A stretch of 64,000 nt of DNA from Streptomyces pristinaespiralis (lineage in GTDB: Bacteria; Actinomycetota; Actinomycetes; Streptomycetales; Streptomycetaceae): NCBI RefSeq assembly GCF_001278075.1, contig NZ_CP011340.1, forward strand, positions 1,178,001 through 1,242,000, written 5' to 3'. Below, in pieces: positions 1 to 64,000 of this stretch. The notes under the pieces were generated by a model, which did no database searches, was not told the origin of the DNA, and saw nothing but the letters and a program-made list of their open reading frames with translations. The position numbers and the translations under genes were made by a program. Numbering within the stretch: position 1 is the first letter of the stretch; every line of letters begins with the position of its first letter.

Positions 1-1032
1 GGACTGGCAGGCCTCGATCATCCGTACGGGGAGACCTTCCTCCTCGCGGTGGACGGCGAAGCGGTCCAAGGACTCCAGTCCCGCGCGCATGACGGGGTGC
101 TCGAGGTCGTAGCCGAGCAGGTGCAGGGCGATCACCGAGTACACGGCAGGCGGCTGGATGCCGCCCCAGCAGCCGTCGTTCTCCTGCCGTTCGATGATCC
201 AGCGGGCGGCGGCGTTCATGGCCGCCCTGCGCAGCCGGCGGGGTGCCACCTTGTGGTAGAGGTGCAGCGCCTTGTCGGCGCGCTGGAAGAAGCCGTCCCA
301 GCTGGCGGCGGGGGCGAACCGCTTCTGCGGGTTGGGCATCGCCGGGTCGGTGTGCAGCTCGTCGAGGGCGAACGGGGCCGGCCGCACCGGCCGCTTCGCG
401 GAGACGACGGTCAGGGGCACGATGGTCTGCCGTGCCCAGCAGCCGAAGTCGTAGATGTTCAGCGGGACCCACTTGGGCAGCAGGATCAGCTCCGGCGGCA
501 GTTCGGGCAGGTCGTCCCACTTCCACCAGCCGAACAGGGCCAGCCAGATCCGGGTGAAGACCCGGGCCGCCGCGATGCCGCCCCTGCTCCTGACCCAGGA
601 GGCGGCGCGCTGCATGTGCGGGTCGTCCGGGCGGTCCCCCGCCAGCCGCAGGGCGACGTACGCCTCGATGGTGGTGGACAGTTCGCCCGGACCGCCGTAG
701 AAGGTCGCCCAGGTGCCGTCGTCGCGCTGCTGCCCGCGGATGAACCGGGCGGAGGCCTCCACGGTCGCCGCGTCCTGGATGCCGAGGAACTGCCGCAGCA
801 GCAGGTCCTCCGCGTCCATGGTCACGTTGGTCTCGAGGTCGCCCTTCCACCACCCCTGGGCGTCCTGCCGCGCGAGCAGATGCTCGACGGCCCGTTCCGC
901 GGCACGTCCGGCCGCTTCCCGTACGTCGGTGCCCGGCGCGGTGGTCCGGGCGGCGGTCGTCGTGGTCGTGTCGCCGGCAGTGGCAGCACCGGCCCGCACG
1001 GGCCCGCTGCTTCCGTCGGTCGTCGCTGTCAT
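1..1032 (-). CDS. shc: Squalene-hopene cyclase, N-terminal part (cut by window edge)
   Basis: Cyclises squalene to hopene/hopanol, the last core step of hopanoid synthesis, at the membrane. The visible 344 residues are the N-terminal half. After a Thr/Ala-rich leader of about 35 residues come QW-type repeats, for example QDAQGWW followed by TNVTMDAEDLLL, and QRDDGTWATFYGG. Further on is the stretch DDLPELPPELILLPKWVPLNIYDF, given here only by its ends, which is typical of the family. The catalytic DXDD motif lies in the missing C-terminal half. The ATG at 1032 is 135 bp after the prenyl synthase stop, in the same direction as the hpn genes, so it is probably in the same operon. A long open frame on the opposite strand is a codon-bias shadow. 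Confidence 0.95.
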   Translation of the reverse strand, partial: MTATTDGSSGPVRAGAATAGDTTTTTAARTTAPGTDVREAAGRAAERAVEHLLARQDAQGWWKGDLETNVTMDAEDLLLRQFLGIQDAATVEASARFIRGQQRDDGTWATFYGGPGELSTTIEAYVALRLAGDRPDDPHMQRAASWVRSRGGIAAARVFTRIWLALFGWWKWDDLPELPPELILLPKWVPLNIYDFGCWARQTIVPLTVVSAKRPVRPAPFALDELHTDPAMPNPQKRFAPAASWDGFFQRADKALHLYHKVAPRRLRRAAMNAAARWIIERQENDGCWGGIQPPAVYSVIALHLLGYDLEHPVMRAGLESLDRFAVHREEEGLPVRMIEACQS

Positions 1033-1167
1033 TGTTTCCCCTTCGTTGCAGTGGTCTCTGCTGAGCTGGGGTCTGACGTCGGCCGGTGACGATGACGTCA
1101 CCGGCCGGCGACGCGCTTCATATGGTGCGGCTGTTGCTCCGGTCGGTCCTTGCGATGATGATGGCGA

Positions 1168-2286
1168 TCATCTCTTTCGTACGACGACGAAGTCCGCCAG
1201 CGCGACGAGCTGCGCGCGGACCCGTTCCGGCATGTCGACGCGGTCGAGGGCCTCGATCGCGACGGCGTGCTGCCGCCGAGCCTCCTGGGAGGTCCACTCC
1301 CGGCCGCCGGCCTCCTCGATCAGAGCCGCCCGGGTGGCGAACTCCTCCTCGGAGAAACTGTCGAAGTCGCTGCTCTTGGCGTCGGCGGCGAGCAGTCCGC
1401 CGAGCCGCTCGGAGGCCGGGCCGCCGGCCGCGAGTGCCGCGACGACCGGCAGGGACTTCTTGCGCTGCCGCAGGTCGCTCCAGGTCTGCTTGCCGGTGGC
1501 GACCGGGTCGCCCCAGATGCCGAGCAGGTCGTCGACTGCCTGGAAGGCGAGACCGAGGTGGTAGCCGTACGCCTCCAGCGTGTCGGCGGTCCTCTCGTCG
1601 GCCCCGCCGAGCACCGCGCCGATGGAGACGGCGCAGGCCAGCAGCGCACCGGTCTTGTTGCCCTCCATCTCCAGGCACTCCTCGACGGTGACCCGCTCGC
1701 GGTGCTCGAAGGAGATGTCCTGGGCCTGGCCGTCGATGAGCTTGCGGGACGCGGTGGTGAGCCGGCGGGCGGCCCGCCCGGCCTCCACGGTGCCGCTCTC
1801 CAGCAGCACTTCGTTCGCCACCGCGAACAGCGCGTCGCCGACCAGGATCGCCTGGGCGGGCCCGTGCACCTTCCAGACGGTGTCGCGGTGGCGGCGCTGC
1901 TCGTCGCCGTCCATCAGGTCGTCGTGCAGGAGCGAGAAGTTGTGCACCAGCTCCACGGCGACGGCCCCGGGGATGCCGACCTCGGGCGCGGCACCCGCCG
2001 CCTCCGCGGACAGCAGCGCCAGCGCGGGGCGCACGGCCTTGCCGCCGTCGCCCTCCGAGGGCCGTCCCTGCGCGTCGATCCAGCCGAAGTGGTAGGCGGC
2101 GACGGTGTTCATGGGCGGCGCGAGCCGCTCCACGGCGGCGCGCAGCACCGGCGTGGACAAGGTCCGTCCGCGCTCCAGCAGCGCGGAGATGTCGATACCC
2201 CCCGCGCTCTGTGCGGTGTCGTCGGCCGGGTACGCCGAGTGCACTGTCGGCACGCTTTCTCCTCTGGTTCCAGTACTGGTGCTCAC
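1168..2286 (-). CDS. Polyprenyl (farnesyl/geranylgeranyl-type) diphosphate synthase
   Basis: A 372-residue class I trans-prenyltransferase that condenses IPP onto allylic diphosphates. It probably supplies farnesyl diphosphate to the hopanoid enzymes encoded next to it. The first Asp-rich motif DDLMD is at residues 122-126, the second, DDLLGIWGD, at 252-260, and the GGKAVRP substrate-binding segment at 81-87. The start is fixed by a 4-base ATGA overlap with the stop of hpnE. The chain length of the product cannot be read from the sequence with certainty. Residues before the first motif (HNFSLLH) lack bulky aromatic stops immediately upstream, so a C20 product is possible. Confidence 0.93.
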   Translation of the reverse strand: MSTSTGTRGESVPTVHSAYPADDTAQSAGGIDISALLERGRTLSTPVLRAAVERLAPPMNTVAAYHFGWIDAQGRPSEGDGGKAVRPALALLSAEAAGAAPEVGIPGAVAVELVHNFSLLHDDLMDGDEQRRHRDTVWKVHGPAQAILVGDALFAVANEVLLESGTVEAGRAARRLTTASRKLIDGQAQDISFEHRERVTVEECLEMEGNKTGALLACAVSIGAVLGGADERTADTLEAYGYHLGLAFQAVDDLLGIWGDPVATGKQTWSDLRQRKKSLPVVAALAAGGPASERLGGLLAADAKSSDFDSFSEEEFATRAALIEEAGGREWTSQEARRQHAVAIEALDRVDMPERVRAQLVALADFVVVRKR

Positions 2287-3668
2287 GCCGCCTCCTTGAG
2301 GGGATGTTCATGGCGGCGTCCGAGCGCGGAGAGCGCAGCGCCCGCGGCACTGAACCCACTGCGTACGGCGCCCTCCATGGTCGCGGGCCAGCCGGTGGCA
2401 GTCCACGCGCCGGCAAGGTACAGGCCCGGGGCGCGGGTGTGCGCGGCCGGCCGCAGCCTGCCGACGCCGGGGGACGGTGCGAACGTCGCCGTGCGCTCGC
2501 GGGTGACGAAGAAGTCCCGTACCCCGGCACCGCGCGCCGCGGGCAACAGCCTTTCCAGCTCCGGCAGATACCTCTTCCGCAGCACGGAGACCGGTTCGTC
2601 GATCTCGCTCTGCGCCGCGGACTGGGAGACCGCCAGGTACTGGCCTTCCCTGGCGCCCGATGCCTGTGTGCGGTCGAAGACCCACTGGACGGGCGTGCCG
2701 AGCGCGGCGAAGAAGGGCCGGCGCAGCACCTTGCGGTCGTACAGGACATGGATGTTGAGGATCGGGGCGGTGCCGATGTCGAGCAGCCGGTCGGGGTCGT
2801 CCAGCGCACCGGCGGGAAGCAGGGCGTGGGCCTCGCGCTGCGCGACGGCCAGCACGACCGTGTCGGCGTCCAGTTCCTCACCGTCCACGTCGACCTGCCA
2901 GCGGCCGTCCGCCGGCCGGCTGATCCGCCGTACCCGGGTGGACAGTTCGGTGCGCACCCCGGCCGAGTCGAGGGCCTTGCGGGCGAGTGTGTCGTGCAGT
3001 TCGCCGAGCGGTACATGGGCCCAGCCGATGTCGGCGGCGCCGGGCTCGGACAGCAGCCCGGTCTTGAAGACCATCGCGGCCAGTCCCAAGGACGCCTGCG
3101 GCGCCCTGGCGTTGAGGGTCGCGACACCGACGAGGTCCCACAGGGCGGCGACGGCGCGCGGCGACTGGCCGTGGCGGCCGAGCCAGGTGGCGAAGTCGAC
3201 GCCGTCCAGTGCCGGGTCGGTGGGGTCCAGCCCCTTCAGCGCGAGCGCGGCGCGCCCGACACCCGCCCGCTCGGCGAGGGACAGGTGCGGATAGCCGGCG
3301 AGGCTCCCGGCGAGGTGCAGCGGTACGGGCAGCGCGGAGCGGCGCAGGCGGCCGAGCCTCGGCCCCTTCCTGGCGGCGACGTCGAGCACGGGCACGTCGA
3401 GGCGGTCCTGCACCGGGGCGAGGTGCGCGCCGTCGATCCGGTCGAGGAACCAGCGGTAGGCGGTGCAGCAACGCAGGTACACGTGCTGGCCGTTGTCCAC
3501 GGTGAGCTCGCCGCGGCGGAAGGAGAAGGCCAGCCCGCCGAGCCGGGGCCTGCTCTCGAGCAGGGTGACCCGCACCCCCGCGTCGGCGAGTTGGAGCGCC
3601 GCGGTGACACCGGCGAGGCCGCCGCCGACCACCACCGCGTGCCGGGAGTCCGAACCGTCGGCCGTCAT
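2283..3668 (-). CDS. hpnE: Hydroxysqualene dehydroxylase / squalene-associated FAD desaturase
   Basis: FAD-dependent amine-oxidase-fold enzyme that reduces hydroxysqualene to squalene in the HpnCDE route. It has 461 residues with an N-terminal dinucleotide-binding motif VVGGGLAGVTAA followed by an acidic residue at the end of beta-2 (LLES), then a conserved PRLGGLAFSF segment. A C-terminal FAD-binding stretch reads ARAPGLYLAGAWTATGWPATMEGAV in outline. An open frame extends upstream to 3908, but ATG 3668 is preceded at suitable spacing by GAGGGAGG, so I chose it. The gene lies 136 bp after hpnD and overlaps the prenyl synthase by 4 bp. Confidence 0.93.
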   Translation of the reverse strand: MTADGSDSRHAVVVGGGLAGVTAALQLADAGVRVTLLESRPRLGGLAFSFRRGELTVDNGQHVYLRCCTAYRWFLDRIDGAHLAPVQDRLDVPVLDVAARKGPRLGRLRRSALPVPLHLAGSLAGYPHLSLAERAGVGRAALALKGLDPTDPALDGVDFATWLGRHGQSPRAVAALWDLVGVATLNARAPQASLGLAAMVFKTGLLSEPGAADIGWAHVPLGELHDTLARKALDSAGVRTELSTRVRRISRPADGRWQVDVDGEELDADTVVLAVAQREAHALLPAGALDDPDRLLDIGTAPILNIHVLYDRKVLRRPFFAALGTPVQWVFDRTQASGAREGQYLAVSQSAAQSEIDEPVSVLRKRYLPELERLLPAARGAGVRDFFVTRERTATFAPSPGVGRLRPAAHTRAPGLYLAGAWTATGWPATMEGAVRSGFSAAGAALSALGRRHEHPLKEAA

Positions 3669-3804
3669 CCGCGTGCCTCCCTCGTGGACCGTACGGCGCC
3701 CGGCGCGTGAGGTGCCGGGGACCCGGTGCCTTGCCGGCCGGCCCTCCACCGCACAGAACTGAGCACCTGCGGCGTGGTCCGGTCCGGGATGTCGGTCGGG
3801 GGTG

Positions 3805-4758
3805 TCACCGGCGCCCTCCCAGAGTCTGGCGGCCGATGTGGCGCGCGTCGAGACCGGACAGTCCCCGGACGGCGACGTATGCCTTCTCTCGTCCCGGCAG
3901 GGAGACACGGCCGCGGAGCACGGCGTCCGGGTCGCGCTCGATGCGGTCGAGGAGGCGGCGGTAGATGCCGGCCATGGCCGCGACGCACGCGCCGCTGCGC
4001 CGGTCCAGCATGGGCAGCAGGCGGTAACCCTCCGCGAACAGGGCGCGGGCGCGCCGCACTTCGAAGTGCACCAGGCCGGCGAAGTCGGAGCCGGGAGGCG
4101 GTGTCGTGCCGTTGAAGCCTTCGGAGCAGCCGAACTTGGCGAGGTCGTCGGCGGGCAGGTAGGTGCGGCCGTTGGACGCGTCCTCCGCGATGTCCCTGAG
4201 GATGTTGGTCAGTTGCAGCGCGAGGCCCAGCGTGTCGGCGTACTCGGCGGCGCGGTCGGCTCCGCGCGCGCCGGGCTGGGTGCCGAACACCCCGAGCGAG
4301 AGCCGCCCGATGGCGCCGGCCACGCACCGGCAGTACGCCTTGAGGTCGTCCCAGGTCTCGTACGTCTCGCCCCGGACGTCCATCAGGACGCCGTCGATGA
4401 GCTCGTCGAGGCCGCCGAGCGGCAGCGGGAAGCGGCGCGCGGCGTCGCAGAGCGCGACGGCGACGGGGTCGGTGTCGTCCTCGTCGACGGCGCCCTGCCT
4501 GATGCGGTCGAGCAGCTCGCGCGTGGCTTCCAGCCGGTCCTGCTTGGCCTGCGGCTTCAGCGTGCCGTCGCCGATGTCGTCGACACGCCGGGAGAACGCG
4601 TACAGCGCCGACATGGCCTGGCGCTTGTGCGGCGGCAGGAGCCTGATGCCGTAGGCGAAGTTACGGGCCTGCTGTCCGGTGACGGCCTCGCAGTAGCTGT
4701 ACGCGGCCTGCACCGGGGCGGTCGGCACCTGGGTCGGTCCCTCCATCGTCCGGCTCAT
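3805..4758 (-). CDS. hpnD: Presqualene diphosphate synthase
   Basis: Squalene/phytoene synthase fold (317 residues) that joins two farnesyl diphosphates head to head to give presqualene diphosphate. The first Asp-rich motif is DDIGD at residues 60-64 and the second is NILRDIAED at 185-193. The RTYLP segment after it is typical of the superfamily. Assignment as HpnD rather than HpnC rests on the canonical NILRDIAED and the order hpnC-hpnD-hpnE. Its start overlaps the hpnC stop by 4 bp (ATGA), so translation is probably coupled. Confidence 0.93.
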   Translation of the reverse strand: MSRTMEGPTQVPTAPVQAAYSYCEAVTGQQARNFAYGIRLLPPHKRQAMSALYAFSRRVDDIGDGTLKPQAKQDRLEATRELLDRIRQGAVDEDDTDPVAVALCDAARRFPLPLGGLDELIDGVLMDVRGETYETWDDLKAYCRCVAGAIGRLSLGVFGTQPGARGADRAAEYADTLGLALQLTNILRDIAEDASNGRTYLPADDLAKFGCSEGFNGTTPPPGSDFAGLVHFEVRRARALFAEGYRLLPMLDRRSGACVAAMAGIYRRLLDRIERDPDAVLRGRVSLPGREKAYVAVRGLSGLDARHIGRQTLGGRR

Positions 4759-5675
4759 CCCTCTCTACGCGCTCTTCGCAAGACGGTCCACACTTCACGC
4801 AGCAGCCTCGGCCTGGTCGCTCTGGGCGGTTCGGGCAGCACATCATGTCCGGCCGCGGCGATCGCGGCGAGCGCGGCACGCCCACCGCCCACGAAACCCG
4901 CCAGCAGCAGCCGCAGCCGCCCGTCGACGGAGCCGACCAGCCCGATGCCCTCGTCGAGCAGCGCGCGCGCCCGCTGCGCCTCGTAGGCGATCAGGGCGCG
5001 CACCGAGGCGCCCGCGGTCGGTGCGGCAAGGTCGGCCTCCGTGATGTGGAAACGTTTCATGTCCTCGGCCGGCAGGTAGATCCGGTCGCGGGCGAGGTCC
5101 TCCGCGACGTCCTGCAGGTGCTCGACGATCTGCAGCCCGGTGCACACGGCGTCGGACCGGCGCAGCCGCTCGGGGCTCGCCGTGCCGGTGATGCCGAGGA
5201 CGAGCCGGCCCACCGGGTTCGCCGACAGCTCGCAGTAGGCGAGGAGGTCGCCGTAGGTCTCGTAGCGGCGGACCAGCTGGTCCTGCCGGTTGGCGGCGAT
5301 CAGGCCGAGGAACGGCTCGGGGGTGAGCGAGCGCCGGGCGACGGCCGGGCGCAGCGCGCGCAGCAGCGGGTGGCGCGGGGCGTCGCCCGAAAGGTCGAAG
5401 ACGCGCCGCAGGTCGGTCTCGAAGGCGTCGAGGAGGGCGAGCCGGTCGCCGGCCTGCTCCGGCCCGACACCCAGGTGGCGGGCGTCGGCGCCGCCGGGCG
5501 CGAGGTCGCCGTCGCCGATGTCGTCGACGAGCCGGGCGTAGCCGTAGACGGCCATGAGGTCGTCGCGCCACGCGCGGGGCAGGAAGAACGGGGCGACGGG
5601 GAAGTTCTCGTCGGCGGCCTTGTCGAGTGTGCCCCGGGCCGGGTCGTCGGCGCGGGGGTGCGCGGTGCCCGTCAC
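4755..5675 (-). CDS. hpnC: Hydroxysqualene synthase
   Basis: Second trans-isoprenyl synthase of the pair, 306 residues, converting presqualene diphosphate to hydroxysqualene. It has a DDIGD motif near residue 52 and a second motif in the HpnC-type form EHLQDVAED, instead of the usual NILRDIAED. The start is GTG at 5675. No good ribosome-binding site precedes it, but the stop of a 22-codon upstream ORF overlaps it (GTGA), suggesting coupled translation. First structural gene of the hopanoid operon. Confidence 0.92.
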   Translation of the reverse strand: MTGTAHPRADDPARGTLDKAADENFPVAPFFLPRAWRDDLMAVYGYARLVDDIGDGDLAPGGADARHLGVGPEQAGDRLALLDAFETDLRRVFDLSGDAPRHPLLRALRPAVARRSLTPEPFLGLIAANRQDQLVRRYETYGDLLAYCELSANPVGRLVLGITGTASPERLRRSDAVCTGLQIVEHLQDVAEDLARDRIYLPAEDMKRFHITEADLAAPTAGASVRALIAYEAQRARALLDEGIGLVGSVDGRLRLLLAGFVGGGRAALAAIAAAGHDVLPEPPRATRPRLLREVWTVLRRARREG

Positions 5676-5740
5676 TGCGCACTGCCGGGAACGGAGACGG
5701 CGATGGGCTCGCGGAGCTGGAGATTTCCCGTCATGGCCAT
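5672..5740 (-). CDS. 22-residue leader peptide ORF coupled to hpnC
   Basis: Short frame MAMTGNLQLREPIAVSVPGSAQ split here as MAMTGNLQLRE and PIAVSVPGSAQ. It begins at ATG 5740, preceded by GGGAG with a 5-base spacer, and ends in a TGA that overlaps the GTG of hpnC. The leader therefore has a better ribosome-binding site than hpnC itself. An in-frame ATG at 5734 could also start it. It probably works as a coupling leader; a function of the peptide itself is not supported. An open frame continues upstream to 5965 but lacks a start signal. Confidence 0.5.
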   Translation of the reverse strand: MAMTGNLQLREPIAVSVPGSAQ

Positions 5741-6040
5741 CACATCTCCCGTTCTACACTGCCGACTCAATACATCCCATTTCGGACACGCCGCCGCACA
5801 CTGCACCGCTTGCCGAGCGCCGGACGGACCGAAGGTTCGCCCAGACGGATCGCGGCATATCACCCCACTTGCCGCGATTCGGTCCCGGTACAGCTTACGT
5901 TGTACAACGCGGAACCACGCCCCGGGGTGCCGCACAGAACGGAACAACACCGCGTTCGGGTCCAACCTTCCCGCATCCCGGGCAAGTTGACTGTCCGTCG
6001 ACGAGCCCCTGCCCTCCCCCGGCGTGACGCCGGCGGCACG
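5741..6040. promoter_or_regulatory. Upstream region of the hopanoid operon with a 12-bp palindrome
   Basis: Three hundred bases without a credible gene between the hopanoid leader and the exporter ATPase terminator. AT content is higher than the surroundings at 5740-5800 and 5885-5950. A perfect 12-base palindrome, CGTTGTACAACG, sits at 5898-5909, about 160 bp upstream of the leader ORF, and is the best operator candidate. I cannot assign a sigma-factor promoter with confidence. Confidence 0.35.
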
Positions 6041-6078
6041 CGCAAGGCCCTCGCCGGCCGACCGGCGAGGGCCTTGCG
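6041..6078 (-). terminator. Perfect 17-bp hairpin terminator
   Basis: Arms 6041-6057 and 6062-6078 are perfectly complementary with a 4-base loop, 19 bases after the stop of the exporter ATPase gene. There is no U-run, which is usual in Streptomyces. It separates the exporter unit from the hopanoid promoter region. Confidence 0.8.
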
Positions 6079-6097
6079 GGCGCCAGAGGAGCCGGGA

Positions 6098-6892
6098 CTA
6101 CCTGCCCGTCTCCTTCTCGTACGCCTTGATGACCTCGTCGGTCGGACCGTCCATCAGGAGTTCGCCCTTCTCCAGCCACAGGACGCGGTCGCAGGTGTCC
6201 CTGATCGACTTGTTGCTGTGGCTGACGAGGAAGACCGTGCCCGCCTCCTTGCGGAGCTCCCTGATGCGCTGCTCGGAGCGGATCTGGAAGCGGCGGTCAC
6301 CGGTGGCCAGCGCCTCGTCGATCATCAGGACGTCGTGGTCCTTCGCCGCGGCGATGGAGAAGCGGAGCCTGGCCGCCATGCCGGAGGAGTACGTGCGCAT
6401 CGGCAGGGTGATGAAGTCGCCCTTCTCGTTGATTCCGGAGAAGTCGACGATGCCCTGGTAGCGCTCGCGGATCTCCTCGCGCGACATGCCCATGGCCAGG
6501 CCGCCGAGTATGACGTTGCGCTCGCCGGTCAGGTCGTTCATCAGAGCGGCGTTGACGCCGAGCAGCGAGGGCTGGCCGTCGGTGTACACCTTGCCGCTCT
6601 CGGCCGGCAGCAGACCGGCGATGGCACGCAGCAGGGTCGACTTGCCGGAGCCGTTGGTGCCGATCAGGCCGATGGCCTCGCCGCGGTAGGCGGTGAAGGT
6701 GACGCCGCGCACGGCGTGGACCTTGCGCACCCCGCGCGCCTCGCCCTTCTCGCGGCGCAGGATCCGGCTCAGCGCGGCGGTGGCGCTGCCCTTGCCGCCG
6801 CTGCCGGCGTTGACCCGGTACACGATGTGCACGTCGTCGGCGATGACCGTCGGGACGCGCGCCCCGGCTCTGTTGTCGATGTTCTCAGCCAC
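6098..6892 (-). CDS. ABC-2 exporter ATP-binding subunit (TagH/Wzt type)
   Basis: A 264-residue ATPase that energises polysaccharide or teichoic-acid-type export across the membrane. Walker A is GTNGSGKST near residue 78, the signature is in the TagH-like form YSSGMAARL, and Walker B is VLMIDEAL, followed by the H-loop LVSHS. A GVRKVHAVRGVTFT segment before Walker A is typical of polysaccharide exporters. It lacks the C-terminal carbohydrate-binding domain of Wzt, so cargo is recognised elsewhere. It overlaps the permease gene by 8 bp and is last in the putative 13135-6098 unit. Confidence 0.9.
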   Translation of the reverse strand: MAENIDNRAGARVPTVIADDVHIVYRVNAGSGGKGSATAALSRILRREKGEARGVRKVHAVRGVTFTAYRGEAIGLIGTNGSGKSTLLRAIAGLLPAESGKVYTDGQPSLLGVNAALMNDLTGERNVILGGLAMGMSREEIRERYQGIVDFSGINEKGDFITLPMRTYSSGMAARLRFSIAAAKDHDVLMIDEALATGDRRFQIRSEQRIRELRKEAGTVFLVSHSNKSIRDTCDRVLWLEKGELLMDGPTDEVIKAYEKETGR

Positions 6893-7814
6893 GGCCGTAC
6901 CGCTCCTCAGCCTTCCAGAAGTACACGAAGCCCGCGAAGCCGACCAGCAGGGCCCAGCCCAGGCCGGCCGCCCAGACGTGCGAGGGCAGGTTCTCGGAAC
7001 CGTAGCCGTCGATCAGCGCGAACCGGATGAGGTCCATGTAGACGGCCGCCGGGTTGTACATGAGGACGTCCGCGATCCAGGCCGGCTTGTCGGCGAGCAT
7101 CACCGGGATGGAGAACATCACGCCCGAGGCGTAGAGCCAGGTGCGCATGACGAACGGCATCAGCTGCGCCAGGTCGGGGGTCTTCGAGCCGAGCCTCGCC
7201 ATGATCATGGCCAGGCCGGTGTTGAACACGAACTGCAGCGCGAGCGCGGGAAGCACCAGCAGCCAGGAAAGCGACGGGTAGCTGCCGAAGCCGACCACGA
7301 CCGCCAGCAGCACGATCATCGAGAACAGCAGCTGCTGGAGCTGCTGGAGCGCGAAGGAGATCGGCAGCGACGCCCGGGGGAAGTGCAGGGCTCGCACCAG
7401 TCCCAGGTTGCCCGAGATCGCCCGAACGCCCGCCATCACCGAGCTCTGGGTGAACGTGAACACGAACACACCGGTCACCAGGAACGGGATGTAGACCTCG
7501 GTGCTGAAGCCACGGTCGGCGTCGAGGATCAGGCCGAAGATCAGGAAGTACACCAGCGCGTTCAGCAGGGGCGTCGCCACCTGCCAGAGCTGGCCCAGCT
7601 TCGCCTGGCTGTACTGGGCCGTCAGCTTGGCCTGCGAGAAGGCCAGGATGAAGTGGCGGCGGCCCCACAGCTGCCTGATGTACGAGGCCAGGCCCGGGCG
7701 GGCGCCGCTGACGGACAGGCCGTACTTGGCGGCGAGCTGTGACGGAGACAGGCCGTCGTCCGGCGACGGCATGGGGCTCGTCACGATGGCACCGTCATGG
7801 GTTGTGTCACTCAC
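6885..7814 (-). CDS. ABC-2 exporter permease (TagG type)
   Basis: Membrane half of the exporter, 309 residues. A cytoplasmic N-terminus of about 70 residues is followed by the amphipathic QAKLTAQYSQAKLGQLW segment that begins ABC-2 permeases, then about six hydrophobic helices, for example LLNALVYFLIFGLIL and FSMIVLLAVVVGF. It starts with GTG. No Shine-Dalgarno sequence is visible, only GAAAG about 11 bases upstream, so a leaderless or weakly initiated start is possible. It lies 88 bp after the glycosyltransferase gene and pairs with the ATPase at 6098-6892. Confidence 0.9.
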   Translation of the reverse strand: MSDTTHDGAIVTSPMPSPDDGLSPSQLAAKYGLSVSGARPGLASYIRQLWGRRHFILAFSQAKLTAQYSQAKLGQLWQVATPLLNALVYFLIFGLILDADRGFSTEVYIPFLVTGVFVFTFTQSSVMAGVRAISGNLGLVRALHFPRASLPISFALQQLQQLLFSMIVLLAVVVGFGSYPSLSWLLVLPALALQFVFNTGLAMIMARLGSKTPDLAQLMPFVMRTWLYASGVMFSIPVMLADKPAWIADVLMYNPAAVYMDLIRFALIDGYGSENLPSHVWAAGLGWALLVGFAGFVYFWKAEERYGRG

Positions 7815-7902
7815 AAGTTGAAACTTTCGTGTTCAAGATGCGCGGCAGTTCGGGGCGCGGCCTCAGCGGCTCGTCGCCCCGATGCTCTCAGAACCGAGCT
7901 TG

Positions 7903-8787
7903 TCAGATGACAGGAGGTCGGCCCAGCCTGGTGAGACGCCACACCGTACGCCACTTCATCGGGCGGCGCGGTCCGCAGGGGGTCCGCCAGCCTTCCCGGA
8001 AACCGCCGAACCAGGCCTTGAGCGCCGGCAGCGTCGGGCGCCGCAGGAGGGTCAGGAGCAGCCACACCCCCACGTAAACGGGCACCAGCGGCAGGGGCAG
8101 GTTCCGCCGCGCCACCCAGACCCGGTTGCGGGCCACCATCCGGTGGTAGACCGCGTGCCGGGAGGGGGGCATGGTCGGGTGGAGGAGGACCATGTCCGCG
8201 CGGTACTCGATGGACCAGCCGGCGTCCAGTGCGCGCCAGGCGAGATCCGTCTCCTCGTGCGCGTAGAAGAACTCGTCGGGAAGCCCGCCCACCTGGGCCA
8301 GCACCTTCGTGCGCACGGCGTTGGCACCGCCGAGGAAGGTGGTGACCCGCGAGGAGCGCATGGGGTCGGAGGCGCGCAGCCTCGGGACGTGGCGGCGCTG
8401 GGTGAGCCCGGTCTCAGGGTCCGCGATCCGGAAGCTGACGATGCCCAGCCCCGGGTCCGCGTCGAAGGCCTCCCTGACCAGCTGGGCGGTGCCCACGTCG
8501 GGCAGCAGTCCGTCGTCGTCGAGGAAGAGCAGGACGTCGACGTCCGTGCCGCCGGGCCCGAAGGCCTCGATGCCTACGTTGCGGCCGCCGGGGATGCCGA
8601 GGTTCTCCGGGAGGTCGATCGTGCGCACGCCGGCGGGCACGTCCACAACGGGAGCGCCGTTGCCGACGACGACCACCTCGATCGGGTCGCCGTCCTGCTT
8701 GGCCACCGAGTCGAGGAGGGCGCGCAGCTCGTCGGGACGGGTGCCCATCGTGATGACGACGGCCCCGAGCTTCAGCGGGGCGGTCAC
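7903..8787 (-). CDS. Family 2 glycosyltransferase
   Basis: GT-A fold sugar transferase of 294 residues, probably cytoplasmic and membrane-linked. A nucleotide-sugar-binding start LGAVVITMGTRPDELRALL leads to the metal-binding DDD at residues 90-92 (LLFLDDDG). Further on is a rhamnosyltransferase-like HEETDLAWR. The GTG at 8787 overlaps the preceding phosphotransferase stop (GTGA), which fixes the start although the frame is open further upstream. By context it adds a sugar to the product of the CDP-alcohol pathway before export. Confidence 0.88.
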   Translation of the reverse strand: MTAPLKLGAVVITMGTRPDELRALLDSVAKQDGDPIEVVVVGNGAPVVDVPAGVRTIDLPENLGIPGGRNVGIEAFGPGGTDVDVLLFLDDDGLLPDVGTAQLVREAFDADPGLGIVSFRIADPETGLTQRRHVPRLRASDPMRSSRVTTFLGGANAVRTKVLAQVGGLPDEFFYAHEETDLAWRALDAGWSIEYRADMVLLHPTMPPSRHAVYHRMVARNRVWVARRNLPLPLVPVYVGVWLLLTLLRRPTLPALKAWFGGFREGWRTPCGPRRPMKWRTVWRLTRLGRPPVI

Positions 8788-9563
8788 TTCAGCCTGCTCG
8801 AAGCGAGGACCGACACGAGGTGGAGCAGCGTCTGGAGGAGCGCGATGCCTGCCAGCACGGCGACGCCGAGGCGGGAGAAGAACAGATCGCCGCGGGCCTC
8901 GTCGAGGACGGCGAGGAGCAGGATGAGCAGGGACGCCTCGATGCCGAGGACCAGCCGGTGGAACTTCAGCGCCGCGGCCGCCCGGCGGGCGAGCGCCATC
9001 CCGGAGGAGCGCGGCTCGGCCGCCGCCTCCTTGACCGGCGGCAGGCCGCCCTGGTGGCGGGCGACACCGACGAGGTCGGTCTCCGCCTTGATCAGGATCG
9101 CGCCGAGCGCGGCGAGCGTGCCGAGGAAGGCCCACAGCCAGTCGATCCGGCCGCTGCCCCACAGGTCGGCGGCGCGCAGGCCGAAGCCGACCAGGACCGC
9201 CGCGTCGCACAGGTAGGCGCCGACGCGGTCCAGGTACACACCGGAGAGGGAGAACTGCTGCTTCCAGCGGGCCACCTCGCCGTCGACGCAGTCGAGCAGC
9301 AGGTAGAGCTGGACCGCCACGACGCCGAGGACGGCCCCCCATATGCCCGGCACGAGCAGCGCGGGCGCGGCGAGGACCCCGGCGAGGGTCATCACGTAGG
9401 TCAGCTGGTTCGGCGTGACCTTGGTGGTGACCAGCAGGCGGGTGATGCGCAGGGAGATCTCGCGCATGTACAGGCGGCCGCCCCAGTGCTCACCACTGCG
9501 CCGGTCCTTCACACCCGCCGGGTGCACGACGGGGCGGAGTTCAGCTACTGATGGTCTTGGCAT
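8784..9563 (-). CDS. CDP-alcohol phosphatidyltransferase family protein with altered motif
   Basis: A 259-residue polytopic membrane protein of the CDP-alcohol phosphotransferase family, which moves a phospho-alcohol from CDP to a hydroxyl acceptor. The family motif D-x2-DG-x2-AR-x8-G-x3-D-x3-D is visible from residue 91 as DCVDGEVAR, then G108 and D112. The last Asp, proposed as catalytic base in the family, is Ala116 (DRVGAYLCD); an Asp occurs four residues later. ATG 9563 lies inside the dehydrogenase gene (23-bp overlap); internal GTG starts cannot be excluded. It is either an active variant or a partner of the intact enzyme at 11324-13135. Confidence 0.85.
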   Translation of the reverse strand: MPRPSVAELRPVVHPAGVKDRRSGEHWGGRLYMREISLRITRLLVTTKVTPNQLTYVMTLAGVLAAPALLVPGIWGAVLGVVAVQLYLLLDCVDGEVARWKQQFSLSGVYLDRVGAYLCDAAVLVGFGLRAADLWGSGRIDWLWAFLGTLAALGAILIKAETDLVGVARHQGGLPPVKEAAAEPRSSGMALARRAAAALKFHRLVLGIEASLLILLLAVLDEARGDLFFSRLGVAVLAGIALLQTLLHLVSVLASSRLK

Positions 9564-10602
9564 AGTCGGCGTACGCGTCCCTGATCTGGTCGTGGTTGAG
9601 GTCGAGGTGCTCGAGGATGGTGAAGCGGCCCGGGCGGGTCTGCGGTGCGTACTCCACGGCGCGCACGAACTCGTCCGCGGAGAAGCCCATCTCCTGCGGG
9701 AGAACGGGCAGGCCGTGACCGCGCAGCACCTCGGCGAACAGGCCCGCCTGCTCGTGCGCACCGCGCAGGTGCATCGCGAAGGCCGCACCCAGTCCGCACT
9801 GCTCGCCGTGGCTGGCGGCCCGCTTGGGGTACAGCAGGTCGAAGGCGTGGCTGATCTCGTGGCAGGCACCGGAGGAGGGCCGGGAGTCGCCGCTGATCGA
9901 CATGGCGATCCCGGACAGCACCAGGGCCTCGGCGAGGACGGTGAGGAACTCGTCGTCGCCGACGCCGCCGGGGTGACGCAGCACGGACTCGCCCGCGGTG
10001 CGGCCCATGGCGGCGGCCAGGCCGTCGATCTTCTCTCCGGTGACGCGGTGCGAGAGCTCCCAGTCGGCGATCGCCGAGATGTTGGAGATCGCGTCGCCGA
10101 TGCCGGAGCGGACGAAGCGGACGGGGGCCTCGCGGATCACGTCGAGGTCGATGACCATGGCGATCGGCGTCGGGACGCCGTAGGAGCCGCGGCCGTTGTC
10201 GTTGTCGAGCGTGGAGACCGGCGAGCACAGGCCGTCGTGCGAGAGGTTGGTCGCGACGGCGACGAGCGGCAGGCCGACCCGTGCCGCGGCGTACTTCGCC
10301 ACGTCGATGATCTTGCCGCCGCCGAGGCCGACGACCGCGTCGTACCGCTTGCCCCTGATGTCGTCGGCGAGCTTCACCGCGGCGTCGATGGTGCCGCCGC
10401 GGACGTCGTACCAGTCCGCGCCGGGCAGCGCCGGGGCGAGCTTCTCGCGCAGCTTCTGGCCGGAGCCGTCGCTGATCGCGCAGGCCAGCCGCCCGCCCGC
10501 GGAGATCCGCTGGTCGGCGAGGAGACCGGCCAGGTCGTCCAGCGCGCCCCGGTTGATGTCGACGACGACCGGGGACGGGATGAGGCGGGTCAGTACCGGC
10601 AC
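9541..10602 (-). CDS. Iron-type alcohol dehydrogenase, glycerol-1-phosphate dehydrogenase-like
   Basis: A 353-residue NAD(P)-dependent dehydrogenase of the group that includes archaeal EgsA and bacterial AraM, which reduce dihydroxyacetone phosphate to sn-glycerol-1-phosphate. The nucleotide-binding VVGLGGGKIIDVAK and the NLSHDGLCSPVS segment are visible. Metal-binding histidines lie in GACHEISHAFD and ASHGEQCG. I chose GTG 10602, which overlaps the cytidylyltransferase stop by 13 bp; an ATG at 10653 would give a longer, atypical N-terminus. It sits between a cytidylyltransferase and a phosphotransferase, so it probably makes the polyol phosphate that becomes CDP-activated. The true substrate is unproven. 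Confidence 0.85.
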   Translation of the reverse strand: MPVLTRLIPSPVVVDINRGALDDLAGLLADQRISAGGRLACAISDGSGQKLREKLAPALPGADWYDVRGGTIDAAVKLADDIRGKRYDAVVGLGGGKIIDVAKYAAARVGLPLVAVATNLSHDGLCSPVSTLDNDNGRGSYGVPTPIAMVIDLDVIREAPVRFVRSGIGDAISNISAIADWELSHRVTGEKIDGLAAAMGRTAGESVLRHPGGVGDDEFLTVLAEALVLSGIAMSISGDSRPSSGACHEISHAFDLLYPKRAASHGEQCGLGAAFAMHLRGAHEQAGLFAEVLRGHGLPVLPQEMGFSADEFVRAVEYAPQTRPGRFTILEHLDLNHDQIRDAYADYAKTISS

Positions 10603-11327
10603 GCGATCCCACGGCCCTTCGCGAGGTCGTCGTGGTTGTCGATCTCGACCCACTCGACGTCGCCGATCGGGGCCACGTCGATGGTGAAGCCGCGGTTCAC
10701 GAGCTCCTGGTAGCCGTCCTCGTAGTACAGGTCGGGGTCCCGCTCGAAGGTCGTCCTCAGCGCGTCCGCGAGGTCCGCGGCGGCCTCCGGCTCGATGAGC
10801 GTGACGCCGATGTACTCGCCGGTGGCGGTGGCCGGGTCCATGAGCTTGGTGATCCGCCGGACGCCCTTGGCGCCCTCGGTGATGACCTTCATCTCCTCGT
10901 CGGCGAGCTGCTTCACCGTGTCGAGGGCGAGGATGATCTTCCGGCCTTCACCACGGGCGGCGAGCAGGGTCTTCTCGACGGAGACGGGGTGCACGGTGTC
11001 GCCGTTGGCGAGGATCACGCCCTCGGCGAGGACGTCACGGGCGCACCACAGGGAGTAGGCGTTGTTCCACTCCTCCGCCTTGTCGTTGTCGACGAGGGTG
11101 AGCTTGACGCCGTACTTCGCCTCGAGCGCCGCCTTGCGCTCGTACACGGCCTCCTTGCGGTAGCCGACGACGACCGCGGCCTCCGTGAGTCCGATCTCCG
11201 CGAAGTTGCCCAGCGTCAGGTCGAGGACCGTGGTCTCGCCGTCCACCGGCACGAGGGCCTTCGGAAGCGTGTCGGTGTAGGGGCGAAGACGCCGTCCGGC
11301 ACCGGCTGCCAGTACGAGGCCGATCAT
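10590..11327 (-). CDS. Sugar/alcohol-phosphate nucleotidyltransferase (cytidylyltransferase-like)
   Basis: A 245-residue GT-A-like nucleotidyltransferase. The N-terminal loop LVLAAGAGRRLRPYT and PKAL bind nucleotide, and NGDTV carries the metal-binding Asp. The overall pattern resembles phosphocholine or inositol-1-phosphate cytidylyltransferases (NNAYSLW, GYQELV). It probably forms the CDP-alcohol used by one of the two neighbouring phosphotransferases. The start overlaps the upstream gene by 4 bp (ATGA). CTP specificity is inferred from context. Confidence 0.88.
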   Translation of the reverse strand: MIGLVLAAGAGRRLRPYTDTLPKALVPVDGETTVLDLTLGNFAEIGLTEAAVVVGYRKEAVYERKAALEAKYGVKLTLVDNDKAEEWNNAYSLWCARDVLAEGVILANGDTVHPVSVEKTLLAARGEGRKIILALDTVKQLADEEMKVITEGAKGVRRITKLMDPATATGEYIGVTLIEPEAAADLADALRTTFERDPDLYYEDGYQELVNRGFTIDVAPIGDVEWVEIDNHDDLAKGRGIACRY

Positions 11328-13135
11328 GCGGGTTCTCCTTCGTCATGTACTGCGGGCGCCTGCGAGGACACCCAGAAGCGGATGCTCTCGACCAGCACCA
11401 GGACCGCCACGGCCACAGCGAGGACCGTCAGTGCGAGGGTGATCTGCGCGGGCAGCAGGAAGGCGAGCGCGGCGACTGCCAGGACCCGCCCCTCGTGCCC
11501 GCCGATCGCCCGGACCAGCCAGTGCGGCGGCGCACCCGTGCCACCGCGGATGCGGTACACCGTGTCGTAGTGATGGTAGGCGACAGCCGCCACCAGCCCG
11601 AAAGCGGCGGGCAATGCCCCGTTCACCTCCGCGTGGGCGGCGAGGAGCAGGATCGTGCCGTACTCGGCGGCCCGGAAGACGGGGGGGACGAGCCAGTCGA
11701 GGGCGCCCTTGAGGGGCCGGGCGACGGCGAGTCCCGAGGTGGCGGTGTACACGAGGGCGGCGACCAGCGTCCAGACGCTGCCGAACCCTGTGAACGCGGC
11801 CGTCGCCGCCAACAGAGCCGCGCCCACGGTGGCCGCGGCGAGGGGCGCGAGGCCCGGCAGCTTGCGGGCCGCGCGCGCGGTGGCGCGGGCCACGGCCTCT
11901 GCCGCGGGACCGGAGTCCGCGAGGTCCGCGAGCGCCTGGGCCGCACGGTCGGTGCGGTGCGCCTTGCGGGTCAGCGAACGCAGCACCCGGCCCGCGGTGG
12001 TGTAGCAGGCGGCGAGCGAGCAGCCGACGAGCAGGGCGTAGAAGACGATGCGCGGCGTCGTCACGGCGGTGAGCACGGCGATCATCGCCCAGCGTTCGCC
12101 GATCGGCAGAACTATCATCCGGCGCAGCCAGACCGTCCAGCCGACGCTGTCGAGCTTGCTGGAGAGGGCGGCCGTGGGGCTCGTGTTGGCCGTCGCGTCG
12201 TGGTTCGCCTCGTTGAAGGAGAAGTCGACGACGTGCCGGCAGGTCTGGAGCACCATCGCGCCGAGGGCGAGCGCCCAGACGTCCTCGCCGCCGCGGGCGG
12301 CGCCGAGGGCGAGTCCCGCGTAGTAGGCGTACTCCTTGGCACGGTCGAAGGTCGCGTCCAGCCAGGCGCCGAGCGTCGAGTACTGCAGGGAGTAGCGGGC
12401 GAGCTGCCCGTCGGTGCAGTCCAGGACGAAGGAGAAGAGCAGCAGCAGACCCGCCGCCACATAGCCGGCGCGGGTGCCGGTGGCCGCGCAGCCGGCCGCG
12501 ACGAGCGCGGTGAACAGCGACGCGGTGGTGACGTGGTTCGGCGTCAGTCCCCGGCGGGCGCACCAGCGCGCGATGTAACGGGAGTAGGGGCTGATGCAGA
12601 AGGTGGTGAAGAAGCCGTCGCGCGCCTTGACCGCGGAGCGCAGCCGCACCGCCTCGTCGTCGACCGCTTCGACGGCGGCGCGCGTCCGGTGCCGTTCCTC
12701 CGCGTCGGAGGGCACGGCGGCGACCAGCGACCCGAGCTCGGGGTGATGGACGGACACGCCCTGGGCCCGGAGCTCGGCGGTCACGCCGTCGACGACGCCG
12801 TCGCCGGCGACGGCGCCCGCGCCGGCGGGCACGGTGGCGGAGACGGCGCGCACGGCGCCGGTCAGCGCGGCGCGTCCGGCCGGCTGGGCGGTGAGCGCGC
12901 CGGTGACGGCGGCCGTGGGGAAGCGCGGGTCGGTCAGCGCCAGCCGCAGGGCGTGCACATGACCCACGAAGCGCGGGTCGACCACGGCGACCCTCTCGGT
13001 ACCGGGCACGGCCTCGATCAGGGCGGCGGTGTGCTCAGGGCCGTTGGCGACCCGCACGTCGAAGCCCAGCGACCGCAGATCGCCCTCGAGCGACGACCCG
13101 GGTACCGGCGGACCGGTGAGGATGGCGGTCGACAG
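11324..13135 (-). CDS. Large CDP-alcohol phosphatidyltransferase with extra N- and C-terminal regions (DUF5941-like)
   Basis: About 603 residues. An N-terminal soluble region of about 190 residues (VAVVDPRFVGHVHALRLAL) precedes an intact CDP-alcohol phosphotransferase motif: DCTDGQLAR, eight residues, GAWLDATFD. A C-terminal region has several more membrane helices. I place the start at CTG 13135: AAGGAG at 13150-13145 is nine bases upstream and the reading MSTAILTGPPVPGSSLEGD is uninterrupted. The first ATG/GTG in frame, 13057, has no ribosome-binding site. It is first gene of the minus-strand unit running to 6098. The acceptor is unknown. Confidence 0.85.
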   Translation of the reverse strand: MSTAILTGPPVPGSSLEGDLRSLGFDVRVANGPEHTAALIEAVPGTERVAVVDPRFVGHVHALRLALTDPRFPTAAVTGALTAQPAGRAALTGAVRAVSATVPAGAGAVAGDGVVDGVTAELRAQGVSVHHPELGSLVAAVPSDAEERHRTRAAVEAVDDEAVRLRSAVKARDGFFTTFCISPYSRYIARWCARRGLTPNHVTTASLFTALVAAGCAATGTRAGYVAAGLLLLFSFVLDCTDGQLARYSLQYSTLGAWLDATFDRAKEYAYYAGLALGAARGGEDVWALALGAMVLQTCRHVVDFSFNEANHDATANTSPTAALSSKLDSVGWTVWLRRMIVLPIGERWAMIAVLTAVTTPRIVFYALLVGCSLAACYTTAGRVLRSLTRKAHRTDRAAQALADLADSGPAAEAVARATARAARKLPGLAPLAAATVGAALLAATAAFTGFGSVWTLVAALVYTATSGLAVARPLKGALDWLVPPVFRAAEYGTILLLAAHAEVNGALPAAFGLVAAVAYHHYDTVYRIRGGTGAPPHWLVRAIGGHEGRVLAVAALAFLLPAQITLALTVLAVAVAVLVLVESIRFWVSSQAPAVHDEGEPA

Positions 13136-13394
13136 ACGAACTCACTCCTTGGCGCTGACGGTGCTGGTCCACGGCGGCTCGGCCCGGTGCACGGGCGGCG
13201 GCACGTCGGCAGAGGCTATCGGATGGACGGAAGCGGGAGTTCACCGGCCGTTTACGCCCTGGCGGCCCGCCGAGATCATCATTGTCGATCCATGCCCCGC
13301 CCTCCAAATGGCGGCCTCCGCGACCGTCCGGGAGCCGGGCGGGGAAGGCCGGGACCGGCCGGGGCCCGGCGGGCCACACCATAGGGTGGCCGTC

Positions 13395-14396
13395 ATGACG
13401 TGGCTGATCACAGGTGGAGCTGGGTACATCGGGGCGCATGTGGTGCGCGCCATGACGGCGGCCGGCGAACGGGTCGTCGTGCTCGACGATCTGTCCGCCG
13501 GGTTCCCCGAGCGGCTGCCCGCCGGCGTCCCCCTCGTGCGCGGGTCCGTGCTCGACAGGGACGTGGTGGACCGCACACTCGCCGAGCACCGGGTCACAGG
13601 TGTGGTGCACCTGGCCGCGAAGAAGCAGGTCGGCGAGTCCGTGGAGCAGCCGCTCATGTACTACCGGCACAACGTGCACGGGCTGACCGTGCTGCTGGAG
13701 GCCGTGGTGGCGGCCGGTGTGCGGAGCTTCCTGTTCTCCTCCTCCGCCGCCGTGTACGGGGTGCCCGACACCGGTTCGGTCCCCGAGTCGGCCGCGTGCC
13801 GGCCGATCAACCCGTACGGAGAGACGAAGCTCACCGGCGAGTGGCTGGTGCGGGCGGCGGGCAAGGCGCACGGCCTGTCGACGGCGTGCCTGCGCTACTT
13901 CAACGTCGCCGGGGCGGCCGCCCCCGAGCTGGCGGACGTCGGGGTGTTCAACATCATCCCGATGTTCTTCGACCGGATCACCCGCCAGGAGGCCCCGCGG
14001 ATCTTCGGCGCGGACTACCCGACCCCGGACGGCACCTGCATCCGGGACTACATCCATGTCGCCGATCTGGCCGACGCGCACCTCGCGGTGGCGCGGCGGC
14101 TGGCCGGGCAGGACGGTGGCGGAGATCTCACCGTCAACATCGGCCGCGGGGTCGGCGTCTCGGTCCGGGAGCTCGCCTCGCTGGTGGGCGAGATCACCGG
14201 CCGCCGTGTCGATCCGGTGGTGGAGCCGCGCCGGCCCGGGGACCCGGCGACGGCGGTCGCGTCCGTCGAGCTGATCGGCAAGGAACTCGGCTGGTCCGCC
14301 TCGCACGGGGTGCGTGACATGGTGGCGTCCGCGTGGGCCGGCTGGCTGGCCAGGCACCCGGAGGCGGCCTCGCACCGATCTTCTCCGAAGCTCTGA
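13395..14396 (+). CDS. galE: UDP-glucose 4-epimerase-like NAD-dependent epimerase
   Basis: Extended short-chain dehydrogenase of 333 residues. The NAD-binding GGAGYIG is at residues 7-13, the catalytic Ser/Thr region is SSSAAVYG, and the Tyr-Lys pair is in NPYGETK. The later RYFNVAGA and RDYIHVADLADAH are GalE hallmarks. It interconverts UDP-sugars in the cytoplasm and may supply the adjacent surface-glycan pathway, which is transcribed divergently. TAGGGT seven bases before ATG 13395, and no clear Shine-Dalgarno, suggest a leaderless transcript. Confidence 0.88.
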   Translation: MTWLITGGAGYIGAHVVRAMTAAGERVVVLDDLSAGFPERLPAGVPLVRGSVLDRDVVDRTLAEHRVTGVVHLAAKKQVGESVEQPLMYYRHNVHGLTVLLEAVVAAGVRSFLFSSSAAVYGVPDTGSVPESAACRPINPYGETKLTGEWLVRAAGKAHGLSTACLRYFNVAGAAAPELADVGVFNIIPMFFDRITRQEAPRIFGADYPTPDGTCIRDYIHVADLADAHLAVARRLAGQDGGGDLTVNIGRGVGVSVRELASLVGEITGRRVDPVVEPRRPGDPATAVASVELIGKELGWSASHGVRDMVASAWAGWLARHPEAASHRSSPKL

Positions 14397-14423
14397 CCTG
14401 CGATCATTTCCGCAGGTCAGAGC
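14390..14423 (+). terminator. Hairpin terminator at the galE stop
   Basis: Perfect 13-bp stem (14390-14402 with 14411-14423) and an 8-base loop; the 5' arm includes the galE stop codon. Confidence 0.7.
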
Positions 14424-14523
14424 ATATGACAACGGTGTTCAGTGCCGTGTTGCCCGATACCCCCCACCCGTAGTTGACTTGGCTCTCGGCCGAGCGAAGC
14501 GCACCAGAGCGAAGGGCATCGAC

Positions 14524-15465
14524 ATGGGGGCAGGGCACGATCACGGGCACACTCACGGCGGCCCGCCGCCCACGGGCACCGCTGCCGCCGCCCACCGGAG
14601 CCGGCTGCGGATCGCCCTCGCCATCACGCTCGGCGTGATGGTGCTGGAGATCGTCGGCGGAGTGCTGTCGGGCTCGCTTGCCCTGATCGCGGACGCGGCC
14701 CACATGGCGACGGACGCCGTGGGCCTCGGGATGGCCCTGCTCGCGATCCACTTCGCCAACCGGCCCACCGGGGCGAACCGCACCTTCGGGTTCGCCCGTG
14801 CCGAGATCCTCGCGGCGCTGGCCAACTGTCTGCTGCTGCTCGGCGTCGGCGGTTTCCTGCTCGTGGAGGCGGTGCAGCGGTTCGTCGAACCGGCGGAGAC
14901 CCGGGGTGGCCTGACCGTCGTCTTCGCCGTCGTCGGCCTGGCGGCGAACATGGTCTCCCTGACGCTGCTGATGCGGGGCCAGAAGGAGAGCATCAACGTC
15001 CGCGGCGCCTATCTCGAGGTGATGGCGGACGCGCTCGGCTCGGTGACCGTCCTGGTGTCCGCGGGGATCATCCTGGCGACCGGCTGGCAGTACGCCGACC
15101 CGATCGCCTCCCTGGCCATCGGCGTGATGATCGTGCCGCGCACCCTGCGGCTGCTGCGGGAGACGCTGAACGTGCTGCTGGAGTCGGCCCCCAAGGGCGT
15201 CGACATGGGCGAAGTGCGCGCCCACATACTGGCCCTGCCCGGCGTCGTGGACGTGCACGACCTGCACGCCTGGACGATCACGTCCGGAATGCCGGTGCTC
15301 TCCGCGCACGTGGTCGTGAGCCAGGACGCACTGGACTCGGTGGGCCACGAGAAGATGCTGCACGACCTCCAGGGCTGCCTCGGTGAGCACTTCGACGTCG
15401 AGCACTGCACCTTCCAGCTGGAGCCGGTCGGGCATGCCGAGCACGAGGCCAGGCTCTGCCACTGA
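14524..15465 (+). CDS. Cation diffusion facilitator metal exporter
   Basis: Proton-coupled efflux pump for Zn(II) or related ions, 313 residues. The N-terminus is His-rich (GHDHGHTHG). Six helices follow, with metal-site motifs ADAAHMATDA in TM2 and VMADALGS in TM5 (H/D types of the zinc exporters). The cytoplasmic C-terminal domain begins after the SAPKGVDMGEV segment and contains VHDLHAWTI. The protein ends CH. ATG 14524 has AAGGG upstream. It stands alone after the galE terminator. Confidence 0.92.
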   Translation: MGAGHDHGHTHGGPPPTGTAAAAHRSRLRIALAITLGVMVLEIVGGVLSGSLALIADAAHMATDAVGLGMALLAIHFANRPTGANRTFGFARAEILAALANCLLLLGVGGFLLVEAVQRFVEPAETRGGLTVVFAVVGLAANMVSLTLLMRGQKESINVRGAYLEVMADALGSVTVLVSAGIILATGWQYADPIASLAIGVMIVPRTLRLLRETLNVLLESAPKGVDMGEVRAHILALPGVVDVHDLHAWTITSGMPVLSAHVVVSQDALDSVGHEKMLHDLQGCLGEHFDVEHCTFQLEPVGHAEHEARLCH

Positions 15466-15533
15466 GCGGGACCGCCCCTGCTAGGGTTTCCGAGAACGCA
15501 GGCGTCCACGACCCCCCAGAGGAGCTGAGGTTG

Positions 15534-15608
15534 ATGACCGTCGCAGCGGAGGCTGCCCAGCGCAGCGCCCGGTCCTTCCTCATCCTCCGGGCTTCCGTCC
15601 GACCCTGA
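15534..15608 (+). CDS. 24-residue leader ORF upstream of the methyltransferase fusion gene
   Basis: Frame MTVAAEAAQRS then ARSFLILRASVRP from ATG 15534, with GAGGAG about 10 bases upstream, a much better translation signal than the gene it precedes. It stops 73 bp before the TTG of the next gene, in a different frame. It might be a regulatory leader; I recognise no known family and cannot tell whether it is translated. Confidence 0.35.
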   Translation: MTVAAEAAQRSARSFLILRASVRP

Positions 15609-15681
15609 TCCGATCCCGTCCGGTTTCCCGCCGGGCCGATCGCGCACGTCGGCCGGAGCCCCGTCAACAAGGGTTTCCACG

Positions 15682-16929
15682 TTGTCCGACAACGCTTTGT
15701 ACGACGCTTTCTTCGCCCTGCACCACGGTCTTCCGCGGCAGGGTCCCGGCTCCGACGACACCACTCGGCGGCTGCTCACGACGGTGGGCCCGCTGCCCGA
15801 CCGGCCGCGTGTGCTCGACCTCGGCTGCGGTCCGGGCCGCTCGGCCCTGCTCCTGGCGGAGCGGACCGGCGCACTGGTGACGGCGGTCGATCTGCACCAG
15901 CCGTTCCTGGACGAGCTGCGGCACAGTGCCGTGGCACGCGGCGTCGGTGACTCGATCGTCACCGTCCACGCCGACATGGGCGAACTGCCCTTCCCCGACG
16001 GGTCGTTCGACCTGATCTGGGCGGAGAGCTCCGCCTACAGCATCGGCTTCGACACCGCGCTCGAGAAGTGGCGACGGCTGCTTTCCCCCGGCGGCAGCCT
16101 GGTCCTGACCGAGTGCGAATGGACCTCGGCCGCCCCGTCACCCCAGGCCCGGGCCTTCTGGGACACGCACTACCCGTTGCGCGGCACGGCCGACAACTGC
16201 TCGGCGGCCGTCGCGGCCGGCTACACCGTGCTCGGGCTGTACCGACAGCCAGAGAGCGACTGGGACGAGTACTACGGCCCGCTGGGCGAGCGGGCCGATG
16301 CCGCGGACCCCGGCGCGCCGGGCATGCGGGAGGCACTGGCCGCGACCCGCGCGGAGATCGCCATGCGCAGGGACCACGGCACGGAGTACGGCTACACCGG
16401 CTATGTGCTCCGCCCCGCCGATCCCCGCTGGCGTACCCGGCCGGAGACGGTGGCAGACGTCCCGGCCGTCCGTGCGGTCAACACCGCCGCGTTCCCCACC
16501 CCCGGGGAGGCCGCCCTCGTCGACTCGCTCCGCCAGGACGCCGAGGCGTGGCTGCCGGGGCTGTCGTACGTGGCGGAGGCCGAGGACGGGTCGGTCGCCG
16601 CGTACGCGCTGCTCACCCGGTGCCGGATCGGCGGCACGCCCGCGCTGGCCCTGGCGCCGGTGGCGACCGCGCCGGGCCACCAGCGGCAGGGCGCGGGCAC
16701 GGCGGTCGTACGGGCCGTGCTCGACGCGGCGAGGTCACGCGGTGAGGGACCGGTCGTCGTCCTCGGACATCCGGAGTACTACCCGCGGTTCGGTTTCGAG
16801 GTCGCCGCGAAACACGGGATCAGGACATCTTTCGAGGTACCGGAAGAGGCCCTGATGGTGCTGACGCTCGACGGCTGCGACGACGTGCCGCGGGGCACGG
16901 TCCGCTACCCGGCGGCGTTCGGCGTCTGA
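15682..16929 (+). CDS. Fusion of SAM-dependent methyltransferase and GNAT N-acetyltransferase
   Basis: A 415-residue two-domain protein. Residues 1 to about 245 form a class I methyltransferase: motif I is VLDLGCGPGRSA, the acidic end of beta-2 is TAVDLH, and motif IV is FDLIWAESSAYSIG. Residues about 250-400 form a GNAT acetyltransferase with the acetyl-CoA loop GHQRQGAGTAVV and a typical HPEYYPRFGFE. The start is TTG 15682, the only usable start in frame, with a weak AAGGG. Both domains look complete, so this is a fusion and not a frameshift artefact. The target is unknown, probably a small molecule. Confidence 0.85.
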   Translation: MSDNALYDAFFALHHGLPRQGPGSDDTTRRLLTTVGPLPDRPRVLDLGCGPGRSALLLAERTGALVTAVDLHQPFLDELRHSAVARGVGDSIVTVHADMGELPFPDGSFDLIWAESSAYSIGFDTALEKWRRLLSPGGSLVLTECEWTSAAPSPQARAFWDTHYPLRGTADNCSAAVAAGYTVLGLYRQPESDWDEYYGPLGERADAADPGAPGMREALAATRAEIAMRRDHGTEYGYTGYVLRPADPRWRTRPETVADVPAVRAVNTAAFPTPGEAALVDSLRQDAEAWLPGLSYVAEAEDGSVAAYALLTRCRIGGTPALALAPVATAPGHQRQGAGTAVVRAVLDAARSRGEGPVVVLGHPEYYPRFGFEVAAKHGIRTSFEVPEEALMVLTLDGCDDVPRGTVRYPAAFGV

Positions 16930-16934
16930 CCGGC

Positions 16935-16971
16935 TGTCCGCCCCGCCCCGCGGTCCGGGGCGGGGCGGACA
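16935..16971 (+). terminator. 16-bp hairpin terminator after the fusion gene
   Basis: Perfect 16-bp GC-rich stem (16935-16950 with 16956-16971), 5-base loop, six bases after the stop codon. Confidence 0.85.
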
Positions 16972-17085
16972 TGCCAGGCGGCCACTGAAGTACGGACAAG
17001 CCGCTTTTGTACGGCAGACTGAGCGGGGCCCAGGGGCCTTCCTCCGGAAGGACCGCAGGGCCGAGGACCGATGCGAAGGACGGTT

Positions 17086-17679
17086 ATGCCGATCACACCA
17101 GCCACCGCGGCGACCAGTTCGTCGAACGGCACATCACCAGCGATCCTGCTCGAGCTGGTCGACGAGGAGGGCAACACCATCGGCACGGCGGAGAAGCTCG
17201 CCGCCCATCAGGCGCCCGGGCAGCTGCACCGCGCCTTCTCGGTGTTCCTCTTCGACGAGCAGGGGCGGCTGCTGCTGCAGCGCCGCGCGCTGGGGAAGTA
17301 CCACTCCCCCAGTGTCTGGTCGAACACCTGCTGCGGTCACCCGTACCCGGGCGAGGCGCCCTTCGCGGCGGCCGCCCGGCGCACGTACGAGGAGCTCGGC
17401 GTCTCGCCCTCGCTGCTCGCCGAGGCCGGCACGGTCCGCTACAACCACCCCGATCCGGAGTCGGGGCTGGTCGAGCAGGAGTACAACCACCTCTTCGTCG
17501 GAATGGTGCAGGCGCCGCTGCTGCCGGATCCGGAGGAGATCGGCGAGACGGCTTTCGTGACGCCGGACGAGCTGACCGAGCTGCACGGCCGGGCGACGTT
17601 CTCCGCCTGGTTCATGACGGTGCTGGACGCGGCCAGGCCCGCGATCAGGGAGCTGACGGGGCCGGCCGGGGGCTGGTGA
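17086..17679 (+). CDS. idi: Isopentenyl-diphosphate delta-isomerase, type 1
   Basis: Nudix-fold enzyme of 197 residues that interconverts IPP and DMAPP in the cytoplasm, setting prenyl supply for hopanoids and other isoprenoids. The active-site Cys is in NTCCGHP (residues 80-86, probably C83), the acidic Nudix-like patch is RRTYEELG, and EQEYNHLFVG is conserved. Two starts are possible; ATG 17086 has AAGGA five bases upstream and gives the 197-residue length I recall for Streptomyces homologues, while ATG 17071 would add five residues. It is only distantly linked to the hopanoid operon (11 kb). Confidence 0.95.
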   Translation: MPITPATAATSSSNGTSPAILLELVDEEGNTIGTAEKLAAHQAPGQLHRAFSVFLFDEQGRLLLQRRALGKYHSPSVWSNTCCGHPYPGEAPFAAAARRTYEELGVSPSLLAEAGTVRYNHPDPESGLVEQEYNHLFVGMVQAPLLPDPEEIGETAFVTPDELTELHGRATFSAWFMTVLDAARPAIRELTGPAGGW

Positions 17680-17698
17680 GCGGCGCCGCCCGCGCCAC

Positions 17699-17727
17699 GG
17701 CGCGGCGCCTCATACGGGCGCCGCGCC
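17699..17727. terminator. Bidirectional hairpin between convergent idi and HATPase genes
   Basis: Perfect 11-bp stem (17699-17709 with 17717-17727) whose loop contains the stop codon of the minus-strand gene. Confidence 0.65.
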
Positions 17728-18186
17728 GTCCTGGAACTGCGGCACCAGCGGCAGCTCCGCCCAGATGATCTTCCCGCCGCTCGCGGTGTGCTCGACGTCG
17801 CAGACGCCGCCGGCCTCCCGCGTGATCTCGCGGACCAGCAGCAATCCTCTGCCGCCCGTCTGCGCGGAGTCGGTCTCGAGCGCCTTGGGCCGGTAGGGAT
17901 GGTTGTCCTCGACCGACACGCGCACCCAGTGGGTGCCGATGGCGACCTCGACGGCGACCTCCGGCGAGAGCAGAGCGGCGTGCCGCACTGTGTTGGTGAC
18001 CAGCTCCGACACGATCAGCAGCAGACCCTGTACCACGTCGTCGGCGACCGGGACGCCCTGGCGGGCGAGCAGGTCCCGTACGGCGTGCCGGGCCTGCGGG
18101 ACGGACACGTCGAGTGCGGGAGCGGTGAACCGCCAGACGCCCTCGTACGACAGCGGCCGGGCCGGCACGCTCCCGCGGCTCTCCAT
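17710..18186 (-). CDS. HATPase-type regulatory protein (anti-sigma factor/RsbW-like)
   Basis: Single-domain GHKL ATPase of 158 residues, of the large Streptomyces group related to SpoIIAB/RsbW that bind sigma factors or anti-anti-sigma proteins. The N box is ELVTNTVRHA, the G1 region VSVEDNHP and the G2 region TGGRGLLLVRE. ATG 18186 follows GAAGGTGGG at good spacing; a GTG at 18216 is less likely. No partner gene is nearby, so the target is unknown. Confidence 0.82.
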   Translation of the reverse strand: MESRGSVPARPLSYEGVWRFTAPALDVSVPQARHAVRDLLARQGVPVADDVVQGLLLIVSELVTNTVRHAALLSPEVAVEVAIGTHWVRVSVEDNHPYRPKALETDSAQTGGRGLLLVREITREAGGVCDVEHTASGGKIIWAELPLVPQFQDGAAPV

Positions 18187-18319
18187 AGTCCGGCACCCAC
18201 CTTCGGCTCGTACCACTGACCTTCGGGTAGCAAGTGTTGGTAGTCAGTTGGTCCGTGCCGTACCGCTGAACGGAAGTGAACGCCTATCGACGCGTTTTGA
18301 CCGGGTGCGTATGACAGCG

Positions 18320-19003
18320 TCAGTTGTGTGACTGGTCGGAACCGCCTTCTGCCCGCTTCCCAGGATCGATCGTTTCAGCACTCTTATCAGCGTTTTCCCG
18401 GCCCCTCCGGGGTCCCTGCCCCGGCTCCGTGACCATGCTGACGACCCGTCGGCCGCTGATCCCCATCGCGACCAGGCCCAGGCCGTCGAAGAGCAGGGCA
18501 AGGGAGAAGAAGGTGCCGAGGACGTAGCGGCTGCTGTCGGGCCAGTCGGCCAGCACCAGCACACCCAGCAGCAGCCCGAAGGCCCCCTGCACCAGGGTCC
18601 AGCCGAACTGCGGGCCGCGGACCACCATGCTGCCCACCAGCCGGAAGAGTCCTCCGGTCAGGAACAGCAGGGCGGCGAACATGGTGAGGCTAGCCGCGGC
18701 CGTCTCCGGATAGCGGATGACGATGGCGCCGGCCGCGATGTTCAGCGCGGCGACCACGACGGCCAGCCAGAAGAAGTTGCTGCCGCGGGACTCGACCGCG
18801 TGGAGCAGGCCGACGATTCCGCAGATCAGCAGCAGCCAGCCGAACAGAAGCATCGACGTGAGGGTCGCGAGGCCCGTGTAGACCAGGCCGACCAGACCGC
18901 CGGCGGCCAGGATCGCGCCGAGCGCGGCCAGTCTGCCGAAGCCTCGGCGCAGGCTCTTCTCCCGGCTGCGGCGGGCCTTCTTGTCGTGCGCGGTACCGGC
19001 CAT
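18320..19003 (-). CDS. HdeD/DUF308-type membrane protein
   Basis: A 227-residue membrane protein with six hydrophobic segments arranged as three repeats of the DUF308 unit (for example LLFGWLLLICGIVGLLHAVES and MFAALLFLTGGLFRLVGS). It has a basic N-terminus (KKARRSREKSLRR) and a charged cytoplasmic C-terminal tail of about 40 residues. The fold is shared with HdeD of E. coli, but an acid-stress role here is not shown. GAGGAGG precedes the ATG. It is divergent from the enoyl-CoA hydratase gene. Confidence 0.8.
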   Translation of the reverse strand: MAGTAHDKKARRSREKSLRRGFGRLAALGAILAAGGLVGLVYTGLATLTSMLLFGWLLLICGIVGLLHAVESRGSNFFWLAVVVAALNIAAGAIVIRYPETAAASLTMFAALLFLTGGLFRLVGSMVVRGPQFGWTLVQGAFGLLLGVLVLADWPDSSRYVLGTFFSLALLFDGLGLVAMGISGRRVVSMVTEPGQGPRRGRENADKSAETIDPGKRAEGGSDQSHN

Positions 19004-19069
19004 CAGACGCCTCCTCGGCGACCCCCCGGGTCAGCGGCACCCCTTCTTGATCATAGGTTCGCGCAGGCC

Positions 19070-19080
19070 GGATAGCATCC
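19070..19080 (+). promoter_or_regulatory. Leaderless-type -10 element of the enoyl-CoA hydratase gene
   Basis: GGATAGCATCC contains TAGCAT ending seven bases before ATG 19086. The same 11-mer, at the same spacing, precedes the GNAT gene at 53941. TTGATC occurs about 20 bases upstream of TAGCAT. Confidence 0.45.
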
Positions 19081-19085
19081 CGCGC

Positions 19086-19856
19086 ATGGAGTCCCCGAAC
19101 ACGCATCCGCCCCGTCTCAGGCACACCGTCGCCGACGGTGTCGCCACCGTCGTGATCAGCAATCCGGCCAAGCGCAACGCCATGACCGCGGACATGTGGC
19201 GGGCGCTGCCCGAGCTGCTCGGCGAACTGGCGGCGGACCCGGCCGTGCGGGCACTGGTGCTGACCGGCGAGGGCGGGACGTTCTGCGCGGGGGCGGACAT
19301 CTCGTCACTGCGGCTGCCCGGCGAGGACCCGCAGGCGCTCGCGGTCCGCGCCGAGGAAGCCCTCGCCGCGTTCCCCAAGCCGACGCTCGCCGTGGTGCGC
19401 GGCTACTGCGTGGGCGGCGGCTGCCAGCTCGCCGCGGCCTGCGACCTGCGCTTCGCCGAGAGCGACACGCTGTTCGGGGTCACGCCGGCCAAACTGGGCA
19501 TCGTCTACCCGGCGGGGTCGACGCGCCGGCTCGCCGCGCTGGTGGGTCCGGCCGCGGCCAAGTACCTCCTGTTCTCCGGCGAGTTGATCGACACGGAGCG
19601 GGCGCTGCGGACCGGGCTCGTCGAAGAGGTGCTGCCGGGGGACGAACTGGGCCGGCGGGCGGCGGACTTCACCAGGATCCTGGTGTCGCGCTCGCAGCTC
19701 ACGCAGTGCGCGGCGAAGGAGTTCACCGCCGGCCGCACGGACCGGGACGCGTACTGGGCGGAGCAGGCGCGCGGCAGCGGCGACACCGCGGAGGGGGTCG
19801 CCGCCTTCCTCGAACGGCGCACGCCGCGCTTCGCCTGGACGCCCGAAGCCGGCTGA
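19086..19856 (+). CDS. Enoyl-CoA hydratase/isomerase family protein
   Basis: Crotonase-fold enzyme of 256 residues. The oxyanion-hole segments are GGTFCAGADISSL and CVGGGCQLAAACDLR. Of the usual catalytic acids, the region GVTPAKLGIVYPAGSTRRL has no Glu at the standard E144 position, and GLVEEVLP follows, so classical hydration is uncertain and an isomerase or other crotonase reaction is possible. There is no Shine-Dalgarno; a -10 element seven bases upstream suggests leaderless translation. Confidence 0.85.
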   Translation: MESPNTHPPRLRHTVADGVATVVISNPAKRNAMTADMWRALPELLGELAADPAVRALVLTGEGGTFCAGADISSLRLPGEDPQALAVRAEEALAAFPKPTLAVVRGYCVGGGCQLAAACDLRFAESDTLFGVTPAKLGIVYPAGSTRRLAALVGPAAAKYLLFSGELIDTERALRTGLVEEVLPGDELGRRAADFTRILVSRSQLTQCAAKEFTAGRTDRDAYWAEQARGSGDTAEGVAAFLERRTPRFAWTPEAG

Positions 19857-19893
19857 CACCGGTGGCACCGTGCCCGGAGCCGACCGCGCGGGG

Positions 19894-20535
19894 CTATCGA
19901 AGGACGAAGCGGCTCTTGGCCCGGAACTCGTCGACCAGATGCGCCGGGGCCTTCAGCGGCGAGCCCGCGTCGTAGGGCGGCTGCGGGTTGTACTCGGTGA
20001 GCAGCTGCACGGCCCGGGCGTGCTCGTCACCGGCCAGCCTGCCGACCAGGGTGAGGCCCATGTCGATGCCGGAGGAGACGCCGGCGGCCGTGACGTACTT
20101 GCCGTCCGTGACGACCCGGCGGCCGGTCGGCCTGGCGCCGAGCCGCTCCAGCTCTTCCAGGGCGAGCCAGTGCGAGGTGGCCTCACGGCCCTTCAGCAGT
20201 CCGGCGGCGGCGAGCAGCAGCGAGCCGGTGCACACCGACGTGGTCCAGGTGCTGGTGACGTCCACGGCGCGCAGCCAGTCCAGCAGAGATCCGTTCCGCA
20301 TCTGGGCGTCCTGGCCGGGACCGCCGGGGACGAGCACGATGTCCGGCGCGGTGACCTCGCCGACGGTCCTGGTCGCGACGAGCGAGAGCTCGTCACGGTC
20401 GTTCCGTACGGGGCCCGTTTGTTCGGCGACGAAGACGACCTCGGCGTCCGGGAGCCGGCAGAGCATTTCGTAGGGGCCGACGGCGTCGAGTGCCGTGAAA
20501 CGGTCGAAGAGCAGGACGGCGATCTGCGTGGGCAC
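19894..20535 (-). CDS. DJ-1/PfpI family protein (isonitrile hydratase-like)
   Basis: A 213-residue single-domain protein of the DJ-1/PfpI superfamily. The elbow cysteine is in TSVCTGSLLLAAAGLL, and the acidic partner near the N-terminus is in FTALDAVGPYEML. The pattern LVPGGPGQDA is typical of the InhA/GlxA branch. GTG 20535 is preceded by GAAGGGAA. It lies 24 bp downstream of a GlxA-type regulator that carries a second DJ-1 domain and is probably cotranscribed. Substrate unknown. Confidence 0.85.
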   Translation of the reverse strand: MPTQIAVLLFDRFTALDAVGPYEMLCRLPDAEVVFVAEQTGPVRNDRDELSLVATRTVGEVTAPDIVLVPGGPGQDAQMRNGSLLDWLRAVDVTSTWTTSVCTGSLLLAAAGLLKGREATSHWLALEELERLGARPTGRRVVTDGKYVTAAGVSSGIDMGLTLVGRLAGDEHARAVQLLTEYNPQPPYDAGSPLKAPAHLVDEFRAKSRFVLR

Positions 20536-20559
20536 GGGGCGTTCCCTTCGTAGGGTGTC

Positions 20560-21564
20560 TCAGCGAGCGGGTCGTACGGGTCCGCGGAAGCGGCGGCGGT
20601 ACTCGGCCGGGGCCACGCCGAGGGCCTTCACGAATGCCCTCCGCATCGCCTCCGTGGTGCCGTATCCGCAGGCGCGGGAGATCTTCGTGACCCCGTCGGC
20701 GGTGTCCTCCAGGAGCCTTCTGGCGTGCTCGAGGCGCACCCGTTCCACGTAGCGGCCGGGTGTCGTGCCCGTCTCCGCCTGGAAGGCGCGGGCGAAGTGC
20801 CGGGGCGAGAGGCCCGCGCGGGCCGCGAGCGACTCCACGCAGAGGTCGGCCTCCGGGTGCTGGGTGACCCAGTGCTGCACGGACCGCAGGGGTTCGCGGC
20901 GCGCGGTCTGGGCGGCGAGCTGTGCGCTGAACTGGGACTGGTTGCCGGGGCGCCGCAGGAAGACGACCAGATGACGGGCGACGGTGAGGGCGACCTCCCG
21001 GCCGAGGTCCTCCTCCACCAGCGCGAGCGCGAGGTCGATCCCCGCCGTGACACCCGCGGAGGTGGAGAGCCGGCCGTCGCGGACGAAGATCGGGTCGGGC
21101 TCGACCCGGACCTTCGGATAGGTGCCGGCGAGGTGGTCGCAGACGGCCCAGTGGGTGGTGGCGCGGCGGCCGTCGAGCAGCCCGGCCTCCGCGAGAAGCA
21201 GCGCGCCGGTGCACACGGACACCAGGCGTCCGGCGGCCGGCGCCCGGTCGCGGAGCCAGTCGACCAGGCGGGGATCAGGCCGGCGGGTGCCCTCGCCGCC
21301 GGGGACGAGGAGTGTGTGGGGCGCGGGTTCGCCGGCGAGGCCCGCGTCGGGGACCAGCGTGAGTCCGCTGGAGGTCCGCACGGGCGAGCCGTCGAGCGAG
21401 GCGGTACGGATCCGGTACGCGGACCGGTCGCCGCATGCCCGGCGGGCCCCCTCGAAGACCTCGACCGGTCCCGTCACATCAAGGCTCTGCACGCCGTCGA
21501 AGAGGACGACGAGCAGCGTCCGCCCCGTCGCCCGGCCCGCCGGTTCTGTCGTCGGCTCCGTCAC
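20560..21564 (-). CDS. GlxA-family AraC-type regulator with DJ-1-like domain
   Basis: A 334-residue transcription factor. Residues about 15-195 form a DJ-1/PfpI-like domain (LLVVLFDGVQSLDVTGPVEVF, VSVCTGALLLAEAGLL), and residues about 225-330 contain two helix-turn-helix motifs of the AraC type (SLAARAGLSPRHFARAFQ and ISRACGYGTTEAMRRAF). ATG 21573 is directly abutted by AAGG, too close to be used; GTG 21564 has AAGGA eight bases upstream, so I prefer it. It probably controls the following DJ-1 gene. Confidence 0.85.
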   Translation of the reverse strand: MTEPTTEPAGRATGRTLLVVLFDGVQSLDVTGPVEVFEGARRACGDRSAYRIRTASLDGSPVRTSSGLTLVPDAGLAGEPAPHTLLVPGGEGTRRPDPRLVDWLRDRAPAAGRLVSVCTGALLLAEAGLLDGRRATTHWAVCDHLAGTYPKVRVEPDPIFVRDGRLSTSAGVTAGIDLALALVEEDLGREVALTVARHLVVFLRRPGNQSQFSAQLAAQTARREPLRSVQHWVTQHPEADLCVESLAARAGLSPRHFARAFQAETGTTPGRYVERVRLEHARRLLEDTADGVTKISRACGYGTTEAMRRAFVKALGVAPAEYRRRFRGPVRPAR

Positions 21565-21632
21565 GAGCTCCATCCTTCTCGTGGCGGCGTGATGTCTGCA
21601 ATGACGAGAACCCCACCTTTCCTGCCATCGTC

Positions 21633-21666
21633 GCCGTCGACCGCTGCCGGGGCGTGGGTCGACGGC
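21633..21666. terminator. Possible hairpin downstream of the TetR gene
   Basis: Ten-bp stem (21633-21642 with 21657-21666), 14-base loop, in the 222-bp gap between the TetR gene and the AraC-type regulator. Otherwise I see nothing in this gap. Confidence 0.35.
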
Positions 21667-21786
21667 AGGTGCGCGGCGCCTATTCGGGGGTGCGCAGGCA
21701 GTTCCGCCGCAGCTCCTCGTCCCTCGTCGTGGGGTTCGCGGCCGCGCCGGGGGAGGCGACCCGTCACCCGGCCGACGCGGAAGCGG

Positions 21787-22401
21787 TCATCGGACGTCGT
21801 CGACGCCGGGTGACTGCGGTTGCCGCAGCCCCTGGAGGAGCAGGTCGATCAACCGGCGCGGGTCGTAGCGGGGGTCGCTGTCCCGTCCGACGCAGAGGTT
21901 TCCGATGCCTCGCATCAGTTCGTAGGGCTGTACGCCGGGTCTGACCTCGCCGGCTTCGACCGCGGCGTCGAGCAGATGGGCGCAGACGGGCAGCAGTCGG
22001 TCGAGGAAGTGGGTGTGCAGCGCGGCGAAGCGGTCGCTGTCGGACTGGAGGGCATCGGCGAGCCCGTGCTTGGTGACCAGGAAATCGACGAAGAGGTCGA
22101 TCCACCGGCGCAGTGCGTCGAACGGGGAGTCGGTGTCGGCCAGCAGGTTCGGGCCGGCCTCCGCGCATGCCTCGATCTGGTGGCGGTAGACGGCGGTGAC
22201 GAGGTCCGCCCGGGTCGGGAAGTGGCGGTAGATCGTGGCCATCCCGACGCCCGCCCGGGCCGCGATCCGGCGGATGGGCGCATCCACGCCGGAGATGACG
22301 AACTCCTCGGCGGCGGCGGTGAGCACAGTCTGCTGATTGCGCAGCGCGTCGGCCCGCCTTCCTCGGGACGGCTCTCCTTCGGACCGGTCCGCTGTGGGCA
22401 C
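21787..22401 (-). CDS. TetR-family repressor of the divergent hydrolase gene
   Basis: A 204-residue regulator with the N-terminal HTH IRRIAARAGVGMATIYRHF at about residues 42-60 and a variable ligand-binding C-terminal domain. GTG 22401 is chosen because AAGGAG lies seven bases upstream; the frame opens further to 22440, but that start lies inside the operator. The divergent promoter region carries two copies of an inverted repeat, so it probably represses itself and the hydrolase. Confidence 0.88.
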   Translation of the reverse strand: MPTADRSEGEPSRGRRADALRNQQTVLTAAAEEFVISGVDAPIRRIAARAGVGMATIYRHFPTRADLVTAVYRHQIEACAEAGPNLLADTDSPFDALRRWIDLFVDFLVTKHGLADALQSDSDRFAALHTHFLDRLLPVCAHLLDAAVEAGEVRPGVQPYELMRGIGNLCVGRDSDPRYDPRRLIDLLLQGLRQPQSPGVDDVR

Positions 22402-22423
22402 CGCGCTCTCCTTCCCTGGGGCG

Positions 22424-22472
22424 TTGACTAAACGGAACACTGCTCCGTATATTAAACGGAACAGCGCTCCGC
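22424..22472 (+). promoter_or_regulatory. Promoter with two TetR-type operators between tetR and hydrolase
   Basis: TTGACT at 22424-22429 and TATATT at 22448-22453 are separated by 18 bp and read toward the hydrolase gene. Two imperfect palindromes, ACGGAACACTGCTCCGT (22432-22448) and ACGGAACAGCGCTCCGC (22456-22472), repeat at 24-bp spacing. The first fills the promoter spacer and the second starts just after the -10, an arrangement expected for repression. Confidence 0.8.
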
Positions 22473-22561
22473 TTCAGGATAGCCGAAGCCGGGTACTCGG
22501 GACCGCCTCGCCCGCCCGCACTCGAAGCGGGGACAGAGGCCGCCGAAGGGACATTCCCGTC

Positions 22562-23521
22562 ATGAGCCAAGCCGATTTCGCGACCGACACCCCCGTTTCG
22601 ACCACGCCCGTCCTCTCGGTGGGCCCGGTGGTGCTGCCGGCTCCCGGCCGCACCGTGGACCTGCAGATGCGGGTATCCGCCCCGGTGGCAGGGAGCGAGC
22701 TGCCGATCATCCTTCTCTCGCACGGTCTCGGCTTCTCGAACAACCTCTCCTCACTGAACGGCTACGCCCCCCTCGCGAACTTCTGGGCGGCGCACGGCTT
22801 CGTCGTGATCCAGCCGACCCATCTGGACTCCAGGACACTGAGCCCGCGTCCCGACACCCGCAGGGCGCCGGCGCACTGGCGCTCACGGGTCGAGGACATG
22901 AAGCGCATCCTGGACCGGCTCGACGAGATCGAGGCAGCCGTCCCGCCGCTCCTCGGGCGCCTCGACCGGAGCCGGGTCGCCGTGGCCGGGCACTCGATGG
23001 GCGGGCACACCGCGAGCCTGCTGCTGGGTGCACGCCTCACCGATCCGCGCGACGGAACGACCGTGGACCTGAAGGAGCCCCGGATCAAGGCGGGTGTGCT
23101 GCTCGCCGCGCCCGGCAGGGGCGGTGACGCCCTCACCGAATTCACGGCCAAGAACTACTCGTTCTTCCTGACCACGGACTTCTCCGAAATGACGACGCCC
23201 ACGCTCGTGGTCGCCGGGGACAAGGACGACTCCGCCTTCCTGACGGTTCGCGGGCCGGACTGGCACGCCGACCCCTACACACTCTCGCCGGGGCCCAAGT
23301 CCCTGCTCACTCTGTTCGACGCGGAGCACGGGCTCGGAGGAGTCTCCGGATACGACGTCGCCGAGACCACGGACGAGAATCCCGAGCGGGTCGCAGCGGT
23401 CGCCGGGCTCTCCATCGCCTACCTGCGCAGTGAGCTCCATCCAGGGGACTCCGCCTGGAAGGCGGCGTGCGACGCCCTGTCCGCCGCACCCGACCCGCTC
23501 GGACGGGTCGAGTCCAAGTAG
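22562..23521 (+). CDS. Alpha/beta hydrolase
   Basis: A 319-residue hydrolase with the nucleophile elbow GHSMGG (Ser near residue 146) and an oxyanion-hole region LLSHGLGFSNNLSS resembling chlorophyllase/platelet-activating-factor acetylhydrolase-type enzymes. Candidate acid is in VVAGDKDDSAF and candidate His in LFDAEHGLGG. No signal peptide, so cytoplasmic. It is regulated by the divergent TetR repressor, which suggests induction by a small-molecule ester. Confidence 0.88.
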   Translation: MSQADFATDTPVSTTPVLSVGPVVLPAPGRTVDLQMRVSAPVAGSELPIILLSHGLGFSNNLSSLNGYAPLANFWAAHGFVVIQPTHLDSRTLSPRPDTRRAPAHWRSRVEDMKRILDRLDEIEAAVPPLLGRLDRSRVAVAGHSMGGHTASLLLGARLTDPRDGTTVDLKEPRIKAGVLLAAPGRGGDALTEFTAKNYSFFLTTDFSEMTTPTLVVAGDKDDSAFLTVRGPDWHADPYTLSPGPKSLLTLFDAEHGLGGVSGYDVAETTDENPERVAAVAGLSIAYLRSELHPGDSAWKAACDALSAAPDPLGRVESK

Positions 23522-23605
23522 GACGAGGAGCCGCCGCCCCGAACCGGCCGGCGGGAACGTACAGCCGGCCCCTTCTCCCCCGGCCCGACGGGCGGCTTCC
23601 ACCCG

Positions 23606-23625
23606 TACCGACCAGTCGGTAATGT
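23606..23625 (+). promoter_or_regulatory. 16-bp palindromic operator overlapping a leaderless -10
   Basis: TACCGACCAGTCGGTA (23606-23621) has perfect seven-base arms. It overlaps TAATGT (23620-23625), which ends six bases before ATG 23632. It resembles TetR-family operators in form; no dedicated regulator is adjacent. Confidence 0.55.
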
Positions 23626-23631
23626 GCGGCC

Positions 23632-24495
23632 ATGACTTCTCTGCACCCGCGCGCGGGACGCCGCTGCCACAACGCCCTCAACCCGCTGCACTCGACCGTC
23701 TACTTCTCGCCCGACTTCGCCGCCGAGCTCGCCCGGATCGGCATAGAGGACGCGAGCGCCGCCTACTTCGCGGGACGCGGCGCCGCGATGGGCGCGGTCG
23801 GGCCGGGCGCGGTGGCCGCCGCGTTCTACAACTTCAACCACGAGCTGATCGCCAAGCATCTGCCGGCCGTCTGGGACACCGCCTCCCCCCAGGCGGTGCT
23901 CGACGCGCGGCTGCGCGCCGCCGACACCACCCTGCGGCGGCTGCTCGGCGACGACACCGTCGCCTCCCCCGAGATGGCGGAGGCGGCGGCTCTGGCGCTG
24001 CGCGCGGCCGAGGCGTGCACCCGTCACGCCCGTCCGCTCTACGCCGCCCACGCCGACCTGCCCGTGCCGGACGAACCGCACCTGGCCTACTGGCACGCGG
24101 CGACCCTGCTGCGGGAACACCGCGGCGACGGTCACCTCGCGGCGCTGCTCGCCGCCGGTCTCGACCCGCTCGAGGCGCTGGTGAGCCACACCGCCACGGG
24201 CAAAGGCATGGCACCCCGCTGGATCCTCGCCACCCGCGGCTGGGGGCGGACCGACTGGGAGGCGGCGCAGTCCCGGCTGCGGGAACGCGGACTGCTCGAC
24301 GCAGAAGGCGAGTTGACGGAGGCGGGCACCGCGCTGCGGGCCGAGCTGGAGGAGCACACCGACCGGCTCGACCGGGCACCGTACGAGCACCTGGGCGCCC
24401 AGGGCGTCGAACGTCTCACGGAACTCGGCCGCGGCTTCCTGACGACCGCGGCGGTCGCGGGTGCGTTCCCGGAGGACCTCACCGGCAAGGGCTGA
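23632..24495 (+). CDS. SCO6745-family protein
   Basis: A 287-residue protein of the actinobacterial SCO6745/SalK-like family, recognised by overall sequence pattern: RRCHNALNPLHSTVYFSPDF at the N-terminus and YFAGRGAAMGAVGPGAVAAAFYNFN, a segment shared by its members. The C-terminal half (LRERGLLDAEGELTEAGTALRAELEEHTDRL) resembles a winged-helix region. Molecular function is unknown. Upstream lies a palindrome over the -10 element, so it is probably repressor-controlled. Confidence 0.75.
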   Translation: MTSLHPRAGRRCHNALNPLHSTVYFSPDFAAELARIGIEDASAAYFAGRGAAMGAVGPGAVAAAFYNFNHELIAKHLPAVWDTASPQAVLDARLRAADTTLRRLLGDDTVASPEMAEAAALALRAAEACTRHARPLYAAHADLPVPDEPHLAYWHAATLLREHRGDGHLAALLAAGLDPLEALVSHTATGKGMAPRWILATRGWGRTDWEAAQSRLRERGLLDAEGELTEAGTALRAELEEHTDRLDRAPYEHLGAQGVERLTELGRGFLTTAAVAGAFPEDLTGKG

Positions 24496-24520
24496 GTCAC
24501 GGGACGGGGGCGGCGGGAAC

Positions 24521-24546
24521 GTTTACGCAGAGGCGATCCCGGCTAC
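24521..24546 (+). promoter_or_regulatory. SigB-like stress promoter
   Basis: GTTTAC at 24521-24526 and GGCTAC at 24541-24546; GTTT followed after 16 bases by GGCTAC is close to the Streptomyces SigB/SigH-type consensus (GNNT-N14-16-GGGTAC). It would drive the 43-residue gene starting at 24584. Confidence 0.45.
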
Positions 24547-24583
24547 CCGACGTAGTCCAACCCCCCGTCATTGGAGGTCAATC

Positions 24584-24715
24584 GTGCTCAGCGCCATTGC
24601 AGACGCACTTCGTACGGTCGGTTCGGCGATCGCCACCGTGGTGACGCTGCCGTTCCGGCTCCTGGCCCGCCTCTTCGGCGGAGCCTCGCGCGGCGGCAGG
24701 ACACGGCGCGCCTGA
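24584..24715 (+). CDS. Small basic protein, 43 residues
   Basis: Starts at GTG 24584 with GGAGG seven bases upstream. The sequence has an amphipathic or membrane-associated stretch [25 protein letters not shown] and a basic tail [10 protein letters not shown] believe similar LPFRxLARLFGG peptides occur in other Streptomyces, but this is from memory. A SigB-like promoter precedes it, hinting at stress induction. Function unknown. Confidence 0.65.
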
Positions 24716-24794
24716 GGCACGCGACACGGCCCCCGGCCACCCGGCACAATGCACTCTCAAGTACAGCGAGCACGAGAAGGCGAGTCGGGGAACC

Positions 24795-27176
24795 GTGACG
24801 ACGTCCATCGAAGGCAGGATCGCCGAGGAGCTCGGCGTACGCGAGCGGCAGGTGAAGGCGGCCGTCGAGCTGCTCGACGGCGGGTCGACCGTGCCGTTCA
24901 TCGCTCGCTACCGCAAGGAAGCGACCGAGATGCTCGACGACGCGCAGCTGCGCACGCTCGAGGAACGGCTGCGGTACCTCCGGGAGCTGGAGGAGCGGCG
25001 CACCGCGATCCTGGAGTCCGTGCGCGAGCAGGGCAAGCTCACGGAAGAGGTCGAGGCCCGGATCCGGGCCGCCGACACCAAGGCACGGCTGGAGGACATC
25101 TACCTGCCGTTCAAGCCCAAGCGGCGTACCAAGGCTCAGATCGCGCGTGAGGCGGGGCTCGAGCCGCTGGCGGAGGGCCTGCTGAGCGACCCGTCGGTCG
25201 ACCCGCTCGCGGCCGCCGCGGCGTTCGTCGACGCGGACAAGGGGGTCGCGGACGCCCCCGCCGCGCTCGACGGCGCGCGCGCCATCCTGACGGAGCGTTT
25301 CTCCGAGGACGCCGACCTCATCGGCGAACTGCGCGAGCGGATGTGGACCCGCGGCCGGCTCGCCGCGAAGGTCCGGGAGGGCAAGGAGGAGGCGGGCGCC
25401 AAGTTCGCCGACTACTTCGACTTCTCGGAGGGCTTCACAGAACTGCCCTCCCACCGGATCCTCGCGATGTTCCGCGGTGAGAAGGAAGAGGTCCTCGACC
25501 TGGTCCTGGAGCCGGAGGAGCCGACCGACGGGCCCTCGTCCTACGAGGGCATCGTCGCGGCCCGCTTCGGCGTCGCGCAGCGCGGGCGGCCCGGCGACAA
25601 ATGGCTCGGCGACACCGTGCGCTGGGCCTGGCGCACCAGGATCCTGGTGCACCTCGGCATCGACATGCGGCTGCGGCTGCGGACGGCCGCCGAGGACGAG
25701 GCGGTGCGCGTCTTCGCGGCCAACCTGCGCGACCTGCTGCTCGCCGCCCCGGCGGGCACCCGCGCCACCCTCGGCCTCGACCCCGGCTTCCGTACGGGAG
25801 TGAAGGTCGCCGTCGTCGACGCGACCGGCAAGGTGGTCGCCACCGACACAATCTATCCGCACGTTCCCGCGAACAAGTGGGACGAGTCGCTCGCGAAGCT
25901 GGCACGTCTCGCCAAGGAGCACGCCGTCGAGCTGGTGGCGATCGGCAACGGCACGGCCTCCCGCGAGACCGACAAGCTGGCCGGCGACCTGATCACCCGG
26001 CATCCGGAGCTGAACCTGACCAAGGTGATGGTGTCAGAGGCAGGCGCCTCCGTGTACTCCGCGTCGGCCTTCGCCTCGCAGGAGCTGCCCGGTCTCGACG
26101 TGTCGCTGCGCGGGGCCGTCTCCATCGCACGCCGGCTGCAGGACCCGCTGGCCGAGCTGGTCAAGATCGACCCGAAGTCGATCGGCGTCGGGCAGTACCA
26201 GCACGACCTGTCGGAGGTGAAGCTGTCGCGGTCGCTCGACGCGGTGGTCGAGGACTGTGTGAACGGCGTCGGCGTCGACGTCAACACGGCGTCCGCGCCG
26301 CTGCTTTCACGCGTTTCCGGCATCGGCGCCGGACTGGCGGAGAACATCGTCGCGCACCGCGACTCCAACGGTCCCTTCCGTTCCCGCAAGGCGCTCAAGG
26401 ACGTGGCACGCCTCGGCCCGAAGGCGTACGAGCAGTGCGCGGGCTTCCTGCGCATCCGCGGCGGTGACGACCCGCTGGACGCGTCGAGCGTGCACCCGGA
26501 GGCGTATCCGGTGGTGCGGCGGATGGTGAAGACGACCGGTGGAGAGGTGGCGTCCCTCATCGGCAACACGTCCGTGCTGCGGTCGCTGCGGCCCGCGGAG
26601 TTCGTGGACGAGACCTTCGGTCTGCCGACCGTGACGGACATCCTGCGGGAGCTGGAGAAGCCCGGTCGCGACCCCCGGCCGGCGTTCAGGACGGCCACCT
26701 TCAAGGAGGGCGTCGAGAAGATCGGCGACCTGGCCTCCGGGATGGTGCTGGAGGGCGTGGTCACCAATGTCGCCGCGTTCGGCGCGTTCGTGGACGTCGG
26801 TGTCCACCAGGACGGCCTGGTGCATGTGTCGGCGATGTCCAAGACCTTCGTCAAGGACCCGCGCGACGTGGTCAAGTCGGGCGACGTGGTGAAGGTGAAG
26901 GTGCTCGACGTCGACATCCCGCGCAAGCGGATCTCGTTGACGCTGCGGCTGGACGACATGGCGACGGCGCAGCCGGCGGACGCGGGTGCGCCCCGGCGTG
27001 AGCGCGGCGGACGTCCGCCGCAGCAGCGCCAGGGCGGCGGTGGCGGTCGCGAGCGCCGTGGTGGCGGCGGCGACCGTCGTGGTGCCGGCGCACCGCGCCA
27101 GGCCCCGGCCCCGTCGAACAGCGCGATGGCGGACGCGCTGCGCCGCGCGGGTCTGGTGGACCCGAAGAACCGCTGA
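24795..27176 (+). CDS. tex: Tex-type transcription accessory RNA-binding protein
   Basis: A 793-residue Tex/Spt6-like cytoplasmic protein associated with RNA polymerase. The N-terminal helical region has [11 protein letters not shown]; a YqgF RNase H-like domain follows ([18 protein letters not shown] at about 325); then helix-hairpin-helix motifs ([20 protein letters not shown]), and a C-terminal S1 domain ([29 protein letters not shown], about 648-720). An Arg/Gly-rich tail of about 60 residues follows, longer than in Pseudomonas or E. coli Tex and likely to bind RNA. It starts with GTG. Confidence 0.95.
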
Positions 27177-27183
27177 TGTCCGC

Positions 27184-27217
27184 CGCCCGGGGCCGGGAAC
27201 GCTTCCGGCCCCGGGCG
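27184..27217 (+). terminator. Hairpin terminator after tex
   Basis: Perfect 13-bp stem (27184-27196 with 27205-27217), 8-base loop, eight bases past the tex stop. Confidence 0.85.
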
Positions 27218-27354
27218 CGGGCGTACCGCCTCCGGCCGCTCCGGAACGGGCGGGTGGGGCCGGCGACGCACCGGCCGGGCCGGGGCGGGCGGCAGCCGTG
27301 CCGCGTCAGGCCCCGCCGGGCCGGAGCCACCGGAAGGGCGGGACCGCGGGGGTC

Positions 27355-27430
27355 GGCCGGGTCGGAGCCACCCCGTCGCCCATGCAGCGTCCGGCCGGGT
27401 CGGAGCCACCCCGTCGCCCATGCAGCGTCC
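27355..27430. repeat. Two exact tandem 38-bp repeats
   Basis: Units 27355-27392 and 27393-27430 are identical; a third begins with seven matching bases at 27431. A decayed relative lies around 27316-27335. Confidence 0.9.
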
Positions 27431-27509
27431 GGCCGGGCGCAGTCGCTGCCTCAGCGCGACCGCTCCTGTGACCGACAGGTGTGCCGGACCGCGTGGGTCG
27501 GCCCTCGCG

Positions 27510-27830
27510 GAGCCGCCGAGCGACCTCGACCGCGGCCGGCGGGTCGCAGCCGCCGCCGGGTCAGCCGTACCGCAGCAGGCGGGCAGACACTGAGCCACCG
27601 GATACGCGCGACCGCAGCCGGCGGGTCGCAGCCGCCGGGTCAGCCGTACCGCAGCAGGCCGCAGACGCTGAGCCGCCGGATACGCGCGCGACCGCGGCCG
27701 GACGGGTCACCGCCGCCCCGCCAGCCGTACCGCAGCAGGCCCGCAGACGCTGAGCCACCGGGTACGCGCCCGACCGCGCCGGCCGGGTCACCGCCGCCCC
27801 GTCAGCGGGACCGCATCGGACCGGGCGGGG
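27510..27830. repeat. Imperfect tandem repeats of about 80 bp between tex and the ABC-F gene
   Basis: A 19-base core, CAGCCGTACCGCAGCAGGC, recurs exactly at 27562-27580, 27641-27659 and 27722-27740, giving periods of 79 and 81 bp, each followed by GCAGAC-CTGAGCC-CCGG-TACGCGC with point changes. A fourth, degenerate copy lies near 27800. Lengths that are not multiples of three, with compensating open frames only by chance, argue against a coding repeat. The whole 27218-27845 gap shows no credible gene. Confidence 0.85.
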
Positions 27831-27845
27831 CGGAGACGCCGGTGG

Positions 27846-29483
27846 TCAGAGCTCGGTGACCTTGCCGTCGGCCACCTCGATGCGGCGGGTGACGTGGACG
27901 GCGTCCAGCATCCGTCGGTCGTGGGTGACCAGCAGCAGCGTGCCCGTGTACGAGTCGAGCGCCGCCTCGAGCTGTTCGATGGCGGGCAGGTCGAGATGGT
28001 TGGTGGGCTCGTCCAGCACCAGCAGATTGACGCCGCGTCCCTGGAGCAGGGCGAGCGCGGCACGGGTCCGTTCGCCCGGTGACAGGGTCGTCGCCGGGCG
28101 CATCACATGGGCGGCCTTCAGACCGAACTTGGCCAGCAGTGTGCGGACCTCGGCCGGCTCCGTGCCGGGGACGGCCGCGCAGAAGGCGTCCAGCAGCGTC
28201 TCGGTGCCGTAGAAGAGTCCGCGGGCCTGGTCGACCTCGCCGACGACGACACCGGAGCCGAGCGACGCGTGTCCCGCGTCGAGCGGAAGGCGGCCGAGCA
28301 GCGCGGCGAGCAGCGTCGATTTGCCGGAGCCGTTGGCGCCGGTGACGGCCACGCGGTCCGCCCAGTCGATCTGCAACGACGCCGGGCCGAACCGGAAGTC
28401 ACCGCGCCGCACCTCCGCCTCGCGGAGGGTGGCGACCACCGAGCCGGAGCGCGGGGCGGCGGCGATCTCCATCCGCAGCTCCCACTCCTTGCGGGGCTCC
28501 TCCACCGTGTCGAGCCGTTCGATCATGCGCTGCGTCTGGCGTGCCTTGGCGGCCTGCTTCTCGCTCGCCTCGCTCCGCATCTTGCGGCCGATCTTGTCGT
28601 TGTCGGTGGCCTTGCGGCGGGCGTTCTTGACGCCCTTGTCCATCCAGTTCCGCTGCATCTGGGCGCGGCCCTCGAGGGCGGCACGCTTGTCGGAGTACTC
28701 GTCGTACTCCTCGCGGGCGTGCCGGCGGGCGGTCTCGCGCTCCTCCAGGTAGGCCTGGTAGCCGCCGCCGTAGAGGGTGATCTGCTGCTGGGCGAGGTCC
28801 AGTTCGAGGACCTTCGTGACGGTCCTGGTGAGGAACTCGCGATCGTGACTGACCACGACCGTGCCGGCACGCAGGCCCTGGACGAAGGTCTCGAGGCGCT
28901 CGAGACCGTTCAGATCGAGGTCGTTGGTCGGCTCGTCGAGCAGGAACAGGTCGTAGCGGGACAGCAGCAGGGAGGCGAGGCCCGCGCGGGCGGCCTGGCC
29001 GCCCGACAGGGACGTCATCGGCTGGTCGAGGTCGACGGTGAGGCCGAGCGAGGCGGCGACCTCCTCGGCACGCTCGTCCAGGTCCGCGCCGCCGAGGTCG
29101 AGCCAGCGCTCCAGGCCGGTGGCGTAGGCGTCGTCCGCCCCCGCGACGCCGTCGGCCAGGCCCTGGGCGGCGTCGTCCATGGCGGTCTGCGCGGCCGCGA
29201 CGCCGGTGCGCCGGGCGAGGAAGGCCCGGACGGTCTCCCCTTCGCGGCGCTCGGGCTCCTGCGGGAGGTGGCCGACGGTCGCGGTCGGCGGGGAGAGCCG
29301 CAGCTCGCCCTGTTTCGGCCGGTCGAGGCCGGCGAGCAGACGCAGCAGGGTGGACTTGCCCGCTCCGTTGACACCGACGAGACCGATCACGTCGCCGGGT
29401 GCGACGACGAGGTCGAGCCCGGCGAAGAGCGAGCGGTCGCCGTGGCCGGCGGCGAGATCCTTGGCGACGAGAGTTGCAGTCAT
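27846..29483 (-). CDS. ABC-F family ATPase
   Basis: A 545-residue protein of two fused ATP-binding domains with no membrane segment; ABC-F proteins act on ribosomes in translation or antibiotic protection. Domain 1 has Walker A GVNGAGKST (near 37), signature LSGGQAARA and Walker B LFLLDEPTNDLD. The linker (about 240-330) is long, charged and helical (REEYDEYSDKRAALEGRAQ). Domain 2 has GANGSGKST, signature LSPGERTRA and LLVLDEPTNHLD. Both catalytic Glu residues are present. A 30-bp gap separates it from the downstream SpoU gene, read the same way but downstream in transcription. Confidence 0.9.
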   Translation of the reverse strand: MTATLVAKDLAAGHGDRSLFAGLDLVVAPGDVIGLVGVNGAGKSTLLRLLAGLDRPKQGELRLSPPTATVGHLPQEPERREGETVRAFLARRTGVAAAQTAMDDAAQGLADGVAGADDAYATGLERWLDLGGADLDERAEEVAASLGLTVDLDQPMTSLSGGQAARAGLASLLLSRYDLFLLDEPTNDLDLNGLERLETFVQGLRAGTVVVSHDREFLTRTVTKVLELDLAQQQITLYGGGYQAYLEERETARRHAREEYDEYSDKRAALEGRAQMQRNWMDKGVKNARRKATDNDKIGRKMRSEASEKQAAKARQTQRMIERLDTVEEPRKEWELRMEIAAAPRSGSVVATLREAEVRRGDFRFGPASLQIDWADRVAVTGANGSGKSTLLAALLGRLPLDAGHASLGSGVVVGEVDQARGLFYGTETLLDAFCAAVPGTEPAEVRTLLAKFGLKAAHVMRPATTLSPGERTRAALALLQGRGVNLLVLDEPTNHLDLPAIEQLEAALDSYTGTLLLVTHDRRMLDAVHVTRRIEVADGKVTEL

Positions 29484-29513
29484 CAGGGAGTGAATCCTAG
29501 GGCTTCTTGCGGG

Positions 29514-30047
29514 TCAGAGGAGTCCGGCGAGTTTGTACAGGGCGAGGGAGCCGGCGACGGCCACGTTCAGGCTGGAGCCGGTGCCGACCATCGGGATCTC
29601 CACGCACTCGTCGAGGAGGTCGAGCGCCTCCGGTGGAATCCCGTGCTGCTCATGGCCGAGGACCATGACCGTCGGGCTGCGCGCCGGAGCGAGGTCGGCG
29701 AGGCGGACGGCCTCGTCGGCCAGCTCGACGCCCACGATGCGCGCGCCCCGCTCCCGCTGCCGGGCCAGCCATCCCAGCGGGTCGCCGGTCCGGTGGGTGC
29801 AGACCGGCTTGCGGAGGGTGTTGCCGCGGGCGAGCGCTTCCGGCACCCACGGGAACCGCGGGACGGTGATGCACGCACCGACCGCGTCGCAGGTGCGGGC
29901 GAGGGTGCCCAGGTTCGCGCCGTGCAGGGGCCACAGGGGCGCCGCGTAGAGATGGTCCCAGCAGGAATGGGCCCTCGGGCGCCGGCTTCGGCGCAGTTCG
30001 TCGGGCGCACGGGTGCGGAAGGCGGGTCCGCTTCGGTTCGCGCTCAT
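29514..30047 (-). CDS. SpoU/TrmH-family RNA 2'-O-methyltransferase
   Basis: SPOUT-fold methyltransferase of about 177 residues that methylates ribose in tRNA or rRNA. The motifs are HGANLGTLARTCDAVG (motif 1), VMVLGHEQHGIP (motif 2) and IPMVGTGSSLNVAVAGSLALY (motif 3, the SAM-binding knot, shown in part). The start is uncertain: ATG 30047 or GTG 30086, neither with a clear ribosome-binding site; the family core begins near DHLYAAPLWPLHGAN. It is transcribed just ahead of the ABC-F gene, 30 bp away. Confidence 0.88.
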   Translation of the reverse strand: MSANRSGPAFRTRAPDELRRSRRPRAHSCWDHLYAAPLWPLHGANLGTLARTCDAVGACITVPRFPWVPEALARGNTLRKPVCTHRTGDPLGWLARQRERGARIVGVELADEAVRLADLAPARSPTVMVLGHEQHGIPPEALDLLDECVEIPMVGTGSSLNVAVAGSLALYKLAGLL

Positions 30048-30164
30048 GGGCGCGGGGAGGCGGACCTCCGGTTCAGGGGCGCGCACGTGCGAGGCGTGTG
30101 ATGTACGTGACGTGAGTGATGCATGCGGCGGCGATTCATCGGCTCGCCCGGGCCTCTTGTCGGA

Positions 30165-31190
30165 TCATCGCGCCACCGGCGTGACGAGCACACCCCCCAT
30201 GGTGCGTGCCACGACGAAGGATCGTCCCTTGACCGCCTTGGCGTCCAGCGGAATTCGGTGCGCACCGGGCTGAAGCGTCCCGTCGAACAGCTCCCGGACC
30301 CTGGTGCGGTACAGCGCGTCGAGGCGGTAGGCCACCAGCCGGACCCGGCATTCGGAGGCCACCTCGACCACCGCCTCCCCGCCCTCCGCCACGAGTCCTC
30401 TCAGCCGCCGCTGCCCGACCGGACTGCGGTCCAGGGCCAGCTCGATCTGCGCCACCAGCAGCGGGACGACCGGCGCGAGCCCGTCCACGTACTCCACCTG
30501 GGCGCCGGCACGTGCGAAAGCCTCCCGCACCGCGGCCCGGTCCGCGTCCGTGACCGCCCGGCCGAAGGCGACGACCTGGTACGCGCCGAGCTCCTCGGCC
30601 GGGACTCCGGCCGCGTCGTGGGCGATGTCGGCCCCGATGCCGATGGACCGCAGGGCTGCGGCGAGCTTGGCGAGGACGGCGACCCGCGCGCCGATCAGGA
30701 GGACACGGCGGCGGTCGGCGGCCTCTTCCGGGCCGGGCAGCAGCTGCTCCAGCGCCGCCCGGTACTCCTCGCCGCGGAAACGGAACGGTCCGATGCCGTG
30801 GTAGCCGTTGAGTTCCAGATCGGCCGTCTCCTCGGTCTGCCAGGCGAAGTCCCGCCAGACGACGTCGTCGCCGTCCCTCTCGATGACGGCGGTGACGGCC
30901 CCGCACTCGAGCCCCTCGCACTCGGGACAGCCGTAGATCACATACCTGCCGTCGCTCAGAGGTGCCTCCGCCTCGAGCAGCAGCCGGCGGAGATGGTCGG
31001 TGAAGACGGCGGGCGGGATGTCGGAGGCCAGCGGCGAGACCGCGTCGAGGTCGCTCAGCCGGTGGAGCAGCGGCCGGCCGTCGACGATGAAGTCGGTGAA
31101 GTCCCGGTGCACCTGGTAGGCACCGTCGGCGAGGACTCCCCCGGTTCGCATCGCCGGCGCCAGCCCGAAGGTCGCGTACTCGGCAGACAT
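30165..31190 (-). CDS. Unknown protein with Cys-rich N-terminal module and Rossmann-like middle
   Basis: A 341-residue protein I do not recognise. Residues about 20-150 contain a CPECEGLEC cluster that may bind zinc. Residues about 165-255 look like an alpha/beta domain (RRRVLLIGARVAVLAKLAAAL, then ADIAHDAAGV), resembling a receiver or Rossmann domain without clear catalytic residues. The C-terminal 80 residues are beta-rich, ending in a LFDGTLQPGAHRIPLDA turn like those in FlgD/Fn3-type modules. ATG 31190 begins MSAEYATFG; the frame is open further upstream but over the divergent oxidase gene. Cytoplasmic by absence of signals. Confidence 0.7.
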   Translation of the reverse strand: MSAEYATFGLAPAMRTGGVLADGAYQVHRDFTDFIVDGRPLLHRLSDLDAVSPLASDIPPAVFTDHLRRLLLEAEAPLSDGRYVIYGCPECEGLECGAVTAVIERDGDDVVWRDFAWQTEETADLELNGYHGIGPFRFRGEEYRAALEQLLPGPEEAADRRRVLLIGARVAVLAKLAAALRSIGIGADIAHDAAGVPAEELGAYQVVAFGRAVTDADRAAVREAFARAGAQVEYVDGLAPVVPLLVAQIELALDRSPVGQRRLRGLVAEGGEAVVEVASECRVRLVAYRLDALYRTRVRELFDGTLQPGAHRIPLDAKAVKGRSFVVARTMGGVLVTPVAR

Positions 31191-31240
31191 GCCGTGAGTC
31201 TGCCCAGCCGTGCGGTCTTCTGAGCATGCAGGCCATGGGC

Positions 31241-31246
31241 TACGGT
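31241..31246 (+). promoter_or_regulatory. Leaderless-type -10 of the D-amino-acid oxidase gene
   Basis: TACGGT ends six bases before ATG 31253; the same hexamer and spacing precede the macro-domain gene at 59509. No Shine-Dalgarno is present. Confidence 0.4.
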
Positions 31247-31252
31247 CCCGGC

Positions 31253-32212
31253 ATGAGCGGCGACGTACTGGTCCTGGGCGGCGGGGCGGTGGGACTGACC
31301 ACGGCCCTGGTGCTGGCGGAGAGCGGCAAGCGGGTGCGGGTGTGGTCACGGGATCCCGCCGGCATGACCACTTCGGCCGTGGCGGGCGGGCTGTGGTGGC
31401 CGTATCGCATCGAGCCGGAGAAGCTGGTCGGCGAGTGGTCCCTGGAATCGCTGAGGGTGTACGAGGCACTGTCGGACCGGCCGGAGGAGACGGGCGTACG
31501 GCTGGTGCCCGGCGTCCACGCGGACACCCGTCTCGCGGGGCTCGGTCCCTGGGCCGCGCGGGTCGAAGGGCTGCGGGAGGTGGGCCCCCCGGAGCTGCCG
31601 CCGGGATTCTCCTCCGGTCTGCGCGCCCGGACCCCGCTGATCGACATGCCCGTCCATCTCGGCTGGCTGCTGCGGCGGCTGGAGGCCGCGGGCGGCACCG
31701 TGGAGGCGCGCGAGGCCGCATCCCTCGCACAGGCACGGTCGGAGAGCGGGGCGTCCGTCGTGGTCAACTGCACCGGTCTCGGGGCGCGCGAGCTGGTGCC
31801 GGACCCGTCCGTACGGCCGGTCCGCGGGCAGTTGGTGGTGGTGGAGAACCCGGGCGTCGAGGAGTGGTTCACCGCGGTGGACCACGCGTCGAGCGCGACG
31901 ACGTACCTCCTTCCGCAGCCCGGACGGCTGCTGTTGGGCGGCACCGCCGAGGAGGACTCATGGGACCTGGAGCCCCAAGAGGCCACGGCGGCGGCCATCG
32001 TCGAGCGGTGCGCCCGCATCCGTCCCGAGGTCGGCCGGGCCAAGGTGCTCGGGCACCGCGTCGGTCTGCGGCCCGCCCGGGACACCGGCGTACGGATCGA
32101 GTCGGAGCGCCTTCCGGGAGGGGCACTGCTGGTCCACAACTACGGCCACGGCGGGGCCGGCATCACCGTCGCCTGGGGTTGCGCGCAGGCAGCGGCCGCG
32201 CTCGTCGGGTAG
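31253..32212 (+). CDS. D-amino-acid oxidase, FAD-dependent
   Basis: A 319-residue flavoprotein that oxidises D-amino acids to imino acids with production of hydrogen peroxide. The FAD-binding motif is VLVLGGGAVGLTTALVLAE at the N-terminus, followed by GGLWWPYRIEP. The C-terminal signature is LLVHNYGHGGAGITVAWG. An in-frame ATG at 31226 exists, but the TACGGT element six bases upstream of 31253 supports the shorter, family-typical start. A ThiO-type glycine oxidase is less likely: there are no thiS/thiG neighbours, although a TPP riboswitch lies 280 bp downstream. Confidence 0.88.
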   Translation: MSGDVLVLGGGAVGLTTALVLAESGKRVRVWSRDPAGMTTSAVAGGLWWPYRIEPEKLVGEWSLESLRVYEALSDRPEETGVRLVPGVHADTRLAGLGPWAARVEGLREVGPPELPPGFSSGLRARTPLIDMPVHLGWLLRRLEAAGGTVEAREAASLAQARSESGASVVVNCTGLGARELVPDPSVRPVRGQLVVVENPGVEEWFTAVDHASSATTYLLPQPGRLLLGGTAEEDSWDLEPQEATAAAIVERCARIRPEVGRAKVLGHRVGLRPARDTGVRIESERLPGGALLVHNYGHGGAGITVAWGCAQAAAALVG

Positions 32213-32396
32213 GCGGCGGGGCTCATCCGGCGGGGCGTGTCCCAGGCGTTCCGGGGGGTGGCTTGGTGGCGAGTGCGGGTGGCGAGCCACGTGCCGAGGA
32301 CAGGTGGGGCCGATCATGTGCCGCACCGGGTGACACGGCCTCGCCGAGCACGGTACCCACCCGGAAAAGAGTCCGATTTTCTCCTCTTAACCCCTT

Positions 32397-32423
32397 TTGA
32401 CGGCATATGCAGAGAGTTATTCT
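32397..32423 (+). promoter_or_regulatory. Candidate promoter of the TPP riboswitch transcript
   Basis: In an AT-rich patch (32365-32425, unusual here), TTGACG (32397-32402) is followed after 15 bases by TATTCT (32418-32423). The spacing is short, so the assignment is tentative. A transcript would begin near 32430, about 60 bases before the riboswitch. Confidence 0.4.
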
Positions 32424-32487
32424 GGTAGCGGCCTACGAGGCGAGCGAGGGAGTTCGACCGGAGTAGCCGACTTCGGCGGAGTTACCC

Positions 32488-32586
32488 GCCGGGGCCGACG
32501 TCGACGGTCGGGCTGAGAGGTCCGAAGGTTTCAGGACCGGAGGACGACCCCCACCACCTGATCCGGACAATGCCGGCGCAGGGAGC
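32488..32586 (+). ncRNA. TPP (THI element) riboswitch
   Basis: The thiamine-pyrophosphate aptamer is complete in its conserved parts. P2 is GGGG at 32491-32494 with CCCCC at 32548-32552; P3 is CCGAC (32495-32499) with GTCGG (32507-32511); CTGAGA lies at 32513-32518; an optional P3a hairpin pairs GGTCC (32519-32523) with GGACC (32534-32538). ACCTGATC is at 32556-32563, P5 pairs CCGG (32563-32566) with CCGG (32573-32576), and GCGCAGGGA closes at 32576-32584. P1 is weak. It reads on the plus strand, but the next plus-strand gene is over 6 kb away; what follows is the 3' end of the convergent dppF-like gene. Confidence 0.93.
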
Positions 32587-32635
32587 CCGTCTCGTAGGTT
32601 CTTGCATGCCGCGTGTCCGGGCCGGACAGCGCACC

Positions 32636-32669
32636 GCGACGGCCCGCCGTCCCCCGGGCCGGCCGTCGC
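32636..32669. terminator. Hairpin between riboswitch and the convergent importer operon
   Basis: Nine-bp stem (32636-32644 with 32661-32669) and 16-base loop, touching the stop codon of the importer operon's last gene. It could end either that operon or the riboswitch transcript, which it follows by about 50 bases. Confidence 0.55.
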
Positions 32670-33527
32670 TCAAACCGCCTCCGCCCTCGCCGCCCCGGCC
32701 CGGGCACGGACCACGTCCGAGGGGTCCCAGTCCTGGTGCGGGACGGAGCTGAGCAGCAGCCGTGTGTACGCGTGCCGCGGTGTGCGCAGCACCCGGTCCG
32801 TCGGCCCCTGTTCGACCACGGTGCCCCTGCGCATGACGACGGTCTCGTCCGTGATGTGCTGCACGACGGCCAGGTCGTGACCGACGAAGACCAGGGCCAC
32901 ACCCGTGTCCTCCCTGATCTCGGCGAGGAGCTGGAGGATCTGGGCCTGGATGGACACGTCGAGCGCCGCGACCGCCTCGTCGAGGACCAGGATGCGCGGG
33001 TCGACGGCGAGGGCGCGCGCGATGGCCAGACGCTGGCGCTGTCCGCCGGAGAGCTCGTGCGGCCGGGCGTCGGCCTCGCGGGCACCCAGTCCGACCCGGT
33101 CCAGGAGTGACCGGACGCGGTCCTCCACCGCGGGGTGCCCGTGCAGGCGCAGGGCGGTGCGGAGGCACTGGCCGGCGGTGAGGCGCGGGTCCAGCGAGAC
33201 GTAGGGGTCCTGGAAGACCATCTGGATCTCGCGTGCGCGGGCCAGCCGTTCGCGGCGGGAGCGCCCGCCACGGCGCGCGGTGTGCCGGTCCCGGCCGTTC
33301 ACGGTGACGGTGCCGGCGTCGGGTCTCTCGAGACCGGCGAGCATGCGGGCCACGGTGCTCTTGCCTGAGCCCGACTCTCCGACGATGCCGACGGAACCGC
33401 CCTCGGGCAGGGTGAAGGAGACCCGGTCGGCCGCGGTGAGCGTGCCGCCGCCCGGTAGCCGGAAGGTCTTACGGAGCCCGTCGACGACGAGCAGGGACGT
33501 GCCGTTCCGCGGGCTGTCGTCGTTCAT
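32670..33527 (-). CDS. Peptide/nickel-type ABC importer ATPase (DppF/OppF-like)
   Basis: A 285-residue cytoplasmic ATPase. Walker A GESGSGKST near residue 50, Q-loop MVFQDPYVSLDPR, signature LSGGQRQRLAIA, Walker B ILVLDEAVAALD. It lacks a Cys-rich oligopeptide C-terminal domain. ATG 33527 overlaps the preceding ATPase stop by 4 bp. Last gene of a six-gene unit that begins with the C45 hydrolase at 39241. Confidence 0.92.
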   Translation of the reverse strand: MNDDSPRNGTSLLVVDGLRKTFRLPGGGTLTAADRVSFTLPEGGSVGIVGESGSGKSTVARMLAGLERPDAGTVTVNGRDRHTARRGGRSRRERLARAREIQMVFQDPYVSLDPRLTAGQCLRTALRLHGHPAVEDRVRSLLDRVGLGAREADARPHELSGGQRQRLAIARALAVDPRILVLDEAVAALDVSIQAQILQLLAEIREDTGVALVFVGHDLAVVQHITDETVVMRRGTVVEQGPTDRVLRTPRHAYTRLLLSSVPHQDWDPSDVVRARAGAARAEAV

Positions 33528-34573
33528 GGTGTGCTCCTGACGGCCGGTTCGGACGGTTGTGCGTGATCCTCGGTGGTGCCTGTCGCCGGTTTGTCGAGTG
33601 GACCACCCGGGGGCAGTTCGCCGATCCGGCGGCAGGCGGCCGTGCCGGCGTCGGCCAGTGGCAGCGGCTCCGGGGTCCACGTCTCGCACGTGGGCTCGCT
33701 GTGGGGGCAGCGTGCCGTGAACGGGCAGCCGGGAAAGGCGTCCGCGAGCGACGGGGGCCGGCCGGGTATCGGACGGATCGCCCGTGGTGTCCCGCCCAGT
33801 TCGGGCGAGCAGTCCAGCAGGCCCCTGGTGTACGGGTGCCGGGCGTGGGCGAAGAGGCGTTGGGCCTGCTGCTCCTCGACGACACGGCCCGCGTACATCA
33901 CATACACGCGGTCGCAGTAGGCCGCGGCGAGGTGCAGGTCGTGGGTGATGAACAGCATGCCCAGCTCCCGCTGTTCGCGCAGCCGGCGCAGCAGGGCGAG
34001 GATCTCCGCCTGGGTGGTGACGTCCAGGGCGCTGGTGGCCTCGTCGGCGAGGAGCAGACGCGGCTCGGCGGCGAGCGCACCGGCGATGACGACGCGCTGC
34101 AGCATTCCTCCTGACATCTCGTGCGGCCGTTGCCTGACGCGCCGTTCGGGGTCGGGCAGGCCGACGGCGTCGAGGAGTCCGATCGCGGTCCCCAGCGCTC
34201 TGCGCCGCTCCCTACCGGAGCCTTCACCGGGGCGGACCAGCCTTTCGACGAGGAAGTCCCCGACCCGGCGCACGGGATTGAGGGCGGAGCGCGGGTCCTG
34301 GTGGACCATGGCCACCGTGCGGGCACGGTGCTCGCGCAGGCGCGTGCCGGTCATCGGCAGCACGTCCGCGCCGTCGACCAGCACCCTGCCTTCCGTCCGC
34401 GCGCCGTCGGGCAGGATGCCCAGTGCGGCCTTCGCGGTGGTGGACTTGCCCGAGCCGGATTCACCGACGAGGCCGACGACCTCACCGGTGCGGACCTGGA
34501 GGGACACCTCCGCCAGCAACGGTCGGGCGGCGCCCGGCAGATGTACGGTCAGGTTCTCGATGTCGAGCAGCAT
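33524..34573 (-). CDS. Peptide/nickel-type ABC importer ATPase (DppD/OppD-like)
   Basis: A 349-residue partner ATPase. Walker A GESGSGKST near 38, Q-loop MVHQDPRSALNP, the divergent signature MSGGMLQRVVIA usual for DppD, and Walker B LLLADEATSALD. The C-terminal oligopeptide domain has the CPF-x3-CPHSEPTC cysteine cluster and a further Cys, which in the family can bind an iron-sulfur cluster. A Pro/Thr-rich tail of about 25 residues follows. Five bp separate it from the permease gene. Confidence 0.92.
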   Translation of the reverse strand: MLLDIENLTVHLPGAARPLLAEVSLQVRTGEVVGLVGESGSGKSTTAKAALGILPDGARTEGRVLVDGADVLPMTGTRLREHRARTVAMVHQDPRSALNPVRRVGDFLVERLVRPGEGSGRERRRALGTAIGLLDAVGLPDPERRVRQRPHEMSGGMLQRVVIAGALAAEPRLLLADEATSALDVTTQAEILALLRRLREQRELGMLFITHDLHLAAAYCDRVYVMYAGRVVEEQQAQRLFAHARHPYTRGLLDCSPELGGTPRAIRPIPGRPPSLADAFPGCPFTARCPHSEPTCETWTPEPLPLADAGTAACRRIGELPPGGPLDKPATGTTEDHAQPSEPAVRSTP

Positions 34574-34578
34574 GGCGG

Positions 34579-35430
34579 CTATCTCCTGGATCCGAGCCGG
34601 TCGGCGGCGCGGACCCCGACGACGTTGAAGGCCACCACGACGGCGGCGATGGCGGTGCCCGGCACCAGCGCGGGCAGCAGGGCGCCCTGCACGATCGCCG
34701 ACTGCCCCTCCTGCACCATCAGCCCCCAGTCGGAGCTGGGCGGCTGGGCGCCGAAGCCCAGATAGCTGAGCGTCGCGAGGCTCATCAGGGCCTCGCCGAA
34801 CAGGACGACGAGGTAGCCGGCGATCGACCGTGCGAGGTTGGGGACGAGGTGGCGCACACAGATCCGCGCGCCGCCCATGCCCTGCACCCGGTAGGCGTCG
34901 ATGTACGGCTTCGCCCGCTCGGAAAGGGCGACACTGCGGGTGTACTTGGCGATCGTGGGGGCGAAGGCGAGACCGAGCCCCAGCACGGACGTGGTCGTCC
35001 CGGCGCCGAACACGGCGATGATCAGGACGACGAACAGCAGGCCGGGGAAGGCGTACATCACGTCCGTGGCACGCGACACCAGCGTGTCCACCCAGCCGCC
35101 GCGCCAGGCGGCCAGGGTGCCGAGGGCGACGCCGAGGACGGACGCGAACGCCAGCAATAGGACCGGTGCTATCAGGCTCGTCCGGGTGCCGTACAGCACG
35201 CGGGAGAGCAGGTCCTGGCCGGACGCGTCGGTGCCGAGCGGATGTTCGGCGCCGGTGCCGACGAGGGAGGACGACAGGTCGACGGCGTCCGGCGGGTACG
35301 GGGCGAGCAGTGGGGCGAACACCGCGGCGAGCACCACCAGTCCGAGGAATCCGGCCGCCACGACCGCTCCGGCGGAGCGGCGGGAGCGATGGGCGACGGG
35401 CAGCAGCCCGCCGGCGGGGACCGCGGTCAT
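34579..35430 (-). CDS. ABC importer permease (DppC-like)
   Basis: A 283-residue membrane protein. N-terminal OppC-type segment with PLLAPYPPDAVD and HPLGTDASGQDLLSRVLYGTRTSL, five to six helices, and the coupling EAA-like loop QGMGGARICVRHLVPNL. It begins with an ATGA overlap with the dppB-like stop. It forms the channel with the gene at 35427-36380. Confidence 0.93.
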   Translation of the reverse strand: MTAVPAGGLLPVAHRSRRSAGAVVAAGFLGLVVLAAVFAPLLAPYPPDAVDLSSSLVGTGAEHPLGTDASGQDLLSRVLYGTRTSLIAPVLLLAFASVLGVALGTLAAWRGGWVDTLVSRATDVMYAFPGLLFVVLIIAVFGAGTTTSVLGLGLAFAPTIAKYTRSVALSERAKPYIDAYRVQGMGGARICVRHLVPNLARSIAGYLVVLFGEALMSLATLSYLGFGAQPPSSDWGLMVQEGQSAIVQGALLPALVPGTAIAAVVVAFNVVGVRAADRLGSRR

Positions 35431-36380
35431 GCGGGACTCCTCACGGCCTTGAGTCGGGGATCGAGCAACGGGTGCACCAGGTCGACGACGGTGGTGACCA
35501 CGACATAGCCGGTGACCATCAGCAGCAGGACCGCCTGGGCGACCGGGAAGTCATGGCTGTTGATCGCGCCGACGAGCAGGGAGCCGATGCCGCTCAGCCC
35601 GAAGACGGTCTCGATGGCGACGGTCCCGGCGAGCATTCCCGCGGTGACCAGGCCGCACATGGTGATGATCGGTCCCAGCGCGTTGCGCAGGACGTGCCGG
35701 CGGACGATCTCGCGCTCCGGGATTCCGGAGGCGCGGGCGACGGCGACATGGTCGGCCGCGCCCGCGTCCACCATGGCCTGGCGAGTGACCCGGCTGATGA
35801 CGGCGAGCGCTCCGAGCGCCATGGCGACGGCGGGCAGGGTGAGGTGGTGGACGGTGCCGGCGAAGCCTTCACCGCTGCCGGTCACCGGGAACCAGCCGAG
35901 CCGGACCCCGAACAGGGCGACGAGGGCTATGCCGCCGACGAACGAGGGGACGGACGCGGCGAGGGTGGTGCCGCCGACGACCGCGGAGTCGACCCAGCCG
36001 CCGCGGCGGACCGCGGCGAGGATCCCCGCGCCGACGCCCAGCACCACGAACAGGACGGTGGCATAGGCGACGAGGGCGAGGGTGGTGGGGAACCGGGCCG
36101 CCAGCAGATCGGCGACCTGGTCCCCGTACTGGAAGGAGCGGCCGAGATCGAGGTGAAGGCAGTCCCAGAGCCAACGGCCGTACTGGACGACCAGCGGCTC
36201 GTCGAGGTGGTACTGCTCCCGGACGGCGGCCAGCCGCTCGGGGGTGAGCTTGTCGCGGCCCCCGGCCAGGAAGACGGCGGGGTCACCGGGGGCGGCGTAC
36301 ACGGCGGCGAAGATCACGAAGGAGGCGGCCAGCAGTGTGGCGAACAGTCCTGTGAGCCGTCGCCCGATTGCGGCGATCAT
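35427..36380 (-). CDS. ABC importer permease (DppB-like)
   Basis: A 317-residue membrane protein with the DppB-type N-terminal helix, the periplasmic-side YHLDEPLVVQYGRWL segment, six helices, and the coupling loop ASGIPEREIVRRHVLRNAL. It lies 12 bp downstream of the binding-protein gene and overlaps the next gene by 4 bp. Confidence 0.93.
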   Translation of the reverse strand: MIAAIGRRLTGLFATLLAASFVIFAAVYAAPGDPAVFLAGGRDKLTPERLAAVREQYHLDEPLVVQYGRWLWDCLHLDLGRSFQYGDQVADLLAARFPTTLALVAYATVLFVVLGVGAGILAAVRRGGWVDSAVVGGTTLAASVPSFVGGIALVALFGVRLGWFPVTGSGEGFAGTVHHLTLPAVAMALGALAVISRVTRQAMVDAGAADHVAVARASGIPEREIVRRHVLRNALGPIITMCGLVTAGMLAGTVAIETVFGLSGIGSLLVGAINSHDFPVAQAVLLLMVTGYVVVTTVVDLVHPLLDPRLKAVRSPA

Positions 36381-36392
36381 GGTGGGCTCAGC

Positions 36393-38033
36393 TCACTTCG
36401 CCCCGAGCGCTGCGGCCCAGGGGTAGTAGAGGTACGCCATGGACGCGGGCGGGCCGGTCAGCTTGTCGTCGATGACGAGGGCCGTGGGCGTCTGTGCGAC
36501 GGGGATCCACAGCGCGGCTTCGCTGAACCGGCGCTGCACGTCGATCACGAGCGCGGCGCGCTTCTTGTCGTCCAGCGTCCGCATCGCCTCCTTGACCTTG
36601 CTGTCGTAGTCAGGGCTGCTGAAGCCGATCCAGTTGTTGGAGCTGTCGGAGAGGCCGTTGTCGTAGAAGCCGATGGGGTCGCTCTTGGAGATGTACCAGT
36701 CGGCGACGAGCACATCGATGCCGGCGCGGGCCTCCTTGTCACCGTAGAACTCGCCGTACTCGGCGGGCGGGACGGTCTTGATCTGGCCCTTGAGGCCGAT
36801 CTGCTGGAGCGCGGCGCGGACGGCGTTGGCGATCACCAGGCGGCCCTGGCTGCTGTCCGTGCCGATGACGATCGGCTTGTCGGGAGCCGCCTTCGCGTTC
36901 TCCACGAGCTTCTTCGCGGCGGCGATGTCGCCGGCGCCGGGCCGGGCCGGAGCTCCCGTGAGCTGCTTCTGGGCGGCGGCGAAGGCCTCCTTCTCGTAAC
37001 CCCAGGCGCCTGATCCGACGGGGGTGGCCCACGGCTCCACGAGACCGCCGTAGCCGGACCGGGCGATGCCCGCGCGGTCCAGGGCGAGCGCGAGGGCCCT
37101 GCGGATGTCCGGGTCGGCGAGGCCGCCGCGCTCCGTGGGGATCAGGGCGAGGGCGGCGGTGCTCGGTCCGTAGTGCTGATCGAGTCCCTTGGTGCCGCGC
37201 AGGGCCGCGGCCGTGCTGATGGAGTCGGCGTACGTGCCGTCGGCGGCGCCGGTCTTCAGGGCGTTCACCATGGCGCTGTCGTCGGCCCAGCGGAAGACCA
37301 CCTGCTGGGTGAGAGGCTTCTCGCCCCAGTAGGAGTCGCTGCGGTTGATGACGATCGAGTCGCCGGACTTCCAGTCGCCGAGCCGGTAGGGGCCCGAGCA
37401 GGCGTCGGGCCGGCCGGGCGTGCCGAACTCCTTGCCGGCCTTCTCGACCTGCTCGCGGTTGTAGACCAACCCCGCGTCACCGGCCAGCGCCTTGGTGAAC
37501 AGCGCGTCCGGCTGCTTGAACGTGATGGTGATCTCGAGGTCACCGGTCCTGGTCATCTCCGCGACGTTCGCGAACTCGTCGGACTGCTCCATCTCCGGCC
37601 GGGCGTGGCGCCGGAGGCTGAACAGGACGTCGTCCGCCGTCATCGCGGAGCCGTCGTGGAAGACGACGTCGTCGCGCAGGGAGAGGACGAGGGTCTTGTC
37701 GTCCGGTCCGGTGGCCTGCCGGACCAGGGAAGGCTTCACGGACATGTCGGGCCGGAGCTGGTACAGCCGCTCGCACACGTTGCTGAGGACGGTGCGGCCG
37801 GCGCTGCCGCCCTGGGTGTCCAGGTCGAGGGAGTCGGGTTCGTCCTCCAGCAGCCAGTTGACGGTGGAGACCTCCCCCTTGGCCTTGGCGGTGGTGGGGG
37901 TGAGTGCGAGCTGTGCGGCGTCGGCGGTGGCGCCGGCTCCCGTCGGACGGGTGGTGTCCGCGCCGCTGCACGCGGTGGTGAGGGCCATCGCCCCGGCGAG
38001 GCCGGCGGCGGCGACGGTGGTTCTGAGCTTCAT
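36393..38033 (-). CDS. Substrate-binding lipoprotein, family 5 (DppA/OppA-like)
   Basis: A 546-residue secreted lipoprotein that captures the importer's substrate. The signal peptide ends in the lipobox LTTAC (Cys22). The family 5 core includes SNVCERLYQLRPD and VVFHDGSAMTADDVLFSL. The start overlaps the C45 gene stop by 4 bp. Ligand not predictable; the paired hydrolase suggests an N-acylated or beta-lactam-like or peptide compound. Confidence 0.92.
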   Translation of the reverse strand: MKLRTTVAAAGLAGAMALTTACSGADTTRPTGAGATADAAQLALTPTTAKAKGEVSTVNWLLEDEPDSLDLDTQGGSAGRTVLSNVCERLYQLRPDMSVKPSLVRQATGPDDKTLVLSLRDDVVFHDGSAMTADDVLFSLRRHARPEMEQSDEFANVAEMTRTGDLEITITFKQPDALFTKALAGDAGLVYNREQVEKAGKEFGTPGRPDACSGPYRLGDWKSGDSIVINRSDSYWGEKPLTQQVVFRWADDSAMVNALKTGAADGTYADSISTAAALRGTKGLDQHYGPSTAALALIPTERGGLADPDIRRALALALDRAGIARSGYGGLVEPWATPVGSGAWGYEKEAFAAAQKQLTGAPARPGAGDIAAAKKLVENAKAAPDKPIVIGTDSSQGRLVIANAVRAALQQIGLKGQIKTVPPAEYGEFYGDKEARAGIDVLVADWYISKSDPIGFYDNGLSDSSNNWIGFSSPDYDSKVKEAMRTLDDKKRAALVIDVQRRFSEAALWIPVAQTPTALVIDDKLTGPPASMAYLYYPWAAALGAK

Positions 38034-39241
38034 GCTGGGCTCCTGAGCGGGGAAGGACGAAGAGCGGAAACAGCGTCAGTTCGGGGCGTGGGGCCGTCGT
38101 AGAGATTCCAGGGCAGGTGTTGGTACTCGCGGTCGCAGGGCGTGCCGGCCGTGACGTGGTAGTCGCCGGTGGTGAGGTCGACGCACGAGGAGACGAGCGT
38201 CTGCCACTGCTTGACCTGCGGTCTTCGCGGGTCGATGTGGGTGCACAGCGACTCGGGGTGGCCCAGGTGGTCCGACATCGCCTGCTTGATGAGCTTGCGC
38301 GACTCGTCCGCGCCGGTGGACCCGCGCAGCAGGCTCAGCCCCTCCTGCGCGCGGGGCACGCGCACCAGGGAATCGGCGGCCATCGGGCGGTAGTCAGCGG
38401 CGAGAGCGGCGGGGACTCCCGCCTGGTAGTGGTTGCCGTGCACCAGCAGGCCGTCGGTCGGGTACATCCAGCCGTGGCCGGCCGGCGTGGTCTCCAGATC
38501 GATGGCGAATCCCTCCCGGCAGGTCAGCAGCGCGTTGCTGGCGATGTGCGCGCGGGTGCGGCAGAGCTCGTCGAGGGCGTCGGTGATCGTGGCGCGGTCG
38601 AGGACGCTGCGCCGGATCACGGTCTGCGGGAGGCCGACCGTGTCGTCGAAGCGGCCGCCGAGCCCGTTGGCGTTGAGCGCGATCCCCGCGGAGTTGGCGC
38701 CCTGGCGGCCGATCTGTCCGGCCTCCACCTGCATGACGACGGTCGGTTTCGGCGGCTGGACGACGCGGATCATGACGACGGTGTCCGCCACCCCGGCCCG
38801 CCAGTCCCAGTTCTGGCCGGCCCAGACGTGCCCGTCGCCGCTGGCCGGGCCGTACGCGGCGAACGAGGTGCAGCCGTCCGGCGGCTCCTCCTGCGGGACC
38901 TGGGTGCCGGGGCCGTCGTGCTCCCGCATCCGTGCGAAGGAGTCGTCGTAGATGACCTCGCCGCGGGCGTTGAGGGCGAGTATGTCGAGCAGGCCGACGC
39001 CTGCGCCGTCGGCGATGCCCTGCATCTCCTCCAGGAGATGGGGTGCGTAGGCACGGACGGGCTCGAGCCAGCGGGCCGCCCGGGAGGTGACCTGCTGCCA
39101 GGTCAGCCCGGAGGACGATCCGAACGCCTCCGCGTAATAGGCGAGAGCGGTCCCGATCTGCGGGGCGACCGCCTCGCCGTACCGGCGGCCGCGCTCGACT
39201 GGGGTCCCCGACACCTCGATGACGGGAAGGGCGTGTTTCAT
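38030..39241 (-). CDS. C45-family autoproteolytic acyltransferase/hydrolase
   Basis: A 403-residue N-terminal-nucleophile hydrolase related to fungal acyl-CoA:isopenicillin N acyltransferase. The self-cleavage site is Gly123-Cys124 (PPDGCTSFAAYG), giving a small alpha chain and a beta chain with Cys124 as nucleophile. WAGQNWDW and NSAGIALNANGLGG are conserved in the family. ATG 39241 has GGAG about nine bases upstream, chosen over the longer open frame. No signal peptide, so it probably acts inside the cell on imported compounds. It is the first gene of the importer operon and is divergent from an RpiR regulator. Confidence 0.9.
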   Translation of the reverse strand: MKHALPVIEVSGTPVERGRRYGEAVAPQIGTALAYYAEAFGSSSGLTWQQVTSRAARWLEPVRAYAPHLLEEMQGIADGAGVGLLDILALNARGEVIYDDSFARMREHDGPGTQVPQEEPPDGCTSFAAYGPASGDGHVWAGQNWDWRAGVADTVVMIRVVQPPKPTVVMQVEAGQIGRQGANSAGIALNANGLGGRFDDTVGLPQTVIRRSVLDRATITDALDELCRTRAHIASNALLTCREGFAIDLETTPAGHGWMYPTDGLLVHGNHYQAGVPAALAADYRPMAADSLVRVPRAQEGLSLLRGSTGADESRKLIKQAMSDHLGHPESLCTHIDPRRPQVKQWQTLVSSCVDLTTGDYHVTAGTPCDREYQHLPWNLYDGPTPRTDAVSALRPSPLRSPA

Positions 39242-39275
39242 CGCGAGGACTCCTCGGGACACAGGTGTGCTGTAA

Positions 39276-39292
39276 TGTTCATTTCGAGAACA
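39276..39292. promoter_or_regulatory. Inverted repeat in the C45-RpiR divergent promoter region
   Basis: TGTTC-N7-GAACA, in a 113-bp AT-rich intergenic region between the divergent genes; candidate RpiR operator. A second partial repeat, GTAACGGCCGTAACG, lies nearer the RpiR start. Confidence 0.4.
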
Positions 39293-39354
39293 CGAGATCC
39301 TGGAACGGAATACACACGAGCGTAACGGCCGTAACGTAGGAGTCAATACCTGTA

Positions 39355-40269
39355 ATGAAGAATCCAGAATCCGGCAGCGCCGCGCCCGGTGGTCTGACCC
39401 GCCTGCGCGCCACCGTGCGCGACCAGTGGGACGAGCTGTCGGCCGCCGAGCGCACCGTCGCGCAGTACCTGGTCAGCGCGCCCGCCGAGCAGGTGATGTT
39501 CGCCAGCGCGCAGGAGCTGGGGACGGCCAGCGGCACCAGCAACGCCACGGTGGTTCGGGCCCTCCAGCGCCTGGGTTACGCCGGGCTGCCCGCGCTGAAG
39601 CGGGAACTGGCCGCGGACTTCACCTCGGCACTGGCGCCCGAGGTCCGGCTGAAACAGCGCATCGCGCATGTCGGGCAGGACCTGCAGACCATCTGGAACG
39701 ACGTCTTCGACGAGACGCAGGACCGGATCGACCAGTGCCGGCGCCTCACCGGGGCCGACGCCCTCCAGCAGGCCGTGGCCGCTCTCGCCGACGCCCGTGA
39801 GGTGCTTTGTTACGGCGTCGCCGCGTGCGAACTCGCGGCACGGCACCTCGCCCTGGCCCTCGGCCGTATCGGCCGCCGCGCGCGGTTCGTCGGCGCCACG
39901 GGGTTCGCGCTCGCCGACCCGCTGCTGTCACTGGCGCAGGGCGACACCGTGGTCATCTTCCAGCCCGGCAGGCCGCTGTCCGAACTCACGGTGCTGGTGG
40001 AGCGGGCGCGGTCGGTGGGCGCGAAGGTCGTGTTCGTGACGGACGAGCTGGGCGAGGCGTTCGAGGAGCGCGTCGACGCGATCCTCACCGCGCCCCACAC
40101 GCCGACCGGCATCACCAACGAGGCGCTGACAGGGCTCGTCGTCGCCGACGCGCTGCTGCTGGCCCTCACGACCCTGGACGAGACGCGCGCGGTCGAGCAC
40201 TCGCACCAGCTCACAGCACTGCGGGAACAGCTGCTTCCCCCGCGCGAGCAGCGCTCCAGGAAAGCCTGA
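39355..40269 (+). CDS. RpiR-family regulator with SIS domain
   Basis: A 304-residue regulator. The N-terminal HTH_6 region (LSAAERTVAQYLVSA, then SNATVVRALQRLGYAG) is followed by a sugar-isomerase (SIS) domain from about 120 (LADAREVLCYGVAACELAARH), which in this family usually senses a phosphosugar. It is divergent from the C45-importer operon and probably controls it, suggesting that the imported compound carries or yields an amino sugar. Confidence 0.9.
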   Translation: MKNPESGSAAPGGLTRLRATVRDQWDELSAAERTVAQYLVSAPAEQVMFASAQELGTASGTSNATVVRALQRLGYAGLPALKRELAADFTSALAPEVRLKQRIAHVGQDLQTIWNDVFDETQDRIDQCRRLTGADALQQAVAALADAREVLCYGVAACELAARHLALALGRIGRRARFVGATGFALADPLLSLAQGDTVVIFQPGRPLSELTVLVERARSVGAKVVFVTDELGEAFEERVDAILTAPHTPTGITNEALTGLVVADALLLALTTLDETRAVEHSHQLTALREQLLPPREQRSRKA

Positions 40270-40459
40270 GACAGCGGAAAGGGCGACGAACCGGCAGGAC
40301 GGCCTCACGGACCAGGCGCCAGGGCAAGGGACAGGGCAACGGACAGGGCACGCCGCCCGGACAAGGCGGCAGCGCGGGACCGGCAGAACGAGGCGACCGG
40401 CGCGGGACCGGTAGGACGAGACGAGCGGCGCGGGACCGCGGCGCATAGGCAGAACAGCC

Positions 40460-40513
40460 GGAAGGCCGTGGATCACGGGGGGGGTGTCACGCCCCCATGC
40501 CCCACGGCCTTCC
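40460..40513. terminator. Large hairpin between convergent rpiR and BCCT genes
   Basis: Outer 12-bp perfect stem (40460-40471 with 40502-40513) with an inner G-run/C-run helix. The 40270-40459 stretch before it is a non-coding, purine-rich run with degenerate GGCGCGGGACCGG-type repeats. Confidence 0.8.
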
Positions 40514-40578
40514 TCGGCCCTCGCGCGTTCGCCCGGCCACCGGCTCGTGGATGTCTCCCGGCCGCCCGTGACTTCCCG

Positions 40579-42366
40579 TCAGCCCTGCTCCGGGCGGTCC
40601 TTGCGTCGTTCCGGGTCCTCGTCCGACTCCGGCGGGGGCTCCTCCTCGACGGGGATCTGACCCGCCTCCGGGCCGGTTCCCGGGCCGATGCGGATCTCGA
40701 ACTCGCCCGCGTACTTCTCGTGTCCCGCGATCACCGCGGTCTCCACCGCCTCCTCCGCGATCTCGCCCCGGACGATCAGCGGGTCCTGACGCAGGTCGCG
40801 CATGAGGGCCACACACATGCCGATCATCACCAGCACGAACGGCGCCGCGACCAGGATGGTCAGGTGCTGGAGGCCGGCGAGCGCGTCCCCCTTGCCCTCA
40901 CCGACGAGGAGCATCACGGCGGCCACCGCGCCGGTCACCACGCCCCAGAAGATGACGACGACCCGCGCCGGTTCGAAGGTGCCCTTCTGGGAGAGCGTCC
41001 CCATCACGATCGAGGCCGCGTCGGCGCCCGACACGAAGAAGATGCCGACGAGGATCATCACCAGGAGGCTCATCACCGAGGCGATCGGGAACTCCTGGAG
41101 CACGCCGAAGAGCTGACCCTCCGGTGTCGTCTCGTCGCCCAGCCTCCGCTGTTCCTGAAGCCTCATGGCGGTGCCGCCGAAGACGGCGAACCAGATCAGG
41201 CTGACCGTGCTCGGCACCAGGATGACGCCGCCGACGAACTGACGGATGGTACGGCCGCGGCTGATGCGCGCGATGAACATGCCGACGAACGGCGTCCACG
41301 AGATCCACCAGGCCCAGTAGAAGACCGTCCAGCTGCTCAGCCAGTCCGCGACGTCACCGCCGCCGGTCGCCGCCTCCGTCCGGCCGGCCAGCTGCGGCAG
41401 TTCCTCGAAGTAGGAGGCGAGCGAGGTGGGGATCAGATCCAGTACGAGGATCGTGGGTCCGGCGGCGAAGACGAAGAGGGCGAGCACGATCGCCAGCACC
41501 ATGTTGGTGTTGGACAGCCACTGGATGCCCCGCTCCACACCCGACACGGCCGAGAAGACGAAGCACACGGTCAGCACCGCGATGATGGAGATGAGCAGGC
41601 CCGTACCCGCCTTCTCCATCCAGCCCAGCTCCTGGAACCCGCTGCCGATCTGCAGGGCGCCGAGGCCCAGTGACGTCGCGGAGCCGAAGAGCGTGGCGAA
41701 GATCGCCAGGACGTCGACCAACCGGCCCGGCGCCCCCTCCGCCCGCTTCTTGCCCATCAGCGGCTCGAAGACCGCGCTGATGTTCTGCCGCCTGCGGCGC
41801 CGGAACGTGCTGTAGGCGATGGCGAGGCCGACCACCGCGTAGATCGCCCACGGGTGCAGGGTCCAGTGGAACAGCGTGGTGGCCAGGGCCGTCTCCATGG
41901 CGTCCGCCGAGTCGATCGGGTCGGTGCCGGGCGGCGGCGTCGTGTAGTGCGCGAGTGGTTCGCTGACTCCGTAGAACATCAGGCCGATGCCCATGCCCGC
42001 GCTGAACATCATCGCGACCCAGGAGACGGTGCGGAACTCCGGTCCCTCGTGCTCCTGTCCGAGCGGGATCCGGCCGTAGCGGCTGACGGCGAGCCAGAGG
42101 GCGAAGACCACGAAACCCGATGCGGCCAGGACGAACGCCCAGCCGCCGTTGTGCATCAGGCCGTTCAGCAATGTGTCGGAGGCGCTCTCCAGCGTCTCCG
42201 TGAACACCGAGCCCCAGAACACGAAGGCGAGTGTCAGCACCGCCGTCACGCCGAACACCACCCGGTCCGTGACGGGTGCTCTGTCCTCGTGCGGATGGCG
42301 GCCCGGAAGCGCCGCCTTGACGGGATACCACAGCCGTTTGCCCGGCTTTTCTACGTCGCGCGACAC
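40579..42366 (-). CDS. BCCT-family betaine/choline/carnitine transporter
   Basis: A 595-residue Na+- or H+-coupled transporter for compatible solutes such as glycine betaine. Twelve helices are visible. The glycine-rich TM3 motif GMGIGLMFYGVSEP and the aromatic TM8 segment FYWAWWISWTPFVGMFIARISRGR are diagnostic. An acidic C-terminal tail of about 60 residues (VEEEPPPESDEDPE) could be an osmosensor, as in BetP. It starts at GTG 42366 with AAAGGTG upstream. Confidence 0.95.
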   Translation of the reverse strand: MSRDVEKPGKRLWYPVKAALPGRHPHEDRAPVTDRVVFGVTAVLTLAFVFWGSVFTETLESASDTLLNGLMHNGGWAFVLAASGFVVFALWLAVSRYGRIPLGQEHEGPEFRTVSWVAMMFSAGMGIGLMFYGVSEPLAHYTTPPPGTDPIDSADAMETALATTLFHWTLHPWAIYAVVGLAIAYSTFRRRRRQNISAVFEPLMGKKRAEGAPGRLVDVLAIFATLFGSATSLGLGALQIGSGFQELGWMEKAGTGLLISIIAVLTVCFVFSAVSGVERGIQWLSNTNMVLAIVLALFVFAAGPTILVLDLIPTSLASYFEELPQLAGRTEAATGGGDVADWLSSWTVFYWAWWISWTPFVGMFIARISRGRTIRQFVGGVILVPSTVSLIWFAVFGGTAMRLQEQRRLGDETTPEGQLFGVLQEFPIASVMSLLVMILVGIFFVSGADAASIVMGTLSQKGTFEPARVVVIFWGVVTGAVAAVMLLVGEGKGDALAGLQHLTILVAAPFVLVMIGMCVALMRDLRQDPLIVRGEIAEEAVETAVIAGHEKYAGEFEIRIGPGTGPEAGQIPVEEEPPPESDEDPERRKDRPEQG

Positions 42367-42445
42367 GGGGCACCTTTCATGAATCCGCGGAGCCGAATTT
42401 CACTCCCCGCTACCCCCTACCACACGAGTCACTCTCCTCCCGGTA

Positions 42446-43732
42446 TCAACAGGCTTCCACCGGTTCCGCCGTGGTGATGCGATAGGCCGCACGGGTGTCG
42501 AGCAGCAGCGGGACCAGATTCCGCAGGGACTGCCGCAGCGGTACGACGGCGCCGTCGGCGACGGGCCGGGCGAGGACGCCGTGGAGAGCCAGCTCGTCCT
42601 TGACCCCCGCGTACTGGCCGGCGTCGAGACGGTAGGCGCAGGGCGGGTCCTGGATCGTCTCGTCCGGCCCCGCCGGGTCGTTGTCGGCGCCGCCGAGGTA
42701 CACCGGCCCGCGGTCCGCGAACCCGGCACGCCGGGCCGCTCCGGTTGCGGCCTCGATCCGGCCCTGCCGCTCGGCGGTGTACGCGAACAGACCGCCCAGG
42801 GCGGCGAGCTGACTGCCGACCCGGCGGCGGTGATTGAGCGCCGGGTCGGCCTTCTCCTGCGGTGTCAGCGCGTCGACGCGGCTCTCGATCAGCAGTCCCA
42901 CCGCGTGCTTGACGCCGCCGGCGTTGCGCAGGATGCGCTCCTGTCCGTCGCCCGCGGTCTGCCTGAGCGGCTCGCCGGTGACGGGGTCCGTCCAGATGCC
43001 GTACGTGCCGGTGGAGTGGCCAGCACGATTGGCGGCGGGCCGGACGTACGTCCCGGACAGGGTCTGCGCCTCACGGTGCACTGCGGCGTCGGTGTTGAGG
43101 TTCCGGGGCCACAGGTCGAACAGGTCCTTGTCGTAGTAGGGCGGTGTGGCGCCGTACTCGTGCAGGTCGTAGACGATGTCCGGCTGCCGGTCGCGGACGA
43201 CCGCCGCGATGGCCCGCCCTTCCGCGGTCCTCAGCGCGATGTGGTCGCGGTTGACGTCGACGCCGTCCGCGTTGCCCCGGGTGTCCGCGGCGCGGCCGTC
43301 GGGGTTGGCGGTGGGCAGGACGAGCACCCGCGTGCGGGCCAGCAGCCGGCGGGTCGCGTGGTCCCGCGCGAACGCGAGGTCCCGCACCGTGGTCAGGCAG
43401 GCCTCACGGCCCGACGGCTCGTCGCCGTGCTGACTGCAGATCAGCAGGACGGTGTGCGCGGACGTCGGGTTGCCGAGATGGACGAGCCGCAGCGGACGTC
43501 CCTGCCCCGTCGTGCCGATGTGCTCCACGGACATCCGTTCGCTGCCGCGGTCGACCGCGGCGAGGAAGGCCCTCTCCTCCTCCTCGCCGGTCCAGCGCGC
43601 GCCTCCGCTGTCCTCGAATCCGGTACGGGGTGTGGTGTACGCCGCCTCGGCGGGGCCGGTGACCAGCGGTACCGCGAGCGCTGCGGCGGCCGCCGTCAGG
43701 GCGAGCGTGCGGACACGGATGCGGGACGTCAT
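42446..43732 (-). CDS. Secreted M14-family zinc carboxypeptidase
   Basis: A 428-residue secreted metallopeptidase. The signal peptide ends at about AEA31. Zinc ligands are His102 and Glu105 ([10 protein letters not shown]) and His191 (DLHEYG); the catalytic Glu is probably E283 (LLIESRVD). The C-terminal 120 residues form an extra domain. ATG 43732 has GGAGG nine bases upstream. It stands alone. In 43733-43997 I see no gene or clear site. Confidence 0.92.
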
Positions 43733-43997
43733 CGGATACTGCCTCCGGGGATCCGGTCCGGTACACGTATCGGCATGGCCCCGGAAACGTACTCCGGTCG
43801 GCTGCGCCGCGACAGGGGGCGGTCAACGTCGGTTGCCGACGGTGCGGTTGGGGCAGGTCGGCCCGTCCGGCTCGCGGCAGATGTCCTGTGCGGAACCAGT
43901 CTGCACGTCTTCGTACGGTGTGGCCGGCATCCACGCCCGGCCGGTCCGACGTGCCGCCGGTCCCGCCCGGCGGCGGACCGTCGGCCGCCACCGGCGC

Positions 43998-44011
43998 TGG
44001 AAGCGCTCTCA
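43998..44011 (+). promoter_or_regulatory. LacI/CebR-type operator upstream of the regulator gene
   Basis: TGGAAGCGCTCTCA, a near-palindrome around GCGC, 89 bp before the LacI start. It matches the form of CebR-type sites (TGGGAGCGCTCCCA, from memory) and the two perfect palindromes at 47975 and 48127. Confidence 0.65.
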
Positions 44012-44099
44012 AGCTGTCGGCGGGGACGGATATCCTGGATGTCGGATCATGCCACCGACCGGCGTGCCGGAGCACCGGAGCAGACGAGGAGCGCCCGCC

Positions 44100-45125
44100 T
44101 TGACCGAGCAGACCACGGGGTCCCGCCCCACCCTGGAAGCCGTCGCGGCGCGCGCTGGCGTCTCCCGTGCCACGGCCTCCCGGGTCGTCAACGGCGGTGC
44201 GGGAGTGCGCGCACCCCTGGTCGACAAGGTGCGCAAGGCGGTCGAGGAGCTCGGGTACGTACCGAATCACGCGGCGCGCACCCTGGTCACCCGGCGCAAC
44301 GGCGCGGTGGCGGTGATCATCGCGGAGCCGGAGTTCCGGATCTTCTCCGACCCCTTCTTCGAGCAGCAGGTCAGGGGCATCAGCCGCGAGCTCACGGCGC
44401 ACGACTCCCAGCTGGTGCTGCTGTGGGTGGAGGGCCCCGGGGACCACGACCGGATCGCCCGCTACCTCGGCGGCGGGCACGTCGACGGAGCGCTCGCCTT
44501 CTCCCTCCACAACGATGATCAGCTGCCCGCGCTCATCAGCCGGACGAAGATCCCCACGGTCTTCGGCGGGCGTCCCGCCGCCGGTTCCGACCTCGCCGTG
44601 CCGTACGTGGACGCCGACAACCGCGGCGGCGCCCGGGAGGCGGTGCGCCATCTGGTCTCGCTCGGCCGCAGGAACATCGCGCACATCGCCGGCCCCCGCG
44701 ACCAGACCTCCGCGCTGGACCGCGTGGACGGCTACCACGACGTCCTCGTCGACGCCGACCCCGGGCTCTTCTGCCAGGGCGACTTCACCGAGGAGAGCGG
44801 CGCTCGCGCGATGGCCGAGCTGCTCGACCGCCGCCCCGACGTGGACGGCGTCTTCGTCTCCAACGACCTGATGGCGTCGGGCGCCCTGCGCACGCTGCGC
44901 GAGCGCGGCGTCCGGGTGCCGGAGGACGTGGCCCTGGTCGGCTTCGACGACATGGCCTCGGTCGTCGGGACGACGGAGCCGGCCATGACCACGGTGCGCC
45001 AGGACGTCGAGGGCATGGGCAGGCTGATGGTCCGGCTGCTGATGCGGCTGCTGAACGAGGCGGGCGGCGACGCCCCCGCGTCCGTCATCACCCCGACCAC
45101 ACTGGTGCGGCGGGCATCGGCCTGA
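44100..45125 (+). CDS. LacI-family repressor of the beta-glucan locus (CebR-like)
   Basis: A 341-residue regulator. The N-terminal HTH is TLEAVAARAGVSRATASRVVNG with hinge PNHAARTLVTRR, then a periplasmic-binding-protein-like sugar domain (ISRELTAHDSQLVLL, VDADNRGGAREAVRHLVSLG, VALVGFDDM). TTG 44100 has GAGGAG eight bases upstream. Operators lie before its own gene, before GH81 and before the sugar importer, so it probably represses all three until a glucan oligosaccharide binds. It ends convergently 37 bp from GH81. Confidence 0.92.
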   Translation: MTEQTTGSRPTLEAVAARAGVSRATASRVVNGGAGVRAPLVDKVRKAVEELGYVPNHAARTLVTRRNGAVAVIIAEPEFRIFSDPFFEQQVRGISRELTAHDSQLVLLWVEGPGDHDRIARYLGGGHVDGALAFSLHNDDQLPALISRTKIPTVFGGRPAAGSDLAVPYVDADNRGGAREAVRHLVSLGRRNIAHIAGPRDQTSALDRVDGYHDVLVDADPGLFCQGDFTEESGARAMAELLDRRPDVDGVFVSNDLMASGALRTLRERGVRVPEDVALVGFDDMASVVGTTEPAMTTVRQDVEGMGRLMVRLLMRLLNEAGGDAPASVITPTTLVRRASA

Positions 45126-45162
45126 TCGCCGACGCCCGCCGCGTTCCTGTGGGGGGAGCGGT

Positions 45163-47940
45163 TCAGCTGAAGGGGATCACCAGCACCGACTTGTCGGTGC
45201 CGGTCTGGAGCTTGGCGGTGCCGTTGCCGATGGCGCTCCACACCTCGAGGCGCACGGTGCCGCCGTTGAGGTTGCCGAGCGTGCCGGTGGAGGCCTTGAG
45301 GCCGCGGGACTGTGCGTACTCCTCCCAGCCGGTGACCGGGTCGGTCGCGAAGTAGTGGTACGTCTCCGTCCGCTCGAAGGTGCCGTCACCGGTGAGGTCG
45401 TAGCTGATGCGTGCCTGCTGGCCGAGTCCGACCGTGGTGCCCGCGTCGACCTGGAGCCGGAAGGCGGTCGAGGCGCCCGGGGCGAGGGTGCCGTTGACAC
45501 CCCGGATCTCGTAGACGAGCGGCTGGTACGGGGTGCCGTCGTGGTTGGCGCCGCCCGCGGAGGCGATGGTGTCGCTGCCCGCCGTGCCGCCGGTGGCCGT
45601 GGTCAGCGCGCCACCGCTGCGCAACTGGAAGGTGTTGCCCGTCGGCGGCTCCGGGTCGGGGTCGGGCTCGCCGCCGCCGGTCCCGGTGCCCGTCGCGGTG
45701 GAACGGGCGGGCACGGAGAGGGTCTTGCCGTCGGAGAAGGTCACCGTGCGGGCGGTGGCGCCGTGGTTGTGCGCGGCGTAGATCCGTGTGGTGCCCTTGG
45801 TGAAGACGGCGGACGTCGGGATGTTGCCGGTCACCGTGGTGTCGGGCGCGCCCAGGCGGTCGAGGGTGGAGATCCAGTGGTACGTGTGGGCCTTGGACTC
45901 GCCCTGCTCGGGGGTGTAGCCGGCGTGGCCCGCGTCCCACTTGGCCTTGGCCGTGGCGGGGTCGGCCAGGGACTGGAACTCCCAGAGGATGTCGCGCCAT
46001 TCGACGGCCGGGCCGCCGTTCTCGCGCTCCATCTCGGCGATGTTGCGCCGGATCGCGGCCTTCTCCCCACCGAGGTGGAGCGAACCGCCGGTCACGGGGA
46101 GGACGTTGATGCCGTGGATCTCCTCGGGGTTGGCGGTCCACCAGGTGGAGTAGGCGGCGCCGCTGCCCCAGACCATGCCGGCCGTGTCGTGGCCGAAGGA
46201 GGACGGGAAGACCTGCTCGTCGGCGTCGAACCAGTACTGGGCGATGGACTCCGCCTCCGTGGTCAGCAGGTACGTGCCGAGGTCGCGGAGCGCGGTGTCA
46301 CCGGTGGCCGAGCCCCACAGGACCAGGGCGGCGCTGAGGTTGGTGGACTCCGAGGATGACTCCTGGTTGTTGCCGGCGGCGAAGCCCTGGTGGCCGGACG
46401 CCCAGCTGTGTCCGGCGTAGATGTCGAAGCCGCGCAGGAAGGGGAAGGCCGTGTCGGTGCGGCTCGCGTTGGCGGCGTCCCGCACCAGGGTCTTGACCAT
46501 CCCGCCCCAGGCCGAGTCGGCGGCCCAGGCCTGGTCGTACTGGGCGACGATCGCCGCGGCGTAGACGTAGTAGCTGTAGTGGAAGTGGTGGTCGTTGAGC
46601 TCGGTGTCGCTGCCGTAGGAGGCCGGGTACCCGGTGAGGGTCTTCCAGTCCCTGTCGTAGCTGAACTCGTTCGCGCCGCCCGCCGTGAACCAGTCCTGGA
46701 GCCTGCCCTTGATCAGGCCGAGCAGCTTGTCGCGGGTGCCGGTCTCACCGATCTGCTCGGCCACGGGCACGAGCTGGGCGAGACGGCCGAGCGCCTTGCC
46801 GGTCCAGTAGGTGTCGGTGGCGCCGGAGAACGGGTCGGAGGCGTTCGCGACCTCGTTCAGATAGCCGCGCAGCCGGGCGGTGTCGACGGCGTCCGACTTG
46901 GGCAGGGCCGGCAGCACCGGCGAGGCCTTCTGGCTGGTGGTGAAGGAGGCGGACTCCCGCACCTTCATGGTGCCGCGCGGTGAGACGTAGGTGTGCGTCG
47001 TGAGCGGGTCCGTGGTGTTCAGCCACTGGTGGCGGTAGAGGGCCTGGAGCGTGCCGCGCTCGGTGCCCTCCTTGGCCTCCGTGGTGAGCGTGTAGGTGGC
47101 CTTGACCGTGCCGCCGGTGTAGCTCCAGGCGGCCTGGGAGCCGGTGACGAAGCTGTAGGCGTACTTCTTGTACGTCGCGAGCGCCCCCGTGGAGGGGAGG
47201 ACGGCCACGGAGAAGTAGTCCTTGGAGCCGAGGCCGGCGGTGAGGGTGGATCCGGAGATGTTCCAGTCGCTGCCGGTCGGCGCGAAGAGGGCGTAGTGGT
47301 GTCCGGCGACGGTGATGCCGAGGACGTTGCCCTGGTCGGCGAAGACGGCGGGCGCGGCGGCGGTCGTGATCTGGGCGTTGCCGCCGGAGCCCTTGGCGTA
47401 CACGAACGGCATGCCGTGGCCGATGGTGGTCCGCAGGGTGCGGGTGCCGTCGGACCAGTAGGGCGTGACGGTCCAGTCGGACCAGTCGTCGGCCTTCGTG
47501 TCGGGCGAGTTGAGGCCGGTCAGGCCGATGGTGAGGTCGCGCTTGTGGGCGAACTCGTACTGGCGGCCGTCCCCGACGATCGCGGGGGTGGTGGGGTAGC
47601 CCACGTCGAGCCCGCCGGCGGTGGCCTGGTAGGTGAGGGGGTGCCCGTACATGGGGGTCGAGTACGGGTTGTCGCCGTAGCGCTGGAAGGCGAGGGAGGA
47701 CCACCAGTCGTTGGTGGGCACCGGCCGGCTCTTGGCCGCGGCCGTCACCTTGGGCGTGACGGGCGCTCCGGTGTTGGTGGTCGGTCCGGACGTTCCGGCG
47801 GGGCGGGTGTCGGAGTAGCTGCCGGAGCCTATGGGGATCGTGGCGGCGGCCGCGGGTGCGGCGGCCGGGCCCAGGCCGACAGCGGCCAGGGCTGAGGCCA
47901 GGACCAGCGCTGCGGCCGGCCTGGTGCGGGGGGCTGGCAT
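45163..47940 (-). CDS. Secreted GH81 endo-beta-1,3-glucanase
   Basis: A 925-residue secreted enzyme that cuts beta-1,3-glucans such as laminarin and fungal wall glucan. A signal peptide ends near AAAA35. The catalytic module spans about 50-750: DHHFHYSYYVYAAA around 450-463 (catalytic Asp), HSWASG at 511-516 and NNQESSSE at 524-531 (general-base Glu). A linker GGGEPDPDPEPPTG joins a C-terminal beta-rich domain of about 150 residues, perhaps carbohydrate-binding. ATG 47940 has GAGGT eight bases upstream; the GTG at 47949 is less likely. Operator 47975-47990 overlaps its 5' leader. Confidence 0.95.
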   Translation of the reverse strand: MPAPRTRPAAALVLASALAAVGLGPAAAPAAAATIPIGSGSYSDTRPAGTSGPTTNTGAPVTPKVTAAAKSRPVPTNDWWSSLAFQRYGDNPYSTPMYGHPLTYQATAGGLDVGYPTTPAIVGDGRQYEFAHKRDLTIGLTGLNSPDTKADDWSDWTVTPYWSDGTRTLRTTIGHGMPFVYAKGSGGNAQITTAAAPAVFADQGNVLGITVAGHHYALFAPTGSDWNISGSTLTAGLGSKDYFSVAVLPSTGALATYKKYAYSFVTGSQAAWSYTGGTVKATYTLTTEAKEGTERGTLQALYRHQWLNTTDPLTTHTYVSPRGTMKVRESASFTTSQKASPVLPALPKSDAVDTARLRGYLNEVANASDPFSGATDTYWTGKALGRLAQLVPVAEQIGETGTRDKLLGLIKGRLQDWFTAGGANEFSYDRDWKTLTGYPASYGSDTELNDHHFHYSYYVYAAAIVAQYDQAWAADSAWGGMVKTLVRDAANASRTDTAFPFLRGFDIYAGHSWASGHQGFAAGNNQESSSESTNLSAALVLWGSATGDTALRDLGTYLLTTEAESIAQYWFDADEQVFPSSFGHDTAGMVWGSGAAYSTWWTANPEEIHGINVLPVTGGSLHLGGEKAAIRRNIAEMERENGGPAVEWRDILWEFQSLADPATAKAKWDAGHAGYTPEQGESKAHTYHWISTLDRLGAPDTTVTGNIPTSAVFTKGTTRIYAAHNHGATARTVTFSDGKTLSVPARSTATGTGTGGGEPDPDPEPPTGNTFQLRSGGALTTATGGTAGSDTIASAGGANHDGTPYQPLVYEIRGVNGTLAPGASTAFRLQVDAGTTVGLGQQARISYDLTGDGTFERTETYHYFATDPVTGWEEYAQSRGLKASTGTLGNLNGGTVRLEVWSAIGNGTAKLQTGTDKSVLVIPFS

Positions 47941-47974
47941 GAACGGCACCTCAAGTCATCACGGGTAGGGGTGG

Positions 47975-48028
47975 CTGAGAGCGCTCTCAGATGGCCGAAA
48001 CGTAAAACCCCCGAAACACAAGTGTCAA
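47975..48028 (-). promoter_or_regulatory. GH81 promoter with downstream LacI operator
   Basis: On the minus strand, TTGACA (48028-48023) and TTACGT (48005-48000) are 17 bp apart. A perfect 16-bp palindrome CTGAGAGCGCTCTCAG (47975-47990) follows the -10, where a bound repressor would block initiation or elongation. Confidence 0.75.
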
Positions 48029-48126
48029 TAGACCGAACACACCTGGGAGTTGATACCCGAGTCCAGACCGTTATGTCTTCGAGTCTTGACGCGAAGAGTC
48101 ACCGGAGGGCACGCTCCAAGCGCATA

Positions 48127-48144
48127 TTTGAGAGCGCTCTCAAA
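48127..48144 (+). promoter_or_regulatory. LacI operator before the sugar importer genes
   Basis: A perfect 18-bp palindrome, TTTGAGAGCGCTCTCAAA, 38 bp upstream of the binding-protein ATG, overlapping CATATT (48123-48128), a possible -10 element. Confidence 0.85.
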
Positions 48145-48181
48145 CGCTCTCGTCCCACCCCGAAGCCAAGGGAGGCTTCCC

Positions 48182-49486
48182 ATGCCCATAGCCAGAGCCG
48201 CCAAAAGGGCCGCCGTCCGCCTGGGTGCGGTCGCGCTCGCCGGGGCCCTGCTCGCCGCCTGCGGGTCCGGCTCCTCGGACACCGCCTCCGACGGCGAGGG
48301 CGGGAAGGTCACGCTCACCGTCGACCTCTTCGGTTCCTTCGGCTACAAGGAGGCCGGCCTCTACGCGGAGTACCAGAAGCTGCACCCGAACATCACGATC
48401 AAGCAGACCGACACCGAGGACGAGGCCGACTACTGGAAGTCGCTGCAGACCCGGCTCGCCGGCGGCGGCGGCCTCGCGGACGTCCAGGGCATCGAGGTCG
48501 GCCGGATCGCGTCGGTCACCCAGCAGCAGGCCGACAAGTTCGAGGACCTGAAGAAGTACGGCGCGGACAAGCTGAAGAGCCAGTTCGCGGACGCCAAGTG
48601 GGCCGCCGCCACGACGAAGGACGGCGCCGTCCTCGGTCTCGGCACCGACGTCGGCCCCGAGGCCATGTGCTACCGCACCGACCTGTTCAAGCAGGCCGGG
48701 CTGCCGACCGACCGCGAGGAACTCGCGAAGAAGTGGTCGACCTGGGAGGGCTACCTCGAGCTGGGCAAGCAGTACAAGGCCAAGGCACCCGCCAAGAGCG
48801 CCTGGCTGGACAGCGTCGGCAGCCTCTTCTCGATCATGATCGGCCAGGAGGAGGAGCGTTACTACGACGCCTCCGGAAAGCTGATCTGGGAGACCAACCC
48901 GGCGCTGAAGACCGCCTGGGACACGTCCGTCAAGGCGGCGGAGGGCGACCTGAGCGCCAAGCTCGACCAGTGGTCACCGCAGTGGAACCAGGCCTTCGCG
49001 GCCGGTTCCTTCGCCACCATCCCCTGCCCCGCCTGGATGCTCGGCTACATCAAGGGCCAGGCCGGTGACGCGGGCAAGGGCAAGTGGGACATCGCGAAGC
49101 TGCCCGGCGGCGCGGGCAACTGGGGCGGCTCCTACCTCTCCGTGCCGCGCGCGGCCAAGCACAAGAAGGAGGCGTACGAGCTGATCCAGTGGCTCACCGC
49201 CCCCGAGCAGCAGGCCAAGCTCTTCCAGAAGCAGGGCAACTTCCCCTCCTCCACGGGCGCGATCGAGAAGGTCGCCGGCGCCACGGACCCCTACTTCTCC
49301 GGCGCGCCGATCGGGCAGATCTTCGGTGACGCGGCCAAGGCGGCCCCGGTCCAGGTCCTCGGTGTGCACGACCAGAACGTCAACCAGCAGATCACCAACG
49401 CGCTGAGCGAGGTCGAGCGCAAGGGCATCTCGTCCGAGAAGGCGTGGGGCAACGCGAAGAAGGGCGTCGAGAACACCATCGGCTGA
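48182..49486 (+). CDS. Sugar-binding lipoprotein of a family 1 ABC importer
   Basis: A 434-residue lipoprotein capturing glucan oligosaccharides outside the cell. The basic signal peptide ends in lipobox LLAAC near residue 23. The family 1 fold shows TVDLFGSFGYKEAGLYAEYQ and WGGSYLSVPRAAKHKKEAYELIQWL. GGGAGG lies eight bases before the ATG. It is followed by a hairpin and two permease genes; no ATPase gene is present, so a shared MsiK-type ATPase encoded elsewhere is expected, as in other Streptomyces sugar importers. Confidence 0.93.
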   Translation: MPIARAAKRAAVRLGAVALAGALLAACGSGSSDTASDGEGGKVTLTVDLFGSFGYKEAGLYAEYQKLHPNITIKQTDTEDEADYWKSLQTRLAGGGGLADVQGIEVGRIASVTQQQADKFEDLKKYGADKLKSQFADAKWAAATTKDGAVLGLGTDVGPEAMCYRTDLFKQAGLPTDREELAKKWSTWEGYLELGKQYKAKAPAKSAWLDSVGSLFSIMIGQEEERYYDASGKLIWETNPALKTAWDTSVKAAEGDLSAKLDQWSPQWNQAFAAGSFATIPCPAWMLGYIKGQAGDAGKGKWDIAKLPGGAGNWGGSYLSVPRAAKHKKEAYELIQWLTAPEQQAKLFQKQGNFPSSTGAIEKVAGATDPYFSGAPIGQIFGDAAKAAPVQVLGVHDQNVNQQITNALSEVERKGISSEKAWGNAKKGVENTIG

Positions 49487-49501
49487 CGCCGCCGAGCAAC
49501 T

Positions 49502-49554
49502 CCTTCGGGCCGGTCCGCATCCCGACCACTCCCCGCACCGGACCGGCCCGAAGG
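49502..49554 (+). terminator. Intra-operon hairpin after the binding-protein gene
   Basis: Perfect 16-bp stem (49502-49517 with 49539-49554), 21-base loop, between the binding-protein gene and the first permease gene. It probably causes partial termination or protects upstream mRNA, favouring excess binding protein. Confidence 0.75.
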
Positions 49555-49593
49555 CCCCCGCCCCGTACCGACTCATCCTCGAAGGGCCGCACC

Positions 49594-50541
49594 GTGACCC
49601 TCACCGCTTCCGCGAAGCCGGTCTCGCCGCCCCGGCCGCCGGCCGTGCGGCGCGCCTGGCGCAAGGTCTCGCCGTACGCCTACATAGCCCCGTTCTTCAC
49701 GCTGTTCGCCGCCTTCGGGCTCTTCCCGCTGGTCTACACGGCGTTCGTCTCGCTCTACCGGGTGGAGCTGCAGACCCCGGGCGACATGGAGTGGCGCGGG
49801 CTCGGCAACTACACCGCGCTGTTCGGCGACGAGTTCTTCTGGACCGCACTGCGCAACACGTTCACCATCGGTGTGATCTCCACCGTGCCGCAGTTGGTGA
49901 TGGCCCTGGGCCTGGCCCACCTGCTCAACTACCGGCTTCGAGGCCGCACCTTCCTGCGGACCGCGATGCTGCTGCCGTACGCCACCTCCGTGGCCGCCGC
50001 CACTCTGGTCTTCGCCCAGCTGTTCGGCCGCGACTTCGGGCTCATCAACTACGTGCTGGGACTGGTCGGTTTCGGCCCGGTCGACTGGCAGACCGGCACC
50101 GTCGCCTCGCAGATCGCCGTCTCCACCATCGTCATCTGGCGCTGGACCGGCTACAACGCGCTGATCTACCTGGCGGGCATGCAGTCCATCCCGAGCGAGC
50201 TGTACGAGGCGGCGGAGGTGGACGGCGCCTCACGATGGCGACAGTTCTTCCACGTCACGCTCCCGGGACTGCGCCCCACGATCCTGTTCACCGTGGTCGT
50301 CTCCACGATCGGCGCCACCCAGCTCTTCGGTGAGCCGCTGCTCTTCGAGGGCTCCATCTCCGGCGGCATCTCGCACCAGTACCAGACGCTCGGCCTGTAC
50401 ATGTACGAGCAGGGCTGGGGCTTCTTCCACTTGGGCCGTGCCGCCGCCATCGCCTGGGTGATGTTCCTGCTGATCCTGGTGCTCGTCGGGGCCAACGCCC
50501 TGATCGCGCGCCGCCGTTCCCGCAAGGAGGCCGGCCGATGA
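49594..50541 (+). CDS. Sugar ABC importer permease 1 (MalF-like)
   Basis: A 315-residue inner-membrane subunit with six helices after a basic N-terminus ([22 protein letters not shown] is helix 1 in outline) and the EAA loop [20 protein letters not shown] that contacts the ATPase. It starts at GTG 49594 with GAAGGG upstream, and its stop overlaps the next ATG (ATGA). Confidence 0.93.
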
Positions 50542-51446
50542 CCGTGCTCGCCGAACCGCCGACGAAGCAGCCGGCCACCGACAAGCGGCAGCTGCCGGGG
50601 CGCCGCAGGCGGAAGTCGGGCGCGGGCCGCACGATGAAGGGCGGCAAGCTCGCCTACGCCATCCTGATCGCCGCCGTACTGGTCTCCGCCTTCCCGTTCT
50701 ACTGGACGATCGTCGCAGCCAGCCGCTCCAACGCCGACCTGGCGAAGGTCCCGCCGACGCTGCTGCCCGGCCCCAACCTGATCCGCAACTTCGAGGCGGT
50801 GATGGAGGAGGCGGACATCGGCAAGGCGTTGGTCAACTCCTTCATCGTCTCCGGCTCCATCACCGTCGGCACCGTCCTGTGCTGCACGCTCGCCGGCTTC
50901 GCCTTCGCCAAACTGCGCTTCCGCGGCCGTGGCGCACTGCTCGCGATCACGGTCGGCACCATGATGATCCCGCCGCAGCTGGGCGTCATCCCGCTGTTCA
51001 TGCTGATCGCCGAACTCCAGTGGGTGAACCAGCTCCAGGCGGTGATCCTGCCCGGACTGGTGTCCGCCTTCGGCGTCTTCTTCATGCGCCAGTACCTCGT
51101 GCAGTCGCTGCCGGACGAACTGATCGAGGCGGCCCGCGTGGACGGCGCCTCCACGGCCAGGATCTTCTGGTCGATCGTGGTGCCGATCGCGCGGCCCGGC
51201 ATGGCCGTGCTCGGGATGCTGACCTTCATGGCCGCCTGGAACGACTTCTTCTGGCCGATCGTCGCGCTCTCCTCGCAGGAACCGACCGTCCAGGTGGCGC
51301 TGCGCCAGCTCGGCGGCGGCTACGTCCACGACCAGTCCGTGATCATGGCGGGCACCCTGCTGGGCACGCTCCCCGTGCTGCTGGTCTTCGGCCTGCTCGG
51401 CCGCCAGATCGTCGGCGGCATCATGCAGGGCGCGGTCAAGGGCTGA
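50538..51446 (+). CDS. Sugar ABC importer permease 2 (MalG-like)
   Basis: A 302-residue partner permease with six helices and the EAA loop [21 protein letters not shown] basic, Pro-rich N-terminal tail of about 35 residues precedes the first helix. It overlaps permease 1 by 4 bp and lies 50 bp upstream of the GH1 gene. Confidence 0.94.
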
Positions 51447-51496
51447 CCGATCCACCGCCTCCGCACCGACGTCTCACTCCTTGGGAGTTCCACCTC

Positions 51497-52897
51497 ATGA
51501 CCGCGCTCGACGCACGCCCCGACGCCACGACGACACTCCGGTTCCCCACCGGATTCCGCTGGGGCACCGCCACCGCCGCCTACCAGATCGAGGGCGCGGC
51601 CGCCGAGGACGGCCGTACCCCCTCCATCTGGGACACGTTCAGCCGTACCCCGGGCAAGGTCCGAAACGGCGACACCGGCGACATCGCCGCCGACCACTAC
51701 CACCGGATGCACGAGGACGTCGCCCTCATGCGCCGTCTCGGAGTCACCGACTACCGGTTCTCGATCGCCTGGCCGCGGGTGCAGCCCACCGGCCGCGGCC
51801 CCGCCGTGCAGAAGGGCCTCGACTTCTACCGCCGGCTCGTCGACGAACTGCGCGACGCCGGCATCCGGCCCGTGGCCACGCTCTACCACTGGGACCTGCC
51901 GCAGGAGCTGGAGGACGCGGGCGGCTGGCCGCAGCGCGAGACCGCGCAGCGCTTCGGCGAGTACGCGGGGATCATGGCCGAGGCGCTCGGCGACCGGGTC
52001 GCGACCTGGACGACGCTCAACGAGCCGTGGTGCGCCGCCTTCCTCGGTTACGGCAGCGGGGAGCACGCCCCGGGCCGCACCTCTCCCCTGGCGTCGCTGC
52101 GCGCCGCGCACCACCTGAACCTGGCGCACGGCTGGGCCGCGCAGGTGCTGCGCGCCGAACTGCCGCCGTCCGCCGAGGTGTCGCTGACGCTCAACCTCCA
52201 CGCCGTGCGGGCGCACTCCGACTCGGCCGCCGACCTGGACGCGGCCCGCCGTATCGACGCGGTGGGCAACCGCATCTTCCTCGACCCGGTCTTCCGCGGC
52301 CGGCTCCCCGAGGACCTGGTCAGGGACACGTCTCCGGTCACCGACTGGTCGTTCGTCCTCGACGGGGACCTGGACGTGGCCTCCACGCCGATCGACTCAC
52401 TGGGCATCAACTACTACTCCCCCACCGTCGTCGCCGCGGGATCCAGCGCGGCGGCCCCCTCTCCGTGGGCGGGCGCCGAGCAGCACGTGCGGTTCCTGCC
52501 CGCGCCCGGGCCGCGCACCGCGATGGACTGGCCGGTCGACGCCGACGGGCTGCACGAGCTGCTGATCCGGCTGCGCGACGACCTGCCGGGCGTACCCCTG
52601 GTGATCACCGAGAACGGTGCCGCGTACGACGACTACGCCGACCCGTCCGGCGAGGTGAAGGACCCCGAGCGGGTGGCCTACCTGCACGCGCACCTGTCGG
52701 CGGTGCACCGGGCGATCGCGGACGGCGCCGACGTGCGCGGCTACTTCCTGTGGTCGCTGCTCGACAACTTCGAGTGGGCGTACGGCTACAGCAAGCGGTT
52801 CGGCATCGTGCACGTCGACTTCGCCACCCAGCGCCGCACCTTCAAGGACAGTGCGCGCTGGTACGCGTCGGTCATCGAGCGCGGGGGCCTGGTCTGA
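51497..52897 (+). CDS. GH1 beta-glucosidase
   Basis: A 466-residue cytoplasmic enzyme (no signal peptide) that hydrolyses imported beta-glucosides to glucose. The acid/base is Glu176 in TLNEPWC, the nucleophile Glu372 in ITENG, and the N-terminal signature is [15 protein letters not shown]. It completes the locus: extracellular GH81, importer, intracellular GH1. Its last 26 bp overlap the convergent MpaB-type gene. Confidence 0.95.
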
Positions 52898-53747
52898 GCC
52901 GCTCCGCCCGGCGCGCCTCGCGGGCCAGGGGCAGGTAGCGCAGCCGCTCGGGGAGTACGGGAACCACGGCCCGTACGACCCGGGCGAAGCGCCGCAGCCG
53001 GCGCTCCTGGGCGTCCGTCCAGGGCAGGCCGATGGCCTCGCGCGCGTCCGGCGGCATCAGCCCGATGGTCATGAACCGGCGGAACCTGGCCAGCGGCGGG
53101 CGCAGCAGCGGCCACAGTGCGCGCAGCACCGCCCGGACGGCCCGCGGTCCCCGGTCGGGCGGCGGGACGGGCTGGTCCACGTCCACCAGTTCCCGTACGA
53201 CGACAGTGGCCTCGAGTTCGTCCGCCAGGACCTTGCGGTAGTACGGCCAGAACTCCTCGATCGTCTGCGGCATGTCCCGGTCGTGGATGCCGAGTATCCG
53301 GCCGACCTGGAGCCACTCCGCGTACAGCTGCCGCTCCTCGGCCTCGGTGAGTTCACACACCAGGTACCGGGCGGCGTGCCGGTACACGGGGAAGCCGGTG
53401 GCGTGGACCCAGGAGTAGTAGGCCGGACTCAGCGCGTGGTAGCGGCGGCCGTGCGCGTCCGTGCCCTGGATGGTGCGGTGCAGCTCGCGGAGCCTGCGGC
53501 CCTCCGTGGCGGCCGCCTCGCCGCCGTAGATCCACAGCTGGAGCGAGCGCAGGGACCTTTCGCCGCGGCCCCAGGGGTCGGTGCGGAAGACCGAGTGCTC
53601 GTCGACACCCGCGCCGACGGCGGGGTGGGCGACCTGCATGGTGAGCGCCGCGGGCAGCATCAGCAGGGCGCGCACGTCACCGGCGAGGCCCCAGAGCACA
53701 CCACCCGGCGGCGGTGGCTGGGGCTCGTCCGCGGCTGCCCTGCTCAT
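52872..53747 (-). CDS. Oxygenase of the MpaB/DUF2236 family
   Basis: A 291-residue helical protein of the DUF2236 group, whose characterised members (MpaB, Lcp-like enzymes) are haem-dependent oxygenases. [21 protein letters not shown], and the [16 protein letters not shown] and [14 protein letters not shown] segments, are typical. His residues in AHPAVGAG and VHATGF are candidate haem ligands. ATG 53747 follows GGGGGAAA. No signal peptide. It overlaps the GH1 stop tail to tail by 26 bp. Confidence 0.82.
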
Positions 53748-53924
53748 CGATTTCCCCCGCTGCTCTCTGCTCGGCCGGCCTGTCACCTCCCAGTATGCGC
53801 CGTGCGGATCACCGGCCCCACGTGCCTCAGACCTGCTCGACCGTCTCCTGGCGTGCCCGTCCGCCCTTCCGGGCCGGGCCCGGCGGCATCCGGCGGCACG
53901 GCACCCGGCGGCGAACGCGCGTCC

Positions 53925-53935
53925 GGATAGCATCC
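53925..53935 (+). promoter_or_regulatory. Leaderless-type -10 of the GNAT gene
   Basis: GGATAGCATCC, with TAGCAT ending seven bases before ATG 53941; identical to the element at 19070-19080. Confidence 0.45.
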
Positions 53936-53940
53936 GGCGC

Positions 53941-54399
53941 ATGACGGATATCGTGATCAGGTCCGCCGTCGCGGACGACGTCCCGGCCATCGTGGCCATG
54001 CTCGCCGACGACCCGTTGGGAGCGACCCGGGAGTCCCCCGACGACATGGAGCCCTATCGGACGGCGTACGAGCGGCTGCGGAGCGATCCGAACCAGTTCC
54101 TGATGGTGGCCGAACGTGACGGGACCGTCGTCGGCACCCTCCAACTGACCGTCGTTCCCGGCCTGTCCCGGCGCGGCAGCACACGCTCGATCATCGAGGG
54201 CGTGCGCGTCCACAGCTCGGAGCGCGGCCAGGGACTCGGCCGGCAGCTGATCGAGTGGGCGATCGAGGAGTCCCGTCAGCAGAACTGCCGATTGGTCCAG
54301 CTGACTTCGGACGCGGCCCGCACCGACGCCCACCGCTTCTACGAACAACTCGGCTTCACCGGTTCCCACGTCGGCTTCAAGCTCCCGCTCAATCCCTGA
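53941..54399 (+). CDS. GNAT-family N-acetyltransferase
   Basis: A 152-residue single-domain acetyltransferase. The acetyl-CoA-binding loop is SSERGQGLGRQLIEWAIEES and the C-terminal beta-bulge region is DAHRFYEQLGFTGSHVGFKL. It has no Shine-Dalgarno and is probably leaderless. Substrate unknown. Confidence 0.9.
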   Translation: MTDIVIRSAVADDVPAIVAMLADDPLGATRESPDDMEPYRTAYERLRSDPNQFLMVAERDGTVVGTLQLTVVPGLSRRGSTRSIIEGVRVHSSERGQGLGRQLIEWAIEESRQQNCRLVQLTSDAARTDAHRFYEQLGFTGSHVGFKLPLNP

Positions 54400-54519
54400 C
54401 GTCCTCCCGGGATACAGAAACCGGGCACCTGCCCATTACCAGAAGGTAACTACGGCTGCTTTGATGTGCGGCGCCGGTCCGTCGACCGGTGGAACCCCCC
54501 ACCACGAACGGGAGATCCA

Positions 54520-55521
54520 GTGCCGCATCCCAAGCCCCACCGCGCCTACGGTGCCGCCGTGTCCGCCGCTCTGTCCGCCGCGCTCGCCGCGACCGCCCTG
54601 GTGGGCGCGGCGCCGCAGGCGGCCGCCGCGCCGGCCGACGCGACACCGAGCCTGCGGGTCCTCACCTACAACGCGTTCCTTTTCAGCAAGTCGCTCTACC
54701 CCAACTGGGGCCAGGACCACCGGGCCGCGGCCATACCCGCGGCGCCGTTCTTCCAGGGCAACGACGTCGTCGTGCTCCAGGAGGCGTTCGACAACTCCTC
54801 CTCCGACGCGCTGCTGCGGGGCGCCGCCGCCCAGTACCCGCACCGGACGCCGGTGATGGGCCGGAGCAAGGACGGCTGGGACGCGACCGGCGGCGCGTAC
54901 TCGTCGACGACCCCGGAGGACGGCGGGGTCGCGGTCCTCAGCAAGTGGCCGATCGTCCGCAAGGAGCAGTACGTCTACAAGGACGCCTGCGGCGCGGACT
55001 GGTGGTCGAACAAGGGGTTCGTCTACGCCGTACTCGATGTGAACGGCACCCGGGTGCACGTGGTGGGCACACACGCGCAGTCCACGGACCCCGGCTGCGA
55101 CGCGGGCGAGGCGGCCGAGATGCGCAGCCGTCAGTTCCGCGCGATGGACGCCTTCCTGGACGGCAAGAACATCCCGGCCTCCGAGCAGGTCGTCGTCGCG
55201 GGTGACTTCAACGTGGACTCGCGCACCTCCGAGTACGCCTCGATGCTGGCCGACGGCGGCCTGGTGGGCGCGGACGCACGCACCGGCCACCCGTACTCGT
55301 TCGACACGTCGGAGAACTCGATCGCCGCCGAGCGCTACCCGGACGACCCGCGTGAGGACCTCGACCATGTCCTGCACCGGGCGGGGCACGCGAAGCCCTC
55401 CGGCTGGACGAACGAGGTGATCAAGGAGCGGAGTGCGCCCTGGTCGGTGTCGAGTTGGGGCACCACCTACACGTACACGAATCTGTCCGACCACTATCCG
55501 GTGATCGCCTCCGGCCGGTAG
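54520..55521 (+). CDS. Secreted sphingomyelinase C-type phosphodiesterase
   Basis: A 333-residue secreted enzyme of the DNase I-like endonuclease/exonuclease/phosphatase fold, most like bacterial sphingomyelinase C. Signal peptide to about AAAA37. Metal and catalytic motifs are LTYNAFLFS, VVLQEAFDN, VVGTHAQST, VAGDFNVDS and SDHYPVI (His catalytic). Cys residues at KDACGADWW and DPGCDAG may form a disulfide. GTG 54520 has GGGAG five bases upstream. The 3' end of a decayed relative occurs at 57349-57458. Confidence 0.9.
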   Translation: MPHPKPHRAYGAAVSAALSAALAATALVGAAPQAAAAPADATPSLRVLTYNAFLFSKSLYPNWGQDHRAAAIPAAPFFQGNDVVVLQEAFDNSSSDALLRGAAAQYPHRTPVMGRSKDGWDATGGAYSSTTPEDGGVAVLSKWPIVRKEQYVYKDACGADWWSNKGFVYAVLDVNGTRVHVVGTHAQSTDPGCDAGEAAEMRSRQFRAMDAFLDGKNIPASEQVVVAGDFNVDSRTSEYASMLADGGLVGADARTGHPYSFDTSENSIAAERYPDDPREDLDHVLHRAGHAKPSGWTNEVIKERSAPWSVSSWGTTYTYTNLSDHYPVIASGR

Positions 55522-55530
55522 GCGCACGGA

Positions 55531-55574
55531 TCCGGTTTCTGCCGCTCCGGGATTCCGGTTTCTGCCGCTCCGGG
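55531..55574. repeat. Two direct 21-bp repeats after the sphingomyelinase gene
   Basis: TCCGGTTTCTGCCGCTCCGG plus G is repeated exactly at 55531-55551 and 55554-55574; the second copy runs into the terminator stem. Confidence 0.85.
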
Positions 55575-55593
55575 CGGAGTGGTCCGCCCGGAG
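55568..55593 (+). terminator. Hairpin terminator after the sphingomyelinase gene
   Basis: Perfect 11-bp stem (55568-55578 with 55583-55593) and GTGG loop. Confidence 0.8.
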
Positions 55594-55631
55594 CTCGCCT
55601 GACGCCTCGTCAACTCTCCCTGCCGGCACTC

Positions 55632-55670
55632 TTGACGTGCTCATTGATACAACGTGATACTCCGTGTATC
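55632..55670 (+). promoter_or_regulatory. Promoter and candidate TetR operator of the second oxygenase gene
   Basis: TTGACG (55632-55637) and TGATAC (55655-55660) are 17 bp apart. GATAC-TCCGT-GTATC forms an inverted repeat at 55656-55670 over the -10 and start region, and TGATAC itself recurs just upstream. The TetR gene at 56635-57258 is the obvious candidate regulator. Confidence 0.7.
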
Positions 55671-55699
55671 TCCGACTCGCCGGCGAGAGGAGCACGGAC

Positions 55700-56662
55700 G
55701 TGGGCCGCTACAGCCGACTGCGCGAGATCCGACGATTGGATCCCGCCGAGGACTACGAACGCATCCACCGCTCGATCGCCCTGTACGAGTTCCCCTGGGA
55801 CTACACGCAGGGCCTGGGCATCGCCTTCCTACGCGACTACGGGGTGCCGCGGATATCGGAACTGCTGGACCGTACGCAGGAGTTCGAGCGCGCCGGGCAG
55901 AAGCGATACGACGACACCCTGCTGTTCGGCTACGAGATCGCCGAGAACGGCTTCGAATCGGAGCGCGGGCGCGCCGCCGGCCGGCACCTCAACCGTATCC
56001 ACGCCAAGTACCGCATCCCGAACGAGGACTTCCTCTACGTCCTGGCCACGACGGTGGTCGGGCCCAAGCGATGGATCGACGCGTTCGGCTGGCGCCGGCT
56101 GTGCCCCAACGAGACCGAGGCCCTGGCACTGGTCGGCCACCGCATGGCCCTCATGATGGGCATCTCTGGAGCTCCGAGCACCTACGACGGCTTCGAGAAG
56201 CTGCTGGACGGCTACGAACGCGAGATGTTCGCCTATGCGCCGGCGAACCGCAGGGTCGCGAGCGCCACCCTGCGTGTCATGGCGGGCTGGTACCCACGTT
56301 CGCTGCGTCCGCTGGTCACCCGGCTGCTGCTCGCCCTGCTGGACGAGCCGCTGTCCGGGGCACTGGGCTTCCCGATCCAGCCGGCCTGGGTACGAGCGGC
56401 CGCGCGGCGCGCACTGCGCTGCCGCGCCCTGGTCGTGAGACTCCTGCCGGCCCGGCCGCGATGGTGGCCGGCACGCCCCAGACCGCGTTCGTATCCCTTC
56501 GGCTGGACGCTCGACGACCTGGGGCCGCACTGGGCGGCCGGACGCCCGCTGGAACCGCTGCACGACGAACACCAGGGCCGGCACCGGTCCTCGGACGAGC
56601 AGCGGACGGGCGGACGGACCGGGGGCGACGGCTCCTACCGTGCCAGCAGCGGCAGTAAGTAG
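55700..56662 (+). CDS. Oxygenase MpaB-family protein
   Basis: A 320-residue helical protein of the MpaB-type oxygenase group, but of a different branch from 52872-53747. The RRLDPAEDYERIHRSIALYEFPWD start, the repeated helical pattern RIHAKYRIPNEDFLYVLATTVVGP and GPKRWIDAFGWRR are characteristic. His in NRIHAKY and VGHRMALMMG may bind haem. GTG 55700 is chosen because GAGGAG lies seven bases upstream; GTG 55664 lies inside the operator. The C-terminus is basic and disordered. It overlaps the convergent TetR gene by 28 bp. Confidence 0.82.
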   Translation: MGRYSRLREIRRLDPAEDYERIHRSIALYEFPWDYTQGLGIAFLRDYGVPRISELLDRTQEFERAGQKRYDDTLLFGYEIAENGFESERGRAAGRHLNRIHAKYRIPNEDFLYVLATTVVGPKRWIDAFGWRRLCPNETEALALVGHRMALMMGISGAPSTYDGFEKLLDGYEREMFAYAPANRRVASATLRVMAGWYPRSLRPLVTRLLLALLDEPLSGALGFPIQPAWVRAAARRALRCRALVVRLLPARPRWWPARPRPRSYPFGWTLDDLGPHWAAGRPLEPLHDEHQGRHRSSDEQRTGGRTGGDGSYRASSGSK

Positions 56663-57258
56663 CGCCGCGCGAACTCCCGGGCGTGCCCGTCCTCCCCGAG
56701 TTCGAAGCAGCCTTCCGGATTGAGCAGGAAGGACACGGTGATCCGCACCATCAGCTCGGCGATCGCCTCAGCGTCGCGCACCGGTCCGCCCAGGGACGGC
56801 TGAGCACGGCGCAACCGGTCGGCGAGATGGTCGCGCATCGCGACGAGCGCCGGGCCGCTGTCGACGGTCAGGAAGGGCAGCATCGTCTCCGGCTCCAGCC
56901 GCAGCAGGCCACCCACGAGGGGGTGCTCCCGTATATGACGCAGCACCACGACGAAGCCCTCGACCAGCCGGTCCTCCACGGTGGGCAGGTCCGCCACCGC
57001 CAGGTCGACGTCGGCGAGGAACCTGCGGTACTCGCGGAGCAGACACGCCGAAACGAGTCCGTCCTTGGTGCCGAACCGGCGGTAGACGGTGACGCGGGAG
57101 ACGCGTGCGCGCCTCGCGACGTCGTCCATGGTCGAACGACGCAGCCCGAAGGAACGCAACTGCTCGTGCGCGGCGTCCAGGATCCGCTCGGTGAGCGGGT
57201 CGGCGGGTACCTCCAACTCACGGCCCGTCAGCAATTCCGCGCCTCTCGGTTCCGTCAC
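56635..57258 (-). CDS. TetR-family regulator
   Basis: A 207-residue repressor. The HTH is MDDVARRARVSRVTVYRRFGTKDGL at about 40-65 (shown in part), followed by a ligand-binding domain with a helix-rich PTVEDRLVEGFVVVL. GTG 57258 has GGAGGGGG just upstream; the longer open frame to 57294 is less likely. It overlaps the oxygenase gene end to end by 28 bp and probably binds the inverted repeat at 55656-55670. Confidence 0.88.
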   Translation of the reverse strand: MTEPRGAELLTGRELEVPADPLTERILDAAHEQLRSFGLRRSTMDDVARRARVSRVTVYRRFGTKDGLVSACLLREYRRFLADVDLAVADLPTVEDRLVEGFVVVLRHIREHPLVGGLLRLEPETMLPFLTVDSGPALVAMRDHLADRLRRAQPSLGGPVRDAEAIAELMVRITVSFLLNPEGCFELGEDGHAREFARRYLLPLLAR

Positions 57259-57348
57259 GTCCGTCCCCCTCCGCTCGACCGCTCCCCCACTCAATCACAG
57301 CGTCACCGGCCGGGAACGTCACGATCGGTCCGGGACCGCGCCTCGGCC

Positions 57349-57458
57349 AATGAGGTGATCAGGGATCGCGGCGCGTCCTGGCCGGTCTCCGCCCGGGGCA
57401 CCCCTCTCGTACAACGACCCGTCCGAACCACGATCCGGTGATTGCCTCCGGCCAGTAG
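57349..57458 (+). pseudogene. Decayed 3' end of a sphingomyelinase C-like gene
   Basis: The frame from 57349 reads NEVIRDRGASWPVSARGT, matching NEVIKERSAPWSVSSWGT near the end of the gene at 54520-55521. An inserted base near 57413 then shifts the frame, after which DNA similarity continues (GTCCGA-CCAC-ATCCGGTGAT-GCCTCCGGCC-GTAGGCGCA) through the equivalent stop codon at 57456-57458. The rest of the gene is missing; it is not translated as such. Confidence 0.8.
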
Positions 57459-57588
57459 GCGCAAGCCGCCCCCGGCCGTCTTGTGTCGGTGTCAGGGCCA
57501 TGCCACATTGAGTCCGCACTCCGGACTGGTCCAGTCCACTTGCCGTCAGGCACCCCCCACACGGACTCGAATGAAGGAGAAGCCCCCC

Positions 57589-58668
57589 ATGAGACGCACG
57601 CTCCGCGCGCGCATCTGCCTTCCCGCCCTGCTTGCCCTGACCGCCGTCGGACTCGGCTCCTCGACCGCCGGCGCCGCCGATGCCGCCGACACCGGCGGAA
57701 ACCCGAGCCCCGGCGTCGCGGCCTCCCCCGCGCAGTACTCCCTGCACACCTCGCTCGAACGCGACCTCGGCGACCGCACCGCCGGTTCGTACTTCGATAC
57801 CGCCAGCGGCGAACTCGTGGTGACCGTCATCGACGACGAGGCCGCGGAGGAGGTGCGGGCGACCGGGGCCCGCGCCCAGCTCGTCACCCGGAGCATGGCC
57901 CAGCTGCGGGCCGCCATGGACACCCTGGAGTCCAAGGCGAAGATCACCGGGACGTCCTGGGGGATCGACCCGTCGACCAACAAGATCGCGGTCGAGGCCG
58001 ACAGCACCGTGTCCCCGGCCTCCATGGCGAAGCTGAGGGCCGCCGCCGCCAGGCTCGGCGACGCCGTGAGCATCAAGCGTGTCGCCGGCGAGTTCAAGAA
58101 GGAGGTGGCGGGCGGCGACGCGATCTACGGCGGGGGCTACCGCTGCTCCGCCGCCTTCAACGTGTCCAAGGCGACCACCCGTTACTTCCTGACCGCCGGG
58201 CACTGCACCAACTCGGCGAGCAGTTGGTCCGCCACCTCCGGCGGGCCCGCGATCGGCACCCGGGAGGGCACCAGCTTCCCGACCAACGACTACGGCATCG
58301 TCCGCTACACCGACGGCTCCCAGCCGGCGGGGAACGTCAACCTGTACAACGGCAGCCACCAGGACATCACCTCCGCGGCGGACGCGATCGTCGGCCAGTC
58401 CATCCGCAAGAGCGGCTCCACCACCAAGCTCACCAGCGGCACGGTGACCGCCGTGAACGTCACCGTGAACTACGGCGACGGGCCGGTGTACAACCTCGTC
58501 CGCACCACCGCCTGCTCCGCGGGCGGCGACAGCGGCGGCGCCCACTTCTCCGGCTCGACGGCGCTCGGCATCCACTCCGGCAGCGCGGGCTGCACGGGGA
58601 CGAACGGCTCCGCGCTCCACCAACCGGTCAAGGAGGCGCTCAGCGCCTACGGGGTCGCGGTCTACTGA
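57589..58668 (+). CDS. Streptogrisin-type secreted serine protease (S1E)
   Basis: A 359-residue preproprotease of the chymotrypsin fold. A signal peptide ends near AGAA30, a propeptide of about 145 residues acts as folding chaperone and inhibitor, and the mature protease starts near AIYGGGYRC (178). The triad is His205 (TAGHC), Asp234 (TNDYGIV) and Ser315 (GGDSGG), with Cys pairs flanking His and Ser. ATG 57589 has AAGGAG about nine bases upstream; the ATG at 57571 overlaps that site. Confidence 0.95.
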   Translation: MRRTLRARICLPALLALTAVGLGSSTAGAADAADTGGNPSPGVAASPAQYSLHTSLERDLGDRTAGSYFDTASGELVVTVIDDEAAEEVRATGARAQLVTRSMAQLRAAMDTLESKAKITGTSWGIDPSTNKIAVEADSTVSPASMAKLRAAAARLGDAVSIKRVAGEFKKEVAGGDAIYGGGYRCSAAFNVSKATTRYFLTAGHCTNSASSWSATSGGPAIGTREGTSFPTNDYGIVRYTDGSQPAGNVNLYNGSHQDITSAADAIVGQSIRKSGSTTKLTSGTVTAVNVTVNYGDGPVYNLVRTTACSAGGDSGGAHFSGSTALGIHSGSAGCTGTNGSALHQPVKEALSAYGVAVY

Positions 58669-58685
58669 CATGTGATCCGTCTTAG

Positions 58686-58716
58686 GGGGCGTGCCCACCG
58701 GCCGGGGGCACGCCCC
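58686..58716 (+). terminator. Hairpin terminator after the protease gene
   Basis: Perfect 11-bp stem (58686-58696 with 58706-58716), 9-base loop, 18 bases past the stop. Confidence 0.8.
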
Positions 58717-59029
58717 GCATCATGTCCGGGCACGTCGGACGCCCACGGCGCCGGGCCCCGACGTCACCGCCGCGGCCCTGACCGGCGCGATCGGTGAGGT
58801 GCTGGTCGACCCGCCGGCCGGTCCCGGCGTCGGCGACGGTGGCCCGGTGCCGGCGGAGGGACCGGGGCCGGGTGCGGTCCGCGCGCAGGCGCACCGGGCG
58901 GGCCTGCCCCGACCGGCCCCGCGTCAGCCCTTGGCGTACCAGTCGGTGCCGTCGTTCCGGCGGCCGAGGTGGACGTCCGGTGGATGCCCACCAGAGCCGG
59001 CACCGGCCGCGGATCCCGGACGCCGCCGG
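58717..59029. other. Gene-free gap between protease and macro-domain genes
   Basis: Very GC-rich and open in several frames by composition only. On the minus strand a short frame ends in VHLGRRNDGTDWYAKG at about 58927, which has a protein-like flavour and could be the relic of a lost gene, but there is no start or family match I can support. Confidence 0.4.
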
Positions 59030-59509
59030 TCAGTCCCCGTGGTCGTAGACCGTGACCTCTATCCCCCGGTCCGTCAGCCGGTCCGCTATCAGCGGTTCGA
59101 CGCGGGACCACTTCCCGCCCGCGAGCCCGCACCCTATCCGCGGCATATGGACGGAGGCGCCGAGCGCCAACGCCTTGTCGGCCACCCGCGCGAGCGCCTT
59201 GTCGATCGCCTCGTAGCGCACGGGGACCCCTTGGCTGCCCGTACGCATCCCCCGCTGGCCCACCATGTTGCCCACCCACACATACGGCTCGACCTGCACG
59301 AACTGCGCGGCCCCCAGCCCGAAGTCGTTGCCCGCGCGCTCGCGGTGCCAGCGGCGGTAGGCCGCCTCCGGCCCGGGCCAGCGGCGGGACAGTGCGAGCA
59401 CGAAGCCCTTCCCCCAGCCTCCGAGGTCGTTGCACACATGCACGATCAGCTTGACGCCCTTGCCCTGCGGCGCGGTGGCGTCCCCCCGGACGTATCCGAT
59501 CTCCGACAT
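59030..59509 (-). CDS. Macro-domain protein (ADP-ribose-binding)
   Basis: A 159-residue single macro domain, resembling the Poa1/TARG1-like group that binds or hydrolyses ADP-ribose derivatives. The N-terminal GYVRGDATAPQGKGVKLIVHVCND and the GGWGKGFVLALSRRWPGPEAAYRRW segment form the ligand site; HMPRIGCGLAGGKW is the second phosphate loop. ATG 59509 is preceded by TACGGT at six bases, so probably leaderless; the longer open frame is rejected. No toxin partner is visible. Confidence 0.88.
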   Translation of the reverse strand: MSEIGYVRGDATAPQGKGVKLIVHVCNDLGGWGKGFVLALSRRWPGPEAAYRRWHRERAGNDFGLGAAQFVQVEPYVWVGNMVGQRGMRTGSQGVPVRYEAIDKALARVADKALALGASVHMPRIGCGLAGGKWSRVEPLIADRLTDRGIEVTVYDHGD

Positions 59510-59629
59510 GGCACCACCGTACGACCCGGCACCGACACCCGTGACCGGTGCGGTCGCCGCGCGGCCACTGCTCACCGGTGACCGCGCCGTGGAGGAAGCC
59601 GGGAGCCGCAGTGGTCCGGAGCCACGCCT

Positions 59630-59661
59630 TTCACAACACTGGTGAGACAGCAATACTGTTG
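59630..59661 (+). promoter_or_regulatory. Promoter of the MerR gene with inverted repeat
   Basis: TTCACA (59630-59635) and TACTGT (59654-59659) are 18 bp apart, and CAACA (59634-59638) pairs in inverted orientation with TGTTG (59657-59661), fitting autoregulation by a MerR-type protein. Confidence 0.45.
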
Positions 59662-59690
59662 AACCGAAGTGGTCCAGCAGAAGGAGGGTC

Positions 59691-60422
59691 ATGGCGACCG
59701 AGACCGAGGAGCCGACGCTCACCGTCGACGAACTGGCCGCACGCGCCGGGGTCACCGTGCGCACCATCCGGTTCTACAGCACCCGCGGTCTGCTGCCTCC
59801 GCCCGTGATCGGTCCCCGCCGCGTGGGGCACTACGGCAGCGACCACATCTCCCGGCTGGCGCTGATCGAGGAGCTCCAGCACCAGGGCATGACGCTCGCC
59901 GCGATCGAACGCTATCTGGGGCAGCTGCCCGCCGACCTGAGCGCGCAGGATCTCGCGATCCACCGGGCGCTGGTGGCCTCGTGGGCCCCGGAGTCGGCGG
60001 AGGAGGTCGGCCGGGAGGAGCTGGAGCGCAGGGCGGGCCGGGCGCTGTCGGACCAGGATGTCGACCGGCTGGCCGCGATGGGTGTCCTGGACCGGGCCGG
60101 GGCGGACACGTACCGGCTCGACGGCGGTCTGCTGCGGCTCGGCGTCGAGCTGCTGGACGTGCCGATCGCGCACGAGACGATCCTCGCCTCCCGCACGGTC
60201 CTGCTGGAGCACGCGCGGGCCGCCGCCCAGGATCTGAGCCGGCTGTTCCGTGAGCAGGTCTGGGGCCCCTATCGTGCGCGTGAGGCGGACCCCGACCATG
60301 TGGCGGCCATGAAGTCGCTGTCCGCCCATATGCAGCCGATGGTGATCCAGGCCCTGGTGACGGCGTTCCAGCGGTCGCTGCGGGAGGAGCTGCGGACGGC
60401 GTTCACGACCGAGGAACCGTAG
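59691..60422 (+). CDS. MerR-family transcriptional regulator
   Basis: A 243-residue regulator. The N-terminal winged HTH is LTVDELAARAGVTVRTIRFYSTRGLLPPP with HQGMTLAAIERYL following. The C-terminal effector region of about 150 residues is long and helical, with no metal-binding cysteines, so an organic ligand is likely. AAGGAGG precedes the ATG closely (3-4 bases). It lies 52 bp upstream of a DUF2087 gene. Confidence 0.88.
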   Translation: MATETEEPTLTVDELAARAGVTVRTIRFYSTRGLLPPPVIGPRRVGHYGSDHISRLALIEELQHQGMTLAAIERYLGQLPADLSAQDLAIHRALVASWAPESAEEVGREELERRAGRALSDQDVDRLAAMGVLDRAGADTYRLDGGLLRLGVELLDVPIAHETILASRTVLLEHARAAAQDLSRLFREQVWGPYRAREADPDHVAAMKSLSAHMQPMVIQALVTAFQRSLREELRTAFTTEEP

Positions 60423-60473
60423 CGGGACGTAAATGCGTTGCCCGGCTCCGTGCGGTGCGCGAGGCTGCCCGGC

Positions 60474-60749
60474 ATGTCCGAACAGGCAACGAGCTCCGCG
60501 CGCAGCGTCCACGCCCTCTTCTCCCAGGGGCGGCTGACCGCGATCCCCCGCAGACCGGCCCGCCGTGAACAGCTCCTCACGCACCTCGCGGAGACGCTCT
60601 TCGAACAGGGCCGCGACTACACGGAACGCGAGGTCAACGACGCCCTGCGCACCGTCCACGACGACTGCGCGGCGCTGCGCCGCTATCTCGTGGTCGCCGG
60701 GCTGCTGACCCGGACGAAGGACGGCGGCAGCTACCGGCGGGGCCGGTGA
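60474..60749 (+). CDS. DUF2087-domain small protein
   Basis: A 91-residue protein. LTAIPRRPARREQLLTHLAETLFEQGRDYTEREVNDAL and RRYLVVAGLLTRTKDGGSYRR match the DUF2087 pattern of a small winged-helix-like fold. The ATG at 60474 has a weak GAGG about 10 bases upstream. Possibly a DNA-binding protein; function unknown. It converges on fadB with an 18-bp gap. Confidence 0.75.
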   Translation: MSEQATSSARSVHALFSQGRLTAIPRRPARREQLLTHLAETLFEQGRDYTEREVNDALRTVHDDCAALRRYLVVAGLLTRTKDGGSYRRGR

Positions 60750-60767
60750 CTGCCGCCGTCGTGACAC

Positions 60768-62942
60768 TCACGCGTCGGTGAAGACCTCGCCCCGCTCGGC
60801 CTTCTCGACCAGCATCGCCGGCGGCAGGAACCGGTCGCCGTAGCGCTCGGCCAGCTCACGGGCGCGGGCCACGAAGCCGGGCAGGCCACCCTCGTAGCCG
60901 TTGATGTACTGCAGGGCGCCGCCCGTCCAGGCCGGGAAGCCGATGCCCATGATGGAGCCGATGTTGGCGTCGGCGACCGTGAGCAGGACGTTCTCCTCGA
61001 GGCAACGGACCGTGTCCAGGGCCTCCGAGAAGAGCATCCGCTCCTTCATGTCGTCGAAGGGCACGTCGGTGCCGGCCTTGGTGAAGTGCTCACGCAGCCC
61101 CGGCCACAGACCGGCGCGCCTGCCGTCCTCGTCGTAGTCGTAGAAGCCCGCGCCGCCGCTGCGGCCGGTCCGGCCGAACTCGTCGACCATCCGGTCGATC
61201 ACGGTGTCGGACGGGTGGCCGGCCCAGGTGCCGCCCGCCTCCTCGACGGCGCGCTTCGTCTCGTTGCGGATCTTGCGCGGCAGGGTCAGGGTCAGCTCGT
61301 CCATCAGGGAGAGCACCTTCGCCGGGTAGCCGGCCTGCGCGGCCGCCTGCTCGACGGAGACCGGGTCGACGCCCTCGCCGACCATCGCCACGCCCTCGTT
61401 GATGAACTGGCCGATGACCCGGGAGGTGAAGAAGCCGCGGGAGTCGCCCACGACGATCGGCGTCTTGTTGATCTGCCGGACCAGGTCGAAGGCGCGGGCC
61501 AGCGCCGCGTCACCGGTGCGCTCGCCCTTGATGATCTCCACCAGCGGCATCTTGTCCACGGGCGAGAAGAAGTGCAGGCCGATGAAGTCGTCGGGCCGCG
61601 AGACGCCCTCGGCGAGCACGGTGATCGGCAGGGTGGAGGTGTTGGAGCAGAGCAGCGCGTCCGCCTCGACGACGTCCTGGATCTCCTGGAAGACCTTGTG
61701 CTTGAGCGCGGTGTCCTCGAAGACCGCCTCGATCACCGCGTCGCAGCCCGCGAGGTCAGCGGCGTCGGCGGTCGGGGTGATCCGGGCGAGCAGCGCGTCG
61801 GCCTTCTCCTGGGTGGTGCGGCCGCGTGACACGGCCTTGGCGCACAGCTTCTCCGAGTAGCCCTTGCCCTTGGCGGCGGCCTCGGCGGTGACGTCCTTGA
61901 GGACGACCTCCATGCCGGCCCGTGCGCAGGAGTACGCGATGCCGGCGCCCATCATGCCGGCGCCGAGGACGGCCACCTTGCGGACGGGCCGCGGCTCGAT
62001 GCCCTTCGGCCTGCTGGCACCGGAGTTGACGGCCTGAAGGTCGAAGAAGAAGGCCTGCATCATGTTCTTGGCGATCCGGCCGGTGACCAGCTCGGTGAAG
62101 TAGCGGGCCTCGATGACCTGCGCCGTCTCGAAGTCCACCTGGGAGCCCTCGACCGCGGCGGCGAGGATGTTGCGCGGCGCCGGGTAGGGGGCGCCCGCCG
62201 TCTGCTTCCGCAGGTTCGCGGGGAACGCGGGCAGGTTGGCGGCGAACTTCGGGTTGGACGGGGTGCCGCCGGGGATCTTGTAGCCCTTGACGTCCCAGGG
62301 CTGCTGCGAGGACGGGTTCGCGTCGATGAAGGCACGGGCCTGGGCCAGCATCTCGTCCGGGGTGGCGGCCACTTCGTGGACCAGGCCGTTCTCCAGGGCG
62401 CGCCGAGGGGTGTACTGGGTGCCCTGGAGCAGCACCTTGAGCAGCGCGTCCGCGATGCCCATGAGCCGTACGGTGCGGGTGACGCCGCCGCCGGCCGGCA
62501 GCAGCCCGAGGGTGACCTCGGGCAGGCCGATCTTGGAGCCCGGCGCGTCGAGCGCGATGCGGTGGTGGCAGGCGAGGGCGATCTCGTAACCGCCGCCGAG
62601 CGCCGCGCCGTTGATGGCCGCGACGACGGGCTTGCCGATGGTCTCGATGCGGCGCAGGGCGCGCTTGATGCCCATGCCCGCCTCGAAGACGAACCGGGCG
62701 TCCTGAGGTCCGGCCTTGATCATTTCCTTGAGGTCGCCGCCCGCGAAGAAGGTCTTCTTCGCGGAGGTGAAGATGATGCCGCGGATGGTCTCCTGCTCGG
62801 CCTCCACCCGGTCGGCGATCGCGGCGATGGAGGCCTTGAAGGCCTGGTTCATGGTGTTGGCGGACTGGTTCGGGTCGTCGAGGACGAGCGTGACGATCCC
62901 GGTCTCGTCCTGTTCCCAGCGGATGGTGGTGGACTCGCTCAT
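60768..62942 (-). CDS. fadB: Fatty-oxidation complex alpha subunit: enoyl-CoA hydratase/3-hydroxyacyl-CoA dehydrogenase
   Basis: A 724-residue bifunctional beta-oxidation enzyme. Residues about 5-200 are crotonase (GKPVVAAINGAALGGGYEIALACH; GLPEVTLGLLPAGGGVTRTVRL carries the catalytic Glu, both shown in part). Residues about 320-500 are the NAD-binding domain (VAVLGAGMMGAGIAYSCARAG) and residues 505-720 the two C-terminal hydroxyacyl-CoA domains (RGFFTSRVIGQFINEGVAM). ATG 62942 is 36 bp downstream of the thiolase stop, so the two are cotranscribed. Confidence 0.94.
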   Translation of the reverse strand: MSESTTIRWEQDETGIVTLVLDDPNQSANTMNQAFKASIAAIADRVEAEQETIRGIIFTSAKKTFFAGGDLKEMIKAGPQDARFVFEAGMGIKRALRRIETIGKPVVAAINGAALGGGYEIALACHHRIALDAPGSKIGLPEVTLGLLPAGGGVTRTVRLMGIADALLKVLLQGTQYTPRRALENGLVHEVAATPDEMLAQARAFIDANPSSQQPWDVKGYKIPGGTPSNPKFAANLPAFPANLRKQTAGAPYPAPRNILAAAVEGSQVDFETAQVIEARYFTELVTGRIAKNMMQAFFFDLQAVNSGASRPKGIEPRPVRKVAVLGAGMMGAGIAYSCARAGMEVVLKDVTAEAAAKGKGYSEKLCAKAVSRGRTTQEKADALLARITPTADAADLAGCDAVIEAVFEDTALKHKVFQEIQDVVEADALLCSNTSTLPITVLAEGVSRPDDFIGLHFFSPVDKMPLVEIIKGERTGDAALARAFDLVRQINKTPIVVGDSRGFFTSRVIGQFINEGVAMVGEGVDPVSVEQAAAQAGYPAKVLSLMDELTLTLPRKIRNETKRAVEEAGGTWAGHPSDTVIDRMVDEFGRTGRSGGAGFYDYDEDGRRAGLWPGLREHFTKAGTDVPFDDMKERMLFSEALDTVRCLEENVLLTVADANIGSIMGIGFPAWTGGALQYINGYEGGLPGFVARARELAERYGDRFLPPAMLVEKAERGEVFTDA

Positions 62943-62978
62943 GGTCTGGCTGCTCCGTATGGCGGGTGAGGACGGGGG

Positions 62979-64000
62979 TCAGAGACGCTCGACGACGGTG
63001 GCGATGCCCATGCCGCCGCCCACGCAGAGGGTGGCGAGGCCGTACCGCTTGTCCTGGCGTTCCAGTTCGTCGATGAGGGTGCCGAGGATCATCGCCCCGG
63101 TCGCGCCCAGCGGGTGGCCCATGGCGATCGCGCCACCGTTGACGTTGACCTTGTCGAGGGAGAGGCCCATGTCCTGGGCGAAGCGCAGGACGACGCCGGC
63201 GAAGGCCTCGTTGATCTCGACGAGGTCGATGTCGTCGATGGTCAGCCCGGCCTTGGCGAGTGCCTTGCGGGTCGCGGGCGCCGGACCGGTGAGCATGATC
63301 GTCGGCTCGGAGCCGGAGACGGCGGCGGAGACGATCCGGGCGCGCGGGGTGAGCCCGTAACGCTCGCCCACCTCCTTGCTGCCGATGGCGACGAGGGCGG
63401 CGCCGTCGACGATGCCTGAGGAGTTTCCGGCGTGGTGCACATGGTCGATCTTCTCGACCCAGTGGTACTTCTGCAGGGCGACGGCGTCGAAGCCGCCGAG
63501 GTCCCCGATGCCCGCGAAGGACGGCTTGAGGGACGCGAGGGAGTCCGCCGTGGTGCCGGGGCGCATGTGCTCGTCGTGGTCGAGGACGACGAGGCCGTTG
63601 CGGTCGCGGACGGGCACGACCGAACGGTCGAAGCGCCCGTCCTTCCACGCGGCGGCGGCCCGCTCCTGCGACATCGCCGCGTACTCGTCGACGTCGCGGC
63701 GCGACCAGCCGCCGAGGGTGGCGATCAGGTCGGCGCCGATGCCCTGCGGGACGAAGTTGGTCTCGTAGTTGGTCATCGGGTCGGCGAACCAGGCGCCGCC
63801 GTCGGAGGCCATCGGTACGCGCGACATCGACTCGACGCCGCCGGCGAGGACCAGGTCCTCCCAGCCGGAACGCACCTTCATCGCGGCCATGTTGACGGCC
63901 TCGAGGCCCGAGGCACAGAAGCGGTTCTCCTGTACGCCGGCGACGGTGTCGGGCAGCCCGGCGGCGATGGCCGCGATCCGGGCGATGTCGGACCCCTGGT
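62979..64000 (-). CDS. fadA: Acetyl-CoA acyltransferase (thiolase), C-terminal part cut by window edge
   Basis: The visible 340 residues cover most of a beta-ketothiolase, the last enzyme of beta-oxidation. The acyl-accepting Cys is in [12 protein letters not shown]. The base His is in [15 protein letters not shown] and the second Cys in [12 protein letters not shown] at the C-terminus; NEAFAG is also conserved. The N-terminal 50-60 residues and start lie beyond 64000. It forms the trifunctional set with fadB. Confidence 0.94.

Follow-up and report, generated by a model that had tools for sequence, protein, structure and literature searches.

Sensors of vitamin B1 (TPP) normally sit at the start of thiamine genes, and TPP riboswitches are treated as cis elements. 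The HMP-PP (thiS motif) riboswitch belongs to the same pathway: In the accessible portion of its description, its aptamer is largely merged with the expression helix and it stands upstream of thiamine genes (PMC6478431). Some metabolite-binding RNAs exert their effect at a distance from where they are encoded. These include SreA and Rli55 (Listeria) and EutX (Enterococcus), SAM or B12 riboswitch RNAs of Listeria and Enterococcus for which the accessible portions of two papers give trans action as shown (PMC8383071, PMC7266159). Barrick and Breaker (2007) mention a handful of high-scoring aptamers that do not stand before the metabolite's genes and suggest either trans-acting antisense RNAs or recent orphaning (PMC2258182).

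The RNA described here lies in a 64,000-nucleotide stretch of Streptomyces pristinaespiralis DNA (the window). It resembles the TPP riboswitch (RF00059, THI element) in core letters, P1–P5 topology, and strand logic, and is matched by that model over the model's full length; it differs in falling below the gathering score, in its long P3 arm, and in its 12-bp P1. Unlike a cis TPP riboswitch, it has neither a thiamine gene nor any consistent gene downstream, and does not qualify as a thiamine leader. SreA, Rli55, and EutX are, as far as the accessible text of those papers goes, made from riboswitches that also occur in ordinary positions or that respond to SAM or B12, whereas the window RNA is of the TPP ligand class, has no adjacent gene in common, and acts in trans only as we infer. 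It shares the thiamine pathway and the merger of aptamer and expression helix with the HMP-PP riboswitch as that source portrays it, with another fold and another ligand; no match to the HMP-PP class was found in 32200–32800 at E up to 10 (a result that holds if the Rfam release includes the class), and no thiamine gene follows. The accessible text of PMC2258182 names no family or species among its orphans, and here conservation at multiple sites speaks against recent orphaning. Among open-licence papers we found no title on a stand-alone TPP RNA or on this family, which is weak evidence of novelty.

Results

Extent and fold of the RNA

An initial annotation of the window had proposed an orphan TPP riboswitch at 32488–32669. 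The label of orphan TPP aptamer was right, and so was the plus strand: CUGAGA, ACCUGAUC, the P5 loop, and GCGNAGGGA, the elements by which a TPP aptamer is recognized, are all found there together with helices P1–P5. The extent was wrong. From the covariance model R1 (see below), the RF00059 match, and the predicted fold, we place the stand-alone RNA at 32430–32606 of the plus strand; it begins at 32430, its true 5′ half (32431–32460) falls outside the annotated extent, and 32607–32669 are not part of it.

In the predicted fold, the 5′ strand of P1 (32431–32442) pairs with the 3′ strand CGUCUCGUAGGU (32588–32599) to give a 12-bp closing helix, after which comes a short U-rich tail. The GGG of P2 (32448–32450) pairs with CCC (32550–32552) and is paired in every cell of the 80-locus alignment. 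The long P3 arm takes up 64 bases (32451–32514), its base being formed by 32451–32460 with 32505–32514, and CUGAGA, the J3/2 element of TPP aptamers, lies at 32513–32518 and is invariant across the 31-sequence alignment. A P3a-like hairpin (GUCC/GGAC plus GGUU/GACC) at 32520–32545 is indicated by both the predicted fold and covariation. The predicted P4–P5 arm, ACCUGAUCCGG ACAAUG CCGGCGCAGGGA (32556–32584), which is lost in 12 core-less relatives, carries the conserved TPP aptamer letters ACCUGAUC (32556–32563) and GCGCAGGGA (32576–32584) and the P5 loop ACAAUG (32567–32572). All of these features are on the plus strand.

The minimum-energy fold of the single sequence has −87.4 kcal/mol (z −2.65; two of 200 shuffles were at least as low), and P1, P2, and P3 are present both in this fold and in the 31-sequence consensus. 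The distal part of P3 is unrelated in other lineages, and the P3 arm is kept in the 12 core-less relatives.

Comparison with known RNA families

RF00059 aligns full-length at 32480–32601 with 40.3 bits (E 1.9e-6 in a 601-base search at a relaxed threshold), compared with a gathering score of 54.3 bits, and a scan of the whole window at the Rfam gathering threshold gives no match. By score the RNA is therefore not an Rfam member, an outcome that the initial annotation had held to count against a riboswitch; the model, however, misplaces the helices. It takes P1 and P2 from letters within the P3 arm, and the low score accompanies this misplacement. Since the long P3 arm and the 12-bp P1 put the true 5′ half further upstream, the RNA starts 57 bases before the position first given.

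None of 10 related loci reaches the RF00059 cut-off. When ten genomes were searched with this model, five stand-alone RNAs appeared at 35.5–41.3 bits, all under the cut-off, and the other stand-alone RNAs of those genomes were unlisted at E up to 1e-4. Rfam models besides RF00059 have no match in 32200–32800 at E up to 10. The window genome has three other RF00059 matches, which precede genes for ThiC, a DAO-family protein (ThiO-like), and a solute-binding protein (families from Pfam); we take the latter two to be ThiO and a thiamine-binding protein. In these ordinary TPP switches a start codon comes shortly past the core.

A family of stand-alone RNAs in Streptomyces and Embleya

A DNA search with 32380–32670 against 199 Streptomyces genomes gave long matches at 70%–93% identity; some match was present in 110 of the 199, many of the rows being short chance matches. 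We aligned the window RNA with 29 others from Streptomyces and one from Embleya, and built R1 from this 31-sequence alignment. Two-sided changes occur in 12 of its 50 consensus pairs; CUGAGA and most P4–P5 core letters are invariant, while loops and arms vary. The window RNA scores 189.4 bits against R1, being itself one of the 31 sequences that built the model.

R1 matches 68 of the 199 Streptomyces genomes at 69.9–216.8 bits. The next match has 45.8 bits, and the lower-scoring matches that we inspected are ordinary TPP switches. In Embleya, another family of the same order, 6 of 14 genomes have the RNA, one of them (G209) in two copies. Eleven of the 394 genomes in a sample of the class match at E up to 1e-12: nine from the window genus, G666 (122 bits), and G766 (56 bits). 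We regard the G766 match (L228), which overlaps the beginning of a DAO-family gene, as an ordinary switch and therefore count one carrier outside the order. All carriers but one in the Embleya and class samples have a single copy. The record of one Embleya RNA (L035; NZ_CP108785.1) is labelled a 5.7-Mb plasmid and has only eight features in its gene table; its size suggests a chromosome. Because R1 and the second model R2 (see below) were trained on known members, and searches of more than 40 genomes filter more strictly, divergent relatives may be missed in these counts.

A further 80 loci, out of at least 119 stretches, all titled Streptomyces, were found with a pattern requiring part of the P3 arm and CTGAGAGG, and are thus biased toward intact cores; some come from the same genomes as the genus sample. 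These loci have 98.3% standard pairs, and 12 of the 50 pairs show two-sided changes, including four of the six consensus pairs of the P3a-like hairpin; for the P1 helix the count is five of 15. The covariation score is 0.126, compared with 0.102 in shuffles (none of 500 reaches the observed value) and at most 0.058 in a slid control, although the loci were aligned with R1, so that the counts lean toward the model, and kinship alone can beat shuffles without structure. The stand-alone family is well supported.

Genomic sites and neighboring genes

Merging duplicates among 190 alignment rows (42 + 68 + 80) leaves 164 unique RNAs. They occupy 30 sites by flanking DNA and 28 by neighboring proteins, or 29 and 27 unrelated sites, respectively, without L228; the 164-RNA and 30-site counts include L228 and the degenerate L240, which lacks P1, and one RNA (L121) is cut by a contig end. 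Overlap with predicted coding genes does not exceed 30 bases for any of the 164. At the main site, which has 102 of the 164 RNAs, genes for an aldehyde dehydrogenase and a ferredoxin precede the RNA, and a gene for a TetR-family regulator converges on it from downstream. These neighbors were called by a third-position-GC gene finder, three of them being confirmed by Pfam; later gene calls used a finder trained on the codon usage of the window.

Of the 164 RNAs, 135 have a first downstream gene on the minus strand, 25 have one on the plus strand, and four have none, and the median distance to the converging stop is 36 bases. We considered convergent orientation as a signal and rejected it, since the per-site count (majority strand, L228 counted) is 17 minus to 13 plus, which is no preference.

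A Pfam scan of the first downstream gene, using one carrier for each of the 30 sites, found no thiamine family at any of 29 sites (L228 excepted). The families represented include TetR, aminotransferase, GMC oxidoreductase, DUF2867, xylanase, O-methyltransferase, ABC ATPase, aldehyde dehydrogenase, SpoIIE phosphatase (two sites), P-type ATPase, deacetylase, sulfate permease, and amylase, with an integrase-core gene at the L235 site; for L266, L231, and L037, the first downstream gene has no Pfam match at E up to 1e-8. Elsewhere, at the site of L248, L251, and L259, the RNA adjoins a tRNA gene.

The initial annotation had suggested, as one of two possibilities, that a thiamine gene was lost here. 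The relatives do not bear this out: The RNA is found at 29 unrelated sites, most with a promoter-like box, and in the one carrier scanned for each of them the first gene downstream is not a thiamine gene. An RNA that carries its box to many unrelated sites without a thiamine gene looks like a stand-alone unit, not a local relic.

The window's own surroundings were largely described correctly beforehand. A plus-strand gene had been said to be more than 6 kb away, and the next one found by the codon-usage gene finder starts at 39355, at a distance of 6.7 kb. The predicted dppF-like tail on the opposite strand, after a hairpin, corresponds to a converging minus-strand gene for an oligopeptide-type ABC ATPase (32670–33689), just before which lies a 9-bp inverted repeat (32636–32669; 32636–32644 with 32661–32669) that is outside the RNA and is probably the end of the importer operon. 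Directly before the importer's solute-binding protein is a minus-strand gene (38030–39346) whose product has an AAT (acyl-CoA:6-aminopenicillanic acid acyl-transferase) domain, a possible clue to what sort of amide or peptide the importer takes up. Upstream of the RNA, on the same strand, is a DAO-family gene (31226–32212), the family of thiO.

Homology to the nearest sampled relative (G173; L036) runs from 28001, where the comparison started, to 32614 at 92.6% identity, and ends eight bases past the modelled RNA; beyond this point there is only a 37-base match at 32964–33000. The importer operon is absent from that relative, where other genes come after the RNA. Given this break, the dpp-type operon beside the RNA looks like a local accident, and the inverted repeat at 32636–32669 goes with the operon. 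When up to three genes on either side were compared, the window site had no neighboring protein family in common with any other site at a matching side and strand. The proposed antisense link between thiamine status and the importer finds no counterpart in these comparisons.

A promoter-like box and the ends of the RNA

A putative −10-like box, TATTCT (TANNNT), lies at 32418–32423 of the plus strand and recurs across the RNAs. TANNNT is found 4–18 bases upstream of the RNA in 161 of the 164 unique RNAs, compared with 23.6 expected from mononucleotide shuffles, and at 28 of the 30 sites (L228 counted). The conserved box agrees with a study of S. lividans start sites, which reports TAnnnT at −10 (PMC8079986). 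Also in the window is a putative −35-like hexamer, TTGACG (32397–32402, plus strand), separated from the −10-like box by 15 bases, which is slightly short for a spacer.

A start 6–7 bases past the box would place the first base at the P1 5′ strand. At the other end, the tail after P1 is mildly U-rich (a weak U-run, with a mean of 2.9 T in seven bases), and conservation fades within ∼14 bases. In this tail (32600–32614 of the window and the same place in relatives) an ATG or GTG occurs in 120 of 161 RNAs, compared with 51.5 expected from control windows. The reading frames after P1 range in length from two to over 230 codons, with no relation between sites in their first residues; we found no conserved frame.

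Because P1 begins at the predicted start and conservation ends just past P1, the aptamer itself seems to be the noncoding RNA. Of the earlier suggestions, that of a switch controlling a noncoding RNA came nearest to the truth.

Loss of the TPP-binding core

In twelve Streptomyces relatives CUGAGA and P4–P5 are missing, although the −10-like box, P1, and the P3 arm are retained (L236, L237, L242, L244, L245, L246, L260, L261, L262, L266, L238, and L239). Seven come from the genus sample and five from a sample of the order (293 genomes). L266 alone lies away from the main site, and every one of the 12 retains the box and the 3′ strand of P1. The shortest, L238 and L239, have 118 bases, and the lengths indicate at least three deletion patterns. 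In a consensus derived from these same RNAs, 98.2% of pairs are kept. The RNA can thus persist without its sensor.

Given the bias of the 80 pattern-found loci toward intact cores, we quote core loss from the 68 genus-sample RNAs. By pattern, 59 of the 68 cores are intact, four partly altered, and five lost. On inspection, seven are lost and two altered (nine of 68 in all); in L244 and L246, which are core-less, a chance CCTGA had misled the pattern. Among the RNAs of the other family (Embleya), the core is altered in four of seven (L231, L232, L234, and L235), which argues against strict upkeep of TPP binding there. L035, L227, L229, L230, L233, and L247–L259 keep the core by pattern, with P3 arms unlike that of the window. 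Judged by these core letters, TPP binding is not kept everywhere.

R2, which was built from the 12 core-less RNAs, matches 57 of the 199 Streptomyces genomes at E up to 1e-9. None is a new carrier: All 57 are already among the 68 found with R1.

Discussion

Computation establishes the family, its fold, the −10-like box, the absence of a linked gene, and the loss of the core in some relatives. On this basis we see about an even chance that the window holds an autonomous, ancestrally TPP-binding small RNA gene of ∼175 bases whose product acts in trans. Somewhat short of an even chance, we tentatively propose that the family as a whole consists of free-standing TPP-aptamer small RNAs acting in trans, in which vitamin B1 status would gate a diffusible RNA instead of the mRNA that bears the sensor.

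The RNA would be transcribed from its own promoter, starting with the P1 5′ strand and ending just past the P1 3′ strand, with no gene for it to switch. TPP would lock the P2–P5 junction and dock P5 on P3, and its binding would change the shape, the lifetime, or the partner-binding of the free RNA. Trans action on a protein or mRNA would run through the scaffold, with the elongated P3 arm as its likeliest part; P1 and the P3 arm, which outlast the sensor, most likely hold the effector. Transcription, TPP binding, trans action, and the role of P3 are what we infer. A point against this reading is P1, a long, GC-rich helix that may stay closed whether or not TPP is bound, so that no obvious switching helix is left. 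As a candidate target, we considered pairing of the RNA 5′ end with the thiC ribosome site (GUAGGUC in L003) and rejected it, the letters not being kept in the other thiC leaders that we inspected. In the simplest history, the ancestor would have been a stand-alone RNA that bound TPP and already had a long P3; the arm would then have become fixed in one Streptomyces group, several members of which later lost the sensor.

Several other explanations bear on the same data. The RNA might be a structural RNA descended from a TPP riboswitch, its fold kept as a scaffold to which a partner binds, irrespective of TPP. That twelve relatives live without the core and several others have altered cores is in keeping with this, while the invariance of the ligand-side letters in the 31-sequence alignment, where loops and arms vary, and the 59 of 68 cores intact by pattern make it, in our view, unlikely. 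Spread of a mobile or selfish RNA element without host function would account for the many unrelated sites, the two copies in G209, the integrase-core gene at L235, and the site that adjoins a tRNA; it fits poorly with the single shared site of 102 of the 164 RNAs, which indicates long vertical descent, and with one copy per genome in all Embleya and class-sample carriers but one, and we regard it as improbable.

We rank still lower a cis riboswitch for a short frame starting just after P1, with a ribosome site inside the P1 3′ strand. The excess of ATG or GTG after P1 (120 of 161 RNAs) is what it would predict, and frames of such different length with unrelated first residues are not. Below this comes antisense control, with the transcript extending antisense to dppF of the importer: The minus-strand first downstream gene of 135 of 164 RNAs and the median of 36 bases to a converging stop suggest it, whereas the near-balance of 17 to 13 among sites, the unrelated neighbors, and a nearest relative without the importer operon make it a very poor prospect. 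Least probable of all, and already contradicted, is a conventional switch left behind when its thiamine gene was lost. A gene of the thiO family does lie just upstream; it is on the same strand, however, where a switch would not act, and the RNA recurs at 70%–93% DNA identity (long matches) at sites where no thiamine gene is first downstream.

If the trans reading is true, the relatives that lost the sensor amount to a natural experiment in which the effector (P1 and the P3 arm) is set apart from it. With a conserved family, a promoter-like box, many unrelated sites, and sensor-less relatives, the 2007 question of trans action or relic, as put in the accessible text of that paper, becomes directly testable. 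The family also illustrates how a curated score cut-off can conceal an entire RNA family when one arm is enlarged, a stand-alone TPP RNA having been overlooked by standard annotation. The RNA is present in roughly one in three of the sampled Streptomyces genomes, at many unrelated sites, and vitamin B1 may there control a free RNA instead of a neighboring gene.
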